From the NCBI GenBank assembly GCA_907163375.1, contig CAJQUW010008970.1:24807-88806 (forward strand): a stretch of 64,000 nucleotides of DNA. Reading direction: 5' to 3'. This document shows, piece by piece, positions 1 to 64,000 of this stretch (its first letter is position 1; every line of letters begins with the position of its first letter). Both the position numbers and the translations under genes were made by a program. A model generated the notes under the pieces. That model was not told the DNA's origin and searched no databases. It saw nothing but the letters and a program-made list of their open reading frames with translations. The stretch is from Prostheceraeus crozeri (Eukaryota > Platyhelminthes > Polycladida > Euryleptidae).

Positions 1-3000
1 ATGGAGAGGGTTAAGCAGGAGCTGATAGCGTTTATTGATGCAGTGACTATCCAAAGTTCAGGGATGATTCTTCAAAAGATTTTGGGGATGGAAGTTCGTC
101 TGAGCCGTTCTGCCCGTGATCAACGACGTGCAGGATCATTGGTTCCTATTCCTCCATTATTGAAGAAGGTGCGGAGTATTCGCCTGTTTGATTATAGAAC
201 AGTGACGGATGCGAACTATTGTTTTCAAGATGCGGTGTTATATGCATTGGCTCACCAAGATAATGTATATACGGGGACGTGTGTACGTGTGGTGCGACAA
301 TTGCAATTGAATGATCGGTATAAATTGGATTTTTCAGGGATGAGTGATGAGGGTCTTTACCCCCTCAAGGACCTGAAACAATTTGAACAGCGAAACAATA
401 TAGTATTACGGATTTACGTTCATAATGGGAAGGGTTTCAAGGGCACACTTTACGATCATGATTGGGCATGTAATGAGACGACGCGCATTATTCATCTAAT
501 ACTACTGACAGACATTGAAGATGAGGAGCATGTGGGACTCGACTGCCATTTTATACCCATTATTAAATTCCAGAGCTTTATTCATAACTGTTTTGATATG
601 ACACATAGTAAAGGTTATCACCGCTACCTCTCATGTGAACTGTGTTTATCAGTGTTTTCATATGGTGGATATACATCAGCACCAGATCATATTTACCAGG
701 AACGAGATGAGCATCAGAAGACGTGTACAGGTGGGAAAACGCAAGTGGAAATGATGCCAGAAGAGTTTGAGTTAAAATTCAAGGACTTTGGCAAGACAAC
801 ACACCCATTATGTGTTGTTTATGCTGATATAGAAAGTATTATTCATCCCATCACAAAAATTCATACAGCAGCCGTGATTGGTCATTACGTCAAATGGGAT
901 GATTCGTTGGACATGCCGCCAGAGACGGTGGAGCAGCATTGGGGTGAAGACTGTGTAACAACTTTTCTTGATCGGATGGAAGCACTTATCTACCGTGTAC
1001 ATCACGTCATCGATGGGTTGGCTCGTAAGAGAATGGTGATGACAGTAGCAGATCGTCAGGTGTATGCTAATACTCATGAATGTAACATGTGTAAACGTCA
1101 TGTGCGGGAGCAAAAGGAGGATGAAGCGAACAACCATCAGATGATGGAACATACAAAATGTCGTGACCACGATCATTTGACAGGGAAGTTTATACAAGTA
1201 CTGTGTCATGCCTGCAATTTTCGACGACGTCAGGTCCGACGTCATATCCCTATATTTTTTCATAATTGGAAGGGGTATGATAGTCATCAGATTATCTTAC
1301 ATGGCCTGGTGAAACGTGATGAGAATATGTGGTGGATCAGCCCCTGCTACACGAGTGGAGATAAGACGGTGGGTGTGTCAGCAAGCTATAAGGTCTATGG
1401 GAATTATAAGGACAACATTCAATTGCAGTTTCGAGATTCGTTTCAATTTCTGTCAAGTTCCTTACATAAACTGAGTTTAACAGTGGAGCGCCTTCCAGTG
1501 TCGGATCGAATACTAAGTGAGTGTTACCCTACAATGGATCATTCCAATATTCGCAAAGGTGTCTTCCCTTATACATACTTTGATGACTGGTCTAGGTTGG
1601 ATGAAACACGTCTCCCTCCCATTGACAAGTTTTATAATGATTTGGCAGAACAGCCATGTTCGGAGGAAGATTATGCAGTGGCGCATCGAGCTTGGCGTGA
1701 ATTGGGATGTCAGACATTTCGAGACTATGTTAGTTATTATCTCTTGGTCGATGTGACACTGCTAGTGGATATCTTTGAGGATTTTCGGACAAAGATGTTT
1801 GCAGTGTCACATCTAGATCCAGTTCATTATTTTGGGATTCCTGGATTGTCATATTCATTTTTCTTGCTCTATACGAATGTGCGATTGGATCATCTAATGG
1901 AGGCTGAAATGTATAAAATGTTTGAAGATGGTATCAGAGGTGGGATGACTTTTGTCAACAAACATCACGCACAGTATGAGGCAGCCTCGGAAGAGAATGA
2001 TGGAGTGTATACTCATTTGTTTTACATCGACGCTAATAATCTGTATGGGACGGCTATGAGTGCAAAGTTACCCAAGGGGTGTTTTACATGGATTCCTGAC
2101 CGTCAACTGGAATGTATTGATGATGAGTGGATTCTTAACTATGACATTAATGGGTATCAAGGTTGCATTTTTACAGTTGACTTGGAGTATCCAGAAGAGG
2201 TACAGGATCGAAGTATGGATCTTCCATATGCCCCAAACAGTGGTGAGATCAAGGCGGATGAGATGAGTGCGTATATGCATCAGTTGTGGGGGACATTACA
2301 TCAAAAGAAGCCGAAGATGAAAACATCCACCAAGCTCTTCTTAACCCATCATCGGAAAGAGCGGTACACCGTCCATATTGCAGCTCTACAGTATTACGTC
2401 CAGCAGGGGTTACATGTAAGTTATGTACATAAAGGAATAACATTCCACCAAGAGGCGTTTATCCGACCCTATACGGACTATCATACAGCTGAGCGTGCCA
2501 AGAGCACAAATCCAATGGCTCGCAATATGCACAAGTTATGTGTAAATGCATTATTTGGGAAAACAATGGAGGATGTGCGCAAATACGGGAAAACACGGTT
2601 AGTTCGCAAAAAGTCATTATTTATCAAATATACACATCATCCCATGTGTCAAAACTTCTTTGGTATTGGAGATTCAGCTATAGCCGTTCATATCCGACGA
2701 CGTAAAGTGATACTGGACCGTGCTATATATATTGGACAGGCAATACTAGATATCAGCAAGATTCAAATGTACCGCCTCTTAGCTCAGTGGCAGAACAATG
2801 AACATTGTCTCTCGGTAGACTTAATTGGTGGGGATACAGATTCATTTTTTCTTCGTGTAAAGAGCCGAAGCGATCGTGATACAATTCTACGCTCATTCCG
2901 TGATATTCCTAATGTGATAGATCCTGAAGCGCGTGGTGTTTTGGATACGTCCAATTATCCAAAGACGCACCCTCTTTATGATGCCCACAACGCGAATCGT

Positions 3001-3390
3001 CTTGGTTGTTTTAAGGATGAGAGTCTTGGTCGTGAGATTAATGAATTCATTTGTCTTAGCCCAAAACTTTATTCCTATACAATGCGTGATGGTGCACGAG
3101 ACTGTCGTGTAAAAGGTATCAAACAATACAAAAAGCGTGAGCTCTCACACGAGTTGTATAAACAGGTGTATGAAGAGCAAAAGATCCATGCTGTATCCCA
3201 ATTGAATTTAGAATCTACATATCATGTGATGCGCACAAAGCAGCGAAAGAAGGTGGCACTCTCAGGATGGGAAGATAAACGCTATTGGATTTCGGAAAAT
3301 GAAAGCGTCCCATATGGTCATCATCAGATTATAACAGGGGCGATTGTAGATACATTATTAGAAGGTCTTGATGATGATGCAATGCAATGA
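1..3390 (+). CDS. Protein-primed family B DNA polymerase (Polinton PolB)
   Basis: Replicative DNA polymerase, 1,129 residues from the first visible Met. The N-terminal region (about 70-190) precedes a Cys-rich segment near 215-240. A 3'-5' exonuclease domain follows, with Exo I D276-I-E278, Exo II N422-W-K-G-Y-D427 and Exo III Y580-x3-D584, and a CxxC/HDH/CxxC zinc-like insertion at about 360-410. The polymerase domain has motif A D677-A-N-N-L-Y-G, motif B N849-A-L-F-G-K and motif C D945-T-D947-S. This is the order found in protein-primed PolB of Polintons and adintoviruses. No frameshift or stop is visible, so it is potentially functional. The Met sits on the first base of the window, so the true start could lie upstream. 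It is followed 70 bp later by the TBP-like gene on the same strand. Confidence 0.96.
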   Translation: MERVKQELIAFIDAVTIQSSGMILQKILGMEVRLSRSARDQRRAGSLVPIPPLLKKVRSIRLFDYRTVTDANYCFQDAVLYALAHQDNVYTGTCVRVVRQLQLNDRYKLDFSGMSDEGLYPLKDLKQFEQRNNIVLRIYVHNGKGFKGTLYDHDWACNETTRIIHLILLTDIEDEEHVGLDCHFIPIIKFQSFIHNCFDMTHSKGYHRYLSCELCLSVFSYGGYTSAPDHIYQERDEHQKTCTGGKTQVEMMPEEFELKFKDFGKTTHPLCVVYADIESIIHPITKIHTAAVIGHYVKWDDSLDMPPETVEQHWGEDCVTTFLDRMEALIYRVHHVIDGLARKRMVMTVADRQVYANTHECNMCKRHVREQKEDEANNHQMMEHTKCRDHDHLTGKFIQVLCHACNFRRRQVRRHIPIFFHNWKGYDSHQIILHGLVKRDENMWWISPCYTSGDKTVGVSASYKVYGNYKDNIQLQFRDSFQFLSSSLHKLSLTVERLPVSDRILSECYPTMDHSNIRKGVFPYTYFDDWSRLDETRLPPIDKFYNDLAEQPCSEEDYAVAHRAWRELGCQTFRDYVSYYLLVDVTLLVDIFEDFRTKMFAVSHLDPVHYFGIPGLSYSFFLLYTNVRLDHLMEAEMYKMFEDGIRGGMTFVNKHHAQYEAASEENDGVYTHLFYIDANNLYGTAMSAKLPKGCFTWIPDRQLECIDDEWILNYDINGYQGCIFTVDLEYPEEVQDRSMDLPYAPNSGEIKADEMSAYMHQLWGTLHQKKPKMKTSTKLFLTHHRKERYTVHIAALQYYVQQGLHVSYVHKGITFHQEAFIRPYTDYHTAERAKSTNPMARNMHKLCVNALFGKTMEDVRKYGKTRLVRKKSLFIKYTHHPMCQNFFGIGDSAIAVHIRRRKVILDRAIYIGQAILDISKIQMYRLLAQWQNNEHCLSVDLIGGDTDSFFLRVKSRSDRDTILRSFRDIPNVIDPEARGVLDTSNYPKTHPLYDAHNANRLGCFKDESLGREINEFICLSPKLYSYTMRDGARDCRVKGIKQYKKRELSHELYKQVYEEQKIHAVSQLNLESTYHVMRTKQRKKVALSGWEDKRYWISENESVPYGHHQIITGAIVDTLLEGLDDDAMQ

Positions 3391-3428
3391 TAACCCTCTC
3401 CACCAATGAAAGGTGTTGGTCATTTGAT

Positions 3429-3434
3429 TATAAG
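3429..3434 (+). promoter_or_regulatory. TATAAG box before the TBP-like gene
   Basis: GATTATAAGGG lies about 30 bp upstream of the ATG at 3,461, in the short gap after the polymerase stop. The same GATTATAAG core recurs before the minus-strand genes starting at 24,937 and 25,148. Position and sequence fit a TATA element; function is inferred. Confidence 0.5.
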
Positions 3435-3460
3435 GGTGGACAATCTAGGTGAGTGGTTAA

Positions 3461-3988
3461 ATGACATCAAAGCTGTGTAATCGTATGGTGGAGATACGTG
3501 CCTCCAGTGACCTACCCTTGGAAGTGATTTATCCAGTGTTGTGTCACCGGGGGTGGTGTCTTCGATTCCGTCAAGCCAAACCTAAACGCATTTACATCAA
3601 ATGGTGGAATACAATCCCTCTTCAACTCTTTCCACGTGGGTGTATACAAGTGATGGGATTGCATGAGATTAGTGTGTATGACAAAGTGTGTGAAAGTCTG
3701 GAGACATTACTAACCAAAGAATGTCACTTACCTGTGACATTAAGTGCACCGGTGGTGAAATCATGTACAGTATTATGTAACTGGAAACGGTATAGAACAT
3801 CAATCCCTTTCCATCATTTGGCCTCGTCAGCCAATGTGATGAATGAGCATGAACTTTTCCCTGGAACATTGGTCCGTCACAATCACCATCACTGTTCATT
3901 GTTTGTGAATGGTAAGGCCATTGTAACGGGTGCTTGCTCTATTGAGGAAGCAGAATCTGTCTTATGGACTATTTTAAATACATTATGA
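3461..3988 (+). CDS. TATA-binding-protein-like (TBP-like) protein
   Basis: A 175-residue protein that I read as a two-repeat TBP fold. In the second half, the block ELFPG (131-135) followed by FVNGKAIVTGA (148-158) and a helix-like EEAESVLWTIL matches the characteristic end of a TBP repeat: E-x-E-L-F-P-G, then a hydrophobic strand, x-G-K-x-V-x-T-G-A, then a helix. Residues 98-121 look like the start of that repeat. The first half is more divergent, with FPRGCIQVMGLHE (57-69) in the equivalent strand-turn position. Its length is close to the conserved TBP core of about 180. It is transcribed after the polymerase and converges with the protease gene 28 bp away. It probably directs transcription from viral promoters, which is inference. 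Confidence in the fold comes mainly from the C-terminal repeat. Confidence 0.72.
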   Translation: MTSKLCNRMVEIRASSDLPLEVIYPVLCHRGWCLRFRQAKPKRIYIKWWNTIPLQLFPRGCIQVMGLHEISVYDKVCESLETLLTKECHLPVTLSAPVVKSCTVLCNWKRYRTSIPFHHLASSANVMNEHELFPGTLVRHNHHHCSLFVNGKAIVTGACSIEEAESVLWTILNTL

Positions 3989-4015
3989 GAAAGAACAAGT
4001 GTTTTTGTTACATAT

Positions 4016-4633
4016 CTATTTATTGGAGAGAATGGTAGATACAAGTGTTTTCATATATTTAGCAATGAAACGATCATTATGGGATAGGACAGGGTTAGTG
4101 CCTTGGGTAGGTGGAACATGATAAAATGGGGTTAGTGTCTGGGAAAGGGAAGGGAAATGGGGACGATAATTAAGATAATAGAGACAGTAACCACCACAGT
4201 AAGCTTTTGAGCCTTGAATACATGTATGTAGACGTTTGAGAGGATAGGGTCGTTTTTGTAACCATGAAACTAGATGAGGGTATTGATGAATAGGTTGACC
4301 GTATGAATCAAAGAATTCACAAAGTTGATGTTCCATATCTTGATAATATGCGAGCCAATGTTCGCCTGTTTTATGACGTGGGTCTGAATTGACAATGCAG
4401 CTGTAGGAAGTGGTGGTGTCTGTAGGAGCTTCATTCGCAGCAAACACACCTTTGAAGGGGATGTGGGAGGGTTGGAGGAAGAGTGGGGCCATAGATTGAC
4501 AACTGCATTGTAGGAGACACATGAGACTATCGGTATCATCATCGCAACAACATTGGAGCATATACTGTTGTTGGACATGATCCAACGATTTCATGACTGA
4601 GGTCAATTGGTTTGAGGAGAGCCATTCCACCAT
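4016..4633 (-). CDS. Adenain-like cysteine protease (Ulp1/C5 fold), virion maturation
   Basis: A 205-residue papain-like protease of the adenovirus-proteinase/Ulp1 clan that cleaves capsid and core precursors during virion maturation. The catalytic set is readable: H92 in GEHW, D109 in FFDSYGQ, Q140 (oxyanion) and C146 in YCGGYC. The order H-D-Q-C and the CGxxC signature fit Polinton and adintovirus proteases. The N-terminal about 75 residues are Cys- and Gln-rich and unassigned. The gene lies directly downstream of the capsid gene (13 bp gap). Its probable promoter, CTAAGTTC, overlaps the capsid stop codon. Likely substrates are the basic protein at 6,144-6,830 and the RGG mini-proteins at 25 kb. 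Confidence 0.9.
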   Translation of the reverse strand: MVEWLSSNQLTSVMKSLDHVQQQYMLQCCCDDDTDSLMCLLQCSCQSMAPLFLQPSHIPFKGVFAANEAPTDTTTSYSCIVNSDPRHKTGEHWLAYYQDMEHQLCEFFDSYGQPIHQYPHLVSWLQKRPYPLKRLHTCIQGSKAYCGGYCLYYLNYRPHFPSLSQTLTPFYHVPPTQGTNPVLSHNDRFIAKYMKTLVSTILSNK

Positions 4634-4646
4634 GATGGATAGGAAC

Positions 4647-6025
4647 TTAGACAGATGGGGTTACGTAGTCGCTGGAGATGACAGAGGTATTCGGTCTGAT
4701 GACAAAGCATTCATCCACAAGTGAAAAAATGATGAGATCCAATGCAGTGGTCAAAGGGGTTTGAAATTTAATTTCTAGGGAAAAGTTTAAGTCCCCACGT
4801 GTTCTTTGTTGTTGTCCAATGCGATGATCATGGGTGATATCAAAGGGGATGAGATAGAAATAGTCTTTAAATGTGTCCAGATCAATATTACAGGAGGAAT
4901 TTTTACCATAGATATTCATGGCACGATTGAATTGGGTATAGACTTCACGGAGATGTTTACATTCAATACTCCCACCTGTGATGGTGACACCATTCGATTT
5001 GAGGGTGAGGGAGGATAGTTTATGTCGTTGAAAGATGAGTTTTCGTTTTTCAAAGGTGAGCCAACTATTACTCGGACTAAACCAAAAAATAATAGCTTCG
5101 GTTGGATATTAATAGCGAAATTGTAGACATCCTTCTTCTGCCACCCATCACTCAAATTAATGCGTTGAACAACAATACCATTGTACTTGTAAGCGATATT
5201 TTCCTTTGCTCGACGGGTGGCAACCGCTTTTTGAATGGAATCCATGGGTTGGAGCATGGGCATGTGTAATTTAAAGGAATGAAAAAAGAGTCGGTAATTG
5301 GTAGTGGGGGTGATTGCACCAAAATCACGGAACATGTACTGGGGTTGATTCACTTGAAATTCTACATCCAAAGTGGTACCAGGAGGGAGTGCTTTCTCCT
5401 GTTGAAAGAGATTGCAATGAATGGGGAAATCATATTGACGTCGATATTTCTGTTTACGCCACAATTTAATCTCCTGTTGATTAATTAAATTATTAGCATC
5501 ATCAAATTTTTGTGTTGTTTCCTTCAAAGACCCATTCGCTGCAAAAGCGCCGGGGAGGGTGCGGACGAGAGAGGTGGTGGGGGTATAAAACCCTTGTGTC
5601 ACCAAATGAGTCCCTTTAGCCGTAGCATCATATTGTAACATGTTGATGAGGTAGGCCTTGAGATAATAGAGATCATTACCCCCTTCTACAACTTGTTCAT
5701 TGATGGTAATTTTAACATCTCGAAACATACTGTGGGCTGAATTATTAATGAGAATGACACTCGCTGTATCAACTGTAGTGTTCCAGGTGGCAGCGGCAGA
5801 ATCATAGGATTGAATGGAGACGTCTACCGTGCAGTAGGCATTGGCAACATCCATCCAATAGAGATCAGAGGGTTTCAATGAGAAATGGATGGTATCACAT
5901 GCATCCAAAGCATTGATTGGAGCCACCAAATTGACAAAGGTGGAACGACTGGAGACGTCCACTCCATCCTTTTCAAAGACGTCATATCGAGCATCTAAAT
6001 GTGTTGGGCATGTGGCTGTCGTCAT
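4647..6025 (-). CDS. Major capsid protein (double jelly-roll type), one frame break
   Basis: The main shell protein. The first 330 or so residues are in one frame, starting at the ATG at 6,025. The remainder, to the stop at 4,647, is in the -1 frame. The switch falls at a six-A run (5,084-5,089 on the plus strand), as if one base of that run were missing. Readable conserved blocks include a DLYWMDVANAYCTVDVSI-like strand segment near 50, the VILINNSAHSMFRDVKITIN segment near 90-110 and the FPIHCNLFQQEKALPPG segment near 200. These match the Polinton capsid family seen widely in invertebrate genomes. After the switch, a SLEIKF strand ends the protein. A TTTTAAGTAATT late-type motif lies 30-40 bp upstream. 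Either a pseudogene, a programmed frameshift or an assembly error; the heptamer is not a standard slippery site. Confidence 0.82.
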
Positions 6026-6054
6026 GGTGATGAGAAAAGGGTGGGGTGGGGAAT

Positions 6055-6060
6055 TACTTA
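6055..6060 (-). promoter_or_regulatory. Late-type TAAGTA motif, capsid gene
   Basis: Read on the minus strand as TTTTAAGTAATT, about 30-36 bp before the capsid ATG at 6,025. It is one of at least eight identical TAAGTA cores placed just upstream of minus-strand genes in this element. Confidence 0.6.
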
Positions 6061-6143
6061 AAATAAACGTTGACCTCCTCCGGTGAGTCTACGATAATAG
6101 GGTAGGAAATGTGTAGCACTATAACGGGTGCTGGATGCAGCGC

Positions 6144-6830
6144 TTAAGGGGGCGGTGGAATGGACACGACGCCGTTTGGCGCTGGGGTAGCTTCCACCTC
6201 TTCCAAAGGTCGTTTCCGTGTGGTGCGAGAGAGGAGAGCTGCAGGTGCTTTACGAATGGCTTCTCCCACCTCCTTCTGTCCTTTACGAAGGGCCTGTGCC
6301 ACACCCTTCTGTCCAGTATGAACCAATTGGCGACCAGAGGCTGCAGCAGCCTGTTTGAGCGTCTTCGTACCTTTCTTCACCCCACGCCGCACCCCACGCC
6401 GCACCCCTCGCTTCAATTGAGTCTTCAACCCACTCAAAGCACGACTGAGAAGGCCTGGACGCCCTGTAGGGGCACGCTTCACATGGGCACTCCCTGTAGG
6501 GGCACGCCTTGGAGGGGCACGCTTCGCAGAGGTATGTCTTTTCAGGGCACGCTTCGCAGAGGTATGTCTTTTCGGGGCATGCTTCATACGGGTATGGCCC
6601 CGGGTTCGAATCCGTGGGATCCGCGGCATTCGAATCCCAGGCATACGAAACCCTCCCGTCTGCTCCCCTTCCGTCTGCTCCCCTTCCGTCTGCTCCCCTC
6701 CCCCTGATCCAAGGATATTGGCACTCGGGACGATGGAGGGGCCACCACCAATCAATTGGACACCTCCAGGGCGAGTACGGTCAAAGATATAGGTGGATGA
6801 ACCCACCTGACGGTTAAAAAGATGTGCCAT
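6144..6830 (-). CDS. Basic pVI/core-like virion protein with adenain-type cleavage sites
   Basis: A 228-residue, strongly basic protein just upstream of the capsid gene. The N-terminal 50 residues are uncharged to hydrophobic and contain LIGG-G (about 26-30) and ILGS-G (about 39-43). Both fit the known adenovirus-protease consensus ([MIL]xGG-x and [MIL]xGx-G), so the N-terminus is probably removed by the protease at 4,016. Short repeats follow (EGEQT three times; KRHTSAKRA/KRAPTG units), then a Lys/Arg-rich region with GVRRGVRRGVKKG. This resembles the adenovirus pVI/pVII/pX type of capsid-lytic or DNA-condensing precursor. The exact equivalence is uncertain because such proteins diverge fast. 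Late motif GTTTAAGTAACT lies 29 bp upstream. Confidence 0.7.
   Translation of the reverse strand: MAHLFNRQVGSSTYIFDRTRPGGVQLIGGGPSIVPSANILGSGGGEQTEGEQTEGEQTGGFRMPGIRMPRIPRIRTRGHTRMKHAPKRHTSAKRALKRHTSAKRAPPRRAPTGSAHVKRAPTGRPGLLSRALSGLKTQLKRGVRRGVRRGVKKGTKTLKQAAAASGRQLVHTGQKGVAQALRKGQKEVGEAIRKAPAALLSRTTRKRPLEEVEATPAPNGVVSIPPPP
6480..6580. repeat. Imperfect tandem repeat coding for KRAPTG/KRHTSAKRA units
   Basis: Units of about 27-36 bp such as GGGGCACGCTTCGCAGAGGTATG recur in tandem. They produce the basic repeats in the overlapping virion protein gene. Confidence 0.6.
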
Positions 6831-6857
6831 GAATGAGAGTGTGAGTTCATGATGAGT

Positions 6858-6863
6858 TACTTA
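6858..6863 (-). promoter_or_regulatory. Late-type TAAGTA motif, basic virion protein gene
   Basis: GTTTAAGTAACT on the minus strand, about 30 bp before the ATG at 6,830. Same sequence and spacing as the motif before the capsid gene. Confidence 0.6.
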
Positions 6864-6889
6864 AACACGTCGACGACGTAACTGAAGTT

Positions 6890-8481
6890 TCACATAGGTC
6901 CGTCCTCCTTGAAGGGGATAGGGCGTCCATCATCAGAGCAGAGTTGAAAATGAAGACGGTTCATGTTATGTAAAGCAACAGGGAGATAGTCTATATGATT
7001 GAATTCATGATGAATGGGTGCTCCAAATGGGAGATTGCGATAGGGAATGACTCGCATTAAATTGGTTTTTGATCCCCCTACATAAATGGGGTTGGTTATG
7101 TTAGAGTAGAGGAGTAGATTGTAAATGTAGGCGTGCATGTTGACAGGGACGGGAGCATGTAAGCTCCGATCTACACGAGGTTGATGAAGACCGAGAATAT
7201 CCATGAGTAAGGGGTCCAGTTCCAGGGAATAGCCTTGAGCCACATGAATGGTGACAAAGGTAGAATCTCCTATTTTTTGAGTCATGAATTTGATATGAGG
7301 GGAGGTGGTAGAATTGAGGGTATAGAAGAGGGAGGGAATATCATAAATACCCTGCTGTAATTTAAAATGACGTACATTCCCACCTGTCCGAACGTCAATG
7401 AGGGCTTGAGGTTCCTCTATAGGTTCCTCTTGTGATCCCACTTCCTCTTCCTGGTAAGCATTAACAATGTCATGGAGGAGAGAGGGATCTACATCCGATC
7501 GAAGAGTAATTGGGGGTGGATAGCTCAGATCCACATCTTTACGGGTATGACATTGGTTGAGGAGGACATAACAATCAAAGGTTTTATTCTTCCATTTACC
7601 ACGATTGATTTCCACTTTAGCATCTGAATTATTTCGCGCTGTAGCGGTGGCGGGGCTGAGAGCTAATGTTCCTTTATCTTCTTTGGAAGAGTAGGTGACT
7701 CCTGAATAACCAAACAAATCTACACTGGTGGAGGTATCAGGTGCAAGCATAAGATCGGTATGAATATCTGTATTGACGAGAAGAGAGTGGGGGTTAGTAT
7801 CATATTTTTGGAAGCGATTGAGTAAATATGTCCCTGCTTTGGTAGCACGTTGTTCCACTTCAAAATTGTTCATGTCGAAGGCGTCTGATAATTTGGGTAA
7901 ATAAATGCCCAGGATTTGTGAACTAGCGGTTAGGGAACGCATGGTAATCTTTCCTTGACGTTTCATAAATTTATTATAGGTTTCAAACATCCCCTGCTTT
8001 ACACGCAAATCTACATACCGTGGATGAACATTAGCGGTGGGGATGTGAAAATAATAATCTGTGTGTACACCACTTCCATCATGATTATAATCCTCATTGA
8101 AATAAAGTTCCCCATTGTTTAAATCTCCACCATTAGTGATCATTTGAGGGAGACCGTATGTGGTTAATTGGGTACACAGTTGAATAAATTGTTCACGGAG
8201 TGTTCCAGCCGTGAGACGGATCTTGACAATGCGTGTACGATACAGGGGAATTGGGGTGATATTGTACTCATGTGCTTGAAAAGTGTTTTTCACACAGGGA
8301 TGGTAAAAGGCGCGATGACGACGTAGAGGGAAAGGTGGAGGGGTGGGTACTGACTTTTTATCAAAGGCTTGGGCAAGTGTGCGTTGCTCATTCAACTCTG
8401 GCCAATTGTTTTTAGAATTGTAACGGTTGGGATATTCAAAATTCATTCCAACTATAGTAAGGGTTTTAAACTCCTTATCCT

Positions 8482-8494
<13 letters not shown>
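6890..8494 (-). CDS. Large virion protein, C-terminal Polinton fibre/penton-type domain
   Basis: A 534-residue protein that I assign to the virion surface set. The C-terminal 160 residues contain the sequence pattern of Polinton minor structural proteins: a G-I-Y-D-I-P-S-L strand near 380, a hydrophobic strand, then [25 protein letters not shown], ending in a D-D-G-R-P-I-P-F turn. The 265-residue protein at 10,719 shows the same pattern. The N-terminal 350 residues match nothing I recognise. The ATG at 8,494 overlaps the end of the collagen gene by 13 bp in the -1 frame, so it may really be the C-terminal part of one protein with that gene. Function (attachment or vertex protein) is inferred. 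Confidence 0.6.
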
Positions 8495-10650
<2,156 letters not shown>

Positions 10651-10718
10651 TATTGTATTCACAAACTCCTATATCCCATTACCTAAAGAGAAAGAACAAG
10701 AATTTATCAAAATGATGT

Positions 10719-11516
10719 TTATTGATCAGGTCGTGGGCGAAAATGAAGTTTTAAATAAGAACGTCCAAATTTCATGGGAATGTAATCCCCATCATCTCCA
10801 CGAATTTGAACTTCAATTTGATCAATCACTTTACTACTGAGGGGGTAGTAATCCACCGATGGAATGTCAATGGCAATCATTTCACCAAAATGGGATTTGC
10901 GTTCAATTGGAACCATTTTTAATACACGTGCTTCAGTATCTCCAATGGAGGTTGCTGCCACAATATTACAGTAGATGATGATATTGTAGGTATTGGGGAC
11001 AATGTCTATGGGGTAAGTGGTTTGATAATGGGAATGTGGACCGAAATAAGTACGTGATAAATTCAATTTGTACCCTAAACATTGTCCAAAATCAATATAG
11101 GTGTTTCGTCCTGTGTGAATGGAAAAGAAATGTTCATCTGTTAAACGTAATGTAATGTCAGTCCATTCCGTTAAGAATAATTGGATGTGATTAATTAATC
11201 CCGTAATGCTATATGCACCTTTAGGAATGGTTATGGTTTGAAATGGGGTGTAAAAGTTCATTCCTTCTGCACGCACAATACTATCATCCAAGGGTTTCAT
11301 ATCTGCACGATACATATGTAACAGAGGGCGGGTATTAAAATCCATTTGTAGACGCACCTTTTTCAACGTTTTCTTATCACGCGGACGAATGCGTAAAATG
11401 CTACCCTCTGTCAAATAGTACATGTTCCGCTGATAGGAATGTAGACCATGGGTAAGACACCCTTTGATACCCAAAGCGTTCACTCCATCTTGAGAATACC
11501 ACCCTATTGCTTCCAA
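10719..11516 (-). CDS. Polinton minor structural protein C-terminal domain (possibly fused to upstream gene)
   Basis: A 265-residue open frame with the clearest copy of the Polinton fibre/penton signature. It has an I-T-I-P-K-G-A-Y-S-I-T-G-L-I strand-helix near 107-120, then NIIIYCNIV, IGDTEARVLKMVPIE, and a C-terminal D-D-G-D-Y-I-P-M-K-F-G-R-S turn with a final LKLHFR strand. No ATG lies at its beginning: the frame opens upstream and the first usable Met is about 32 codons in, past conserved-looking sequence. The 928-residue gene upstream stops inside it (overlap 11,504-11,516) and the two are related by a -1 shift at an A5-C4-T3 run. I think it is the C-terminal part of that protein, but separate translation cannot be excluded. 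Confidence 0.6.
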   Translation of the reverse strand: MEAIGWYSQDGVNALGIKGCLTHGLHSYQRNMYYLTEGSILRIRPRDKKTLKKVRLQMDFNTRPLLHMYRADMKPLDDSIVRAEGMNFYTPFQTITIPKGAYSITGLINHIQLFLTEWTDITLRLTDEHFFSIHTGRNTYIDFGQCLGYKLNLSRTYFGPHSHYQTTYPIDIVPNTYNIIIYCNIVAATSIGDTEARVLKMVPIERKSHFGEMIAIDIPSVDYYPLSSKVIDQIEVQIRGDDGDYIPMKFGRSYLKLHFRPRPDQ

Positions 11517-14290
11517 AGGGGTTTTTGTTCCTCTATATAATCATGCATCCAGAATTCTCCAGGCTTAGTTGTGTATTTGGAGATGAATTTACTGATGAGA
11601 TAATCAGACTGACGATATGCTTCCATCCCAAATAAATATTGTTGTAGATACTGATTCCCACTGGATCCTTCACTCCAATCCTTTGTATGAACTTTTTTAA
11701 AATAACGTTGCCCCTCTTCTTTCTGCCATGGATACTGGGTCTGTGAAATGGTGGTATAATCTGTATATGTGTCTGGTAAGGTATAATCCCACAAGGCATT
11801 GATATGAAGGACCATTCCATGTGTAAAAGATGATGGGTAGTTTGTCACATTCGCATATTCCATACTGTACTTGAATAGAGGGTCTGTTAATACACCCATG
11901 GTTAAAGTGGAGGTGGGTGGCATTTGAAATTCCAAACGATAGAAGATGGTGCTGGCACTGTATCGAATCCAAAACATGCGACTGTTGGGATTCCCTTTAT
12001 TAATAGCATACACAAGAGATTGGAGTGTATAAATTCCTTTGGGAATGGTATAGATGATGGGGGATACTACATTGGGGTCTGTATGATAATAGGTGATGGA
12101 GAGAGGTTCTGAGAGATGGAATACATTCAAGGTTTCATACGGGTTATCCTCTTCATCCACCCATCCTTTCATCCGTTCCAATTGAGCCTTCATGTCTGAT
12201 GGTGGACGTTGGAGAATATCTTTCACCAAATATAAGGGGGTGATGGGGATGGGTAGTGTAAAGTGGAACTCCTTATATTGAAGAATAGGGGCCGTTATTT
12301 CAATGTCTGGTAATGTTTTCCATACACGTTCCTTTGTCACCAATTGTTGACCTATATGTTTTTGCACTGTGGTCACTGTGTAGGTGCTACACGTGATTGG
12401 ACGCATAGGTTGAAAACCATCCCGCTTCCAATACACAGACTGAGTTGATGTGAGAGGGGTATGGTACTGTCCTTTATCCAATATCTGTTCTTGTACACGA
12501 CCTACCCCCAACCAACGAATCTTCCGGTAGGTTTGAATCTTTGCAGTCTCATCAATATAACTCGTATATAAACCTTCATTATAAGATTTGATGGATGGGG
12601 GTGGTGGAAACGTACCCTGCCACAATCCAGACAGTTCATTGATATTCAATCGTTTGGCAATTTGTGATGTATTTTCAAATTGAATGAAGATGGGGTAATA
12701 GTCATGGAGTGTATCATCGTCATCACTCCCCCAATTAACATGAATGGAAAGGGAGAGCCCTCCTTTACACACCAGTAAGGTGGCAATGTAAGGGTACGCC
12801 TTCATGATAGAAGTGGTATGGCGTGACCGGTAGGATACATTCTTCACAACAATGTGGAAACATTGATCTTTATAAAAGACACGGTCTATATATTGGGGTA
12901 GGGTGTAGAAACCACTAGGGATAGTAATTTCCTTTGTTACATAGAACCCCAGGATGGCGTAAAAACCCATCACAACACGTTCTTCTTTTTTAACATGAAT
13001 GAGAAGGGAATCCCGTTCTACCAAGGTTTCAAGATCTTTTCTCCATTGACTCTTTAATTCTTCATCCTTCAATGCATTATACTGTGTGATAATTGAGGTA
13101 AGGTGGGTAATGTAGTCGGGAAGGGGGCGAATACGACGGAAATCAAAATGGGTAAACAACCGATACTTGTATTGGATAGATGTTGGGATGGTGATGGAAC
13201 CGCGTTCGTACACAATATCCTGGTTTGATGCAAGTGTATTAGAGGATGAGGTTTTGGGGGTAAATAACGTGCGTGTCATTTCCACCAAGGCTGCACGATC
13301 TTTACTCGCTTGGACTGTACTGGTATTGTAGGTGTGTACTGCATCATTACGCAGGATAGGTGGAAGTTTTGTTTTTAAGGTATCAGAATATAGTTTGTTG
13401 TGTAATCTATTCGTCGGCTGATTTGAAGGTTGTTTGTCTTTAGGGAAATAATGGAGGATGGTTTTATAACGGGTAGCTACCATTTCACCATCTTTTGGAG
13501 TGAATTGAGTATCACGTCGTAAATTGAACCATGTAGTAAATGGGAGCTTATTCCCCAACACTTTTTGAAGATGTTGTAGAGTGGTAATGAGGTGTCGCAA
13601 GTAGGCCAGTTTGATATTATAAGTATACTGCACCTGTTGGGCTTTGTCTGTAATGATGGTACCTACCACCATACCTGTGATTATATGACCACCACTTATT
13701 CCTTTCTTCACTGGACGTGTGATCAAATCAGATGGGAGGGAAATATCCAATGTCTTGGCCAAATCCACCACGATATTATACTCCTTGTCATAGAGCTTGA
13801 TCAATTTATTGATATCATCATAAATAGGAGATTTTCCATATTGTGCACCAGGCATTCGTAAATAGATTGGGAGGAATGGTGTTTCCAGAGGGTGGCATCC
13901 ATATAGATTGATGGGGGTGGTGACTTCCACATGGGTCTGATGACACATACTGGTGAGGAGTTGATAATCTATCGCCACGAGGGCTGTATTCTGTATAGGT
14001 TGTATTTGAAATTGGATTTCATCCTCTGTATGCATTATAAGTTTACCCACCCCCGACCATTCCAACCATTGGAGGAGATCTTCCAGAGGCATGTCCTGTT
14101 GTGCATACTCTCGGTGATAGTGTTTGAGGAAGGTGCAGCGATGGAGGGGGATGACTTTAAACCAATAATCTGTATATGAACCGACCGTATGATTGATAAA
14201 CTGTTTATAATGTGTAGATACACGGGTTTGAATAAAGGTGGATTGATTTGGGGAGAGATGGTAGACACATTGGTTTAAAAAGAAAGACAT
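11504..14290 (-). CDS. Giant virion (fibre-like) protein, 928 aa
   Basis: The longest accessory frame in the element, starting at the ATG at 14,290. It is unlike any cellular enzyme I recognise. It contains at least three spaced copies of an I-P-x-G-x-Y-T-L/S module: ITIPSGFYTLPQYIDRVF near 478, IYTIPKGIYTLQSLVYAIN near 760 and a weaker SITIPTSIQYKY near 366. The same module occurs once in each of the proteins at 6,890 and 10,719, so it looks like a repeated virion-protein domain. There is no signal peptide or obvious membrane segment. Its start overlaps the preceding gene by 86 bp (+1 frame) and its end overlaps the 265-residue frame (-1). Together the three frames could form one protein of about 1,390 residues. 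Confidence 0.55.
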   Translation of the reverse strand: MSFFLNQCVYHLSPNQSTFIQTRVSTHYKQFINHTVGSYTDYWFKVIPLHRCTFLKHYHREYAQQDMPLEDLLQWLEWSGVGKLIMHTEDEIQFQIQPIQNTALVAIDYQLLTSMCHQTHVEVTTPINLYGCHPLETPFLPIYLRMPGAQYGKSPIYDDINKLIKLYDKEYNIVVDLAKTLDISLPSDLITRPVKKGISGGHIITGMVVGTIITDKAQQVQYTYNIKLAYLRHLITTLQHLQKVLGNKLPFTTWFNLRRDTQFTPKDGEMVATRYKTILHYFPKDKQPSNQPTNRLHNKLYSDTLKTKLPPILRNDAVHTYNTSTVQASKDRAALVEMTRTLFTPKTSSSNTLASNQDIVYERGSITIPTSIQYKYRLFTHFDFRRIRPLPDYITHLTSIITQYNALKDEELKSQWRKDLETLVERDSLLIHVKKEERVVMGFYAILGFYVTKEITIPSGFYTLPQYIDRVFYKDQCFHIVVKNVSYRSRHTTSIMKAYPYIATLLVCKGGLSLSIHVNWGSDDDDTLHDYYPIFIQFENTSQIAKRLNINELSGLWQGTFPPPPSIKSYNEGLYTSYIDETAKIQTYRKIRWLGVGRVQEQILDKGQYHTPLTSTQSVYWKRDGFQPMRPITCSTYTVTTVQKHIGQQLVTKERVWKTLPDIEITAPILQYKEFHFTLPIPITPLYLVKDILQRPPSDMKAQLERMKGWVDEEDNPYETLNVFHLSEPLSITYYHTDPNVVSPIIYTIPKGIYTLQSLVYAINKGNPNSRMFWIRYSASTIFYRLEFQMPPTSTLTMGVLTDPLFKYSMEYANVTNYPSSFTHGMVLHINALWDYTLPDTYTDYTTISQTQYPWQKEEGQRYFKKVHTKDWSEGSSGNQYLQQYLFGMEAYRQSDYLISKFISKYTTKPGEFWMHDYIEEQKPLWKQ

Positions 14291-14828
14291 GGCCAATGCT
14301 GGAGAAAATACAAGAAACGTAATGGAAAGTGGTATACTCCTTCACTTGATACATGGACACAGGTACCACTTCTATATGATACACATCACGTTCTGTAAAT
14401 CCATCTCCACCCATGTACAGAATGGAGCGGCTGGTGTTGATAGTCATCATTTGGGTTTGGACACGGTTCAAATATTGTTGTAAGGCGTCAATCGGTGCCA
14501 TCTCCAGCCATTGTGCGTTGGACTCGTAAATGATGTGCTGTGTGACTTTGTCCGTTCCCTCCATCGTATAATAGGGGAGAAACGTGTTCAAGGTTGATTT
14601 ATGTCCCACATCTGACGTCTTACCCACTGTGATGGTGCATGGCTCCGTCACTGTATCAATAGTGTTCACATACCCAAAAGCAGACACACCTACTTCCCAT
14701 TGTTCATGCAACGGTAGTTGAAAAGGTAGGTTGTAATTGGTAAAATAATGATTTGCTTTATTGTCAAAGGCATCATTCCTAACATTGCTGAGTAGGAGTA
14801 ATGAAAAGTCAGACTTCTTCTCCCCCAT
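14205..14828 (-). CDS. Virion protein N-terminal domain (WEVGV family)
   Basis: A 207-residue frame from the ATG at 14,828. Its N-terminal 60 residues match the N-domain of the collagen protein: FSLLLLSNVRNDAFDNKANHYFTNY, then QWEVGVSAFGYVN. This domain is typical of Polinton minor capsid proteins and probably anchors them in the virion. The last 30 residues overlap the 928-residue gene in another frame and look random. This suggests the real protein continues into that gene, or that the conserved part ends near residue 175. Upstream is GAGCAAGTAAGG, a variant of the late motif, only 8-15 bp before the ATG. Downstream neighbours are all structural, so a virion role is likely. Confidence 0.55.
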   Translation of the reverse strand: MGEKKSDFSLLLLSNVRNDAFDNKANHYFTNYNLPFQLPLHEQWEVGVSAFGYVNTIDTVTEPCTITVGKTSDVGHKSTLNTFLPYYTMEGTDKVTQHIIYESNAQWLEMAPIDALQQYLNRVQTQMMTINTSRSILYMGGDGFTERDVYHIEVVPVSMYQVKEYTTFHYVSCIFSSIGHVFLFKPMCLPSLPKSIHLYSNPCIYTL

Positions 14829-14842
14829 CACTCCTTACTTGC

Positions 14843-15948
14843 TCAATACTGGCGATGGTTACCTAGAGGTTGGATATCACTGTCCTTCACCCATGAGTTC
14901 ATAGAGGATGGATAACCTTGCCAGTGCACGAGATGTTCCCGTTGACCATTACGTGTACGTGTACGTAGAACTTGATCCACTTGATAGATTTCCTCATCCG
15001 TCGCACTACTTGTAATTCCTGTGCATAAAATGCGCCACGAATGGGTTCCCCTGCTAAATCCACGAGAGAGTACATACGTGTCCCATAGGGATCTTTCCGT
15101 ATACTTTGAATACGAAACTCTTCTGTTGACCAATTCGCTTCATACCCCCGCCCAAACGTTCCCTTATCACGAGAGATACGGACTCGTGCCCCCACTTTGA
15201 GGCTACTGTGTGGACGTTGGGGACGTTTCAATTGGGGATAGTTTTGTCGAGCCCGTTTCTGTTGATGTTGAAGGATTGTACCAATATCCTGTGATGTGAC
15301 TTCATTGGGGATTTTCTGGGTTGTGGAATGACGTGTGTTATTATACGCCATCATCACGTCTGGGAGGTAATCAATCCAATTCTGGACATTGGTGGCTGTG
15401 AAAATACGTTCTAATTTATCTTTAATGGTACGATTCAAACGTTCCACATGTGCACATTTATAAGGGCTATAAATAGAGAAATGTTCAATATTCTCCTTCT
15501 TCAATACTTTATCCACCTTGGTATTATAAAATTCACGACCTTGATCCGTTTGGAGACGTTGTGGGGGAGGGATGGTTTTTAACACCTTCTCCAGAATTCC
15601 CGCCACTTCCTCTGCACTTTTCGTTTTCAAAGGGAACGCCCATGCTTTGCGGGAGAAAATATCCATGAACATGAGGATGTATTTATACTGGCGGTTAGAG
15701 GCGGCATACTTCTGATAGTCCACAATATCCGCTTGGAACTGGATGCGTGGGCCACTCACGCGATACGGATGTAGAGGGCGGATACGGTTCCGCTTCTGTC
15801 GATGAAGTGTATATGTTGGCTGGGATTGAAGCCAATGACGGACACGTGTGGGGCTCAGGCCGGATGCAGCAGCTAAAGCAGCGACGGAACCGTACCCAGC
15901 AGGATGCTTGCTGTCGTAGTAGATGGCTTTTAACCTTTCTTCCGCCAT
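14843..15948 (-). CDS. Retroviral-type integrase with C-terminal chromodomain, one frame break
   Basis: Polinton integrase for insertion of the element into the host chromosome. I start it at the ATG at 15,948 (MAEERLK). An N-terminal helix-turn-helix-like segment (19-40) precedes the rve core. The catalytic residues are D74 (QADIVD), D135 (TDQGREF) and E169 (HVERLNR). An SH3-like segment follows (VGARVRISRDKGTFGRGYEANWS, about 255). The frame ends prematurely near 14,995. In the -1 frame the sequence continues as a chromodomain (IYQVDQVLRTRT...HLVHWQGYP...SWV) to the stop at 14,843. The chromodomain is a normal part of Polinton integrases and may guide insertion to particular chromatin. The break is one missing base by inference. 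Confidence 0.9.
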
Positions 15949-16105
15949 CACAACTATCCTTAGGTACAGGTCTACTTGGTATAATATGGCTCACATTATG
16001 ATGGGCACAACAATTCATGGTGAATTGGACATGAGTTTCTCCATCCTCATCTGGCATCGCCGTTGTACAGGAGGTGCACAAACGTTGAAAGAGTTGAGCT
16101 GTCAT
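15949..16105 (-). CDS. Possible small Cys/His-rich N-terminal segment upstream of integrase
   Basis: From an ATG at 16,105 an open frame reads LCTSC near residue 10 and CCAHH near 30, then a Pro-rich stretch. Its later part overlaps the integrase core out of frame and is not convincing. The CxxC...CCxHH arrangement could be a zinc ribbon. It may be the displaced N-terminal zinc-binding region of the integrase (frame offset +1) or a small separate gene. Evidence is the Cys/His spacing and the absence of any other gene in this gap. Confidence 0.3.
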
Positions 16106-16190
16106 CTTTAGCACACGTTTCCATCCATAGTCTACGTATAATGATCATACATCGCTTGTAGGGGGGAGCGTCTACGTGAAGAGTGCCCCA

Positions 16191-17360
16191 TCACATCTTT
16201 AACAACCCCACGCCTAGGGCGTGTATTTTCTTTATCAGCCTCACGCGTGCGCGTACGTGTTGCGCGTGTACGTCCACGTGTCGCACCACGACCAACCCCA
16301 GAGGTTGCAGGAGGGGGTGTAGCAGGAGGGGTATGGTTGTTGGAGTGACATGCTCATCACTGTTCTTGCGGTCGGATTTAATCCCCTCTATATGTGGTCG
16401 AGGGAGGGGGGTTAAGGCTGTATTCATACCAAATAGTTTATTACGCAATTGCTGGAAGTGGATTAGTTTGGCGTGCCATGCACGGATCGTTTCCATGCTG
16501 GGTTTTGAGCGAATAATGTCCCGCGCCACTTCTCTTGCATACTGAGGGTAGGGGTGAACCATATCATCTATTTTCTCATTTTCCAACGTATGTTGAAGTA
16601 ACGCTGTTTGAGGATTGGGGGCAACCCCTCCCGTTTGTCCCCCTGCCTGTTTCTCTTCACATGCTCTGTACATGGCAGGGGTCACAACCATCATTTTACT
16701 GAAATCCATCTTGTTTCGGTGGGGGTGTTTCGTTAACTTAAATACAATCATGGGGGGTTCAAATAATTTTGTACGTAAACGGTATTCCATCGGTGTGGTG
16801 GTTGTAAAGTCAACAAACAAGTAGGCGTAGCTACCATACTCTCGCATCAAAGTGGCGAGAATATCATGGATAACATGGGTATTTCCTGCTGGGAGCATGC
16901 GGGATAGGAATTGACTCGTCTGCTGCTGGTTGCGTGGATTGGGGAAAAGGACCATATAGTGGACATTATTATTACGCATCCGCTGCTCCTTATCTCCATA
17001 CAGATATTGGGTAATTTGAATGGCAAAGAAGCCTTTATGATGAGAACCACGTAGAAAAAGGGTGGTGATTCCTTCATGTTTCGCACTCTCCTGTTGCAGA
17101 TCATCCAAAATCACAATATCATTCTGTCCCAATTGATCTAAATCATCGTGCGTAGGGACCCCCAATTTCATCTGAATGTCCAATTCCTTTAATTTATCAT
17201 GAAAAGGACTCTCTATCCCATAAAACCACCATATTTTACGGATGGGGTGTTTAAATAACCCATCTTTATGTTTCAGTAAATTTAAGACAAAGGTGGATTT
17301 CCCTGATTTACTCGGTCCACACACAATCATAGAAGAGTCATTTTCCAGACGAAAGTCCAT
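16191..17360 (-). CDS. DNA-packaging ATPase (FtsK/HerA, poxvirus A32-like)
   Basis: The motor that pumps the genome into the capsid. It has 389 residues. The N-terminus has Walker A G15-P-S-K-S-G-K21-S22-T and Walker B DIVILDD (81-87). The segment TLFLRGSHHKGFFAIQITQYLYG carries the sensor-like motif. The block PNPRN (about 140) is shared with the ATPase of the second viral fragment at 44,404. After residue 220 the sequence leaves the ATPase core; the last 60 residues are basic and Val/Arg-rich, possibly low-complexity. No disruption is seen. Upstream, AATAAAGTATG may be a degenerate late motif. Assignment is firm from the Walker motifs and the related copy. Confidence 0.93.
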   Translation of the reverse strand: MDFRLENDSSMIVCGPSKSGKSTFVLNLLKHKDGLFKHPIRKIWWFYGIESPFHDKLKELDIQMKLGVPTHDDLDQLGQNDIVILDDLQQESAKHEGITTLFLRGSHHKGFFAIQITQYLYGDKEQRMRNNNVHYMVLFPNPRNQQQTSQFLSRMLPAGNTHVIHDILATLMREYGSYAYLFVDFTTTTPMEYRLRTKLFEPPMIVFKLTKHPHRNKMDFSKMMVVTPAMYRACEEKQAGGQTGGVAPNPQTALLQHTLENEKIDDMVHPYPQYAREVARDIIRSKPSMETIRAWHAKLIHFQQLRNKLFGMNTALTPLPRPHIEGIKSDRKNSDEHVTPTTIPLLLHPLLQPLGLVVVRHVDVHAQHVRARVRLIKKIHALGVGLLKM

Positions 17361-17414
17361 GTTTTAAAACAATAAGTCCATGAATCATACTTTATTACGT
17401 AAACACAAAAACAA

Positions 17415-19532
17415 TTACATTTCACTATATTCAGGAATCAGTGTAATGTCAATGTCAAAGGCAAGCCAGTCAATCACACCATTCTTTATATAGATGGGAT
17501 ACTCATCTGTGGTCACGCGTTCTCGGAGTTCTGTATATTGATTTGGACAAATATCTGCAATAGGATGGATATTGAAGCGGTGGATTTGTTGATGCCAATC
17601 CGCTCCTTTCAATGATGCGAGACGTTTCATGGCACTAAGAACAAAAGCGCGGTACAAAGGTTTGAAACGTATATCATAACTACCCACTCCTTTGTCACCA
17701 TCCACTTCTATTCCATGTAATCCTTTTAGACCATGGCGTAAGATTTCCATTACATCTTGAATCCGCTTCTTCATATGACATACGGCATGTGCAGCGTAAA
17801 TTGTAGGGGTTAATGTTTTGAGTGCATCACTGAAATGTTCATTACGGAAGCAATCACTTTCCAAACGTTGAAGTAATGGAAGAAGTTTCACTTGTACATG
17901 AGATGAGGCAAGGTATGTATTCACATCGTCATACAACTGTTTATCCGTATAATTAGGGGGGTGAGGTATATCTGTATCCGTATATAAATAAGCACAAACA
18001 TTGTACACCTTTTGGTACACTTTATGGTTTGCTTCCAAACGTCGCAAGACTTGTTGCATTCCACGTACTATAAAATACTCTTCAATCATATCACAATGTC
18101 GTCCTTCTTTCTTACCATTTTGTATCCAATCCCCTGAACTCGCCTTCAACATCTCATAAAATCGTTTGAGATACATGTCCCGTACCGTCACATTTTCTAC
18201 CACACGTCCTTGATATTGACGTAGCATATAAAGTTCCTCCACGATTTGTTTGAGGATTTGAATATAGACGAGACGGTTCATTTCACAACGCTCCTCTTCC
18301 ATTTCATCTTCATTGGTGGGTTGAGCTCTTGCAAAATTACTGTATTTTTTCAATAATTCCATTAATTGGTTTAGTATATGTTTCAAGCTGTGGATAGGAG
18401 ATTTCTCATAAATGGGTCGCACATCTTTATCAATAAATGAATGGTCCATGTCAATGTCTTTTGCAGGGGCTATAAATGTGTATAGACACAGTAATTGCTT
18501 ATCCACATCAGCTATTACATTCTCCATATGCTCCTTTTTCCAATCTTGTGCTTGTTTAATATCCACCTTTAAGCGTTTCTTCCGTTTTATGGGTTTTACA
18601 GTGAGGGTTGGTGGGGGTGTTTGTGGTAAAGTATTCTCCACCTTATCCACTAAAGCACACATTTCCTCTTCTTCCACTTCTGTCATCTGTTCCATGGCTT
18701 CAATATGATGGTGATACAGTACTTGTTTCACACTGCAACAAAGTCGGAACCGTTGTTTCTCATCATCACGATAAACACCTGTGATTTGGAATGTACAGCT
18801 GAGACGAATTACACTCCCCTTCTCCTTGTATGTTCCATCCATATGCGTCAACGTTTCCCAAATCTTATTTAAGGCATACAAAGACTTCAATTCAAACTGT
18901 CGTTCCCCCATGGTGAAGATGGGTGTTGGTGATGAATGGGGTGGACGACATAATTTGACATAGATCCCCTTATTCGCTTCCGCTGTCGCACCATCACGCA
19001 CAATGGTATCCATATGATAATGTGGCCAGGAACTTTGTCCAATCAATTGACCCATTAATTGTTCCAATAACACCAAGTCTTCTGCCACTTGATTGGAAAG
19101 ACGGATACGTGTATTGAACACACCTTCTGCATACTCATTCTGCTTCGTCAATCCATACCACATAGAACTCCCACTGTTGAAAAGTAATCGCGCTTCGAGT
19201 GCTTTATCCTCCCAGTGGGTAAATTCACGCGGCCAACAATCATAATTCTCCACTCGAATTGCATGAAAATTAGGAATATCAGCGCTGGGATTTGCTAATT
19301 TCACCATGGCAATAGGAAGATGTCGTAGATTGGTATATGGTCGCTTTGACCACTCTACTCTCCGTGTTGCATGGAGGGTGCTGTTGAAGAACCCCTTTAC
19401 AGTGTCATTGACCACAGTGGGTAAGCGTCGTCGTTGCGGCTTTGTTTTCTTTACATCTCCAGCCTGAATTTTGGCTGGAGGTGCTACTTCATCGTCCAAG
19501 ATGATAACACGTTTACGTCCTTCCGAACTCAT
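17415..19532 (-). CDS. Unknown 705-aa nuclear-type protein, possible ssDNA-binding N-terminal half
   Basis: I do not recognise a family. The N-terminus carries basic clusters (GRKRVIIL; KKTKPQRRRL) and a second basic cluster lies near 320 (KPIKRKKRLKVDIK). These look like nuclear localisation signals. The middle (about 280-310) is Glu-rich and the C-terminal half is largely helical. Blocks in the N-terminal half resemble in order the 248-residue protein at 43,549 in the second viral fragment: an R-x-T/L strand, a Trp-Pro turn, and a final G-x-V-x-x-L-x(6)-VY strand. If real, this would be a shared replication protein such as an ssDNA-binding protein; this is speculative. An early-type box TATATAA lies 29-35 bp upstream, unlike the structural genes. 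Confidence 0.6.
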   Translation of the reverse strand: MSSEGRKRVIILDDEVAPPAKIQAGDVKKTKPQRRRLPTVVNDTVKGFFNSTLHATRRVEWSKRPYTNLRHLPIAMVKLANPSADIPNFHAIRVENYDCWPREFTHWEDKALEARLLFNSGSSMWYGLTKQNEYAEGVFNTRIRLSNQVAEDLVLLEQLMGQLIGQSSWPHYHMDTIVRDGATAEANKGIYVKLCRPPHSSPTPIFTMGERQFELKSLYALNKIWETLTHMDGTYKEKGSVIRLSCTFQITGVYRDDEKQRFRLCCSVKQVLYHHHIEAMEQMTEVEEEEMCALVDKVENTLPQTPPPTLTVKPIKRKKRLKVDIKQAQDWKKEHMENVIADVDKQLLCLYTFIAPAKDIDMDHSFIDKDVRPIYEKSPIHSLKHILNQLMELLKKYSNFARAQPTNEDEMEEERCEMNRLVYIQILKQIVEELYMLRQYQGRVVENVTVRDMYLKRFYEMLKASSGDWIQNGKKEGRHCDMIEEYFIVRGMQQVLRRLEANHKVYQKVYNVCAYLYTDTDIPHPPNYTDKQLYDDVNTYLASSHVQVKLLPLLQRLESDCFRNEHFSDALKTLTPTIYAAHAVCHMKKRIQDVMEILRHGLKGLHGIEVDGDKGVGSYDIRFKPLYRAFVLSAMKRLASLKGADWHQQIHRFNIHPIADICPNQYTELRERVTTDEYPIYIKNGVIDWLAFDIDITLIPEYSEM

Positions 19533-19560
19533 GTTTGTCTCTACACTGATTCCACATCCT

Positions 19561-19567
19561 TTATATA
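19561..19567 (-). promoter_or_regulatory. Early-type TATATAA box, 705-aa gene
   Basis: CATTATATAAAGG on the minus strand, about 29-35 bp before the ATG at 19,532: classical TATA position. Confidence 0.55.
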
Positions 19568-19571
19568 ATGT

Positions 19572-19829
19572 TTAAACAGGTGACTGTTGTGCATTCAGTC
19601 CTATACCATGCACCGTTCCCACAAGTCGTCTACGGTGCTTGACTATTTTTCTACCACATAGTCCCATATTCATTACAAAGATGATGATGATGATAATTTG
19701 CACAATAGCGGTAATCCACGTGTCTGGAGCGTCAATAGTAGGTAGTTTGCAGCTACAGGGAGAACATGGCATACAATCTGTTGTATTCCATGTACGATGA
19801 TGATAGAGATGTTGAATTGTGGGCGACAT
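19572..19829 (-). CDS. Small single-pass membrane protein with Cys-rich ectodomain
   Basis: 85 residues. The N-terminal half has the cluster CMPCSPCSC (about 19-27). A single strongly hydrophobic segment AIVQIIIIIIFVMNMGL follows (about 42-58), then a basic stretch (KIVKHRRRLVG). By the positive-inside rule, the N-terminus would be outside or lumenal. No family is recognised. A TTATATA box at 19,866-19,872 (plus strand) places it with the TATA-type genes. It could be a membrane or envelope-associated protein, or an immune modulator. That it is a gene is supported by promoter spacing and the clean transmembrane segment. Confidence 0.5.
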   Translation of the reverse strand: MSPTIQHLYHHRTWNTTDCMPCSPCSCKLPTIDAPDTWITAIVQIIIIIIFVMNMGLCGRKIVKHRRRLVGTVHGIGLNAQQSPV

Positions 19830-19865
19830 GTCACAACACTGATAGTGAAGTAAATATTCTTCTCC

Positions 19866-20294
19866 TTATATAGTCGTCTCATCATGATTTACTTGAATAT
19901 CTGTCAAATCAAAATTGGTTGGATCATCATGAAACGCTATGCCATAGGCTTGTGCAAATGGCATTTGTTTTTGTTGAAATCGACGTTTCTTTTTCAGAAA
20001 ACTGTAATAATCAATAGGGGGTCGTACAAATTTGCGTAGAATTGGACCATACACTTTAAAGAATTCCTGCTGCACAGGTGTGAGTTTTTTATTTCCACCA
20101 CCTTTTTGCATCTTCTCCATCAGTTTTCGTAAATCTTCCACATATGCTTTGGGTAATTGGTTGATTCGATGATTAATTGTACGTTTGAAACAGCCTACCC
20201 CCTTCTTCAAATGACCCAATGTATCTTTAAACACTGTTTGTCGTTCTATACACCGTTGACACATGTTTGCTACATTGTGAAAAAATCCCCACAT
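19866..20294 (-). CDS. Unknown basic 142-aa protein, late-type promoter
   Basis: No family recognised. It is Lys/Arg-rich and mostly helical. Two Cys near the start (MCQRC) could bind metal. The central KMQKGGGNKK could be a protease site, although the P4 residue differs from the adenain consensus. FFKVYGPILRKFVRPP precedes an FLKKKRRFQQKQ cluster. The late motif ACTAAGTAA sits immediately before the ATG (AAGTAAATG), so I predict a structural or DNA-packaging role. The stop lies at the TATA box of the membrane-protein gene downstream, so packing is tight. Confidence 0.5.
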   Translation of the reverse strand: MWGFFHNVANMCQRCIERQTVFKDTLGHLKKGVGCFKRTINHRINQLPKAYVEDLRKLMEKMQKGGGNKKLTPVQQEFFKVYGPILRKFVRPPIDYYSFLKKKRRFQQKQMPFAQAYGIAFHDDPTNFDLTDIQVNHDETTI

Positions 20295-20295
20295 T

Positions 20296-20301
20296 TACTT
20301 A
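20296..20301 (-). promoter_or_regulatory. Late-type TAAGTA motif, 142-aa gene
   Basis: ACTAAGTAAATG on the minus strand, where the last three bases are the start codon. It is closer to the ATG than the other copies, so the mRNA start or the true start codon may differ. Confidence 0.45.
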
Positions 20302-21006
20302 GTTGAATTCACGAATAAAGCGTAGCATATTTTCACGTTGAGCTACTTGATTAGCATTTTCATGAACCATGTGTGCAATAAAGCGCTCTTTTGTATCCAA
20401 CATCTGTAACAGACGCTCCATTGTTGTATCGGTGTATACACCATTCCCATCCCCTCGATCAGGGTGTTGTACTACCGTTTGAAATCGCTGTTCTAGTTGG
20501 TGGAGTACACGTCGTCGGTTTTCTAAACGCTGCTCTTGTAATGTAATAGAATCATGAAGTAAATTCACAATAACTGAATTTTTAAGTGCATTTAACTCGG
20601 TGATGTATTGTTGCCCATTCTCAAGTATCGGTGGATGTACTTCATACTGATGAGGATCTGCTAGAGGGCTTGTCCCTTGATTTTGTCTCGGAATAGGTAG
20701 AGAGCTTGTCCCTTGATCATGTCTCGGAATAGGTAGAGGGTTTGTCCCTTGATCATGTCTCGGAATAGGTAGAGGATTTGTCCCTTGATCTCGTCTTGGA
20801 ATGGGTAGAGGGTTTGTCCCTTGATCATGTCTGAAAATCATAGGGGGAGGAGGTGATGTACCAATATGTCGATTATTTGCCACTTGATTATAACTATCGA
20901 TATAGGCATTCTCAATCTCTGTTCTCATTGGATTCGGTAGAGCACTATGAAGTAATGTGGGTTGTATAAGAGGTTCTGGAATATCCCCTACCTGTAACGG
21001 TGCCAA
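20299..21006 (-). CDS. Repeat-containing 235-aa frame, probably C-terminal part of a longer protein
   Basis: The frame opens without an ATG (TTG at 21,006; first Met about 28 codons in). It carries five copies of a 12-residue unit, P-I-P-R-H-D-Q-G-T-N-P-L, near 60-120. A coiled-coil-like C-terminal half follows (LQEQRLENRRRVLHQLEQRF; LDTKERFIAHMVHENANQ). It overlaps the 79-residue frame upstream by 19 bp in the -1 frame, which in turn overlaps the zinc finger gene in the -1 frame. The three may be one broken gene of about 490 residues: zinc finger, acidic linker, proline repeats, coiled coil. Function unknown. Confidence 0.5.
   Translation of the reverse strand: MAPLQVGDIPEPLIQPTLLHSALPNPMRTEIENAYIDSYNQVANNRHIGTSPPPPMIFRHDQGTNPLPIPRRDQGTNPLPIPRHDQGTNPLPIPRHDQGTSSLPIPRQNQGTSPLADPHQYEVHPPILENGQQYITELNALKNSVIVNLLHDSITLQEQRLENRRRVLHQLEQRFQTVVQHPDRGDGNGVYTDTTMERLLQMLDTKERFIAHMVHENANQVAQRENMLRFIREFN
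20680..20832. repeat. 36-bp tandem repeat, about 4-5 copies, coding PIPRHDQGTNPL
   Basis: Plus-strand unit TGTCTCGGAATAGGTAGAGG followed by GTTTGTCCCTTGATCA, repeated in tandem with few differences. The length is a multiple of three, so copy number can change without breaking the frame. Confidence 0.85.
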
Positions 21007-21227
21007 ATCTTCCCCTGTAATTCTCGCAATTCATCAATCCATGGTCTCTCATCCACTACTTGTGGTATTTCATCTTTAAAATGATCTGGTAAATTCGGTT
21101 GTGGTGAATATGGGGACAGTAAATCCGAATAGGCTACATCCCCCTCCTCTGCCATCGCTCTTTCCATCACATCCATAGGAAGCTGTTGTTGAATCATTGT
21201 ATAACGGTCCACTCCATCATCTGGCAT
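20988..21227 (-). CDS. Small acidic 79-aa frame between zinc finger and repeat protein
   Basis: Starts at an ATG (21,227) inside the end of the zinc finger gene and ends inside the repeat protein. Both neighbours are related to it by a -1 shift. The sequence is acidic and Pro-rich (EEGDVAYSDLLSPYSPQPNLP) with a final DELRELQGK segment. The chain of same-direction offsets makes it likely a linker segment of one protein rather than a free gene. No function can be assigned. Confidence 0.4.
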   Translation of the reverse strand: MPDDGVDRYTMIQQQLPMDVMERAMAEEGDVAYSDLLSPYSPQPNLPDHFKDEIPQVVDERPWIDELRELQGKIWHRYR

Positions 21228-21739
21228 ACCTTCACCAATGCACGTAAGGCTTCATCTGCATCAAATTCTGGTACTGGGGCTGGTGTTGGTACTGGGGCTG
21301 GTGTTGGTACTGGTATTGGGGCTGGTGTTGGTACTGGTGCTGGGTTGTCATGGTCACTTGCATCCAAATCTACATTATGATTGGTTGTATTAAGTGTCTT
21401 AAATATTCGTTTGATTTGCATACGTTGTTCTGTATTTAATCGCTCCCCTTGACATACATGATTGAGATGTTGTCTCACAAATCTATCTAATCGTGCTTTA
21501 CCAGCATCTTGTGGTAGAACTTTCATACACTTGTAACATACATATTTAAAGCGATCCGTCACATTACGTGCATGGGATATTGCAATTGCATTGGGTTTAT
21601 TCTTATGTCTGCGACGTAAATGTTCATTCATGCGATGTGTTCGAAATGGAAGTCTACAGAATGTACATAATGACATTTTCATACATCGTCTCGCCCGCCT
21701 CTCCGGACTTTCCACTTCACCACCTTCCATCTCAATCAT
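21194..21739 (-). CDS. C2H2/CCHC-type zinc finger protein with PVPTPAP repeats
   Basis: 181 residues. The first finger is CTFCRLPFRTHRMNEHLRRRH (27-47), a C-x2-C-x10-H-x5-H arrangement. A second Cys pair, YVCYKCMKVL, and a distant HLNH-x-C form another likely metal site (about 71-100). Residues 135-162 are a (P-V/I-P-T-P-A-P) repeat, and the C-terminus is helical. Early regulatory or DNA-binding role is likely. Upstream is a perfect CRE-type palindrome TGACGTCA and a second ACGTCA, not a TATA box. It is probably the N-terminal part of a longer broken gene (see the two downstream frames). Confidence 0.65.
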   Translation of the reverse strand: MIEMEGGEVESPERRARRCMKMSLCTFCRLPFRTHRMNEHLRRRHKNKPNAIAISHARNVTDRFKYVCYKCMKVLPQDAGKARLDRFVRQHLNHVCQGERLNTEQRMQIKRIFKTLNTTNHNVDLDASDHDNPAPVPTPAPIPVPTPAPVPTPAPVPEFDADEALRALVKVCQMMEWTVIQ

Positions 21740-21741
21740 AT

Positions 21742-21762
21742 TGACGTCATTATTCTAACGTC
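21742..21762 (-). promoter_or_regulatory. CRE-like palindrome TGACGTCA with a second ACGTCA half-site
   Basis: TGACGTCATTATTCTAACGTCA lies directly upstream of the zinc finger ATG. TGACGTCA is the consensus for host CREB/ATF factors, so this gene may respond directly to a host factor. Chance occurrence of an 8-mer cannot be excluded. Confidence 0.4.
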
Positions 21763-21887
21763 ATCATTTTACGTAAAGTCATATCTTCGACCATGATTGC
21801 ACTCTTCTCATCCTCTTCTTATTTTGTTCATCATATCGCCCCCAATACCGTCTTCCACGACATACACTCTTTCGTTGACCTCGTTTG

Positions 21888-22082
21888 TTACGTATCACGC
21901 TGGGTTTGGTTGTTACCATTACGATTTCTCACCTTTTCTTCATTCATGTTACTTAATGAAGTTGTTACTTCCTCTAACTCTTGGACAGCTGCTTGCCACC
22001 TCATACCATTATGTCTCCTTATAATTATCTCCCGTATTCTTTTCAAGACTTGTAAGATAATCGTAAGGACCACAAGGATCAT
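21888..22082 (-). CDS. Small signal-anchored membrane protein, 64 aa
   Basis: The N-terminus MILVVLTIILQVL is a hydrophobic anchor of about 13-15 residues. A basic stretch follows (KRIREIIIRRH), then a helical, charged tail with LEEVTTSLSNMNEEKVRNR. This looks like a type II/III membrane mini-protein. A TTTTAAGTAG late-type motif lies about 75 bp upstream (plus 22,158-22,163). No family recognised. Support is the clean anchor plus the promoter motif in an otherwise empty gap. Confidence 0.4.
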   Translation of the reverse strand: MILVVLTIILQVLKRIREIIIRRHNGMRWQAAVQELEEVTTSLSNMNEEKVRNRNGNNQTQRDT

Positions 22083-22157
22083 GTTGAGTTAGACAGAGAA
22101 ACAAAAAGGAACTAATCATAAGAAAAATCATTATCCCTCCATACACCATCCCTCATC

Positions 22158-22163
22158 TACTTA
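22158..22163 (-). promoter_or_regulatory. Late-type TAAGTA motif upstream of the 64-aa gene
   Basis: GTTTTAAGTAGATG on the minus strand, about 75 bp before the ATG at 22,082, further than in other genes. Moderate support. Confidence 0.4.
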
Positions 22164-22195
22164 AAACATCATTGTCATATAACATTCCATATATT

Positions 22196-22987
22196 TTACA
22201 CAGATTTTGATTTACATGTAGTGGTGTTAGACCAAGCCATATCATGGAGTTTATGCCATGGTTGGCGGTTTACAAATACTGTTTTTCCTGTAAAGGATTC
22301 ACAATTGTCTTTTGAAATACCAAAGTAATATAACACAATTTCAACACAATCTGCTAAAGAGCAGTGATATCCATGTGCCCATCTATAACGTTGACATTCT
22401 GTATTACTCGATTTCTTCGGTTTTTTATAAAGGTAATGGGTTTGTTTAGGACATACCATCTTTGAACATCCAATAGGTATTTCTTCATCCCGCACTTTTA
22501 CCGCTGCTAAATGGCTTGGTTCCTTTATACGTTGATTCCATTGTTTCAAAAACACATCTATCACATGAAATCTGTTCAAGATCACAGGCTTTAAGAAATT
22601 GAACTCCGCTGTTGATGGACCAGCCATCAGAATATCATATACAGGTCCATGTCGTTGTTCATTAATATGTATGAATTTTTTTAATAATGCTTGTGCATCT
22701 TCATAGCATAATCCTTCATTCATTCGTATCTCTTTACCAACTCCATGAATATATGTCACATCAAATCGTTCATTGTAATAACACAATCCGGAGGATGTAA
22801 TTGGTAATCCAGAAACCGTGTCCGTTACAGAGGGTTGAATCAATACATGAAACGTCTCCACAAATAATATACCCCATGCACGTTCTTGTATCCATAAACA
22901 CGTCACCTCTGCCAAATCCGTATCTCCTTCCGTATCCACCACCAGATAATTGAGGATCACATCACCTAATGGGTGCGTCATTGTCAT
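22196..22987 (-). CDS. DEDDh-type 3'-5' exonuclease-fold protein
   Basis: 263 residues with an RNase-H-like exonuclease pattern. Motif I is D18-T-E20 in LVVDTEGD, the second acidic/amide motif lies around AEFNFLK (128-133), and motif III H208-x4-D213 is in HCSLADC. These are the DEDDh positions seen in TREX/DnaQ-type nucleases. A Cys/His cluster (EC at 198-199, H205, C209, C214) overlaps motif III and could bind zinc. That combination recalls the Maelstrom domain of the animal piRNA pathway, but I cannot confirm it. The TATATAAGTTG box 30 bp upstream indicates the TATA class. Likely roles are DNA processing or acting on host nucleic acid sensing or silencing; both are inference. Confidence 0.6.
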   Translation of the reverse strand: MTMTHPLGDVILNYLVVDTEGDTDLAEVTCLWIQERAWGILFVETFHVLIQPSVTDTVSGLPITSSGLCYYNERFDVTYIHGVGKEIRMNEGLCYEDAQALLKKFIHINEQRHGPVYDILMAGPSTAEFNFLKPVILNRFHVIDVFLKQWNQRIKEPSHLAAVKVRDEEIPIGCSKMVCPKQTHYLYKKPKKSSNTECQRYRWAHGYHCSLADCVEIVLYYFGISKDNCESFTGKTVFVNRQPWHKLHDMAWSNTTTCKSKSV

Positions 22988-23015
22988 AAATTTACACTCT
23001 TGTCCACACCTTCAA

Positions 23016-23024
23016 CTTATATAT
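23016..23024 (-). promoter_or_regulatory. TATATAAG box, exonuclease gene
   Basis: GATATATAAGTTG on the minus strand, about 30 bp before the ATG at 22,987. Confidence 0.55.
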
Positions 23025-23049
23025 CTTTGCTATTGTGCATTAACATAGT

Positions 23050-23484
23050 TTATGCACGGAAGACAACAACCGTTTGATGTATATCCATAGAACACCATGG
23101 GCATTGTAGCAACCAATTTGTTTCATAACATTCTTTACACACTATACAATGTCCACATGGAATAAATAATATTAACAACTCACTTATACGACACATAATA
23201 CATCGTATTTCCCGAAGTAATGTACGTGTCTCCTTTTCCAATCGTACTCTTTCCTCACGTGCCTCAATGGATGGGTACATGGTTACAGTCTCACCCATCT
23301 TACACGTAATAGATCCAAATGTTACCTTCTTCACTTTTTTAACTGGAATCCCTTCTTCATAATCCAATAAACGTTCTATTAATGCACCTGCACTAATCTT
23401 CTCTTCACAATGTGTTACAATTTTAATCACTTCTTCTGAATACCCCAATTCTAATGCCACACACCACGCTGTTGGTAAAGACAT
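23050..23484 (-). CDS. UBA-RING E3 ligase-like protein (IAP-type RING, no BIR)
   Basis: 144 residues from the ATG at 23,484; an upstream in-frame Met is rejected because the TATA box lies between them. Residues 6-45 form a UBA-like helical domain (VALELGYSEEVIKIV...LIERLLDYEEG). The C-terminus is a RING of the type found in inhibitor-of-apoptosis proteins: C95-x2-C98, C110-G-H112, C116-x2-C119, C128-x2-C131, ending in a short hydrophobic strand. There is no BIR domain. Known UBA-RING proteins ubiquitinate targets; a role in blocking host cell death or immunity is inference. A diverged relative with a frame break lies in the second viral fragment at 41,716. Confidence 0.85.
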   Translation of the reverse strand: MSLPTAWCVALELGYSEEVIKIVTHCEEKISAGALIERLLDYEEGIPVKKVKKVTFGSITCKMGETVTMYPSIEAREERVRLEKETRTLLREIRCIMCRISELLILFIPCGHCIVCKECYETNWLLQCPWCSMDIHQTVVVFRA

Positions 23485-23513
23485 CCTTCTGATAAATCTT
23501 TGAAACCCTCCCC

Positions 23514-23520
23514 TTATATA
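23514..23520 (-). promoter_or_regulatory. TATATAA box, UBA-RING gene
   Basis: CTCTATATAAGGGG on the minus strand, 30-36 bp before the ATG at 23,484. It decides the start codon, because the longer reading frame would place the box inside the coding region. Confidence 0.6.
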
Positions 23521-23558
23521 GAGAAAGAAAAACACATGCTTTGTTCTGTATGTTTATT

Positions 23559-24659
23559 TTACACAACAACAAGTACTTTTTCATCATCATCGTCATTATC
23601 ATCACAGTCATTATCATCACAGTCATTATCATCACCATCATCTTCATCATCTGAGTCATATTCTGTATCATTGTTTACAGTATGTCTACTTTGCATAATG
23701 TACTGTATTTCCAATTCCATTTTACGGTTTTCCATATAGCGCATGTAGTTAGCACGTACACGATACATAGTCCGAAAGTAGAAAGCATAACCATCATCAT
23801 ATATTTTTAACCGTTGTGTTGGTGTACACGCATTTTGATACAAATGAATTGTTATATAGGTTTGAATACGTATAGGAATAGGGGTGTTTGGATGGGATTC
23901 ACTGATCCGATGTCTTTGTACATTAACACGTACTCGATGAGGAAAATAGAAACTTTGAATCATGTCTCTAAACGCATCAGATTGTACTATCTCCAATTCT
24001 TTGTTCCATATTTTCCATTTCTCATCGGGGGTTCCAAATGGTAAATCCAAAAGTTCAAAATCATCATGCTTCGTCTGTTCCTTCATCCGTTTGGCCCGCT
24101 TCTTGAGTCGATGGAAAGGGAGAGGGTTATTTACACTCATTTCTCCAGCCATCTCTTCCTCGTCCATTCTCTCTCTACCTTCATCCTCGCTAAGGTGGTG
24201 TACAATCTCCTCTCCTCGTCGTTTCAAACCTCGTCGTTTGTTCACTTGATTGGCACACACAATCGCGTCAGATAATCGAATCACATCCATCGGTGTATAT
24301 GGGCGTAATGAGGTACTATGAATAATCAAACTTGGATATTTCATTCCAAACACAGTCTTTACACTCTTGTCCTTGAAGTAGGATAGATTTGGACCTCTGT
24401 ATGGATTCAATGGATCTGGTACCAAATACGCCCCCATATCTGACGTATGCATTCGTACTGCCCCTTTAAAGGAAGATAGATAACGAGTTGCCATTTCTTG
24501 TTCATTCAAGATACATTCACCACTCTGTCTATCCTTCATAATAATCGCGTCACTGTCCATTGTCATTGTATAACTACATGTTGGAGGAGATTTCCAGCAC
24601 CGTTGCACTCCTTCTCTAATACTCTGCTTCTCAACCATCTCTCGCAGCGTCTGTTCCAT
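23559..24659 (-). CDS. Unknown 366-aa protein with acidic Asp-rich tail
   Basis: No family recognised. From the ATG at 24,659 the first 110 residues are mixed alpha/beta. Basic clusters lie at about 140-150 (NKRRGLKRRGEE) and 188-198 (RLKKRAKRMKEQ), possible nuclear signals, separated by an acidic DEEEMAGE segment. The C-terminal half contains a globular part (RVRVNVQRHRISE...). It ends with a long Asp-rich tail of DDND units encoded by ATC/GTC triplet repeats. Acidic tails of this kind occur in DNA-mimic and histone- or SSB-interacting proteins. TATA box at 24,688-24,694. Role in replication or transcription control is inference. Confidence 0.55.
   Translation of the reverse strand: MEQTLREMVEKQSIREGVQRCWKSPPTCSYTMTMDSDAIIMKDRQSGECILNEQEMATRYLSSFKGAVRMHTSDMGAYLVPDPLNPYRGPNLSYFKDKSVKTVFGMKYPSLIIHSTSLRPYTPMDVIRLSDAIVCANQVNKRRGLKRRGEEIVHHLSEDEGRERMDEEEMAGEMSVNNPLPFHRLKKRAKRMKEQTKHDDFELLDLPFGTPDEKWKIWNKELEIVQSDAFRDMIQSFYFPHRVRVNVQRHRISESHPNTPIPIRIQTYITIHLYQNACTPTQRLKIYDDGYAFYFRTMYRVRANYMRYMENRKMELEIQYIMQSRHTVNNDTEYDSDDEDDGDDNDCDDNDCDDNDDDDEKVLVVV
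23575..23650. repeat. ATC-rich triplet repeat encoding the Asp tail
   Basis: Plus-strand CATCATCATCGTCATTATC-type repeats with a TCACAGTCATTA unit twice. Coding for D/N/C-rich acidic residues on the minus strand. Confidence 0.7.
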
Positions 24660-24667
24660 AACTACAA

Positions 24668-24937
24668 TCAATCATGATCTGTACGACTTATATAGGGTTT
24701 TGGCTGATTCATCTCATACACTGTATATTGTAAATGGCCTTTTACATCACCCACGTGTCTCGGTTGTAATTCTCGTTGTGCTTGACGGTAAACACTCTCC
24801 GACACAGTCATTGTACATCGTGTCTCTCCTTCTAATGCATTATCCAACACCTGATAGACTTCCTCCATAGTAGTTTTTACACCTCCCACGGGGAAAAGGG
24901 ATTGAAAATAATCCTCAGACATATCACTCCACTCCAT
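24668..24937 (-). CDS. Unknown 89-aa protein, late-type promoter
   Basis: No family recognised. Mildly acidic N-terminus (MEWSDMSEDYFQSLFP), a central helix (EEVYQVLDNALEGE) and a polar C-terminus. It ends 8 bp before the next gene's ATG; the next gene's TATA box (24,688-24,694) lies within its 3' coding end. The strong late motif GATTATAAGTAAAG about 30 bp upstream groups it with the capsid and core genes, so a minor virion component is the best guess. Confidence 0.5.
   Translation of the reverse strand: MEWSDMSEDYFQSLFPVGGVKTTMEEVYQVLDNALEGETRCTMTVSESVYRQAQRELQPRHVGDVKGHLQYTVYEMNQPKPYISRTDHD
24688..24694 (-). promoter_or_regulatory. TATATAAG box, 366-aa gene
   Basis: CCCTATATAAGTC on the minus strand, 29-35 bp before the ATG at 24,659, inside the 3' end of the preceding gene. 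Confidence 0.55.
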
Positions 24938-24965
24938 TATAATACTCTTGATCCTCCTCCTTCTT

Positions 24966-24971
24966 TACTTA
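24966..24971 (-). promoter_or_regulatory. TATAAGTA motif, 89-aa gene
   Basis: GGATTATAAGTAAAG on the minus strand, about 30 bp before the ATG at 24,937. Confidence 0.6.
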
Positions 24972-24974
24972 TAA

Positions 24975-25148
24975 TCATCTCCTTCTCAATCTAAATTTAA
25001 TTAACCCCTCATCCCTTGCAGCTCCTGTAACGCCTGCTAACAACCCCTTCAATACACGATACTGTGTAGTGTCCATAAAATTTTTGATCCGTCCCCCACC
25101 TCTTTGCCGTCGTCTTCGTCTTCGTCTTCGTCGACCACAGTATACCAT
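24975..25148 (-). CDS. Arg-rich RGG core mini-protein 1 (pX/mu-like)
   Basis: 57 residues from the ATG at 25,148. Begins MVYCG, then a run of nine Arg, then QRGGG, a linker, a short hydrophobic helix (LKGLLAGVTGAA) and an RLRRR tail. It is the first of four adjacent genes with the same plan: (P/V)Y-x-G, Arg run, RGG, hydrophobic segment, basic tail. Adenovirus pX (mu) and adintovirus pX-like proteins are similar small Arg-rich DNA-condensing precursors cleaved after a GG. The RGG here could be cut by the protease at 4,016. It starts 45 bp downstream of a TATAAGTAG late motif. Confidence 0.65.
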   Translation of the reverse strand: MVYCGRRRRRRRRRQRGGGRIKNFMDTTQYRVLKGLLAGVTGAARDEGLIKFRLRRR

Positions 25149-25178
25149 AATTTTACCATCTCTACACACCTTACACTC

Positions 25179-25184
25179 TACTTA
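25179..25184 (-). promoter_or_regulatory. TATAAGTA motif, RGG gene 1
   Basis: GATTATAAGTAGAG on the minus strand, 31-36 bp before the ATG at 25,148. Confidence 0.6.
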
Positions 25185-25187
25185 TAA

Positions 25188-25415
25188 TCATCTACGTCTA
25201 CGTCTACGTGTACGTCTTCCAGCTCCAAATATTTTTTTTGCTACTTTCTTCGCCGCAATACCCCCAGCTGTTGCTGCTGCTGATGTTGCTGCAGCTTTCC
25301 CCGCCAAGGCTAATATAGGGAGAATTGCTGCTGGAAGAATCCCACCTCGTTGTCGTGGTTTTCCACGGTACACTGTCATCCCACCTCGATGTCGTCGTCT
25401 ACCACGGTACACCAT
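25188..25415 (-). CDS. Arg-rich RGG core mini-protein 2, with duplicated N-terminal motif
   Basis: 75 residues from the ATG at 25,415. The N-terminal module occurs twice: VYRGRRRHRGG and then VYRGKPRQRGG. An Ala-rich hydrophobic region follows (ILPAAILPILALAGKAAA), then KKVAKKIF and a polyarginine tail. The duplicated module suggests two processing sites. The Ala/Ile-rich segment could be a membrane-active helix like that of adenovirus pVI or pX. The late motif TCTAAGTAAAG upstream overlaps the stop codon of the next gene. Confidence 0.65.
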   Translation of the reverse strand: MVYRGRRRHRGGMTVYRGKPRQRGGILPAAILPILALAGKAAATSAAATAGGIAAKKVAKKIFGAGRRTRRRRRR

Positions 25416-25444
25416 AGTGATTATCCAACACAAAACACCACCCT

Positions 25445-25639
25445 TTACTTAGAACGAGCAACATGAGTAAGTCTATGTAGTAATGTAGGACCTGTTCCTA
25501 CATCTCGATGTTTCAATACTTTGAATACTTTATTAAGTACACGTGGTACAATTGGAATTGGACCGACGAAAAAACCACCCCTCTGACGTCGTCTTCGTCT
25601 TCGTCTTTGTCTTCGTCTACCACGATACGGCATTGTCAT
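25445..25639 (-). CDS. Arg-rich RGG core mini-protein 3
   Basis: 62-64 residues; ATGs at 25,639 and 25,633 are both possible, and the second aligns with its paralogues (MPYRG). An Arg run ends in QRGGFF, then GPIPIVPRVLNKVFKVLKH, a basic amphipathic helix. Its stop codon TAA forms part of the late motif for the next gene. Same family as its three neighbours, therefore a probable packaged DNA-condensing protein. Confidence 0.65.
   Translation of the reverse strand: MTMPYRGRRRQRRRRRRRQRGGFFVGPIPIVPRVLNKVFKVLKHRDVGTGPTLLHRLTHVARSK
25446..25451 (-). promoter_or_regulatory. TAAGTA motif, RGG gene 2
   Basis: TCTAAGTAAAGG on the minus strand, 31-36 bp before the ATG at 25,415. It includes the stop codon of RGG gene 3. 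Confidence 0.6.
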
Positions 25640-25659
25640 AATAACATTCCATTCACTGT

Positions 25660-25665
25660 TACTTA
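25660..25665 (-). promoter_or_regulatory. TAAGTA motif, RGG gene 3
   Basis: CGCTAAGTAACAG on the minus strand, 27-32 bp before the ATG at 25,633. It includes the stop codon of RGG gene 4. Confidence 0.6.
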
Positions 25666-25818
25666 GCGCTTTCGTTTATTCTTAATACGTCTGATTGCTT
25701 TCCTTGCTATATGACGTGATACACCCTTTGTAATATCTCCTGCAAAATGTTTACCAAGTAGACCCGCTAAAGGTATAAGAATACCCCCTCTCTGACGTCT
25801 TCGTCTATAATATGGCAT
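25663..25818 (-). CDS. Arg-rich RGG core mini-protein 4, 51 aa
   Basis: A short gene that is easily missed: ATG at 25,818, stop at 25,663. It begins MPYYRRRRQRGG, then a hydrophobic segment (ILIPLAGLLGKHF), then a basic tail ending IKNKRKR. It is the shortest and simplest member of the four-gene family. Preceded by GTTTAAGTAATC 29-34 bp upstream. Its compact form (Arg run, RGG, hydrophobic helix, basic tail) best shows the family plan. Confidence 0.65.
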   Translation of the reverse strand: MPYYRRRRQRGGILIPLAGLLGKHFAGDITKGVSRHIARKAIRRIKNKRKR

Positions 25819-25846
25819 GATTCATACAATCTGCCATGTATATGAT

Positions 25847-25852
25847 TACTTA
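25847..25852 (-). promoter_or_regulatory. TTTAAGTA motif, RGG gene 4
   Basis: GTTTAAGTAATC on the minus strand, 29-34 bp before the ATG at 25,818; identical core to the basic virion protein promoter at 6,858. Confidence 0.6.
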
Positions 25853-25911
25853 AACTTCTACATCCCATACCCTTTCATTCAAAATAAACAACGCTTACCA
25901 TGTAAGTTTAT

Positions 25912-25965
25912 TGAAACACAAAGTAAATCATTGAAAAACACAAAGTAAATCATTGAAAAACACTG
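25912..25965. repeat. 25-bp direct repeat at the 3' end of the 161-aa gene
   Basis: AACACAAAGTAAATCATTGAAA occurs twice in tandem with a partial third copy, running into the stop codon of the gene ending at 25,950. A comparable duplication lies at the 3' end of the gene ending at 27,578. Confidence 0.75.
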
Positions 25966-26435
25966 TCCATATCAATGACATGCATCAACGCTTCGTCCAC
26001 CAAATCCACCTCACGTCTTACATTCAATCCCGATGACGAATGTCCATAAAACTGTCGCTGTGGTAATTGGGGGATAAAGCGACGTAATCCTAATGGGATT
26101 ACTGGCGATCCTGCCCTCGAATTGGGAGGATTATTCTCCTTCTCCTTCTCGTTTTCATACGTCACCCACTCTTCATCAGTCATCTCACTGAAATTTGTGC
26201 GAATTGATGACGGTGAATTCAAAAATCTGTCGAGTTGTGTGATGTCTGGTGTCGCTCTCGGAGTTGGGGTAGGCGTCACCAACTCTGGAAGTGATTCCTC
26301 CGCCAATTCACTTAGATCGGGCCACGATCCCCATCCAGATGGAAGATCAGTTGGCCAGTCTTCCGCGTCAGTCTCTGGCACCAACACTTCGGGAATGGTA
26401 ATCCGTAAAGGTTGAATCAATGTGATGTCAGGCAT
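25950..26435 (-). CDS. Unknown acidic 161-aa protein
   Basis: From the ATG at 26,435. The N-terminus is hydrophobic/Pro (MPDITLIQPLRITIPEVLVP), then acidic and Trp-containing (DAEDWPTDLPSGWGSWPDLSEL), a Thr-Pro repeat, an acidic EEWVTYENEKEKEN stretch and a basic RRFIPQLPQRQF patch. Acidic-aromatic segments like this occur in transcription activators, but no family is recognised. TATA-type box at 26,484-26,491, so probably early class. Confidence 0.5.
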   Translation of the reverse strand: MPDITLIQPLRITIPEVLVPETDAEDWPTDLPSGWGSWPDLSELAEESLPELVTPTPTPRATPDITQLDRFLNSPSSIRTNFSEMTDEEWVTYENEKEKENNPPNSRAGSPVIPLGLRRFIPQLPQRQFYGHSSSGLNVRREVDLVDEALMHVIDMDSVFQ

Positions 26436-26483
26436 GTTCACTTGCACAAGTCAAAAATATGAAGTAAATGATTTCAATAGTCG

Positions 26484-26491
26484 TTTATATA
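26484..26491 (-). promoter_or_regulatory. TATATAAA box, 161-aa gene
   Basis: GGTATATAAACG on the minus strand, about 49-56 bp before the ATG at 26,435. Confidence 0.5.
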
Positions 26492-26500
26492 CCATTTTAG

Positions 26501-26563
26501 GGGATCGGGTCCTCTAAAGGGATCGGGTCCTCTAAAAGGTATCGGGTCCTCTATCGGGCCCCT
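26501..26563. repeat. GGGATCGGGTCCTCTAAA tandem repeat
   Basis: Three to four units of GG(G/T)ATCGGGTCCTCTAAA in a row, the last truncated to TCGGGCCCC. Related GGGACC/GGGTCC blocks recur at 26,818-26,850, 28,208-28,232 and in the palindrome at 28,287-28,363. They may be element-specific control or replication repeats. Confidence 0.7.
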
Positions 26564-26771
26564 TCCATAATCCTTCTCTCCAATAATTTGACTGTCGTTG
26601 ATGACTCACTATCGTAGCTTTAAGCACAAAATCACACGTGTCCTCACACTCTCTTATCTTCTCTGGATTCTTCGTTTTATAGGCTCTCCTCTTGTATCTC
26701 TCAATCATTTGCTTGATGGTCTTCATCTCCTCACGCTGTCTTACTCTCAACTCCTCTCTTGTTTCTACCAT
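26532..26771 (-). CDS. Small basic coiled-coil protein, 79 aa
   Basis: I start it at the ATG at 26,771 (MVETREELRVRQREEMK) because the TATA box lies at 26,804-26,810; upstream in-frame Met codons fall too close to it. The sequence is highly charged and helical (KTIKQMIERYKRRAYKTKNPEK), then a Cys pair (CEDTC), and a C-terminus made by the GGGTCC repeat (KGPDRGPDTF). No family recognised. The repeat being translated at its end suggests the repeats expanded into the gene. Confidence 0.45.
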   Translation of the reverse strand: MVETREELRVRQREEMKTIKQMIERYKRRAYKTKNPEKIRECEDTCDFVLKATIVSHQRQSNYWREGLWKGPDRGPDTF

Positions 26772-26803
26772 GATTGTGATTATAGCACTCATTTCATCCA
26801 CTC

Positions 26804-26810
26804 TTATATA
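26804..26810 (-). promoter_or_regulatory. TATATAAG box, 79-aa basic protein
   Basis: TGTATATAAGAG on the minus strand, 33-39 bp before the ATG at 26,771. It argues against using the more upstream start codons. Confidence 0.5.
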
Positions 26811-26856
26811 CACATCTTAGAGGACCCGGTCCCTTCACGGGTCCCTAAAGGGTTCA

Positions 26857-27408
26857 TCACCTCGTTTGTCCACTCGTCCATTCAATGTCACTCAAAGCAC
26901 TAGTATGAATAATCTGAACCCATTCCTTCTTCTCAATATCTAAACGAAATCGTCGTGTTAATTTCGGTCGTTTAAACACTTCTGGAGTATGTCCATATAC
27001 TATTGCCATAGCCTTTGACAAACTCCCATCTGCACACCTGTTGCCTGGTGAACGACGAATACATGTTTCTGTAGGATCCCACGATATAAGCACATCCCCT
27101 TCATACATTGGAATATAATCACGTTCAAAATAAAGACATTCTTTCGGTTTCTCCACCGTTGTTGTAATCGGATAATGATATGTCGGTGTTACTCCAAAAT
27201 AGAATGTGTCAATATGTGTTGGGATTAGTTCATTTTCCAATTCTATCTTACGACGAGATATCACTACACAGTTGTCTGTCTCTGAAATTATCTTGTCTCC
27301 ATGAAATAATGGAATGGTACGGTGATATTGCCAAAATTTACCCTTCCAATGACGTATAGGATAACGCACCTCACACTCTGGAATCACACACTCTGGAATC
27401 TCACTCAT
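26857..27408 (-). CDS. Unknown protein, duplicated-domain family, copy A (183 aa)
   Basis: Starts at the ATG at 27,408, about 37 bp after a TATAAATA box. It is a clear paralogue of the next gene: shared blocks are R-x-IPLFxGDxI, x-HIDTFYFxxxPxx, ERDxIPMYEGD and RR-P-G, with a C-terminal W-V/I-Q/R-I-I/M. Within each protein the IPLFHGDKIIS segment (about 29) and IPMYEGDVLIS segment (about 96) look like two copies of one domain. No family recognised and no enzyme motif seen. It has a beta-rich look with regular aromatic spacing. Accessory position and TATA promoter suggest an early host-interaction role, which is inference. Confidence 0.6.
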   Translation of the reverse strand: MSEIPECVIPECEVRYPIRHWKGKFWQYHRTIPLFHGDKIISETDNCVVISRRKIELENELIPTHIDTFYFGVTPTYHYPITTTVEKPKECLYFERDYIPMYEGDVLISWDPTETCIRRSPGNRCADGSLSKAMAIVYGHTPEVFKRPKLTRRFRLDIEKKEWVQIIHTSALSDIEWTSGQTR

Positions 27409-27442
27409 GATGATTATATTCCAATCTATTTTCACTTAACCC

Positions 27443-27450
27443 TATTTATA
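27443..27450 (-). promoter_or_regulatory. TATAAATA box, duplicated-family gene A
   Basis: GGGTATAAATAGGG on the minus strand, about 35-43 bp before the ATG at 27,408. Confidence 0.5.
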
Positions 27451-27532
27451 CCCCATATCTCTTCTTATACTACCATCTACTCTTCCTATAGTATAACTCA
27501 ATGAAAATGATCACATGTATAATGTATGTTTA

Positions 27533-27582
27533 TTCAAAATGGTACAAAAAAGTTCATTCAAAATGGTACAAAAAAGTTCATT
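27533..27582. repeat. 24-bp direct repeat at the 3' end of duplicated-family gene B
   Basis: TTCAAAATGGTACAAAAAAG followed by TTCA, twice in tandem, running into the stop codon at 27,578. Same position relative to its gene as the repeat at 25,912, but different sequence. Confidence 0.75.
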
Positions 27583-28135
27583 CATCATTCAATAACTGTT
27601 CATTTATTCCATGAAATGTCTTATAACCCTCACTCTCTTCTTCAACGTCTTTGTAGTATCCAATCGCCATGATACGTATCCATTCTCCCGCCGCTCCATC
27701 CAGACAGAATCGTTCCGTCTCGTAAGGTGGGTCCATGATTGGCTCCTCATGTGGTTGTTCAAGCACACACGCCTCCATCCACCTTCCATCATCCACCCAC
27801 CCTGGTGCACGACGCACAATCGTTCTTGTAGGGGTGTACCCCAGAATTATATCCCCTTCATACATGGGAATATCACCTCGTTCCATGTAGAGTGGCTTCT
27901 CCGGTGGGTAGTTTTTACTTCTGAACACTCGAAATACAGGTGATTTTGTGAAGTAAAATGTATCAATCCTTGGTGGAAATACATGCGTCTCTGTCCGTAC
28001 CACCAGACATGTCTTCCTATCTGATAGGATCTGATCCCCAGCAAAAAGGGGAATATCTCTATATACCAATTTGGGTACTTGATCCCGAAGTAATGGGAAG
28101 AATATAGTCGATGTTTCTGTTCCTGCTACTTCCAT
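27578..28135 (-). CDS. Unknown protein, duplicated-domain family, copy B (185 aa)
   Basis: Paralogue of the gene at 26,857, sharing DIPLFAGDQILS, RIDTFYF, ERGDIPMYEGD and a C-terminal EWIRIM. It carries the same internal duplication (about residues 27 and 94). It differs by a shorter N-terminus and an acidic C-terminal tail (DVEEESEGYK). The two copies are diverged, so the duplication is old. TATATATAAG lies 57-65 bp upstream. It is the last viral gene before the palindrome. Function unknown. Confidence 0.6.
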   Translation of the reverse strand: MEVAGTETSTIFFPLLRDQVPKLVYRDIPLFAGDQILSDRKTCLVVRTETHVFPPRIDTFYFTKSPVFRVFRSKNYPPEKPLYMERGDIPMYEGDIILGYTPTRTIVRRAPGWVDDGRWMEACVLEQPHEEPIMDPPYETERFCLDGAAGEWIRIMAIGYYKDVEEESEGYKTFHGINEQLLNDE

Positions 28136-28191
28136 GTTGTATCTGAGTAGTCTTCTTTAACGGTATAATTCATCTACATTCAAACTCCTTC

Positions 28192-28199
28192 TTATATAT
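28192..28199 (-). promoter_or_regulatory. TATATATAAG box, duplicated-family gene B
   Basis: AATATATATAAGAAGG on the minus strand, 57-64 bp before the ATG at 28,135; a GGGACCCG block lies just beyond it. Confidence 0.5.
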
Positions 28200-28235
28200 A
28201 TTCTCTGAAGGGACCCGAACCCTACGGGGGACCTG

Positions 28236-28412
28236 ACTTAGTGTCATAGTAGAATTCAAATCTACAGTACTATAGTTTTTTCGCGCCACGGGTCCCCTGG
28301 TTGGTAACGGGACCCGTGACCTTGGACACGGTCCCGTTGCTAAGCAACCAGGGGACCCGTGGCGCGAAAAAACTATAGTACTGTAGATTTGAATTCTACT
28401 ATGACACTAAGT
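28236..28412. repeat. Perfect 68-bp-arm inverted repeat (palindrome), 41-bp spacer
   Basis: The arms 28,236-28,303 and 28,345-28,412 are exact reverse complements. The spacer itself is largely self-complementary (CAACGGGACC/GGTCCCGTTG). The inner half carries CGCGCCACGGGTCCCCTGG, matching the GGGACC blocks of the viral element. TACAGTACTATAG inside each arm resembles a TA-flanked CAGT transposon end. The Tigger transposase frame stops inside the right arm. It may be a MITE, fused terminal repeats of the virus, or a foldback formed during replication. Confidence 0.9.
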
Positions 28413-30546
28413 GACACTACTTTTGTACACTTAAACCATTCGCACATTGATAGTCTGTATGGTTCATTGCAGACCTTACATAAACTTTCTGATCCAACTA
28501 ACTGTTTATTTGTTTCTTCACGCTTCTTTTTGGTCATTCTTGACGTTGTGGGAATGTTTTCATCTTTTTTATCAGTCAAAACAGATGCTCTTAATCTTTT
28601 CTTTGTCTTTTTGGGGGGCTGGTCGCATCGAGGATATGGTTTAATATCTTCTGGTCTAGCAGAAACATTCTCGTTTTGCTCAGTCGAGGGTTGCTCCAAT
28701 GCTACAGTTGTTGTCTGATTGGGCTGTTCAGTAGGTTGCTCCAATTCCACTGACGGCTGATCGACTCTTTCAGAGGGTTGTCCTACATGTAACTCCGCGG
28801 ACTGCTGATCGGATTGCTCAGTCGATTGTGCGGTCACTGTTGAAGGTAAGTACTCGTCATCGCCGAATACCATAGAGTCCAAGGGGTATATCCCTGTTGA
28901 TTTGAACCCCTTCTGTGCGATTTCTACCGTTGCTGCTCGTCCATATGCCTTTGAAATCAGACTGCTGACCTGGAATTGACTGATGCATCTACCGGGGTGG
29001 CTCGTCATCAGTTATCGCAAGCACGATTATAGTATCTTTTAAATGGCCCGAAAAAACAGCGATCTAGTGGTTGCATACGGTGGCTTGAATGTGGAGGCAG
29101 GGTGAGAAGATGAATATGGTTGGCACGACAGAACTCTATGCCTTGCAAAGAAAGGTGAGAAACATGATTGTCCATAATAAGTAAGACAGGTTGACTAGAA
29201 GTCGGATGAGCATGTCGGTGAAAGTGTTGCAAATACTCCGGGAATAGTTCTGAACACATGTATCCCGAGTCACTGCACAACACCAGCGATCCAAGGGGTG
29301 CACCGTCAGTTAACTCGGGTTTCGAGCGCTTACATCGAAAAATAATTACAGGTGGAATGAAGTTGCCCGCCGCGTTCATCGAACAAACAAGGGTTGTGGT
29401 AACTCCTCTTTCTCCTGATACGACTTTGTTCACCGACTTCTTTCCTTTCTGGGACACGACCTTCGGCAATCGGTTTGGTACCGTTGAAACACCGGTTTCA
29501 TCCATGTTGTATATTTGATGAGGTCCGAAGTTATGTTGATCCATCAACTTTTGGAGTAGATCATAAAATACCTCACAATTCTCTCTCGAGAATGCTGAAG
29601 TACGAGCTGCACTTATAGGTTCTGGTGAGCGTAGAGATAAACTTCCGTTTCTTTTTAAGTAACCTTGCGCCCAATCCACACCTGCAAGTTTCCGCTCTTT
29701 ATCAAATGGATGATCTTTATTCTTCATTTCGGCCATTTCGAATGCGATGGATCTCAAGGTCTTCATAGTTATTCCATGACACAACTGATCCATTCGAACA
29801 CAGTAAGCGTGAAGCTGCTGCTCCTCTTCTTTGGTGAAGACTGTTTTGTGCCCGCCCGAAGATGGAGCTTCATTCTACAAAGATAAAACGCTTCTTAGAT
29901 TTCTGCATTTCACTAAATGATTTGGTCACAACCGTAGCATTACACAAGTTACCCATATCACAAGTTAGGTAGGGCGACGCTTACGTATAATACGAGTTGA
30001 TGCGCTAGCCTTCGTGACTATTATTCAGTAGGCAACCTATAAATACATGTTAATGTGGTACTATCATAGGCCTATGTACATATCTACATAAGTCTAATTA
30101 ATGATTTAGGATTACACCACTCTAGAAATGTTTCAGCTATAAACCAATATTACCTTGCCGCTTGAAATGTATCTATATAAAATAGAATAAGCTATTTTAG
30201 CAGCAAGACTTGCTTTTGTACATATCAATTTCTACATCATGTTATCAAGAATAATGCTGTAGCATATCAAGGAAAAATGCGACTTGTGTAAAAATATGAA
30301 CGAGATTAAAACCGAATCAGCTATGATCCTCACAAAGCTTTGTTAAAACGTTCAAGTAATAAAAACGGCCCAGTTTCGACCGTCGATACTTACCTTTTTC
30401 AAATAATTCCGTATAGTTTTCTCCGAAACACCGTAGATTACCGCCAAAGATCGACGGGATTCACCCTCATTGACTCGACGGTGTATCTCTGCTCTTTCAG
30501 TTTCTGTCAGTATCTTTCTTTCTGTCTTCCTCTTGTAATTCCTCAT
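28373..30546 (-). pseudogene. Tigger/pogo-type transposase, two exons, one frame break
   Basis: Tc1/mariner-superfamily transposase of the pogo/Tigger/Jerky group. Exon 1 (30,394-30,546) encodes a psq helix-turn-helix (MRNYKRKT...SEKTIRNYLKK) and ends at a GTAAGT donor. The intron is 29,875-30,393. Exon 2 begins at 29,874 in the same phase, with a CENP-B-type HTH followed by the DDE domain: YNMDETGV, LLIMDNHVSH and a later acidic position near RMQPLDR. A stop at 29,008 with a -1 offset separates the main part from the C-terminal part (HPGRCIS...GFKSTGIYPLD). The tail has PSVELEQPTEQPNQ repeats and a Cys-rich end. Without that shift the gene would be complete, so it is young or the break is an assembly error. 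Confidence 0.85.
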
Positions 30547-31091
30547 TGTTCTGTAAGGAATCATAGGAAAAATTCAAGGTAATCAGCTTATCTTTTTATC
30601 TTGATGAAAAGAATTATAACGTAGGGGGCCTATATTCCCGGATACGTATAAACATGGTAAGGGGTTACTTTCCGCACTGCGGAAGCTAACCCCTAAAATG
30701 ATGCGGATTCCTGCCCCCAGTGTGGTACTTTTAAATCTGATGTCGTCTCTGCTATATCAGAGCAGTTATCGTTCAACCACTAATATAGTGTTTCAAATCA
30801 TTCACTTACGTTTGAGAAATGGTGCACAAATAGACTGTAGCCAACCGCTCTAAGTTCACAAACTAATTAACAGACAGAGGGAAAAATTAGATGACAATCA
30901 GAAATTCGATGTCACTCACCTTCAGAGTTACGCGCAGCAAATGACGCTGTCTTGAGGGGAGTCTTCATTATTCGTCGATACTTCTCATTCGATTGCCTGA
31001 TTGGCTGGCTGAATTGATTCGGGAAATAACTGTACAAAGTTGGTAAATTAGAAGATGCGGAAAGAAACCCCTTGCGGATACTAACCCCACC
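30547..31091. other. Intergenic: 5' region of Tigger and junction with gypsy fragment
   Basis: No coding signal. Two related blocks, ATGCGGAAAGxAACCCC-type, occur at about 30,657-30,715 (inverted, with CCGCACTGCGG) and 31,053-31,085. They may be transposon ends of an unidentified element. Otherwise AT-rich sequence. Confidence 0.4.
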
Positions 31092-32890
31092 CTACAACAG
31101 CGTTTCCTGGGAATGTGCAATTATTTCCGAAATTACGTCCGAGACTTTGCCTCAATTTCTAAAGATTTGCACGATTTGGCACCAGGAAAAGAAATCACAT
31201 GGACAGATGCGACGTTACTAGCATTTAATAAGCTCAAAGATCAATTGTCTGATGGCGTTTTGGTCCTCCCGAGGTCTGAAGAGGAATTAGTGTTGAGCAC
31301 AGATGCATCAAATGATTGTGTAGGGGCTTGCCTCATGACCAAAGCGGGACAGCCAGTTTCATTCGCATCGAAGAAGCTCACCGAGACAGAGACACGTTGG
31401 AGTACTATCGATAAGGAGACGTTCGCGATTGTATGGGCCATGCAGAGGCTGAGATCTTTCTTAGTTGGGAAAAGATTCACGGTGTCAACAGATCACCAAC
31501 CCTTGAAATACCTTTTACAAGCAGATAGCGTCAGTTCCAAAGTTCATAGATGGAGAGTGTTGGTTTCTGAGTTTGACTATGATGTTAAATACATTCCAGG
31601 GAAAGATAATGTTGTAGCGGATGCGTTATCACGAGTTTATTCGATTGCCGAGGTAGATGAAGATGGAGAAGTTTCGGTTGAGGTTGATGTTATCAGAAGG
31701 GCCCAGAAAGATGACCCAGAATTCAAGATTCTTTTCAAAGCAATTGATAGAAATGACAGTCGCCAACCAAATGGAGTGTCCCAGCAGCTTTGGTGTTGTA
31801 AGAATGATTTATCAATCAAGAATGGAATTATTTACGTGAAAGACAAACTCCTAATTCCTCCCCGAAAACGAACTCAACTCTTGACAGCACTGCATTATGG
31901 ACACCAGGGGATAGAGAACATGATACAGAAGGCGACGAGCACATATTTTTGGCCAAACCTCCGGCAAGACGTGCGACACTGTCCAACATTGTAGAATATG
32001 TTCAATGATTAAACCTAAGTTCGTGAACGCGCAGCTGAAGCCATACCTTTTAGATGCCCCTCTTCAAATGATTGCAACAGATTACATTGGACCGCTTCCA
32101 TCAGATGGAGGTTATCAATATATTTTGGTGATCATGGACGCTTTCTCTAGGTTTCCTGAAGCCTACCCAGTGAGGGATATGTCGGCACGAACGCTTATTG
32201 ATAAATTTCGGGATTTCTTTTCACGGTATGGGTTTCCTGACTCCATCCTGTCTGATAATGGCACACCAATACAGAAGCAAGGAATTTTTGAACTATTTAC
32301 GCAATTTCGGAGTTAAGAAATTATTTACGAATACTTACAGGCCTAGCTCAAACGGTTTGTGCGAAAGGTTTAACGGGACGCTACAGAAGAAGCTTAAATG
32401 TTTGTTACTCGAACAAAGATTGGAAAGCAGTAGCTGGAGACATGTTTTGCCGACCGCCTTAATGGCAATAAGAAATGACATACATGCAACAACAGGGTAC
32501 ACACCTAGCGAGCTTTTTTTAGCCTTTAGAGTCAAGGACCTCTCACTCCCACCCCTTAGCGACCGATACCTTTCTCCGCAGCCCTTCGGTTCTGCCGCCC
32601 AGAACATTGCTAAGCGTAGGCATAGAGCAGATGCACATAGACGTTATGAAAATAGGCAATTCCCTCCCGGCTCAGAAGTACTTGTCAAATCTCCAGTAGT
32701 CAAGAAACTTGGGGCACCAGGAACTACGGCTGAAGTTGTTAGTCAAGTTGATAGACATACAGTCATGGTTAAGGAAGGGGGTAGGATTAAGAATGAATCG
32801 ACTGCTAGGTTATCACCTTTGCCCGTCAAGAATCGTTTGATGTCCGAAACTAAAACGGAGGAGGCGGAAGAACGGATCATACTCCGATAG
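31092..32890 (+). pseudogene. Ty3/gypsy retrotransposon pol fragment (RT end, RNase H, integrase)
   Basis: Begins abruptly in the reverse-transcriptase thumb (LQQRFLGMCNYFRNYV), so protease and RT catalytic parts are missing. RNase H follows, with STDASNDCVG, DKETFAIVWA and STDHQPLKYLL, ending VVADALSR. Next comes an integrase zinc finger (HYGHQGIENM...C...C), interrupted by a stop near 31,993. The catalytic core has ATDYIG, SDNGT and ERFNG, with a second frame break near 32,270. The GPY-like tail runs to 32,890. At least two frame breaks (both +1 type) and a 5' truncation show a dead copy. No LTR pair could be identified by eye. Confidence 0.88.
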
Positions 32891-33371
32891 TGAACGACTA
32901 TCGCCGACCGTCGAAAGGAGATGGGATCGAGTGAACGAGGAAGGTGCAAGGAGTGAAGACCGACCACAGACAGGAAGGACTGGTGAAACGCGAAATCAGG
33001 AGAGAAGAAATCCAAGACCACAGAGGAGCCGCAGGGCGCCGTCGCGCTTCCGAGACTTTGAGATGACCTCGAGTGACATTAATGTCGACAGTGATAGTGA
33101 GTCTCATTAATCGAGTGACATCGCTGTGTATAGTGATGGTGTGATTCTCACTAAGTGATTGATTTATGAGTGTTCGCCTTTTCAGCCTCTTTGCTGTCTT
33201 CTCCATTAGTGATTGGACTCTTTTCGAAAGAAAGGGCGAGTTGTGATGTTTATCTGTACTAAATATATATGTTATCATGGATTGTAAACATTTGAATATG
33301 TGTTTCAATAGAAAAGTGAACTTCGAACTGGACTCTTGACTTCTGTATATTTCAACATGTACCTTTTATAG
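32891..33371. other. Non-coding 3' flank of gypsy fragment
   Basis: Contains GAGTGACAT...GTCGACAGTGATAGTGA repeats with several short inverted segments; possibly the remnant of a 3' untranslated region or LTR. No open frame with recognisable product. It ends at a splice-acceptor-like CTTTTATAG just before the SWIM exon. Confidence 0.4.
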
Positions 33372-33655
33372 AAGAGTCACACTGATATTTTTCAATTCTT
33401 CGCTGAAGATGTTAAGACATTCAAAAGAGGAGAAGAGAAATACAGATCTAATTTTGTGCTCTCATTTAACATCGCACAAAGAACAATCTGTAGTCATGTT
33501 CGTGCCACCATGAAAAACCGGTCGTACAGAGTCATTATCGAATTACATGAAGATGGCGGGATAAAGGACTGTAGCTGTGAATGTCCAAGAGGGCAATGGA
33601 TTTGCTCACATATGGCTGCGGCGCTTATCTACGGCGAAAAGTCCGGTATATCTAA
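33372..33655 (+). pseudogene. SWIM zinc finger part of a SWIM-YqaJ gene, interrupted
   Basis: An open exon after a TTTTATAG acceptor-like site. It encodes a helical lead-in (FKRGEEKYRSNFV...VRATMKNRSYRV) and a SWIM zinc finger, CSCECPRGQWICSHMAAAL (C-x-C...C-x-H). SWIM followed by YqaJ nuclease is a known combination in invertebrate proteins. The frame stops exactly where the Harbinger element begins. The continuation lies at 40,404. With the element and one TAA copy absent, the two halves are in the same reading frame, so this was one exon before insertion. Confidence 0.85.
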
Positions 33656-33927
33656 TGGTGGATTCATACTTCTGTTGTACAGCAAAATTCATGCTGGATG
33701 AACAAGTTCGGCAATGTTGTACGACTAATGACGTCATTTGTGTCGTACAACATTTGCGTCAGAGTATGAACAGCACATACGACAGTTATTATCGATTTGC
33801 TGTGCGTAGCTATTGTTGGACATACAGTATGCTGTGTAGGAACAAATGAAGCAGTCATTCCGCACAGCAGATTTTATACAGCAAAAGCAAAAACGCGCAC
33901 GTATCGTATTGTCAAGTTCATTTTCAA

Positions 33928-34969
33928 ATGACGATGGATGAAGAGAAGTTGATCGAGTTCGTGAGAAATTGTCCGCACCTATGGGACCATTCATTGCAGG
34001 AATACAGAGATCGGTCTGTGTGCAATAGAAGCTGGATTTCGATCGGAGAACAACTTGGAGGTTTCACCTCAAAAGAAGCAAGGGACAGGTGGAGGCAACT
34101 TCGCGATAGCTTCGTTAGAGCGAAGAGAAACACGATGAAGAAGAGTGGTGCTGGTGGAGAAATGAAATCAAAATGGAAATTTTCGGAAAAAATGAATTTC
34201 TCGACAAGGTTCTAAACAGTCGTACTTCTGTTTCCAGTCTTACAATTAGTCAAGATACCAAGTGAGTCTGACATTTTTTGAATATTTAAATGAGGATTTA
34301 TGTCATAAGTCTAGTCTTTAATCTTTTGTGTGTCCTTATATCATTTTTACCCTGTGATGCACAAGTATAGATTTGTATCATCAATTAGCGATATTTGATA
34401 TCGTATTGTTGATTTGGATATATTTTCTATAATACAGTAGAAACCGGTTCTTACATCTAAAATTAATTATTCTAATTCCGCTTTTTTACATTATTTTGAC
34501 GCAATATATATTACAAAATTCACTTTACCTATTTTTATATTGATTCTTATCTTTCAGGAGTAACGCTGCCATTATTGAAGAGTCGAGTGGAGAAAGTGAG
34601 AAGGAAAATGGAGTGGAAGTTAGCGAAGGTACTACCAGACCATCTGTATCTTCAATACCTGAAAAGAGAAGAAGGAAGCAGGCGGATCAAGTCGAAACAG
34701 CTATACTTGATTATATAAGCAAGGTCTCATCGGAAACTTCCGTGGAAACCCAATTTGGACAGTACGTTGGGGCCAGCTTGAACAGACTCTCCACTGCTCG
34801 TCAACGAGAAGGAAAACTAAGGATCCAAATTATCCTGAACGAGCTCGAGGATGAACAGGAAAAGGAAATTGCATCCATGAGTCATGTGGGATGTTGTTCA
34901 TCGTGTACTCAAGTGACAGATGTGTTTGAAAGAGCTTGTAAATTAATGTGTTTGAAAACTCTTTTTTAA
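33928..34969 (+). pseudogene. Harbinger MADF/Myb-like accessory protein, two exons, frame break
   Basis: Exon 1 (33,928-34,261) encodes a MADF domain: IEFVRNCPHLWDHSLQEYRDR...SWISIGEQLGGF...ARDRWRQLRDSFVRAKR. A run of six A at 34,187-34,192 breaks the frame (-1 offset). Past it the expected LDKVLNSRTS sequence continues to a GTGAGT donor. Exon 2 (34,558-34,969) starts after TTTCAG, continues in phase with an acidic Ser/Glu segment, then a helical region (QVETAILDYISKV). In Harbinger elements this protein binds the ends and helps the transposase enter the nucleus. Confidence 0.82.
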
Positions 34970-35051
34970 TCAATATGAATATTTTGGTATTTTAAAATTA
35001 AACTCGGATATAGTATTGTTTTACAAATCAAATGATCACAATAATCATATA

Positions 35052-36707
35052 CAGTCCGTTTCATAAAAAGTGGATCATCCTAAAATTTGACTAAATAAAA
35101 CATTAGTATGATACAGAAAGCATTTTTCATGTTATTTCATGTCCCTAATATATTTAAATGTCCTTATATAGTCTGATAAGCTATGATACAGTAACGGTTC
35201 TTAAGAAGCTAATATTTTGTGGCCGTACCCTTATTGTCAATGACATTACCAATTCGTCTAGGCATTGATTCGATGATATCGTTGATTTTTGACTGATCTA
35301 ACTTTCTCCACTCTCTTTTTAACAGTGACGTAAGTTGTGATACGCCATCTGTAGGTAGCAGTGAACGACGAACGTTACGTTTTAGAATACTCCATACATT
35401 TTCTATGGGATTCAGATCAGGAGAACGAGCTGGCCAAGATAATGTCCTAAGCCCTAATTAAGACTTGCATAAGTTGACTCTACTACTCTTGTGACACTTA
35501 GCATTATCATCCATAAATAACCAAGTCGATGGATCACCAAGTTGATCTGTCATTTGGCCAATGTTCATTCGTAAAGCATTCACATAGCGTTCAGAATTCA
35601 TGGTTCCTTGCTGTATGTGAAGTTCAGAGCGGCCATTGGTCCAAATGCCAGCCCAAATCAGTAGAGTCGCACCACCTTGTACCCGGGGACAACGTAAATG
35701 TCTCGGAATTTCCTGATCAGATTTTATCCATAATCTCAATCGACCATCACTATCCTTCAGACGGACTGATGCCTCATCAGACCAGACAACCCGATCCCAT
35801 TGATTTCGCCAGTGACAATGACTCATTGCCCATCTGAGACGTCTTTTTGTATGCTGATCTGACAATCCGATCTGAGAGGGCCTCTTACAGCTCTTGAAAT
35901 TCGACTCAATAAGTCTTCTACGAATGGTGGACTTAGAAATAGACGAGACTAGTGCAGCCATCTCAGTTAACGGGAGACTTGGATCAACTTTAACAAATCT
36001 CAAAATTAGGCGGTCTCTACGTTTGGATGTTTTGCGTGGACGGCCAGAGCCCTCTTTACGACAGAGTCGAAAATCATCATTATGCCATCGATGCACATTT
36101 GTGTAAGGGACATTTAGTCGCTTGCTTGTAGCTCGCAAAGAAAACCCTAATTCTACCAAGGCTGACACTTTGCCTTTTGTGAATGCGATCTCCTTATTGT
36201 TCATTTGTGCTTTGTATTGTTTTCAACCGGTAAGAGATAGATTTCTAGCTGAAAGCAATCAGGAGTGCTGCCAACACCACCGCAACGAAGTCAGGAAGCT
36301 ATGGAACATGAAGTCCAGTTAATCACATGTAGCAGTTACATTATTGTTGATGAATAATGGTGCTATACTGGCTCTGATTGACCGATTTTCTTGATTTTTG
36401 TTTTGCTTGATCGCTTTTGGCTTGTAGAACAACATATTACATGACAAAGGAAACAAATGTAATTTTATAAGAGTGAGGTATGATTTTGTGTAACATTGCT
36501 AAATGAAGATCAAATTATCTACTACTTTTTTATATATAACAGGAAAACAACTCAATATTCATGCTTGAAATTTCCAACAATGATATTAGTGAGCACAACT
36601 GACATATCTTCCAAATTTCAGAGAAATTCGTTCAAGTTTGGCGGAGTTAGACAAAGTTGAAGTTAAGGCGATGTTTAAGGGTGATCCATTTTTTATGAAA
36701 CAATCTG
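35052..36707. mobile_element. Tc1/mariner element, copy A (inside Harbinger)
   Basis: 1,656 bp flanked by TA on both sides (35,050-35,051; 36,708-36,709). The ends are CAGTCCGTTTCATAAAAAGT and the diverged inverted counterpart ACTTTTTATGAAACxGxCTG/ATTTTTTATGAAACAATCTG. The transposase is on the minus strand. It lies in opposite orientation to copy B only 285 bp away. Confidence 0.92.
35209..36204 (-). pseudogene. Tc1-type transposase, copy A, one nonsense codon
   Basis: Tc1 family DDE transposase: an N-terminal paired-like HTH (AFTKGKVSALVELGFSLRATSKRLN), a GRPRKTSKR linker, a second HTH, and catalytic D in VVWSDEASV and LFMDDNAKCH. The frame ends at a TAA at 35,458. Sequence beyond it continues in the same frame with SPDLNPIENVWS, the third catalytic region. 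Copy B has CAA at that codon, so this is a nonsense mutation (Gln to stop). Otherwise the gene is complete. Confidence 0.9.
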
Positions 36708-36991
36708 TAGTTAAATAAAAATGATCTTGTTAACACTGAAAGAATGACATGTACTTATAGGTATGCGGCCTAGGCCTACTATAATTATTAACAGATCTTT
36801 CAGAATAAAATGTTGGTCTTTGCTTTCGGTCGACTATTTTTATGTAAATTAATGTAATACAGTAAACTCTAATTTAGAGAACAATTTCGTATAAGTTGCA
36901 TTACAAATGAACAAATCCATCTAGCTGACTCCCGATAATCGTTATGAAAATTATAAAAAATAAAACGCCATAATCCATCAAGATTATTATA

Positions 36992-38335
36992 CAGATTGTT
37001 TCATAAAAAATGGATCACCCTTAAACATCACCTTAACTTCAACTTTGTCTAACTCCGCCAAACTTGAACGAATTTCTCCGAAATTTGGAAGATATGTCAG
37101 TTGTGCTTACTAATATCATTGTTGGAAATTTCAAGCATGAATATTGAGTTGTTTTCCTGTTATAGATAAAAAAAGTAGTAGATAATTTGATCTTCATTTA
37201 GCAATGTTACGCAATATCATACCTCACTCTTATAAAATTACATTTGTTTCCTTTGTTATGTAATATGTTGTTCTACAAGCCAAAAGCTATCAAGCAAAAC
37301 AAAAATAAAGAAAATCGGTCAATCAGAGCCAGTATAGCACCATTATTCATCAACAATAATGTAACTGCTACATGTGATTAACTGGGCTTCATGTTCCATG
37401 GCTTCCTGACTTCGTTGCGGTGGTGTTGGCAGCACTCCTGATTGCTTTCAGCTAGAAATCTATCTCTTACCGGTTGAAAACAATACAAAGCACAAATGAA
37501 CAATAACGAGATCGCATTCACAAAAGGCAAAGTGTCAGCCTTGCTAGAAGTAGTGTTTTCTTTGCGAGCTACAAGCAAGCGACTAAATGTCCCTTACACT
37601 AATGTGCATCGATGACATAATGATGATTTTCGACTCTGTCGTAAAGAGGGCTCTGGCCGTCCACGCAAAACATCCAAACGTAGAGACCGCCTAATTTTGA
37701 GATTTATTAAAGTTGATCTAAGTCTCTCGTTAACTGAGATGGCTGCACTAGACTCGTCTATTTCTAAGTCCACTATTCTTAGAAGACTTATTGAGTCGAA
37801 TTTCAAGAGCTGTAAGAGGCCTTCTCAGATCGAATTATCAGATCAGCATACAAAAAGAAGTTATTTATGGATGATAATGCTACGTGTCACAGGAGTAGTA
37901 GAGTCAACTTATGCAAGTCTCAATTAGGGCTTAGGACATTATCTTGGCCAGCTCGTTCTCCTGATCTGAATCCCATAGAAAATGTATGGAGTATTCTAAA
38001 ACGTAACGTTCGTCGTTCACTGCTACCTACAGATGGCGTATCACAACTTACGTCACTGTTAAAAAGAGAGTGGAGAAAGTTAGATCAGTCAAAAATCAAC
38101 GATATCATCGAATCAATGCCTAGATAATCAATTGGTTATGTCATTGACAATAAGGGTAGGGCCACAAAATATTAGCTTCTTAAGAACCGTTACTGTATCA
38201 TATATAAGGACATTTAAATATATTAGGGAGATTAGGGACATGAAATAACATGAAAAATACCTTCTGTATCATACAATGTACTTATGTTTTATTTAGTCAA
38301 ATTTTAGGATGATCCACTTTTTATGAAACGGACTG
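36992..38335. mobile_element. Tc1/mariner element, copy B, internally deleted
   Basis: 1,344 bp flanked by TA (36,990-36,991; 38,336-38,337), the same family as copy A but inverted and 312 bp shorter. The difference is an internal deletion in the transposase. Ends match those of copy A. Confidence 0.92.
37496..38127 (+). pseudogene. Tc1-type transposase, copy B, nonsense and internal deletion
   Basis: Same family as copy A. A TGA replaces a Trp codon in the sequence after VPYTNVHR (near 37,612). The middle of the catalytic domain, including the first catalytic Asp (VVWSDEASV), is missing after DQHTKR. The C-terminal part with SPDLNPIENVWSILKRN is retained. Copy B keeps the CAA codon that is a stop in copy A, so each copy was inactivated independently. 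Confidence 0.9.
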
Positions 38336-38520
38336 TACTAGTAGCAAGTAAATACATTGAAAATGTATCGTCTTACAAAATTAAGGCCTGGAAAATTCTA
38401 TACAAAAGCAGAACTTGATAGCATAGTCAGTTGTGTACATCCACATATACCTTCATGATTTACTTTTACCCAAGCACCAGGCCTATATATTTTAATTGAT
38501 AGGTCTAGTTGTTCAGATTT

Positions 38521-40161
38521 TTATCGCAAAAATGAATTCTGCGAAGATGTCACTTTTTTCCCCCTTTCAATGATGGACTTTTGCCAAGGCACTTCGCCAG
38601 CACTGGAACTGAAATATTTCACCAACTTCTCCCGTACCGTGTATGCATATTTTGAAGACCTTTCTGCAGACATTTCTCCAATATTTTCCAAACCTAAAAA
38701 ATAGAGTTATGTTTATTAAAAAGGAAAGTCATTCGAACAGTATCTAGTCGTGAAATTTTGTTAACAATTATTGATTTCCTTAAAATAGAATATGGTGTAC
38801 ATTCAATGAATAAAATCTAAAGTACGAGTCATAAATGAAGCATTTTCATATCAATAAAAATTCAAAATCAGAAATAGAATTAGCTATCCCATCATCAGTT
38901 CGCGGATACTAACTATGATGGAAAAATAAGTATGTTTTCATGTTAAATGATCGTCGAAACAAGTAAATTGAATTTAAAGTAATCAAATAATTAAAGTAAA
39001 TTTAAGTATTAAATTATCATTGATTTTTGTGATATGAGCATATAAGTATACTTACTCGTATCTGCACTTGCTATTTGTCGCCATCCTCCAAGATGTACTG
39101 CGCCATTTTGATCTTCAAAGTCAACAAAGCTTGGTGGACTGTACTGAGTGGCACTAGGTATAGAGTGTTCATCTGTTGATTTCAGGTAATTGTGAAGCAA
39201 CACAGATGCCCAAATAATTGAGTCCACTTGTTCTGGTTGACATGGGATTGGCCGTCTGAATATACGCCATCGAGCAGACATAATGCCAAACGCATTTTCC
39301 ACAACACGACGTGCTACTGAGACGATAATTGAATATTTCTTTGCCTTCCGATAAATTGTGTCCAGAGAAGGGCTTCATTAGATAGGGACGAATGGGAAAC
39401 GCGTCATCGGCCACAAACATATAGGGCACTTTTTCTTCGGTGCCGGGGAGACCTTCCGGGGAAGGGACACATAAATTATCTTTTTCAATGGCTTTCTTCA
39501 CGTCCCAGTCCTGCCAAATTCCAGCATCACTATCTCTGCCACATCGACCAATGTCAACAAATCGGAACATGTATTTGGCGTCAACAATCGCCATCAAGAC
39601 AACGGAATGAGTGCGTTTGTAGTTGAAGAAACGACTACCTGAGTTGTGTGGTGCTGAAATTACGACGTGTTTGCCATCCACTGCGCCAAGACAAGAAGGA
39701 AAATTCTAAAACGCCCAAAATTCTTTTGCCATGTCTTCGAATTCTTTCGTAGATGGTGGGCAGAGATACTGGGCATTTAGAGCACTTCGGATTGCTGACA
39801 AAGTTTCGCGAAAAATTACACACACGGTTGACTTTCCCAAACGAAAGCTATGAGCCACACTTTGTTGAGAATTTCCCGTGGCAAGCAGACGTAAAGTGAC
39901 AGCCAGTCGTATACGATTGCTGATAGGATATCGGTGCGTTGTTTGATGTTGAATATATGGATCAATTCTCCGAAGAAGGTCGTCGAATCTCATTTTTGAC
40001 ATTCGGAAATAACTGAAATGTACTTCTGGATCCATACATCGCATCTCATCCACCAAACAACCTTCGCCCCTTATATTACGGGGTATGTTTAGTGGTCTGA
40101 CATACCATCGCCTATTTCTTCTTCTTCGCTGTAACCAGTACATCAAAACGACAGGATCCAT
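38521..40161 (-). pseudogene. PIF/Harbinger transposase, two exons, nonsense and frameshift
   Basis: Exon 1 (39,056-40,161) encodes an HTH region (LAVTLRLLATGNSQQSVAHSF) and the DDE_Tnp_4 catalytic domain: D in DGKHV, D in FVADDAF, E in ENAFGIMSARW. A TAG interrupts the frame near 39,705 (FWAF-stop-NF), and a one-base shift (+1) occurs near 39,325 between NYRLS and the region leading to ENAFG. A GTAAGT donor at 39,055 joins in phase to exon 2 (38,521-38,693), which encodes the C-terminal EVPWQKSIIE segment. It mobilised the element; now inactive. Confidence 0.88.
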
Positions 40162-40403
40162 TTTCTGATGCATTTAACAACCAAATCATCGTCCCGAGAT
40201 GTCGCACGGCAATATATATGTATGAACAGTGTCACAGCAACAGCAATCGATAATTATGACGCACTGCATGATACGTAAACTGTTGTACAGCATTTTGAAT
40301 GCCGCACAGCAAATTTGCTGTCACAGCAATACGACATGCTGTCCGGCCGCATCCGACATTTGCAGCATACGGCTTGCTGTACAACAGAAGTATGAATCCA
40401 CCT

Positions 40404-41331
40404 TAAGACTAATCTTCCAGCATCTTGGATTTCCCATCCGAAGCGACAGAAGCAGAATAACAGTTATAGTGACATTTTCCCTGACGATCGCTCTTCTCAT
40501 CGTGCGACTACTTCTCCAGCAAATTCTGCACAACTTGCGCATTTTGCAAATTCATTGAACTCTATAAATCATCGCTGTGGAACTTCGTGGATATTAAGTA
40601 ATGACATAGATGAGACGGATAAACTTAAAGAATCGAACTTGCCTACTGCTGCTATACAAGTAATTGACAGACATAGCATTGAGACTTTATCTGATTCTGA
40701 TTTCAAGAGAAACTTTCTCATATCTTCAAAATCTATACAAACTATAGAAGAATTGACAAGGGGTCAGAGAAATAACCGTAGATGGTCGGAAGTTCGCAAC
40801 TTTCGGATTACTGCCAGTAATTTTGGACGAGTTTTGAAAGCTATCAAAATTGGAAAGTTTCCACCATCTTTGTACAAGACATTATGCGGAGAATACAATC
40901 TCAGTAACAAGGATAGCATTATATGGGGATCTATTCACGAATCTATGGCTACTGAAAGGTATGTTGAAGTAACCGGGAACCATGTTGAGCCAAGTGGGAT
41001 TTTTCTTTTTGAAAATGGAATCATGGGCGCATCTCCTGATGGTTTAGTCGTGTCGAATTGCGATTTAGATGACAAAGGTGTTCTTGAAATTAAGTGTCCC
41101 TATAAATATCGTGATTGTAAGATTAATGAAATTCTTGAACAGGAGAAAGCGGGAAATACTATGAAATCATTTTACCTGACAGAGGCAATGGAAGTTAATA
41201 CGGAACACTTATATTATCATCAAATCCAGGGAAACATTTTTGCAACAAATTCAAATTGGTGTGACTTTGTGATATGGACAATGAAAGACATCTTCATCAA
41301 GAGAGTATTTCGGAGCGATCAGTGGGAGTAG
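40404..41331 (+). pseudogene. YqaJ-type nuclease part of the interrupted SWIM-YqaJ gene
   Basis: Continuation of the exon cut at 33,655. After a linker (LPASWISHPKRQK, Ser/Asn-rich) the YqaJ/lambda-exonuclease fold appears. It has RRWSEVRNFRITASNFG, then WGSIHESMATERY with the first acidic residue, GASPDGLV with the catalytic Asp, LEIKCPY with the E-x-K motif, and YYHQIQGN. All catalytic positions are present and the frame is open to the stop at 41,331. Such genes are often carried by transposons or viruses in invertebrates; here neither is certain. Loss of function is due to the Harbinger insertion. Confidence 0.88.
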
Positions 41332-41692
41332 TTAATAATGCGAACGCAAAAAGTGAGGATTAAAACGAGGATGCGAACATGGCGTTCCAAACATGTAAAT
41401 ATGAACATTTGAATTCGAACCGCGTTCCAATCATGTGAATAGGAACCACGTTCCGATTGGGATTTTAACTGAGTTCATGTTTCGAGGTTCGGTACAATCA
41501 ATTGTGTACTGGGGTTGTAACAGCCTGTTCCGATTTTGAATTAAAGTGAGTGAATTAGAACAGGGATGCGAACATTTATTTCGGAACTTGAATAGATAGT
41601 TGTTTGTTTTGAGACTGCTTGCTCAAATGCGACAATTGTGGCCATTGTGACTATGATGACAATTTTTATTTATTTTCATAACTAGGTTAAGT
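41332..41692. other. Spacer with GAACnnCGTTCC repeats
   Basis: Between the YqaJ gene and the second viral fragment. At 41,380-41,480 the words CGTTCCAAxCATGT and GAACCxCGTTCC recur three times with a GAACATTT variant. No open frame of interest. Confidence 0.4.
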
Positions 41693-41700
41693 TATAAATA
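41693..41700 (+). promoter_or_regulatory. TATAAATA box, UBA-RING relative
   Basis: GTTATAAATACG, 16-23 bp before the ATG at 41,716. Closer than usual for a TATA box. Confidence 0.4.
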
Positions 41701-41715
41701 CGTGGAAGTTGCTTC

Positions 41716-42218
41716 ATGGTTAGCTTCCCAATTTCATGGATTGTTGCAAGAGACCTTGGTTATTCGCTAAAGGCTATAGAAACTGTTACAAATCTAAATG
41801 AAAATATCAAAGCTGGCGATTTAGTTGAACGACTAATGGATCTGGATGAGCATACCATGAATGCTAATTTGGATCGTAGTTGGATAGAAGATTTCTCAAT
41901 GCTACATTATAAAGACAGTGAAATTAGGAGGATGAAATTGGAACTTTCTGAAACGGAGATAAAAAAAGTGAAACCTTCAATTGATTTATCGAAATGTTCT
42001 ATCGATGAAAGTGACTTCAGAAAGAAATTAGAAACAGAGACTTTAAACTATTATGTGAACGGAACTGCATTAGGTGTTTTGAACGGGAAAAATCCCTTCT
42101 CTTGTTACCATGTTCTCATTTTGTCATGTGTTCTACATGCTATATACCCTTGGAAACTACATTTTGTCCCCTTTGTGATGAAGAAATAATTTCAACAGTC
42201 ACTGTATATCGTTCATAA
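41716..42218 (+). pseudogene. UBA-RING protein relative with frame break in the RING
   Basis: The N-terminal 40 residues (VARDLGYSLKAIETVT...LVERLMDLDEH) match the UBA-like domain of the protein at 23,050 (about half identical by eye). The middle is charged and helical. The frame ends at 42,189 without a complete RING. The Cys/His-rich C-terminal RING residues (CPLC and a terminal hydrophobic strand) are present in the -1 frame up to a stop at 42,218. The switch lies near 42,130. Either decay or one missing base in the assembly. In life it would be an E3 ligase-like host-interaction protein. Confidence 0.75.
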
Positions 42219-42265
42219 TGAGTCATCATGCGTGTCTGTGATTGGTTGCTATTGTGCAGCTTTTG

Positions 42266-42274
42266 TATATAAGG
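42266..42274 (+). promoter_or_regulatory. TATATAAGG box, 203-aa gene
   Basis: TTGTATATAAGGTT, 55-63 bp before the ATG at 42,329. Confidence 0.5.
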
Positions 42275-42328
42275 TTATCACACTTCTATTACAACCATAT
42301 GTGTTGAGGATTGTAGACATTAATAAAC

Positions 42329-42940
42329 ATGCCATTTACCACGATCATTCCTGTTTCAATTATTCACAAAGACAATCTGTTTACTAGCAAGATTTTCTAC
42401 TCTGCAAATGATGTTATTGGTTACAAAGCTGATCTCATAGATCTGATGGAGGATATTGTCACATTCTATCATTGTGAAGATGATATTGAACTTCAGAAAC
42501 TCTTAATGAGGACATTGACCAATGCCCTTACGCGAGTATTACGATTTTGGCTCGATGAAGTGTTCAAGCCTCTGAGTTTGACGGAAGCTATTCCACAGAG
42601 TTCTCGTTGCTATTATGAAATGAGAACACGAAAATTGAAGACTTGTTTGCATGATATAATCGTATTTAGCCACTATGACGAAAATGGTGGTAAATTCAAG
42701 GTGGACATGTTTACCGGACCCCCGTCGATGAGCGTCAATGTGGCAGTGCAAGATGACCGGGACATAATCAAGTTTAGAGCATACTATGCTAATCTTTTAA
42801 AAGTCTTCGCTTCAAAACCATGCTGTTCATGCTGTCCTCTATCAAAGGATTTAATGTGTAATATAGAACAGCTTATAACTGCAACGACTCAGACTTTGAG
42901 TGATGTTGATGACTACGACCTACCATCTGTTACCGTTTGA
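42329..42940 (+). CDS. Unknown 203-aa protein of second viral fragment
   Basis: No family recognised. It has a helical N-terminal third (DVIGYKADLIDLMEDIV) and a central LTNALTRVLRFWLDEVFKP helix. A beta-like segment CYYEMRTRKLKTCLHDIIVFSHYDENGGKFKVDMF follows, then a Cys cluster KPCCSCCPL near 170 that might bind metal, and an acidic tail. The frame is intact with its own TATA box. It probably belongs to the virion or replication set of the adintovirus-like element. Confidence 0.6.
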   Translation: MPFTTIIPVSIIHKDNLFTSKIFYSANDVIGYKADLIDLMEDIVTFYHCEDDIELQKLLMRTLTNALTRVLRFWLDEVFKPLSLTEAIPQSSRCYYEMRTRKLKTCLHDIIVFSHYDENGGKFKVDMFTGPPSMSVNVAVQDDRDIIKFRAYYANLLKVFASKPCCSCCPLSKDLMCNIEQLITATTQTLSDVDDYDLPSVTV

Positions 42941-43006
42941 CTTTGTTGCATGGAACTAGGCAAAAATGTATATTTTCATAAATGCTTTGCTTTTAACACA
43001 ATAAAA

Positions 43007-43399
43007 ATGACTGCAAAACGAAAGGCATCTTTTTCTCGGAAGAATGGTTCTTTTAGACCTTCAAGTCAGTTTAAGAAGGCGTTGCGAAAGTTAAACAGCA
43101 TGCGAAACAATAAAGTTAAGTGCAAATTAATTCAAAACTCAAGTGATGATTTCATCCGTGATTTGGCTTTTGCAATACACAAATGCCTCCCAATATACAA
43201 GCCTTTATTGAGTACTGATTCTCTAAACAGCATTAGAAAATTTTCAAATCCAAGAAGCAGTGATATGAAAAGGCGGAACTTAGTTCAGCGTGGAGGTGGT
43301 GGGTTTTTGAATATGTTGAATGATATTGGAAACAGCATTTACAATGTACTCAACAGTCCACTAGGGAAAGTTGTAGCAGGTGCCGCAGTGTTGCTATAG
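43007..43399 (+). CDS. Basic RGG core/pVI-like protein of second fragment
   Basis: 130 residues from the ATG at 43,007; an in-frame Met at 42,950 would add 19 less basic residues. The N-terminus is Lys/Arg/Ser-rich (MTAKRKASFSRKNGSF...KKALRKLNS). A helical middle follows, then RNLVQRGGGGFLNMLNDIG and an Ala/Val-rich hydrophobic C-terminus (KVVAGAAVLL). QRGGGGF followed by an amphipathic helix matches the plan of the RGG mini-proteins at 25 kb in the large element, and of pX/pVI-like proteins. Probably a DNA-binding, membrane-active virion component. Confidence 0.6.
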   Translation: MTAKRKASFSRKNGSFRPSSQFKKALRKLNSMRNNKVKCKLIQNSSDDFIRDLAFAIHKCLPIYKPLLSTDSLNSIRKFSNPRSSDMKRRNLVQRGGGGFLNMLNDIGNSIYNVLNSPLGKVVAGAAVLL

Positions 43400-43453
43400 A
43401 CGACGAATCATGGATTGACACGTCATCATTGATTGATGACTCATGTGAATATG

Positions 43454-43461
43454 TATATAAG
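43454..43461 (+). promoter_or_regulatory. TATATAAG box, 248-aa gene
   Basis: ATGTATATAAGAGAG, about 90 bp before the ATG at 43,549, preceded by a short palindrome TCATCATTGATTGATGACTCA. Confidence 0.5.
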
Positions 43462-43548
43462 AGAGCAGCGCTTGTACTCTTTAATCACTTTCAAGCTATC
43501 ATTCATCGCTGACGGTTGAAAAGCTCCGAATAAGTACAACATTGAATT

Positions 43549-44295
43549 ATGTCTCAAAAAATGTTTATAGTTAGAGAGGAGAGCGACTCATTTGAACGTG
43601 ATCTCTTTAAATTCCGACCGACAAGGAAGGTTCAAGGGATTGGAAATACCTTCTACTTCCAAACGTTGAGCTATGGTGACGATGGTTTCTACCTTCAAGT
43701 TCCATTTTTCCACAGTAATGGTATGTCTTCATCTGGATATAGCAACATGAGACAAATGCGAGTGACCTTTCCGAAATGGCAGCAGATGATACTCAAAACC
43801 ATCGACTCTTTGGCGAAGGAATGCGTTGTGTGGCCCGAAAGTGCTCCTACACATTGGAGGAAGGCGTTAGAGGAAGGAAGTGGCTATAAGGATTTACCCG
43901 AGTTCGATACGCTATTCTTGAAATTGTCCGATCACTTTAAAGCATTCGATCTACTTGGAAATACAATGGAGTGTGATGATCTGAAGCGCGGACGATACAT
44001 GGGTTTAATACACGTCAACGGACTATACATTGGTGCTCATGGCTCAACCGGAAAAGTGGCATCGTTACAAATGAAAGTTCTACAGTTGGTTTATGAGCCA
44101 ATGCCGATTGATAAGTGTCTAATCACCATCGATAAACCTACTTCAAAAGATGGGAAGGATGTTGAAGAAAGCAAAAAGCGGGGACGGAAATCCAAGGAAG
44201 GGAGTGTTAAGTTGAAATTGAAACGCCAAGATGCTCAAATTGACGCGAGAAGTTATTTTAATGCTGACATTCATGAGGAAACACAAATGCTGTGA
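43549..44295 (+). CDS. Unknown 248-aa protein, possible ssDNA-binding/replication protein
   Basis: Intact frame of no recognised family. The first 190 residues are mixed alpha/beta, with strands TFYFQTLSYGDDGFYLQVPFF, MRQMRVTFPKW and ASLQMKVLQLVYEP. The last 55 residues are basic with a K-R-G-R-K-S-K-like AT-hook/NLS element (KKRGRKSKEG). The strand-helix-strand order is similar to the N-terminal half of the 705-residue protein at 17,415, hinting at a shared viral replication factor with an OB-like fold. This is a by-eye resemblance only. Confidence 0.6.
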   Translation: MSQKMFIVREESDSFERDLFKFRPTRKVQGIGNTFYFQTLSYGDDGFYLQVPFFHSNGMSSSGYSNMRQMRVTFPKWQQMILKTIDSLAKECVVWPESAPTHWRKALEEGSGYKDLPEFDTLFLKLSDHFKAFDLLGNTMECDDLKRGRYMGLIHVNGLYIGAHGSTGKVASLQMKVLQLVYEPMPIDKCLITIDKPTSKDGKDVEESKKRGRKSKEGSVKLKLKRQDAQIDARSYFNADIHEETQML

Positions 44296-44403
44296 ATGTG
44301 AAATGAAAGTTTCTAAATGTTAATAAAGTTGTTATGGAACATGACTTGTTTTATTCTAAGCAAACTGGTGGGTGTTGGTCTTTAAAGCTTTTGAAATTTC
44401 AGG

Positions 44404-45039
44404 ATGACAGATTTTCGCCTATTCACTGATCGCACAATTTGTGTGGCCGGACCAAGTCAGTCCGGTAAAACTACTTTTGTAACTCAATTACTACAATTTA
44501 GAAATGAGATGTTTAATAAAGAAATTAAAAGAGTTAAATGGTGTTATGGCATATTTCAACCACAACTACATTCTGCACTTCGCCAGAAAGGTTATGATGT
44601 GAAGCAAGGGTTACCGACAACTGAAGACATCAAAGCAGGTGACTTAATTGTGCTAGATGATCTATTGCGTGAAAGCAAATCATCGAAAGATGTAACTGAA
44701 ATGTTTATTCAGACAGCACATCATAGGGAAGCCTTCATAATCTATATCACCCAAAACATTTTTGATGGAGGGAAAGAGCAAAGAACTAGGAGTTTGAATA
44801 CACATTATTTGGCAATATTTAAAAATCCAAGAGACAGCAGTCAGATACATCATCTCAGTAGACAGATATTACCTCGACAACCTAAAGTTCTTTCAAAAAT
44901 ATATGAAGATGTAACTAAGAAACCACATGGCTATCTATTTATTGATCTAACCCAGGAATGTCCGGAACGACTTCGATTTCGAACTAATATCATACCTAAT
45001 TCCGTTGAACCAATGACAGTTTTCTCGGTTCACAGCTAG
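44404..45039 (+). CDS. DNA-packaging ATPase (FtsK/A32-like) of second fragment
   Basis: 211 residues, full core. Walker A G16-P-S-Q-S-G-K22-T, Walker B LIVLDD (81-86), a TAHHREAFIIYITQN sensor-type segment and FKNPRDSSQ are all present. It aligns along its whole length with the first 210 residues of the ATPase at 16,191 but differs at more than half the positions. It lacks the 180-residue C-terminal extension seen there, which is closer to the adintovirus form. No break is visible. Confidence 0.93.
   Translation: MTDFRLFTDRTICVAGPSQSGKTTFVTQLLQFRNEMFNKEIKRVKWCYGIFQPQLHSALRQKGYDVKQGLPTTEDIKAGDLIVLDDLLRESKSSKDVTEMFIQTAHHREAFIIYITQNIFDGGKEQRTRSLNTHYLAIFKNPRDSSQIHHLSRQILPRQPKVLSKIYEDVTKKPHGYLFIDLTQECPERLRFRTNIIPNSVEPMTVFSVHS

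Positions 45040-45042
<3 letters not shown>

Positions 45043-45078
<36 letters not shown>
45043..45078. repeat. (AT)n microsatellite
   Basis: About 36 bp of pure alternating TA directly after the ATPase stop codon. Confidence 0.95.
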
Positions 45079-45081
<3 letters not shown>

Positions 45082-47770
45082 TATAATAACAATAATTTTA
45101 ATAATATATAAACTTAACAGAAAATATTCGTAAGAAACTTGAAAATGATGAGTCACAATTTGATGATATCAATTAAAATCCGCTAGTATCAGATAGAGCG
45201 TCTCTACGGATATCTTCTGTTCGGAGTGTAAAAACAGCCGTGAAAGTAATTTTAGCTGTTAATTTTAACGGATATTTGTTGTTTACAGCGCACTTGCATT
45301 AGTCACTCGCAGTGACAAAGATAGTTTTTTAACTACAATACATCATCTCACTTGGCTCTTCTCCGAACTTCTATAAGGAATAGGAATGAACTGACGTCAC
45401 GAGGATGCTGCTGCCTTCCCTGCAGACTAGACAAATTGATTTTGTTTACATCTGCATCAGCACCTTACAATATTTTCCCAAAATCGCCGGTTAATCAGGG
45501 TTTGTACACCTAACGTCAACCAGATAGCTAGATTCAATAGCCAAAATTTTAAGCATGAAGCATTTCAGGAGAATGCAGTTTACTTTCCCTTCATAGAATA
45601 ATATCCATATCAATGAAGAAATTTGAATATTGAAAGTAAATCAGCCTCAAGATGACTGCAGACTTATGATTCTTCTTTGCATTTTTTCATGATTGATCAT
45701 CATAATCCATTGCAAACGATACTGAGCAGAGTGATATTCCAACATGCCTATGAACGATTCTATAGCTGATTTTATGATTTCATCTTTATGGTTGGACATG
45801 TCATTGATCTTCATAAATTGATAATGGGCAATTCCGTAAATAACGCACGTACGTTCTGACACACAATCTTCATTTCTCATCATGAAGCAATGCGATTCTA
45901 TCTATGAAAATTGCACCATACCATGCCAAAATAGTATGAAATATTAATCACTTTTCAAATATTCAAACACTAGTCCCTCTAGCGTCGAAAGAGGGACTGC
46001 CATTAAATTAATTATTTAAATTGCTTTTACTTATTATGTAGAAGGGACTACTATAATGTTTCAGAACGTTCGTGCGTTATTTATGAAATTATTCTAATCG
46101 TTGTGAATGAATTATCTTTCAGGTTCAGACAAGACACTAAGGCTCATGCAATAAAAGACCAGTTGCTCACCAGCTTATCAAGAATTTTCTGTACAGCTCG
46201 TTGGGCATTTCATGACTAATCGTCCACAATTCAGTTACAATTCACTGGTACGATGATGTAGCGTTAATGAGAGATGCTGTTTCATGTCGGTACAGCGCAC
46301 GTCCAATGTAATTAAATATTGAATAGGCCTATTGAAAGCTTTCCCTCTGATGAGTCCATACAGTTAGATTTGCATACTGCATAACAACACTGTGTAACAC
46401 ATTCACAGATGACTGCTTTGAATTTGTATCCGTTATGAATACATGCTGGAAATGTCTCATGTCAGCTCAAGATGACATAGATATCTATCAATCCGAACTC
46501 TGTACCCCGACCGCACTCGAAAGATAGGCTCTAATTAGTGTATCTGAAATGCGTGTGGAAGTGACAACAAGCCACAAGACCGATTAGTCATTCCAAAATC
46601 TGAGAGATGAGACCACACTATGCCCAAAGAGTTCTACATGACTATACCTTATTGATGTCACAGAGCAAAACACTTCGATGGAATGCTGCATAAAATCGAT
46701 ATGTTGCAAAATCGATGTGTTGAAAATTTAAGCATGTTAATCAAAATAGCGAATGAAGATAGAACAAATGCATTGCTGAATTAGTGAACAGCGAATGACT
46801 ACATGAACGTTGTTCAGGTGTTATAAAGCATGAATCATGGCACCAGAGAAATCAGTGAAGCCACTGAAGTCAGCTGAAGACATTGTATGAGATTGCAGTA
46901 CATGGCTCGATAGAAAATGTGCCCCTCCATCTCAGAATAATATGCGCATGTTATGCTCCACTGCAGATAAGATTCTGACTAACATTTGTTGCTTCGAAAT
47001 TGCATGCATTATGCTATGAAATACTCAAGATGGCTAATAAAAACATGTTAGGGACATATTAATAATCAGGATTTACTAAGCAGGTGGGAAGTATTTTGGG
47101 ATACCGTACATAAATTAACACTTTAGATATTCACGCAGTTTGAAACTGCACGGTCAATGTCCATTTATTGAATGATAATTGTGCTTTTTACTTTATCTTT
47201 CCTATGTCAAAATACCGCTCATGTTGTCATTAAAAGAGAATCCTCTCTTACTAGTACAGGGATTATTATCGGAAATTGGTGTTCTACGTGACAGTGCAGG
47301 CTAGGTGCTTGGTTAGCGATCTTTCGGTCCAGAAATCGAGCACCGAAAGTGTCATAGGAAGTCGTCAGAAAGGGCATTCGGACCAAATGGTCACAGCCAG
47401 ATCAAAGTCTGACTCTGTGTCAACACAGTGGAGCCCCAAGTAAGGTAGAGTAGACGTTGACCTTACAGGCCACAATTTACTTCAACTAATTAAAAAACAA
47501 TCTTGCATGAATTATCAGACTGCAATGAAGTTATACCTGGTCATCACTATTACGTAATGCGTAGGCTATACTTAACCTTAGTCGTGCATACATAAGCCTA
47601 CAACGATCAAGGAAGCAATCAGAACACTAGAACCTTCAGAGATGAAACATAGGCCTACATATAATCCGACATAACTGTTTAACTGATCATCAGTCTGCAG
47701 CTGCGACACCTATCCTGTTTTTTTGAAATTATCTTAATATGATATCTTAATAAACAATGCAAAAAGTAGT
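45079..47770. other. Non-coding DNA, no recognisable feature
   Basis: AT-rich, no open frame with recognisable product on either strand. A 78-codon frame at 45,647-45,883 has no motif and is taken as chance. Confidence 0.6.
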
Positions 47771-49465
47771 CCACTGCAAGGAAAAGAAAATTAATTTATT
47801 GAAATTAATTGCAATTAGTTGATTGATAAACCATCTTCAATTCAATTAATTGATTGGATCAGCTGCCAATTATTCCAATTAATTGCAATTATTCACAAGC
47901 AAAAAAGCGATTTATTGAACGATTACTGCAAGTTATAATGTATAATTAATAGCTCTACACAGTCGATGATGTGATATTCTGTAGATATACTCGTTTTTGA
48001 AACGAAGAAATTTTGATGTTAGCCTAATGCGAAACTTGCTGTTAATAATCTACACAATTCATTTAAACTTTAATTTAAAAGTCTCTAACTAGTAAATATA
48101 AATACTTCGTATTTTCTCTTAGATGAAAGTCAAAGTAAGGTCACGATGGTCAGAGTGACAGTGTTTGAACCAAAAAATATTGCGCTTATATATTATTATA
48201 AAAATATAATAAATGTTAATTATCAGTCATTGCTTGATATTGCTATGAGAACATTTTCATGTTTTATCATGCAAATTAGTTCAACGAGCATAGTGGTGCA
48301 GAAAATACATACTTGTGATTGCAAATTCTATTCTGTAGTGTTTTAATGCACTTTCGTAGACCTGTGTGCTGTGGAGCTAACGTTCTAAGTGTTAATCAAT
48401 CAAGTGTCCGTCAACAGCGGAAAGATCAACCTAGATCTGGCAATGATAAAAAATTATTGCAATTATTGTCAACTAATTGATTGCTCATGTGATCCAATTG
48501 AGTCAATTGATTCTCAGCAAAAGAAAAATGAGACCAATTAAATTGCTAATAATTTTTTTCCAACCCCAGGTTGTGTTCCAGTACCGTATGAACTCCATCT
48601 CAATTATCCTTCGTCTTGCGACATGTGATATCGATTGCGACATTGTGGCGCTATCTTGCATCGCAATGTAGCCACATGATTATGGGTCTTCATAACCGTG
48701 CACTGTATTACAAGCATTTTATCAATTGATTCAAATAAATTCACAAATATATACTTCAAAGATCATCTGAACACCTTCATGTTTAAGATAGAAGTGCAAC
48801 TATCAATTACAACTATGCTATGAATCTGTTCGGTTTTGGCGTCAGTGTCCTATCTAATCATAAAAAATTGAAGTACAGCCTGGAAACAAAAAAATAATTG
48901 CATTGCAATTTATTGGTCACAATGATCGCTGTAACCCAAAGATTCCAATTAATTAATTGTTGTTACAGAAAAAATTGCAATTGATTGATTGCAGTCTGTC
49001 AATAATTGCTATCAATTGATTGATCTGTAATGAAGTTATTTAGTTGAATGCTAACTTGCAAAACCGCCTACACTCACCACCATAGGAAAAGCATAACACA
49101 TTCAGTGATTAAGATTATTAGTCTACCTATCTTATATTATGTCATTAAATCTTAAATTTATGTCAATCTAGGCACGCGACTTCTTGTTCTCTAGTTTGAA
49201 TAGTCACTCCGACTAAGAATGTAGCAACATGTATTTCATGCAGAAAGTCACCGCCCAAATTGGCAGTATGCAAGTTTACGACTTGCACAATCTGCCAATT
49301 TATGCAGCCTAAATAGGTGTAGCACATGTTTTTATCTAAGTCGAAAGTTAAAATCGAATTAATCTAATCAAATTGTGATTAAAAAAATCCAATTAGTTGA
49401 TTGCTGACATACGATGATTCCAGTTAATTGATTGCTGTCGTCCAATTATTTCAATTAGTTTTTGG
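47770..49465. repeat. Region of interspersed CAATTAATTG repeats
   Basis: Four clusters of AATTGCAATTAATTGATTG-like words (47,790-47,900; 48,455-48,560; 48,885-49,030; 49,365-49,465) separated by ordinary sequence. CCAACCCCAG near 48,563 and CAGCCTGGAAAC near 48,877 resemble hAT ends. They are probably remnants of two or more non-autonomous transposons with AT-rich subterminal repeats. Confidence 0.55.
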
Positions 49466-49656
49466 TGAATCCTGAACCTAGGTATAGAATATTTACTAGA
49501 AGATAGCCCAGAATCTTCGAGCTCAGCTAGCGGTGGCCCAAAGAATTAATAAAAGGCGACTGCGAAATAATCCTAATATTACTAAATGATCTGATTTGAT
49601 GGCATCCTTTAAGTATCTAGGAATCCCTAAATTGAAAATGTAATCCAATAACACAG

Positions 49657-50346
49657 CAGTAGCGGATCCAAGGGGGGGTTCATGGGGTTCAACCCCCCCC
49701 CCTCGGAGTTGAAGGACTTTTAATATAATTGCTACTTTTCCTGCATTCATACAAATTTATATCAGATGATCTACAGTGAACTGGAAGTTTAAGTGTAAAC
49801 CCCAACATCCGACAGCTCATCCTAGTAGGATGCGTCTCTCCAATTGGTTCTTCAGAGGCAGAGAGATCGTTTTCTGTTCTCAGACGTCTGAAAAATCATC
49901 TCAGAAGCACCATGTCAGAGGAAAGATTGGCGGGACTGACAATGATGGCAGTGCACTATCCTGAAGTGTCCGGTCTCTCGTCTGAACAATTAATTGAACG
50001 CTTTATTAAACAGCACCCACGAAAACTTTTTTGCCAATCGATCTTGTTTGATTGAAAAAAATCATTGATTAAAAACCAACAGATTATGTTCTCATTTAAT
50101 ACTTCCGTATCAAGGGAAATTCATATTATTGATTTTTGGTATACATGTATTAAGTACATGAAGTAATACAGGTCAATATTATTGCATACTTCACATCATT
50201 TTTGCATTGTATCAAGAATTTAATAAAGACCGATTTGTAAGTACATTATATTTATTACAGGAAAATAATCTGTTCCAAAAAATTTTCAGTATACGCCGTT
50301 TTATAGTGCCAAACCCCCCCTCAACAAAAAGCTGGATCCGCGCCTG
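49657..50346. mobile_element. hAT transposon relic, C-terminal dimerisation domain remnant
   Basis: The ends CAGTAGCGGATCCA and its imperfect inverse TGGATCCGCGCCTG bound 690 bp, each followed internally by a run of G or C (AAGGGGGGG; CCCCCCC). On the plus strand at about 49,850-50,030 the sequence reads as a hAT dimerisation domain (AERSFSVLRRLKNHLRSTM, then RLAGLTMMAVH) before decay. The duplicated host site is not clear. Most of the transposase has been lost. Confidence 0.75.
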
Positions 50347-50895
50347 CACAGAACCTACGCAGGCCTACATCATTCTTTCAATTTATGAATTTCTTAGCCA
50401 ACTAAACCTACATCGCTAGACTCTGAGAAAGTTAAGCTACTAGATTATTAATGTGCTGCAAAAGATGGCCATTGACAGAAAACACATTTTAAACATTAAG
50501 CAACCAGAACGAAGTATTTTGTCATCTATGATAATTGTGATCTATTATACTAAATTTACTGAAATTGCATGCAACGATAAATTGCAAGTCAAACGAACAA
50601 TATCACTGTCCAGTCAGTTCTTATTTATTATTCAAATTTTTGTGTGAGCCATGATCCTAAAATTCAAAACGTGCGAGATTTTCGTCAAAAAAGTCAACCT
50701 GTCGAATCTTGCAGCGATGGACTTCCAAATTTGCTATGAAATTAAGGAAACACCCTTACACGGATGACTTATGTCAGCGACTTTTCATTTTCAGATATTT
50801 CGAAGAAACAGATGGCTTTATGATGAACTTTTACAATTGGATTCGTCCAGGTGTTTTCCGACGCTAAATGAAGTATGAATAGCCAAATACCAATA
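50347..50895. other. Non-coding DNA, no recognisable feature
   Basis: AT-rich; only short chance frames. Confidence 0.6.
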
Positions 50896-50904
50896 CCCGG
50901 CCAA

Positions 50905-51155
50905 CAATGCTACGTAGCACCTACGTAGCAGATGGTAGCATTGGTTGCAGTAGGTAGCGTGTTTGTGCTACGCAACTGAAACGTAGTAGCTACGTAGCAT
51001 TTTCTTCGGTAGCGAATGCAAGGTAGCGGAACGTAGCAGCTACGTTGATATTTTTCGGTAGCAAATACAAGGTAGCGAAACGTAGCAGCTACGTTGCAAT
51101 TTGTTCGGTAGCTAATGGAAAGCAGCGAAACGTGGCAGCTACGTAGCAGGTCTAA
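50905..51155. repeat. Degenerate GTAGC/CTACGTAGC tandem repeat
   Basis: Imperfect units of about 50-55 bp, each with CGTAGCAGCTACGTxGC (a palindromic core) and TTCGGTAGC. Related GTAGC words form a cleaner satellite at 60,786-60,970. Confidence 0.8.
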
Positions 51156-52175
51156 TTTGTCCTAATTGGCACCACATGATGCCAATATTACGTCACAAAT
51201 GCTCCTGGGATGTCTTCCTACTTAGCGGGATGTCCCGGTTGACTTTCGCCCGGTGAAAAGCGATACGATAGTGTCATTATCTACCAAATCGGGAGAGTTT
51301 ATCATCTCATCACATGTGCCATGCAACTGAAATAGCCTATACATTACTTAAAACGTTACGTAACATCACATAAAATTGTCAGACTCATGAGGCCCCGAAA
51401 TAATCCACTGAAAAATGCTACGTGGATTCCACATCGAATCCACCTGACATTCAGGAATTCACGTGGAATTTTTTTTTCGTCCAAAATTGATATTGCAGGA
51501 TTTTCGTCTTTATTTTAGTAGTGAAGCAGTTTCAATTTGTTCGAAATCATGACGGATGACGTGGAATTATCCACGTGGATAATTCTATGTGGATTCCAGG
51601 TGCCATCCCGGCCGTATCGAAATATCATTGTGGTAAATGTAAATTTCATGGCGCATTCGTGTGGAAATATGTCTACGTGAAAAGAAGCAAAAAATTCTAC
51701 GTGGATTCCCCGTGGTATTCATTAATGTCAACGTGGAAAAGATGCTGAATATTCAATGTAGATTCGAAGTAGTATTTATATAATTGAGTCCACATAAGGA
51801 AAAGCGGAAAATTCAATGTAATTCCACGTCATAGTCGGTTCGTCCACTTCGTCGAGCAATCATACAAGTAAGTTTGTAAAATTGATTCAAAGCTACTCAA
51901 AGGATTATTCAGCATTCCTATCCTCATTTCCTATTTCCTCCATTTCTGTTCATCCTCTTCCCCCTCCCTCCCTCCCTCTCTCACTACCTCTCTCTCTCAC
52001 ACACACACACACTCTCTCTCTCTTCTCTCGCATTATATCATGTACGTGCATACACGCGCATATTCGCATTTTACAAGTATTGAGTCTTGGAATTAAATCG
52101 TCTTTTAAATGCTCGAAACTTTTGTAACTCTGAGTTTTCTATTGGTTTCATCAAGTGATGAGAACCAACAGTTTA
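51156..52175. other. Non-coding DNA with CACGTGGAATTC-type words and CT/CA low complexity
   Basis: Between 51,415 and 51,830 the words CTACGTGGATTCCA and CACGTGGAATT recur about ten times in both orientations, a degenerate satellite or foldback. A (CCCTCC)/(CT)/(CA) low-complexity tract spans 51,957-52,024. No gene. Confidence 0.6.
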
Positions 52176-54093
52176 GGGGAGACTGGGGACCAAAGTGCAT
52201 TTTTTCACTCATTCTCATTTTTTGACGAAATTATTGCAAATCAGAACTCAAAATTTTACACAGATGTGAAAGATATCTTCACAAATAAAATATGTTTTGA
52301 AGTGTAACTCTAGCATATCTAGTTTTTGCACAAGACATGTTTTTGTAACATGTAACGACCCTGCACATTGGTCCCCTATAGCGGGGACCAATGTGCACTG
52401 CATGGGGACCAAAGTGCACTGAATAAAAAAACCATGATTGCGAACGTAAATTTCATTTTATAAAATAGATCTCGCCAAAACACATTTTTCTATGATTTTT
52501 ACTGTATTCATTTATTTTTTATGAATTAGTAAGTGGATATAAAAACTATCATAGGCAAAAAATGAATTAATTTTTTACAGCAATTTTTACTAATTGCTTA
52601 TTGGACGCATCTTTATTACATTAATTAACTGTCAATAGTCAATTCGGATGTGGTGAGTTCAAAAATGATAATCATTTCTCTCTATGAGATTAATATTTTG
52701 ACCTAGGATAAAATCTTTATTATAGGCCTGGGCCTATATAGGCCTACCCCACTTTCTTCTCATCAATTTAAAGATGTGTTTGACTTCTGAAAATAATGAC
52801 CTTACGGACAAAAATGGTTATAATGGTTCAACAGATTGGATTTGGAAAGAAGGCAGTAAATAATCATTTTTTAAAAAATTAAACACTCCAGCGATCTACC
52901 AACAAAAATTGGCGAAAAGTCGATTTTTGAATATATATTATGCAAATAGTGCATTATGTAACATAATAAAAACAGACAGGAGTCGGGAATGTTGCTTTAA
53001 AAACATTTGTCTTGTACTCAACCACATTCCAGTTCAAGTTTAACCGTGTTTTCAATTGAGGAGTCTTGGGTTCCAGAGTTGGTTTCGTTACCTTTGGATG
53101 CAGCATTCTCCGGGGGCATATCGGTGATAATAGTTGATTTTTTTTTTCTTGATCGTTTGTGTTTAAATTTTTCAGACAGAGCCTTCGTCGGATAAGGTCT
53201 GATTATTTCAGGTAACACTGGCTCACATAATTATCACGCCTCGTCGTCAACAGGGCACCGTCATCAGCAGGAGAAATTGGGCCTGTGCTTGTAGAAGGTT
53301 GTTCAATTTACGAAGTTCAAGCACTCAATCGGAGGGAATGGATAGCAGGAAATCCCCTTAGCTGAAAGCGTTTGAGTTGACTGGGAATATGCCGGCTTTT
53401 TGAAAGCCCGATACGATATTCATGGGCGTAAAAGCTTTGTAAAATGAAGCTGAACTTAGTGAGGCAACGTCATGAATAGCAATTGGTTTTCATGGATGAG
53501 TGAGCATTTGATTGTTGCACTCACTCACATAGAACGTCTTAAATGGACCATAGACGCAGACGTCCAAGGGCTGCATGCGATGGATTAAATTACATTTTTT
53601 AAGGTTTAATTACACTTATTTCATTACGTTGAGACACTGAATACATGGTTTGCAAAATACAAAAGAAAAAAGGAAATTTATCATGTATTGCACTTTGGTC
53701 CCCATTTCAGAGGGCACTTTGGACCCCAAAGCAACTCATTTTCAAAAAACCAACATTGACAAATAACTGGGTATACAGATGCCATCCCCGAATTATGAAG
53801 CAATTCTAGATGCCTTAAATGTTAGAAATTATTGTTATTCTAGGCACAATGTTGACGAATGAAATTTAGAAAAAATAAACTACGGAGACTCAAAAATTTA
53901 CTTTCGACTGCATTAAATGTATTTCAAGACCTACCAAATAAAATATTATGAGATAAATCTTGATTTTTCCGTTGAAAGTCATGTTTGATCAGAGAATTAC
54001 TCAACTAGAAGAAGAAGTTCGAATTCGGTCTTTATCACGTCGAACTGGCAGATGCACTTTGGTCCCCTATGCTCATAGGTCCCCAATCTCCCC
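52176..54093. mobile_element. pogo/Tigger relic with GGGGAGA...TCTCCCC ends and TA flanks
   Basis: Ends GGGGAGACTGGGGACC (followed by AAAGTGCA) and GGTCCCCAATCTCCCC are inverted repeats. TA dinucleotides flank the 1,918-bp unit (52,174-52,175; 54,094-54,095). Extra internal copies of TGCACTTTGGTCCCC occur near 52,380, 53,690 and 54,053. Minus-strand remnants of a pogo-type transposase C-terminus lie at 53,000-53,580. Confidence 0.8.
53018..53585 (-). pseudogene. Tigger/pogo transposase C-terminal remnant
   Basis: Reading the minus strand, HRMQPLDVCVYGPFK (about 53,555-53,585) is the third catalytic region of pogo-type transposases. Shifted fragments follow, and then PTKALSEKFKHKRSRKKKSTIITDMPP at 53,095-53,190, the typical basic C-terminal tail. 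The frame changes between these blocks and the front half is missing. Confidence 0.72.
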
Positions 54094-55653
54094 TACGTTT
54101 AGTATAGGCTATACTCTACATCCAAAATTCGCGAAAGCGATGTGATTTTGAAAAAAATTTTACACAACCAAGTTCTGTTGTGCAATTTCACCACCGCCCT
54201 TCTTGCTTTCATAGACAGCTATTTCATCCCTATCCCAATTTTGGCAGCCCGCACGTCTTTGTTCGCCTTCGCCTGCTGACAGCTACAGATGGAACAGGTA
54301 ACATGGATCGATGATGCTGGCGCTTTACCTCCAGCCACACACAAGCGTCAAGCATGGAGAAACTGACATGATTGCGATGTTACGTCAAATATAGCAGACT
54401 TCAACATTGTGAACTTTCATTGCGCACGCCACTGCTGCTATCCTTCATCTGTCTGCACAGACCGCTAGTCTCAGTGTTGCCTACTTTATCTTCTTCAAAT
54501 TCTTATTCATCGTGTACAGTATCAAATTTAGTGATACATGCGGATTACGTACAGCCCTCGTCGTGGCAATGGATTCTTCAAACGGAAGCAAAACTTCATC
54601 CGATAGATCTGCGATATGGATTTGAAGAAACTTGAATAGCCTACCTAAATGATGCTCTGGAAATAAAGAGAAATGGTGCTGTTGGATGCCAGAACAGAAT
54701 TTCTTTCGAATAAGACAATCAAAATACATTTGAACTCCATAGACTTCATGAGTACTCCATAACTTGTCGCTTCTTCGTTTATCAACTCCGTGGTTCAAGC
54801 TCAAATGCTTCTGTGTGTCGATTCTTTCATTGCAACAACATGTAAGTTTCAGTACTTAAATTCATATTAAATTGGTTAATGAATGAAATAAGAAATAAAA
54901 TCAGAATGGAATTTTCGAAACAATTCAGATTCAGATCTATTTCACAAAATTTTGAAGATAGGCTACACAAGCGCACATTTAGCTTCATACTGTATGTAGT
55001 CAGTCTATAACTACATGTATATCGTGATGGCATATACATCGGCAAATGTTGTTCCATGGCCTGATGATAATTTTGCTTTTAAAAGTTTACTTTAATAAGT
55101 TTTTACTTAGCTAACTCATTTATCAACTAATTACCATTTGTTTTATAGTAGTCCTATTGAAAATTTCCATAATTTTGCATTTTAAGCATAAATATTTTAA
55201 GATTTATTATTGTGTGTGCACTACAGCACTGTAATTTTACGCAAATATTCGGCGTATACACATAGGCCTACATCCACTCACATTTAGGCGCACTCATATA
55301 CTAACAAATATTATCAACTTGAGATGTTGAAGCAAGAAATGAAATGTTTTACATTCCGGCATGCAATTTCACATATTCATACCTCTTGTTCTGCTGCATT
55401 TTTAGACTGATCAATTTGTGTAGGAGCATCTTCCAAGTAGCATCTGAATATGCTTAACAATCGAGTCCTTACTTCGACAGTCGGCTGTTTCCGGACAAGG
55501 AAGATATGAAGCTAATCATTCAAAGTAAGTAGGCCTAAAACTTTCGGCGATCATTTGTTTTAATTTCTATTAGTTTCATTATGCATTTGATAATCTCCAA
55601 TGAAATTTAGATTATGAGACACAGCCTATTTAAACATTAAAATTATTTATTAT
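54094..55653. other. Non-coding DNA, no recognisable feature
   Basis: Only short open frames without motifs on both strands (for example 54,481-54,804). No RNA gene seen. Confidence 0.55.
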
Positions 55654-55866
55654 GATTTAGTGGCTTCTTTATGTCCCTTTGTTATCATTTGAAATACTCT
55701 CTTATTTTTAGATTTATTTGCTGTTCAAGCGTTCAGGACATGTGTCCCTTCTTCAGGGGTTAACAAAATCAAGTGGACAAGCAGTGAACTCCTGAAGAGC
55801 AAATAAATCTATAAATAAGAGAATATTTCAAATGATTACAAAGGGACATAAAGAAGCCACAAAATC
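55654..55866. repeat. Foldback repeat (hairpin MITE), about 70-bp arms
   Basis: The left arm (GTGGCTTCTTTATGTCCCTT then ...TCTTATTTTTAGATTTATTTGCT, to about 55,725) is repeated inverted at 55,797-55,866 with a few mismatches and a spacer of about 70 bp. Confidence 0.85.
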
Positions 55867-56281
55867 ACAGTGAATAATTTTGATGTCAAAATATTAAAAT
55901 ATTTCAAATGACTCGCAACGTTTTATACGAAGGGGAATAAAAAAGATATAAAATCATAATGAAGAATTTGCTACCGAGTGAAGGTGAACTATATTACTCG
56001 TAAAATTCCAACTCTCCAGCTGTAAACGACTGTGAATCAGACTTCTGTTGTAATTCTTGTTACAATTGCGTAATCGCAATCACAATTAATGTAATTAGTA
56101 ATTGTAATCAATTACATTTCTTTGAGTAATTCATAATCGCAATCAATAGCATTTTTAGCCATGTAATTGAGAGGTAATTGCGATTACTTTGCAGTCAGCA
56201 CAGCTTAACATTCGTTCCGCAAGTTGCTTAAATTACGTGACTCCTCGTCAAAAAATGCATTACTATGAGTTGATATGGTTC

Positions 56282-56574
56282 CACACACCCGGTTATTGAT
56301 ATGGAAAGGTGAAAGCAAAATTCTTCTTCGGGTTTTGTATATTAAAAATAAATAAAATAAATCTCCTGACGTTTCGCCGTCTGGCTTGTTCACAGGAATC
56401 AACGTAAAAGAAATTGTCACATTCAGTGCAAGTAGAGTGAAATACAACTCATGTGGATGTTGTGACGTACATGTAGATGACACGCCCGTTTTTAATATAC
56501 AACACCCGAAGAAGAATTTTGCTTTCACCTTTCCATGCATTACTATACTTAAATGTGTAGCCTACCGGGTGTGC
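56282..56574. repeat. Foldback MITE with GAAGAAGAATTTTGCTTTC arms
   Basis: ATGGAAAGGTGAAAGCAAAA at 56,301 is matched inverted at 56,516-56,535, with arms of about 46 bp (one to two mismatches). Outer CACACCCGG/CCGGGTGTG words extend the pairing. A direct repeat ATGCATTACTAT lies at 56,255 and 56,533. The nature of the element is unknown. Confidence 0.75.
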
Positions 56575-58373
56575 AACTACCGATACTTTTTTTCAAAGAA
56601 ATTTATGACGAAACACAATTCCAAAATCTAAATGAAGTGCCGGTCTTGTGATATTCTTTCCCTCTTATCTTAATAACTGAACTGAAAATGCAGATCAGAA
56701 AATTACTCCCCTCGGAGAAAAGAGAAACAAAGTTGAAATCTTCAAGTCAATTTAAATCATAGCAGGTAATTGCAAGCATGGCAAAGTCTCCTAGAAGCCA
56801 GACGTCTCGATATCCCAATCCTGTATCTTCAGTTTGAATCGTAGTAGAGTTCTAGGGCGAAAACACTTGGGTGAGAATAAAAAGGTGCTAATTTAATATC
56901 AATGCTATATCATCGCCTGCTTTTCCGGGGAGCAATTTTAATTAATCTAAGCAAATCTGCCTTGAAAAAGAGGTGGCGTGGAAACGCAGAGTTTAATGCT
57001 GACAATTATCTAAAGTAATTATGAATTAATTGAAATGTAATCGAAGAAAAACGGAGTACCGGTAATTTGTAATTGTAATCGATTACATTGATAGAGATGT
57101 AATTTGTAATTGCAATCAACTACATTTCATGAGTAATTGACACAAGTCTGCTGCGAATACAGCATAATGAATCAGAACACGGTCGTAAGCAAGGCATAAA
57201 AAGTTTTTCTACTACAATTCCTGCTCATAGTAGCCTATGCACGTTAATTAAATGTTAATCAGGCATTGAAATTCTTCAGTTAATTTGTATACTTTCAATA
57301 CAGAGATCATAGAGTATAGCATCATAGGGACTTACTGTACTTAACTGCATGCATGATTCGTATGAATAGTATGCTACAGACAGGGTTGGAACCGGCCGAC
57401 CGATTTTAGTAACGCCGGCCGTTTAATTTAATTAGACCCACGTCGACCGTTGTTGACATTCAGTCTAGAATATATTGCTTAGTTAATCATTACAACATTA
57501 AGAGCATGCAAATGTAACATAATTTGAAAGTATCCACACGTATGTTTTGTGACATGATTATTACGAACCGTTCCTTAAACAGTTAAAAAATTATTACTGG
57601 CAACTTATACATGTTCAAACTCCACTTTATCAGTGATGCAGTTTCTAGAATCCTCCTCTATCCTGTATGAATTTCGGAAGAATTGTGTCCTCTTCTCTGC
57701 CTTTTTCTCTGAGGATTTTCCTTTTGCATCTCCGCCTTGGCCAGAAAGCGACATTATCAATGAATCAATTATCGTCAATCGTTATCATGCATTCAGAAAG
57801 GATAGTCCTGATAGAAGATAAAATAAAGTCCAAGTTCGTATTGGTGGTGGTGTGACAACTGTGACTATTTTTTCTCAGGATATTCCAGTTTCATATACTG
57901 AGGCATTTGACTAAAGGGACGCAGATCTGTGATTTAGTTAATGTCTCTTTTGCATGCTATTATCTAATTTTTACGCACGGTGATCTGTCACATGTGTCTA
58001 TATTTTAATAAATGCTTATTCCTACAGGCCTAAATAAGTCGGTCTACATCAAAAAGTAACAATAATACTGTACATTGGAGTAATAGGATCAGAGAGACCT
58101 TGCTGGTTGAAAGATTAAGCAAATTTTTTTTCGAGGGCAGGACAACCGCTAAAGAAATTGCTAATACAAATCCGATCATGTGCTCATTTGTTCAGTTAGT
58201 GTGACTATCATCAGAATTTTCAATTCTAAGTTGTGTTACTTTTGACTAACCCTGCATCTATAGGCCTATTATGCTTATCTTACAAAAAGTCAGTTGAAAT
58301 GTGTTATTACGAAGTTGTTTCACATTAAGCAATAAAATCTGCTTTCTGTGTCGAATTTTATATTGATATCACA
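56575..58373. other. Non-coding DNA with TGTAATTG-type repeats
   Basis: TTTGTAATTGTAATCGATTACATT-type words occur at 57,060-57,130, and similar ones at 56,035-56,185 just upstream, as in hAT subterminal regions. A single CAGGGTTGGAACCGGCC at 57,379 may be another hAT end without a visible partner. No gene. Confidence 0.5.
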
Positions 58374-60455
58374 CAGAGTTGGAACAATTACACATTTTTT
58401 TCCATTACTATTACAATTACAGTTGTGCTTTTGCAATTACAATTATAACTCTGAAATCAAGATCTTCAATTACAATTACAATTACTTCAAAAGTTGTAAT
58501 TAATTACACAATTACAATTACATCGATTTTCCGAACAATGTTGGTCAATTATGAGTTGGTTGTCCAAAACGATTTTAGGTCTTTTTACATTTGATTTTTA
58601 GTATAAGATGCTACTTTAGGTAGGCCTATTTCACGTGTTAATGCCCATAAAATAGGTTGCGCCATCTCCTCCTATAAGGATCGTCCCATACCCATGCAAA
58701 GTCATTCTCCTCCATGTACATTCTTTTATATCAAAGTTATGTCTCATGTTTATTAATACGTTGACCTCTCACCTACGGCGTTTACTAGAGATTGGCATAA
58801 ATTATTAGAGGAAATATTAATGTACAAATTCGAAAATGTTCCTAATATGAAATTTTTAATTTTGTGAGTTTTGTTGTAGGGGCTTATTCGAATTATTCGG
58901 TAAAACGCGGCACAGAATCAGACCTGTATGTAGGCTATACTTGTGCATGTAGGGATTGTAGGCTACATGGGTATTTATAGGCCTGTATCAACACTTGACA
59001 ACTTCTAGCCTGTGGATCATCACGTCATTAACATTGATGCCAGGCCTATGCTGATTGCTGACTGCTCTACTAGCTATCTCATAGATGTACTGAATACTTC
59101 AATTTTCAATAAAGCAATCTTTGGATTTTGTGCTTCGTCTAACCGAAAAGACAGAGGTAATTGACGTGTAGTTGACCGACATATTTCTTCAATTGCAATT
59201 ACATCATAGAAATTCAACTTTTTTTGGACACGATCTCACACATTCAGATCGGTCAGTGTCTCAAGACCTCGGAGACTTACCAAGCCTCAAGGATATCACA
59301 GTTCGATGCAGGATATGAGCACTACTGCCAAGAAGTGCTGCTATCGTCAATTCCGGTATGTGGTGTGCCCCAGAATCTTGAGGTAGGCCCTCAACCTTGA
59401 TGTGTAGGCACCCAAGGCGCCGACAACAACCGGGACAACTTCGACATTTGTGTTCCACAACTTCTTTATTTCTATGCGTAGGTCTTGATACTTTGTGATC
59501 TTCTCTTTCTCTTGTATGTTTTTGTCGTCGGGGACTGCTATATCTATTATCAGAGTCTTCCTTTGGATCTTATCCACCACGATGATGTCTGGTCTTCTTG
59601 CTTGTAAGTAGTGGTCAGTCCGCACTTCGAAGTCCCACAAGATCTTTGTACCATTACTTTTGATCACTGATTGAGGGTCGTGCTTCCATGATCCCCCACA
59701 TCAATTCCTTTGTCCTTGCAAATCGCTCTATGGATAGACTTGGCAACTTCGTTATGTCTTCGGAGGTATTCCGTTCCTGCCAGTTTTGAAAAGCCAGTCA
59801 GGATGTGAGAGACAGTTTCGTCAGTTGCTTTACAAAGTCTGCATTTCGGGTCTGTTGAAATCTTTAGGATATGTGCTTTATGTGCCTTCGTGTTCAGAGC
59901 CTGATCTTGTGCGGCTGTTAGCACTGATTCGGTCTTGATCTTTAATTTGACAGTTGCTATAAGCCAATTGTACTGTGTTTCTTTTGTAATGTCCTTGGTT
60001 TGTCTGAAATATTGTCCGTGCAGAGGCTTCTCATGCCACTTCCTTTGTCTGTCGTCCACTTGTGCTCCTTTCCATGTTTGGAATTTTTCGGGCCCGTGCT
60101 TGTTCTGATCATCTGATTTCACCACCGCCAGCAGTGGATCGTCTTTAGTATTCCATATATACTCGTTGAGGCTCCTGTCCTCTCCCTCGATCACTTCTCG
60201 GATGTTCTTAAGCCCTCTACTTCTCTATTTCAACGTGGTAGATATAGGCGATCGACATCGGCCCGTGGATGTAGCGCACGGTATACCATTATTATAATTA
60301 CAATTAGAATTAGAATTACAGCTGAACTTTCACAATTACCATTATAATTACAATTACTCTAAAATCAAAATCTTCAATTACAATTACTTCAAAACTACAA
60401 CTTCAAAATTTATTAAACAATTGCAGTTGCAATCATTGTAATTGTTCCAGCCCTG
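58374..60455. mobile_element. hAT-type element with 8-bp target duplication, LINE fragment inside
   Basis: The left end CAGAGTTGGAACAATTACA and right end TGTAATTGTTCCAGCCCTG are inverted. They are flanked by ATATCACA (58,366-58,373) and ATGTCACA (60,456-60,463), an 8-bp duplication with one difference. AATTACAATTAC subterminal repeats lie at both ends (58,395-58,525; 60,285-60,440). No hAT transposase is visible; the interior carries a non-LTR retrotransposon fragment. Confidence 0.82.
59261..60194 (-). pseudogene. Non-LTR retrotransposon (LINE) ORF2 C-terminal fragment
   Basis: The minus strand encodes the region after the reverse transcriptase of a LINE. A HGQYFRQTKD segment is followed by the Cys/His motif CRLCKATDETVSHI (third Cys replaced, GF in place of the expected GC), then RRHNEVAKSIHRAI. 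A stop at 59,664 is followed in a neighbouring frame by WDFEVRTDHYLQARRPDIIVVD and DKNIQEKEKITKYQDL, the typical end of this LINE type. The reverse transcriptase itself is absent: a 5'-truncated dead copy. Confidence 0.82.
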
Positions 60456-60479
60456 ATGTCACATGTGGTTTTATTACAG

Positions 60480-60582
60480 AAGCACTACGTCGAAACGGGA
60501 TCAAGGAGGGCCAAGATGCCGTGAGGAAGCTGATCGTGAATTGGATGAACCAGGCTCCACGGCGTCTGGAGAGACGGTGACA
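60480..60582 (+). other. Possible terminal exon or retroelement 3' fragment
   Basis: After TTTATTACAG (acceptor-like) an open stretch reads ALRRNGIKEGQDAVRKLIVNW with a stop at 60,582, followed by AATAAATTTTATTTATATAG, typical of short retroelement tails. The parent gene or element is unidentified. Confidence 0.3.
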
Positions 60583-60785
60583 GACTGTTCCATCCGCACC
60601 CAATGATTATAATAAATTTTATTTATATAGTGTCTGTTTTCGAATGAAATCTGTGATGCACAGCTGTATGAGGGTTTTATGTGCAGAACGAAGCTAAAAA
60701 CGCAATAGCAGATGTTGAGGTGAGGTGGCATTAGTAAGTAACATTTGAACAACTACAAGCCATACTAGCATTCGAGTAAAACTGC

Positions 60786-60970
60786 AAGGTAGCAATAGTA
60801 GCATTTAAGTAGCCGCAAGGTAGCATTAAAGTAGCTGCAAGGTAGCGAAGGTAGCATCAAAGTAGCTGCAAGGTAGCGAAGGTAGCATTAAAGTAGCTGC
60901 AAGGTAGCGAAGGTAGCATTAAAGTAGCTGCAAGGTAGCGAAGGTAGCATTAAAGTAGCTACAAGGTAGC
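60786..60970. repeat. 31-bp satellite, unit AAGTAGCTGCAAGGTAGCGAAGGTAGCATTA
   Basis: Five to six near-identical 31-bp units in tandem after two degenerate ones. Shares the GTAGC word with the repeat at 50,905. Confidence 0.92.
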
Positions 60971-62089
60971 AGCCCGGTGAAAAAAAAAGTCGGCAATTAA
61001 ACGGAATCTCGTTTTGGGAGCGACATTTCGCTGTAACGAGATATCGTCTATTTGCCGACACATTAACTTCGGCAAACCTGCAGCATTACGTTTCCAATCC
61101 GACATGTCGGCATACCGTTGTAATTCTTGATACTTATCTGCTACTAGCGCAAAGGGCTGTTCGGTGAAAATTTTTATGTCAAAAGTGATGAGTACAGTCT
61201 GCAGACATGTAAGTTGGGATTTAATAATAACAGATGTTTTATTAAAGCGTAAACAAATGTTACAGTTGTCGCGTTTACAATAAAGGTGGATCATTGTGTA
61301 GCCTATAATTAAAAGTGATATGAAATTTTCCGCTGTAATATGAAAAATACTTTGATCCATATTAATTATTATATTTACTGTCAATATGAAGGGTATGTTT
61401 GCCTACGAGATAAATTACTTTCTGAATTTTATTATTTAGAGGGACATGCACATCTATATATATATAATTGTGGTGAGCGAAAAACAGGTTCTTATTCTGG
61501 GACATCCGCCGAGACGTGACTGTGGTAGCCATTCTACACAATTCGGATGAGCTGAGTGTAATGCAACTTATTTCAGCCTAATTCATTCAGCCGTTTTCAC
61601 GTAAAATCGAAAAATAGGTAGTCAGAATAGTTAGCCAAAATATGTGTAATACTTCTAGACCAATTAATACATTCACTTCTTTAAAGATTTGAATACAATG
61701 CGTGGTCAAATCCGTTGCTCAATTATTAAAATTAATATTGCTCACAAAATGTTAATAAAAGACACCACAACATTATGCAGGCTTTTACATTGCATCTCCT
61801 GTAATATTTTGAGTGGAGACAAGGCATACTAAATGCTGTTAAGGTTGTTATGCACATAAAGAAATTATAATGTCGAAGTGCTTTTTCTTTGACACAAAGA
61901 GCTGATTGAAGAATATATATTTATTTTTTATTAAATACACTGACATTTATGTTACTACTTATTTTAGTAGTAGATTTATTTCAATAACTTTGCAAGGTCA
62001 GTCCTATCATCTGATCTACGATTGCAAAAATACTATGCCTAGAAAACGTAAAGCTTATTTTTCAAGAATAAACCCGCCCAGTAGGAGAA
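60971..62089. other. Non-coding DNA, no recognisable feature
   Basis: AT-rich with a short (TA) run near 61,457. A 141-codon minus-strand frame at 60,959-61,384 has no motif and no promoter-like context. Confidence 0.5.
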
Positions 62090-62305
62090 CTAGGACCTGT
62101 ACAATTATGCTTTGCGATAACTATCAATAAGTCCCAGGGGGAAACTTTTAGTAGGATAGGAATAGAGTTAAGTGAACAAGTATTCACCCATGGCATGTTG
62201 TATGTTGCTTTATCGAGATGCAAATCGAGAGACTCAATCATAGTCAAGGCATCGTCAAATGGTTCTGTACGCAACGTCGTATGTCCCGAAGTACTACGTG
62301 TCTGA
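62090..62305 (+). pseudogene. PIF1-family helicase C-terminal remnant
   Basis: Plus-strand reading gives CFAITINKSQGETFSRIGI then VFTHGMLYVALSRCKS, the conserved C-terminal helicase motifs (INKSQG and YVALSR) of PIF1-like helicases, ending at a stop at 62,305. Only about 70 residues remain. PIF1-like helicases are found in Helitrons and as free genes; the source cannot be decided. Confidence 0.8.
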
Positions 62306-62635
62306 AGGTAAAAAATCCAATCTGAATTATATACCTTCCTATAAACATGCCCCCTATAATAAGTCATATCTACCAACTAACCTGCCCATAGGTCGGGGAG
62401 CTTACTAGTATTATATACTATTGCATTGCATAGGTTTTTAGGATGTCATTTCATTTTACTTGCAAGCACAACTACCGAAAGAAAACAAAGATTTCACATT
62501 AATTGCGATGACTGACCGCTGATATTGTAAGATAACACTTTTGTTTTAATTCTTAATAAACATTGTTGATTCAAACTATAGAACATTTTCATTTATCTTG
62601 CCTGTTGAGTGTGTGAGCCACGGTCATTTTCGGAA
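62306..62635. other. Non-coding gap upstream of the acidic gene
   Basis: AT-rich with AATAAA near 62,559. No motif clearly identifiable as a promoter. Confidence 0.45.
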
Positions 62636-63877
62636 ATGATTTCACGGAGAAGTATCAACAAACGAGCTAGAATTGAATTGGTATCTGATATCGAGTCAGC
62701 TTTTTCAATGGAAAATCCTTCTGGAGATAATGAAGAAGTACAACGTGAAGGTAAGATAGCGAAACAGATATATACCGGTAGGAGTAACCTCTACAAATTT
62801 AAAGATGGCGAACACAAAACTTGGAAAATAGTTGATACAGGATTTGCATATTAGAAATAGGTTACATATCTACTTTTACAAACAATACCATTCGATGATA
62901 AAATTGGCTGTTCATTAGTTGAGCTAGGGGACGTTTGATTTACGTCCTTGACTTCCAATAAGTAGGTATATCAAGGTCGATCGCAATTGCAGTAAATCTT
63001 TAACACATTGAGTGCCACGTCTGCCATATATGCCTGACACTCAACCTGTCCTACGAGCCACGTCAGCCGTATGTGGCTGACGAATTTGCTAAAAAGTTAG
63101 ATGATTGATTTTTCCATGTCGGAGTTTATAAGAATTTAATATTTTAATTTATAACGTTGCCCCAAGGGTAATTTTATGAAAATCGTGTGGCATCCAACGT
63201 GTTAACTTAGAAAATAACATTCAGTTTTACTGACATATCGTGTAATGCTCAATTTTCGTTTTTTTGTCGTTGAAGCTAATACTTCCTATGTTGCCAATTA
63301 TTTTAGATGCTTGAGTCCGGCAGTTGTCTGGTATGAGAATAAAAAACTCAAAATTTATTTTTTCGACAACTTACCGTTTTTTATGATCAGCACATACAGG
63401 AAAGCAGTTTAACGCATAAACCTACCTTTCAATTCTAATGCACTTCGTAAGATGTAATCATTTTTAATTTTCTAAATGAAATCTTATTTATTTGTAGGTG
63501 ATTCTCGCAATATGGAGCCCATCCTATTAGATGACACCATTTGCGACATGGAATATATATCCGGCAATTGTGAAAATACTGATTCTGATGTGGAGAGCGA
63601 TCTTGACAGTGATGATAATGATATGGATTATTTTTCACCTGATTGTTCAGATGGAAGCGACGAGGAGGCTGATTCTTTTAGTGATTCCTCCATTGCAGAT
63701 GATCTTTTGGCATTTTATATCAACTTCAATATTTCAGTTGCTGGTATGAATTTCTTACTTCAGTCATTGAATAAGCGTGGTTTTAAAGGAGTTCCTAGCT
63801 CACTTTATCGATTGAAAAAAATGCAACTACCTCATAAAAATCTCGTTGTCAGAAACGTGGATAGTAGCCAATTCTAG
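62636..63877 (+). CDS. Two-exon acidic protein of unknown family
   Basis: Exon 1 (62,636-62,750; basic MISRRSINKRARIEL, then acidic) ends at GAAG|GTAAGA. Exon 2 (63,498-63,877) begins after TTATTTGTAG and joins in phase (Gly codon split). Exon 2 is Asp/Ser-rich (SDVESDLDSDDNDMDYFSP), then has a short conserved-looking helical module (FYINFNISVAGMNFLLQSLNKRGF...LPSSLYRLKK type), and stops at 63,877. Similar short modules occur at the N-terminus of proteins linked to invertebrate transposons; this is a loose resemblance. The protein may continue through another exon to the right. Confidence 0.5.
63000..63205. mobile_element. piggyBac-type MITE flanked by TTAA
   Basis: TTAA at 63,000-63,003 and 63,202-63,205 bound about 198 bp with imperfect inverted ends CACATTGAGTGCCAC and GTGGCATCCAACGTG. 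It lies entirely within the intron of the acidic gene, so it does not disturb the coding sequence. Confidence 0.72.
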
Positions 63878-63932
63878 CCCCTTTTTCCAGCATTTGCACT
63901 TAAGTACATGCCCTGCTCTTTTATCGGAGCAC

Positions 63933-63988
63933 ACGCCCACGCATCAGTAGCGAAGAAGACAGGAAACAGAGCACACGCCCACGCATCA
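63933..63988. repeat. 22-bp direct repeat at window edge
   Basis: GAGCACACGCCCACGCATCAG occurs twice, at about 63,933 and 63,969, with a third partial GAGCACGGAGCA running off the window. Confidence 0.75.
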
Positions 63989-64000
63989 GAGCACGGAGCA

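Follow-up and report, generated by a model that had tools for sequence, protein, structure and literature searches.

We found that a Polinton/Maverick element in the genome of the polyclad flatworm Prostheceraeus crozeri carries a gene for a protein with the TATA-binding protein (TBP) fold next to its DNA polymerase B (PolB) gene, and that two mutually exclusive promoter-like motifs lie at similar distances upstream of the ATG of its genes. The presence of an own TBP, together with a TATA-like signal before several packaging-side genes that differs from that before the other genes, suggests a private early-to-late gene switch. The window, which is the whole stretch of DNA analysed, comprises 64,000 nucleotides of contig CAJQUW010008970.1. 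Since inverted repeats of about 215 bp (98% identical, beginning AGTAGTG) are flanked on both sides by TTTGTA, the length of the element was estimated to be about 29.4 kb. Its features are as follows.

about -982 to -768, outside the window (in stretch L009): left terminal inverted repeat
1..3390, plus strand: PolB (PF03175, Pfam E 9.1e-16), with the ORF start upstream of the window
3461..3988, plus strand: TBP gene of the Polinton (175 aa) with two TBP repeats
4016..4633, minus strand: adenain-like cysteine protease, tail-to-tail with the TBP gene
4916..6025, minus strand: packaging-side gene o4916, with relatives in Polinton families C and D and in L026 (20-25% identity)
8482..10650, minus strand: packaging-side collagen-repeat protein o8482 (PF01391, E 2e-36; long repeat)
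14899..15948, minus strand: rve integrase (Pfam E 1.2e-12)
16191..17360, minus strand: A32-like packaging ATPase (Pox_A32 E 0.013, under the Pfam cut-off), with relatives in other Polinton families
22196..22987, minus strand: ORF o22196, resembling an exonuclease by eye only, downstream of a TATATAA-type promoter
23050..23484, minus strand: RING-finger protein (Pfam E 1.5e-7)
28208..28421, no strand: right terminal inverted repeat, pairing with the left copy in L009
28422..28427: 6-bp target site duplication TTTGTA, the same 6 bp being found left of the left terminus

The Polinton/Maverick traits found were terminal inverted repeats with AG...CT ends and a 6-bp target duplication, PolB and the rve integrase (PF00665), both above the Pfam cut-off, and the adenain-like protease. 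A zinc-finger-like ORF (by eye), PolB and the TBP gene occupy the plus strand of the left end, and the other listed genes are on the minus strand. PolB had no PDB match at E 0.01. The protease was similar to the S273R protease (E 1.8e-5) and to chains named Protease (E 0.0035) and Adenain (E 0.045), and its match to Pfam C5 was below the cut-off. The ORF o22196 had no Pfam match. The candidate for a double-jelly-roll major capsid protein is o4916, a presumed capsid gene for which the protein search returned no homologue and the single-sequence model was uninformative (pLDDT 29.7). The collagen-repeat protein is a possible fibre, and its gene has TTTAGGTAA upstream.

The 175-aa protein had been predicted from the letters alone to be TBP-like and as long as a bare TBP core. 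It matched PF00352 with 30.8 bits against a curated cut-off of 22.9, and structure prediction gave a confident fold in which two TBP repeats form one saddle, with no sign of a non-TBP fold. The protein is a bare core, as anticipated. Residues were counted in 31 hand-picked non-cellular sequences (the window, 13 genomic ORFs and 17 of 30 proteins), of which L048 and the window are near-identical. The four sites of Phe insertion of cellular TBP read Pro, Phe, Phe and Phe in all 31; in the window protein, the kinking Phe is retained at 57, 133 and 148, and Pro41 replaces the first. Since only three of the four intercalating Phe of a canonical TBP are present, we refer to it as a TBP-fold protein of PF00352 and not as a canonical TBP. 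Glu or Asp occupies both acidic positions of the second stirrup, the TFIIB contacts of human TBP, in all 31 sequences. The Asn of repeat 2 is Ser in the clade of the window and Asn in the other families. It is almost certain that the protein has the TBP fold and is encoded by a stable Polinton gene.

The host genome (2.05 Gb) contains at least 150 places matching PF00352 and at least 150 matching the window protein, 22 of the latter at ≥95% identity and the others at 45-75% among the matches listed. To our own reading, host-like TBP or TBP-related exons account for four places on two contigs among the PF00352 matches listed. A second TBP-like host gene piece in L002, with a stop in one match, is probably a TBP-related factor. 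We read 19 stretches, each at most 10 kb long, that surround 21 PF00352 places; the stretches were chosen by hand for high ranks and unusual lengths and not at random. Polinton genes and a TBP match, broken in some cases, were present in 19 of 19 stretches and PolB in 17 of 19; the PolB of L019 and L027 is a piece of 54-55 residues only. The order of PolB, TBP and protease was kept in all 20 stretches of the window family, one of which is the window itself. Recurrence of the gene beside PolB, to which the original prediction had pointed as support, was thus found in several diverged Polinton families. As far as both genes were sampled, the PolB and TBP trees agreed on three groups in addition to the window, and the PolB of these groups was 32-46% identical to that of the window (pieces of at least 100 residues). 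Since diverged PolB groups are matched by TBP groups, the two genes seem, from their sequences, to have travelled together for long. Scanning a viral contig collection with the TBP protein and with A2 returned no relative. Two of the 10-kb stretches (L025 and L028) each contain a pair of oppositely oriented TBP copies that enclose PolB pieces, which resembles a palindromic or head-to-head element. In family B (L010, L018, L021-L024), there are neighbouring ORFs unmatched by any window protein used as query, and upstream stretches resemble splice acceptors by eye; this family is possibly a Polinton derivative that is reduced or uses splicing.

A tree of 35 rows separated the 31 non-cellular TBPs from the TBPs of the host, E. 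cuniculi and two archaea with full support (100/100). The row of the host TBP consists of two joined exons and stops short of the full end. Broken or partial copies (L010, L014, L021, L023, L024, L026, L027), the second copies in L025 and L028, other copies of the window family and 13 metagenome proteins were omitted before the tree was built. The branch between the two clades is very long, and such long branches limit what can be inferred on the source of the TBP. Identity to the host TBP was 20-31% over aligned parts of 27-148 residues; the TBP of E. cuniculi reached 76% and those of the archaea 42-45%. Among 20 copies of the window family (18 distinct DNA sequences), dN was 0.006 and dS 0.087, giving a ratio of 0.07. 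The ranking of these copies by protein similarity biases the estimate toward low dN, against which it counts that there were no copies between 75% and 95% among the matches listed. Variable columns at codon positions 1, 2 and 3 were 6.9, 2.3 and 26.9% in the 20 copies, and none of the 22 close copies (≥95%) had a stop inside the match. These substitution patterns indicate purifying selection on the Polinton TBP in the family of the window. The ratios of families B (0.43, 5 copies), C (0.74, 4 copies) and D (0.60, 3 copies) look like decay after insertion and give no support to the selection claim.

These results bear on the reading of the gene as a host TBP that was captured or as a domesticated, functionless remnant, such as the recent capture or remnant of a host TBP exon that the original prediction had named as its own refutation. 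TBP-family exons do exist in the host genome (L001-L003). The fully supported split, the low identity to the host TBP, the dN/dS of the window family, the lack of internal stops and the many copies, Polinton-linked in 39 of 39 stretches (19 + 20), argue against it. We rejected the host-exon remnant and, barring artefacts in the tree and in the selection results, give this reading hardly any credence.

Upstream regions were analysed in a set of 25 hand-listed genes, without the left zinc-finger ORF and PolB, and in a second set of 27 ORFs defined by rule. The motif TA[ACG]GTAA was found 33-41 bp before eight genes.

4661..4667, minus strand: TACGTAA, -34 of the protease ATG
6054..6060, minus strand: TAAGTAA (within TTTAAGTAA), -35 of o4916
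6857..6863, minus strand: TAAGTAA, -33 of o6144
10679..10685, minus strand: TAGGTAA, -35 of o8482
14859..14865, minus strand: TAGGTAA, -37 of o14205
17395..17401, minus strand: TACGTAA, -41 of the ATPase
21769..21775, minus strand: TACGTAA, -36 of o21194 (right side)
24965..24971, minus strand: TAAGTAA (within TATAAGTAA), -34 of o24668 (right side)

TATATAA or TATAAATA was found 18-63 bp before nine genes, all on the right side.

19561..19567, minus strand: TATATAA, -35 of o17415
19866..19872, minus strand: TATATAA, -43 of o19572
23017..23023, minus strand: TATATAA, -36 of o22196
23514..23520, minus strand: TATATAA, -36 of the RING gene
24688..24694, minus strand: TATATAA, -35 of o23559
26485..26491, minus strand: TATATAA, -56 of o25950
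26804..26810, minus strand: TATATAA, -18 of o26532
27443..27450, minus strand: TATAAATA, -42 of o26857
28192..28198, minus strand: TATATAA, -63 of o27578

Six of the nine TATA sites lie at -35 to -43 and three are off this spacing (-18, -56, -63). None of the 25 genes had both motifs. When the sides were compared with the TBP gene left out (11 packaging-side and 13 right-side genes), the TATA class was present before 9 of 13 right-side genes and 0 of 11 packaging-side genes (Fisher test, 0.0006). TA[ACG]GTAA preceded 6 of 11 packaging-side genes, being absent from five, and 2 of 13 right-side genes, a difference that was not significant (Fisher test, 0.08). At the left end, GGTATATAAACC lies upstream of the zinc-finger ORF, no TATATAA was seen by eye upstream of PolB, and the region upstream of the TBP gene contains neither TATATAA/TATAAATA nor TA[ACG]GTAA; TTATAAG was seen there by eye.

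The TA[ACG]GTAA motif, which was picked after inspecting the sequences, occurred at -46 to -25 in 8 of 25 genes, whereas random placement gave 0.12 on average and a maximum of 3 in 20,000 draws. In the rule-based set, it was found before 8 of 27 ORFs against 0.29 expected (reached in 0 of 2000 draws), and the sense and antisense windows contained 8 and 2 sites, respectively. Of 14 minus-strand occurrences in the element, eight are those at -33 to -41, one is at -7 of o19866, and the remaining five (21.9-25.9 kb) precede no listed gene. Between 4 and 17.41 kb, all six minus-strand occurrences are at the -33 to -41 type of position; the plus strand has two, one of them due to the palindrome at the ATPase site. 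The longer form TTTA[ACG]GTAA has seven occurrences in the part of the window covered by the element and two in the remainder. The protease TACGTAA is invariant in 20 copies, but the site overlaps coding sequence. De novo search of the 25 upstream regions placed TTTAAGTAA and TATATAAGT among the top 9-mers (7 of 25 each), a count reached by none of 60 shuffles; the 8-mers were matched by 2 of 60. In the 12 left-side genes, the best 9-mer was TTTAGGTAA (5 of 12), reached by 3 of 60 shuffles, and the best 8-mer was reached by 7 of 60. A chance AT-rich match as the origin of the motif was rejected by the placement draws, the rule-based test and the shuffles. GTAA as a splice donor was rejected by reasoning, since about 30 bp to the ATG is too short for an intron, and an upstream stop codon or poly(A) signal was rejected by eye, with one site, that of the ATPase, overlapping AATAAA.

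In family D (L012), the relaxed motif WANGYAA was found before 4 of 9 rule-based genes against 0.51 expected (P 0.0025). It was not significant in the extra part of L011 (1 of 3), family C (1 of 9) and family E (1 of 10), and no such motif was recognised by eye in family B. By eye, TTTAAGCAA-like sites were found in family D and before one gene in E, and TTATGCAAA-like sites in C, for which the promoter reading was made by eye only. The low count of family C despite four TTATGCAAA-like sites is partly due to starts that are apparently misassigned. A serious, though tentative, possibility is that the TBP lineage with Pro for Phe in the first stirrup is a long-held selectivity factor of Polintons that uses private late promoters (TA[ACG]GTAA in this element; TTTAAGCAA- or TTATGCAAA-like in two sister families). 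The TBP and its promoter code would co-change from family to family within one genome, and the factor would work through host TFIIB and Pol II, no other viral partner being seen.

It is likely that the Polinton TBP has a role in transcribing the genes of the element. That it is a late-promoter selectivity factor is, on the sequence evidence, rather probable, and its recognition of TA[ACG]GTAA is slightly favoured. In the switch model, for which we infer the timing, binding and recruitment, the left operon (zinc-finger ORF, PolB and TBP) and the right-side genes would be transcribed first from ordinary TATA boxes by the host TBP. The viral TBP, with Pro for Phe in its first stirrup, would then bind TA[A/C/G]GTAA, often TTTA[ACG]GTAA, 33-41 bp before packaging-side genes. 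The viral TBP, whose second stirrup has both Phe and the acidic TFIIB contacts, would recruit host TFIIB and Pol II and turn on the protease, the ATPase and the presumed structural genes. The original prediction had proposed a non-standard TATA box by analogy with gammaherpesviruses. The TA[ACG]GTAA promoter class supports this part of the proposal, and we infer binding of the motif by the protein and its driving of late transcription. A new transcription system in a Polinton, as then suggested, is plausible.

The protein may instead be a real viral TBP that works on ordinary TATA boxes, boosting all genes of the element or evading host TFIID control, with TA[ACG]GTAA read by something else. 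The three kinking Phe, the TFIIB contacts and the nine TATA sites agree with this reading, but all 31 relatives compared have Pro at the first kinking site, unlike the four cellular TBPs, and a second promoter class with the spacing of TATA boxes calls for a reader. We consider it unlikely. The protein may also block transcription in the host as a dominant-negative or decoy that sequesters TFIIB or promoters, a role for which a bare core that keeps the TFIIB contact residues and has no other domains would be suitable. This reading leaves the second promoter class unexplained and appears very improbable.

A further explanation is that TA[ACG]GTAA is a bZIP site for an activator of the host or the element and that the TBP acts elsewhere. 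Three of the eight sites are the near-palindromic TACGTAA; TTACGTAA resembles PAR/C-EBP type sites, and two sequences noticed by eye in further families, TTAAGCAA and TTATGCAA, are like C/EBP-type half sites. However, the middle position is A or G in five of the eight sites, so that the constant part is the GTAA half only, the distance to the ATG (-33 to -41) is narrow and the same as at six of the nine TATA sites, and the sites prefer the sense windows. A bZIP origin is quite unlikely, and the preferred reading remains that of a motif recognised by the Polinton TBP.

The vTBPs of beta- and gammaherpesviruses (KSHV ORF24, EBV BcRF1, HCMV UL87) are likewise virus-encoded TBP-fold proteins. According to passages of PMC7498053 and PMC12529657, a non-canonical TATA (TATT/TATTWAA) replaces the early-gene TATA in herpesvirus late genes. 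The TA[ACG]GTAA class, recognised by its letters, may be the Polinton counterpart. KSHV ORF24, as described in passages of the same two papers, has 752 aa with Pol II-binding and C-terminal domains and is one of six viral proteins, and it keeps four Phe without the TFIIB-contact acidic residues (PMC12529657). The Polinton TBP is the opposite, having lost one Phe and kept the acidic positions. It is also unlike ORF24, with its extra domains and partner set, in being a bare core: the herpesvirus-type N-terminal Pol II-binding and C-terminal DNA-contact domains are absent from its 175 aa, and Pfam named no partner factor, TFIIB-like or herpesvirus vPIC-like, among the 26 ORFs scanned.

The TBPs of Nucleocytoviricota (HaV01, EsV-1 and the B263R homologue of Abalone asfa-like virus) have the same fold and were among the BFVD matches, with Foldseek identities of 11-14% to the Polinton TBP. 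Many large viruses have genes for an RNA polymerase of their own. In the Polinton, Pfam recognised no RNA polymerase subunit in the 26 scanned ORFs. A TBP has been reported in 59% of mirusvirus genomes (a passage of PMC10132985), and TBP genes lie in mirusvirus-like elements (a passage of PMC10675990). Cellular TBPs, eukaryotic and archaeal, were 17-20% identical to the Polinton TBP in structural alignment, from which it differs by Pro for the first kinking Phe and by its separate deep clade.

With known Polintons/Mavericks and adintoviruses, the element shares PolB, the rve integrase, the adenain-like protease, an ATPase-like ORF, inverted repeats starting with AG and the 6-bp duplication; the TBP gene and the two-class promoter layout go beyond them. 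In literature covered by titles, starts of abstracts and some passages (including PMC12220804), with subscription papers mostly outside, we found no TBP or two-class promoter layout in an animal Polinton, and PMC11071308 has no occurrence of TATA, TBP or transcription. Viral TBPs are already known in herpesviruses, mirusviruses and large DNA viruses, and what appears new against this body of literature is a TBP in a Polinton. Titles and starts of abstracts gave no report on the timing of Polinton genes. Polintons are commonly positioned close to the root of the eukaryotic DNA viruses. If the proposed switch is true, a minimal combination of TBP and motif would parallel the herpesvirus late system in a simple form, viral TBPs would have arisen or survived in elements other than large DNA viruses and herpesviruses, and one genome would offer a natural series of TBP-promoter pairs for studying the evolution of TBP specificity.

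Several minor observations were made at the element ends. The neighbouring minus-strand ORFs o26857 (26857-27408) and o27578 (27578-28135) resemble diverged duplicates by eye, and DDE transposase-like ORFs (by eye; 28373-29793, minus strand) border on and overlap the right Polinton end. GGGACC/GGTCCC repeats, which are possible regulator or replication sites, are clustered at both ends (28208-28421 and 26828-26845 of the window; 9082-9280 of L009), where they lie within the inverted repeats and immediately upstream of end-proximal TATATAA promoters; a further three occur elsewhere in the element and eight in the rest of the window.
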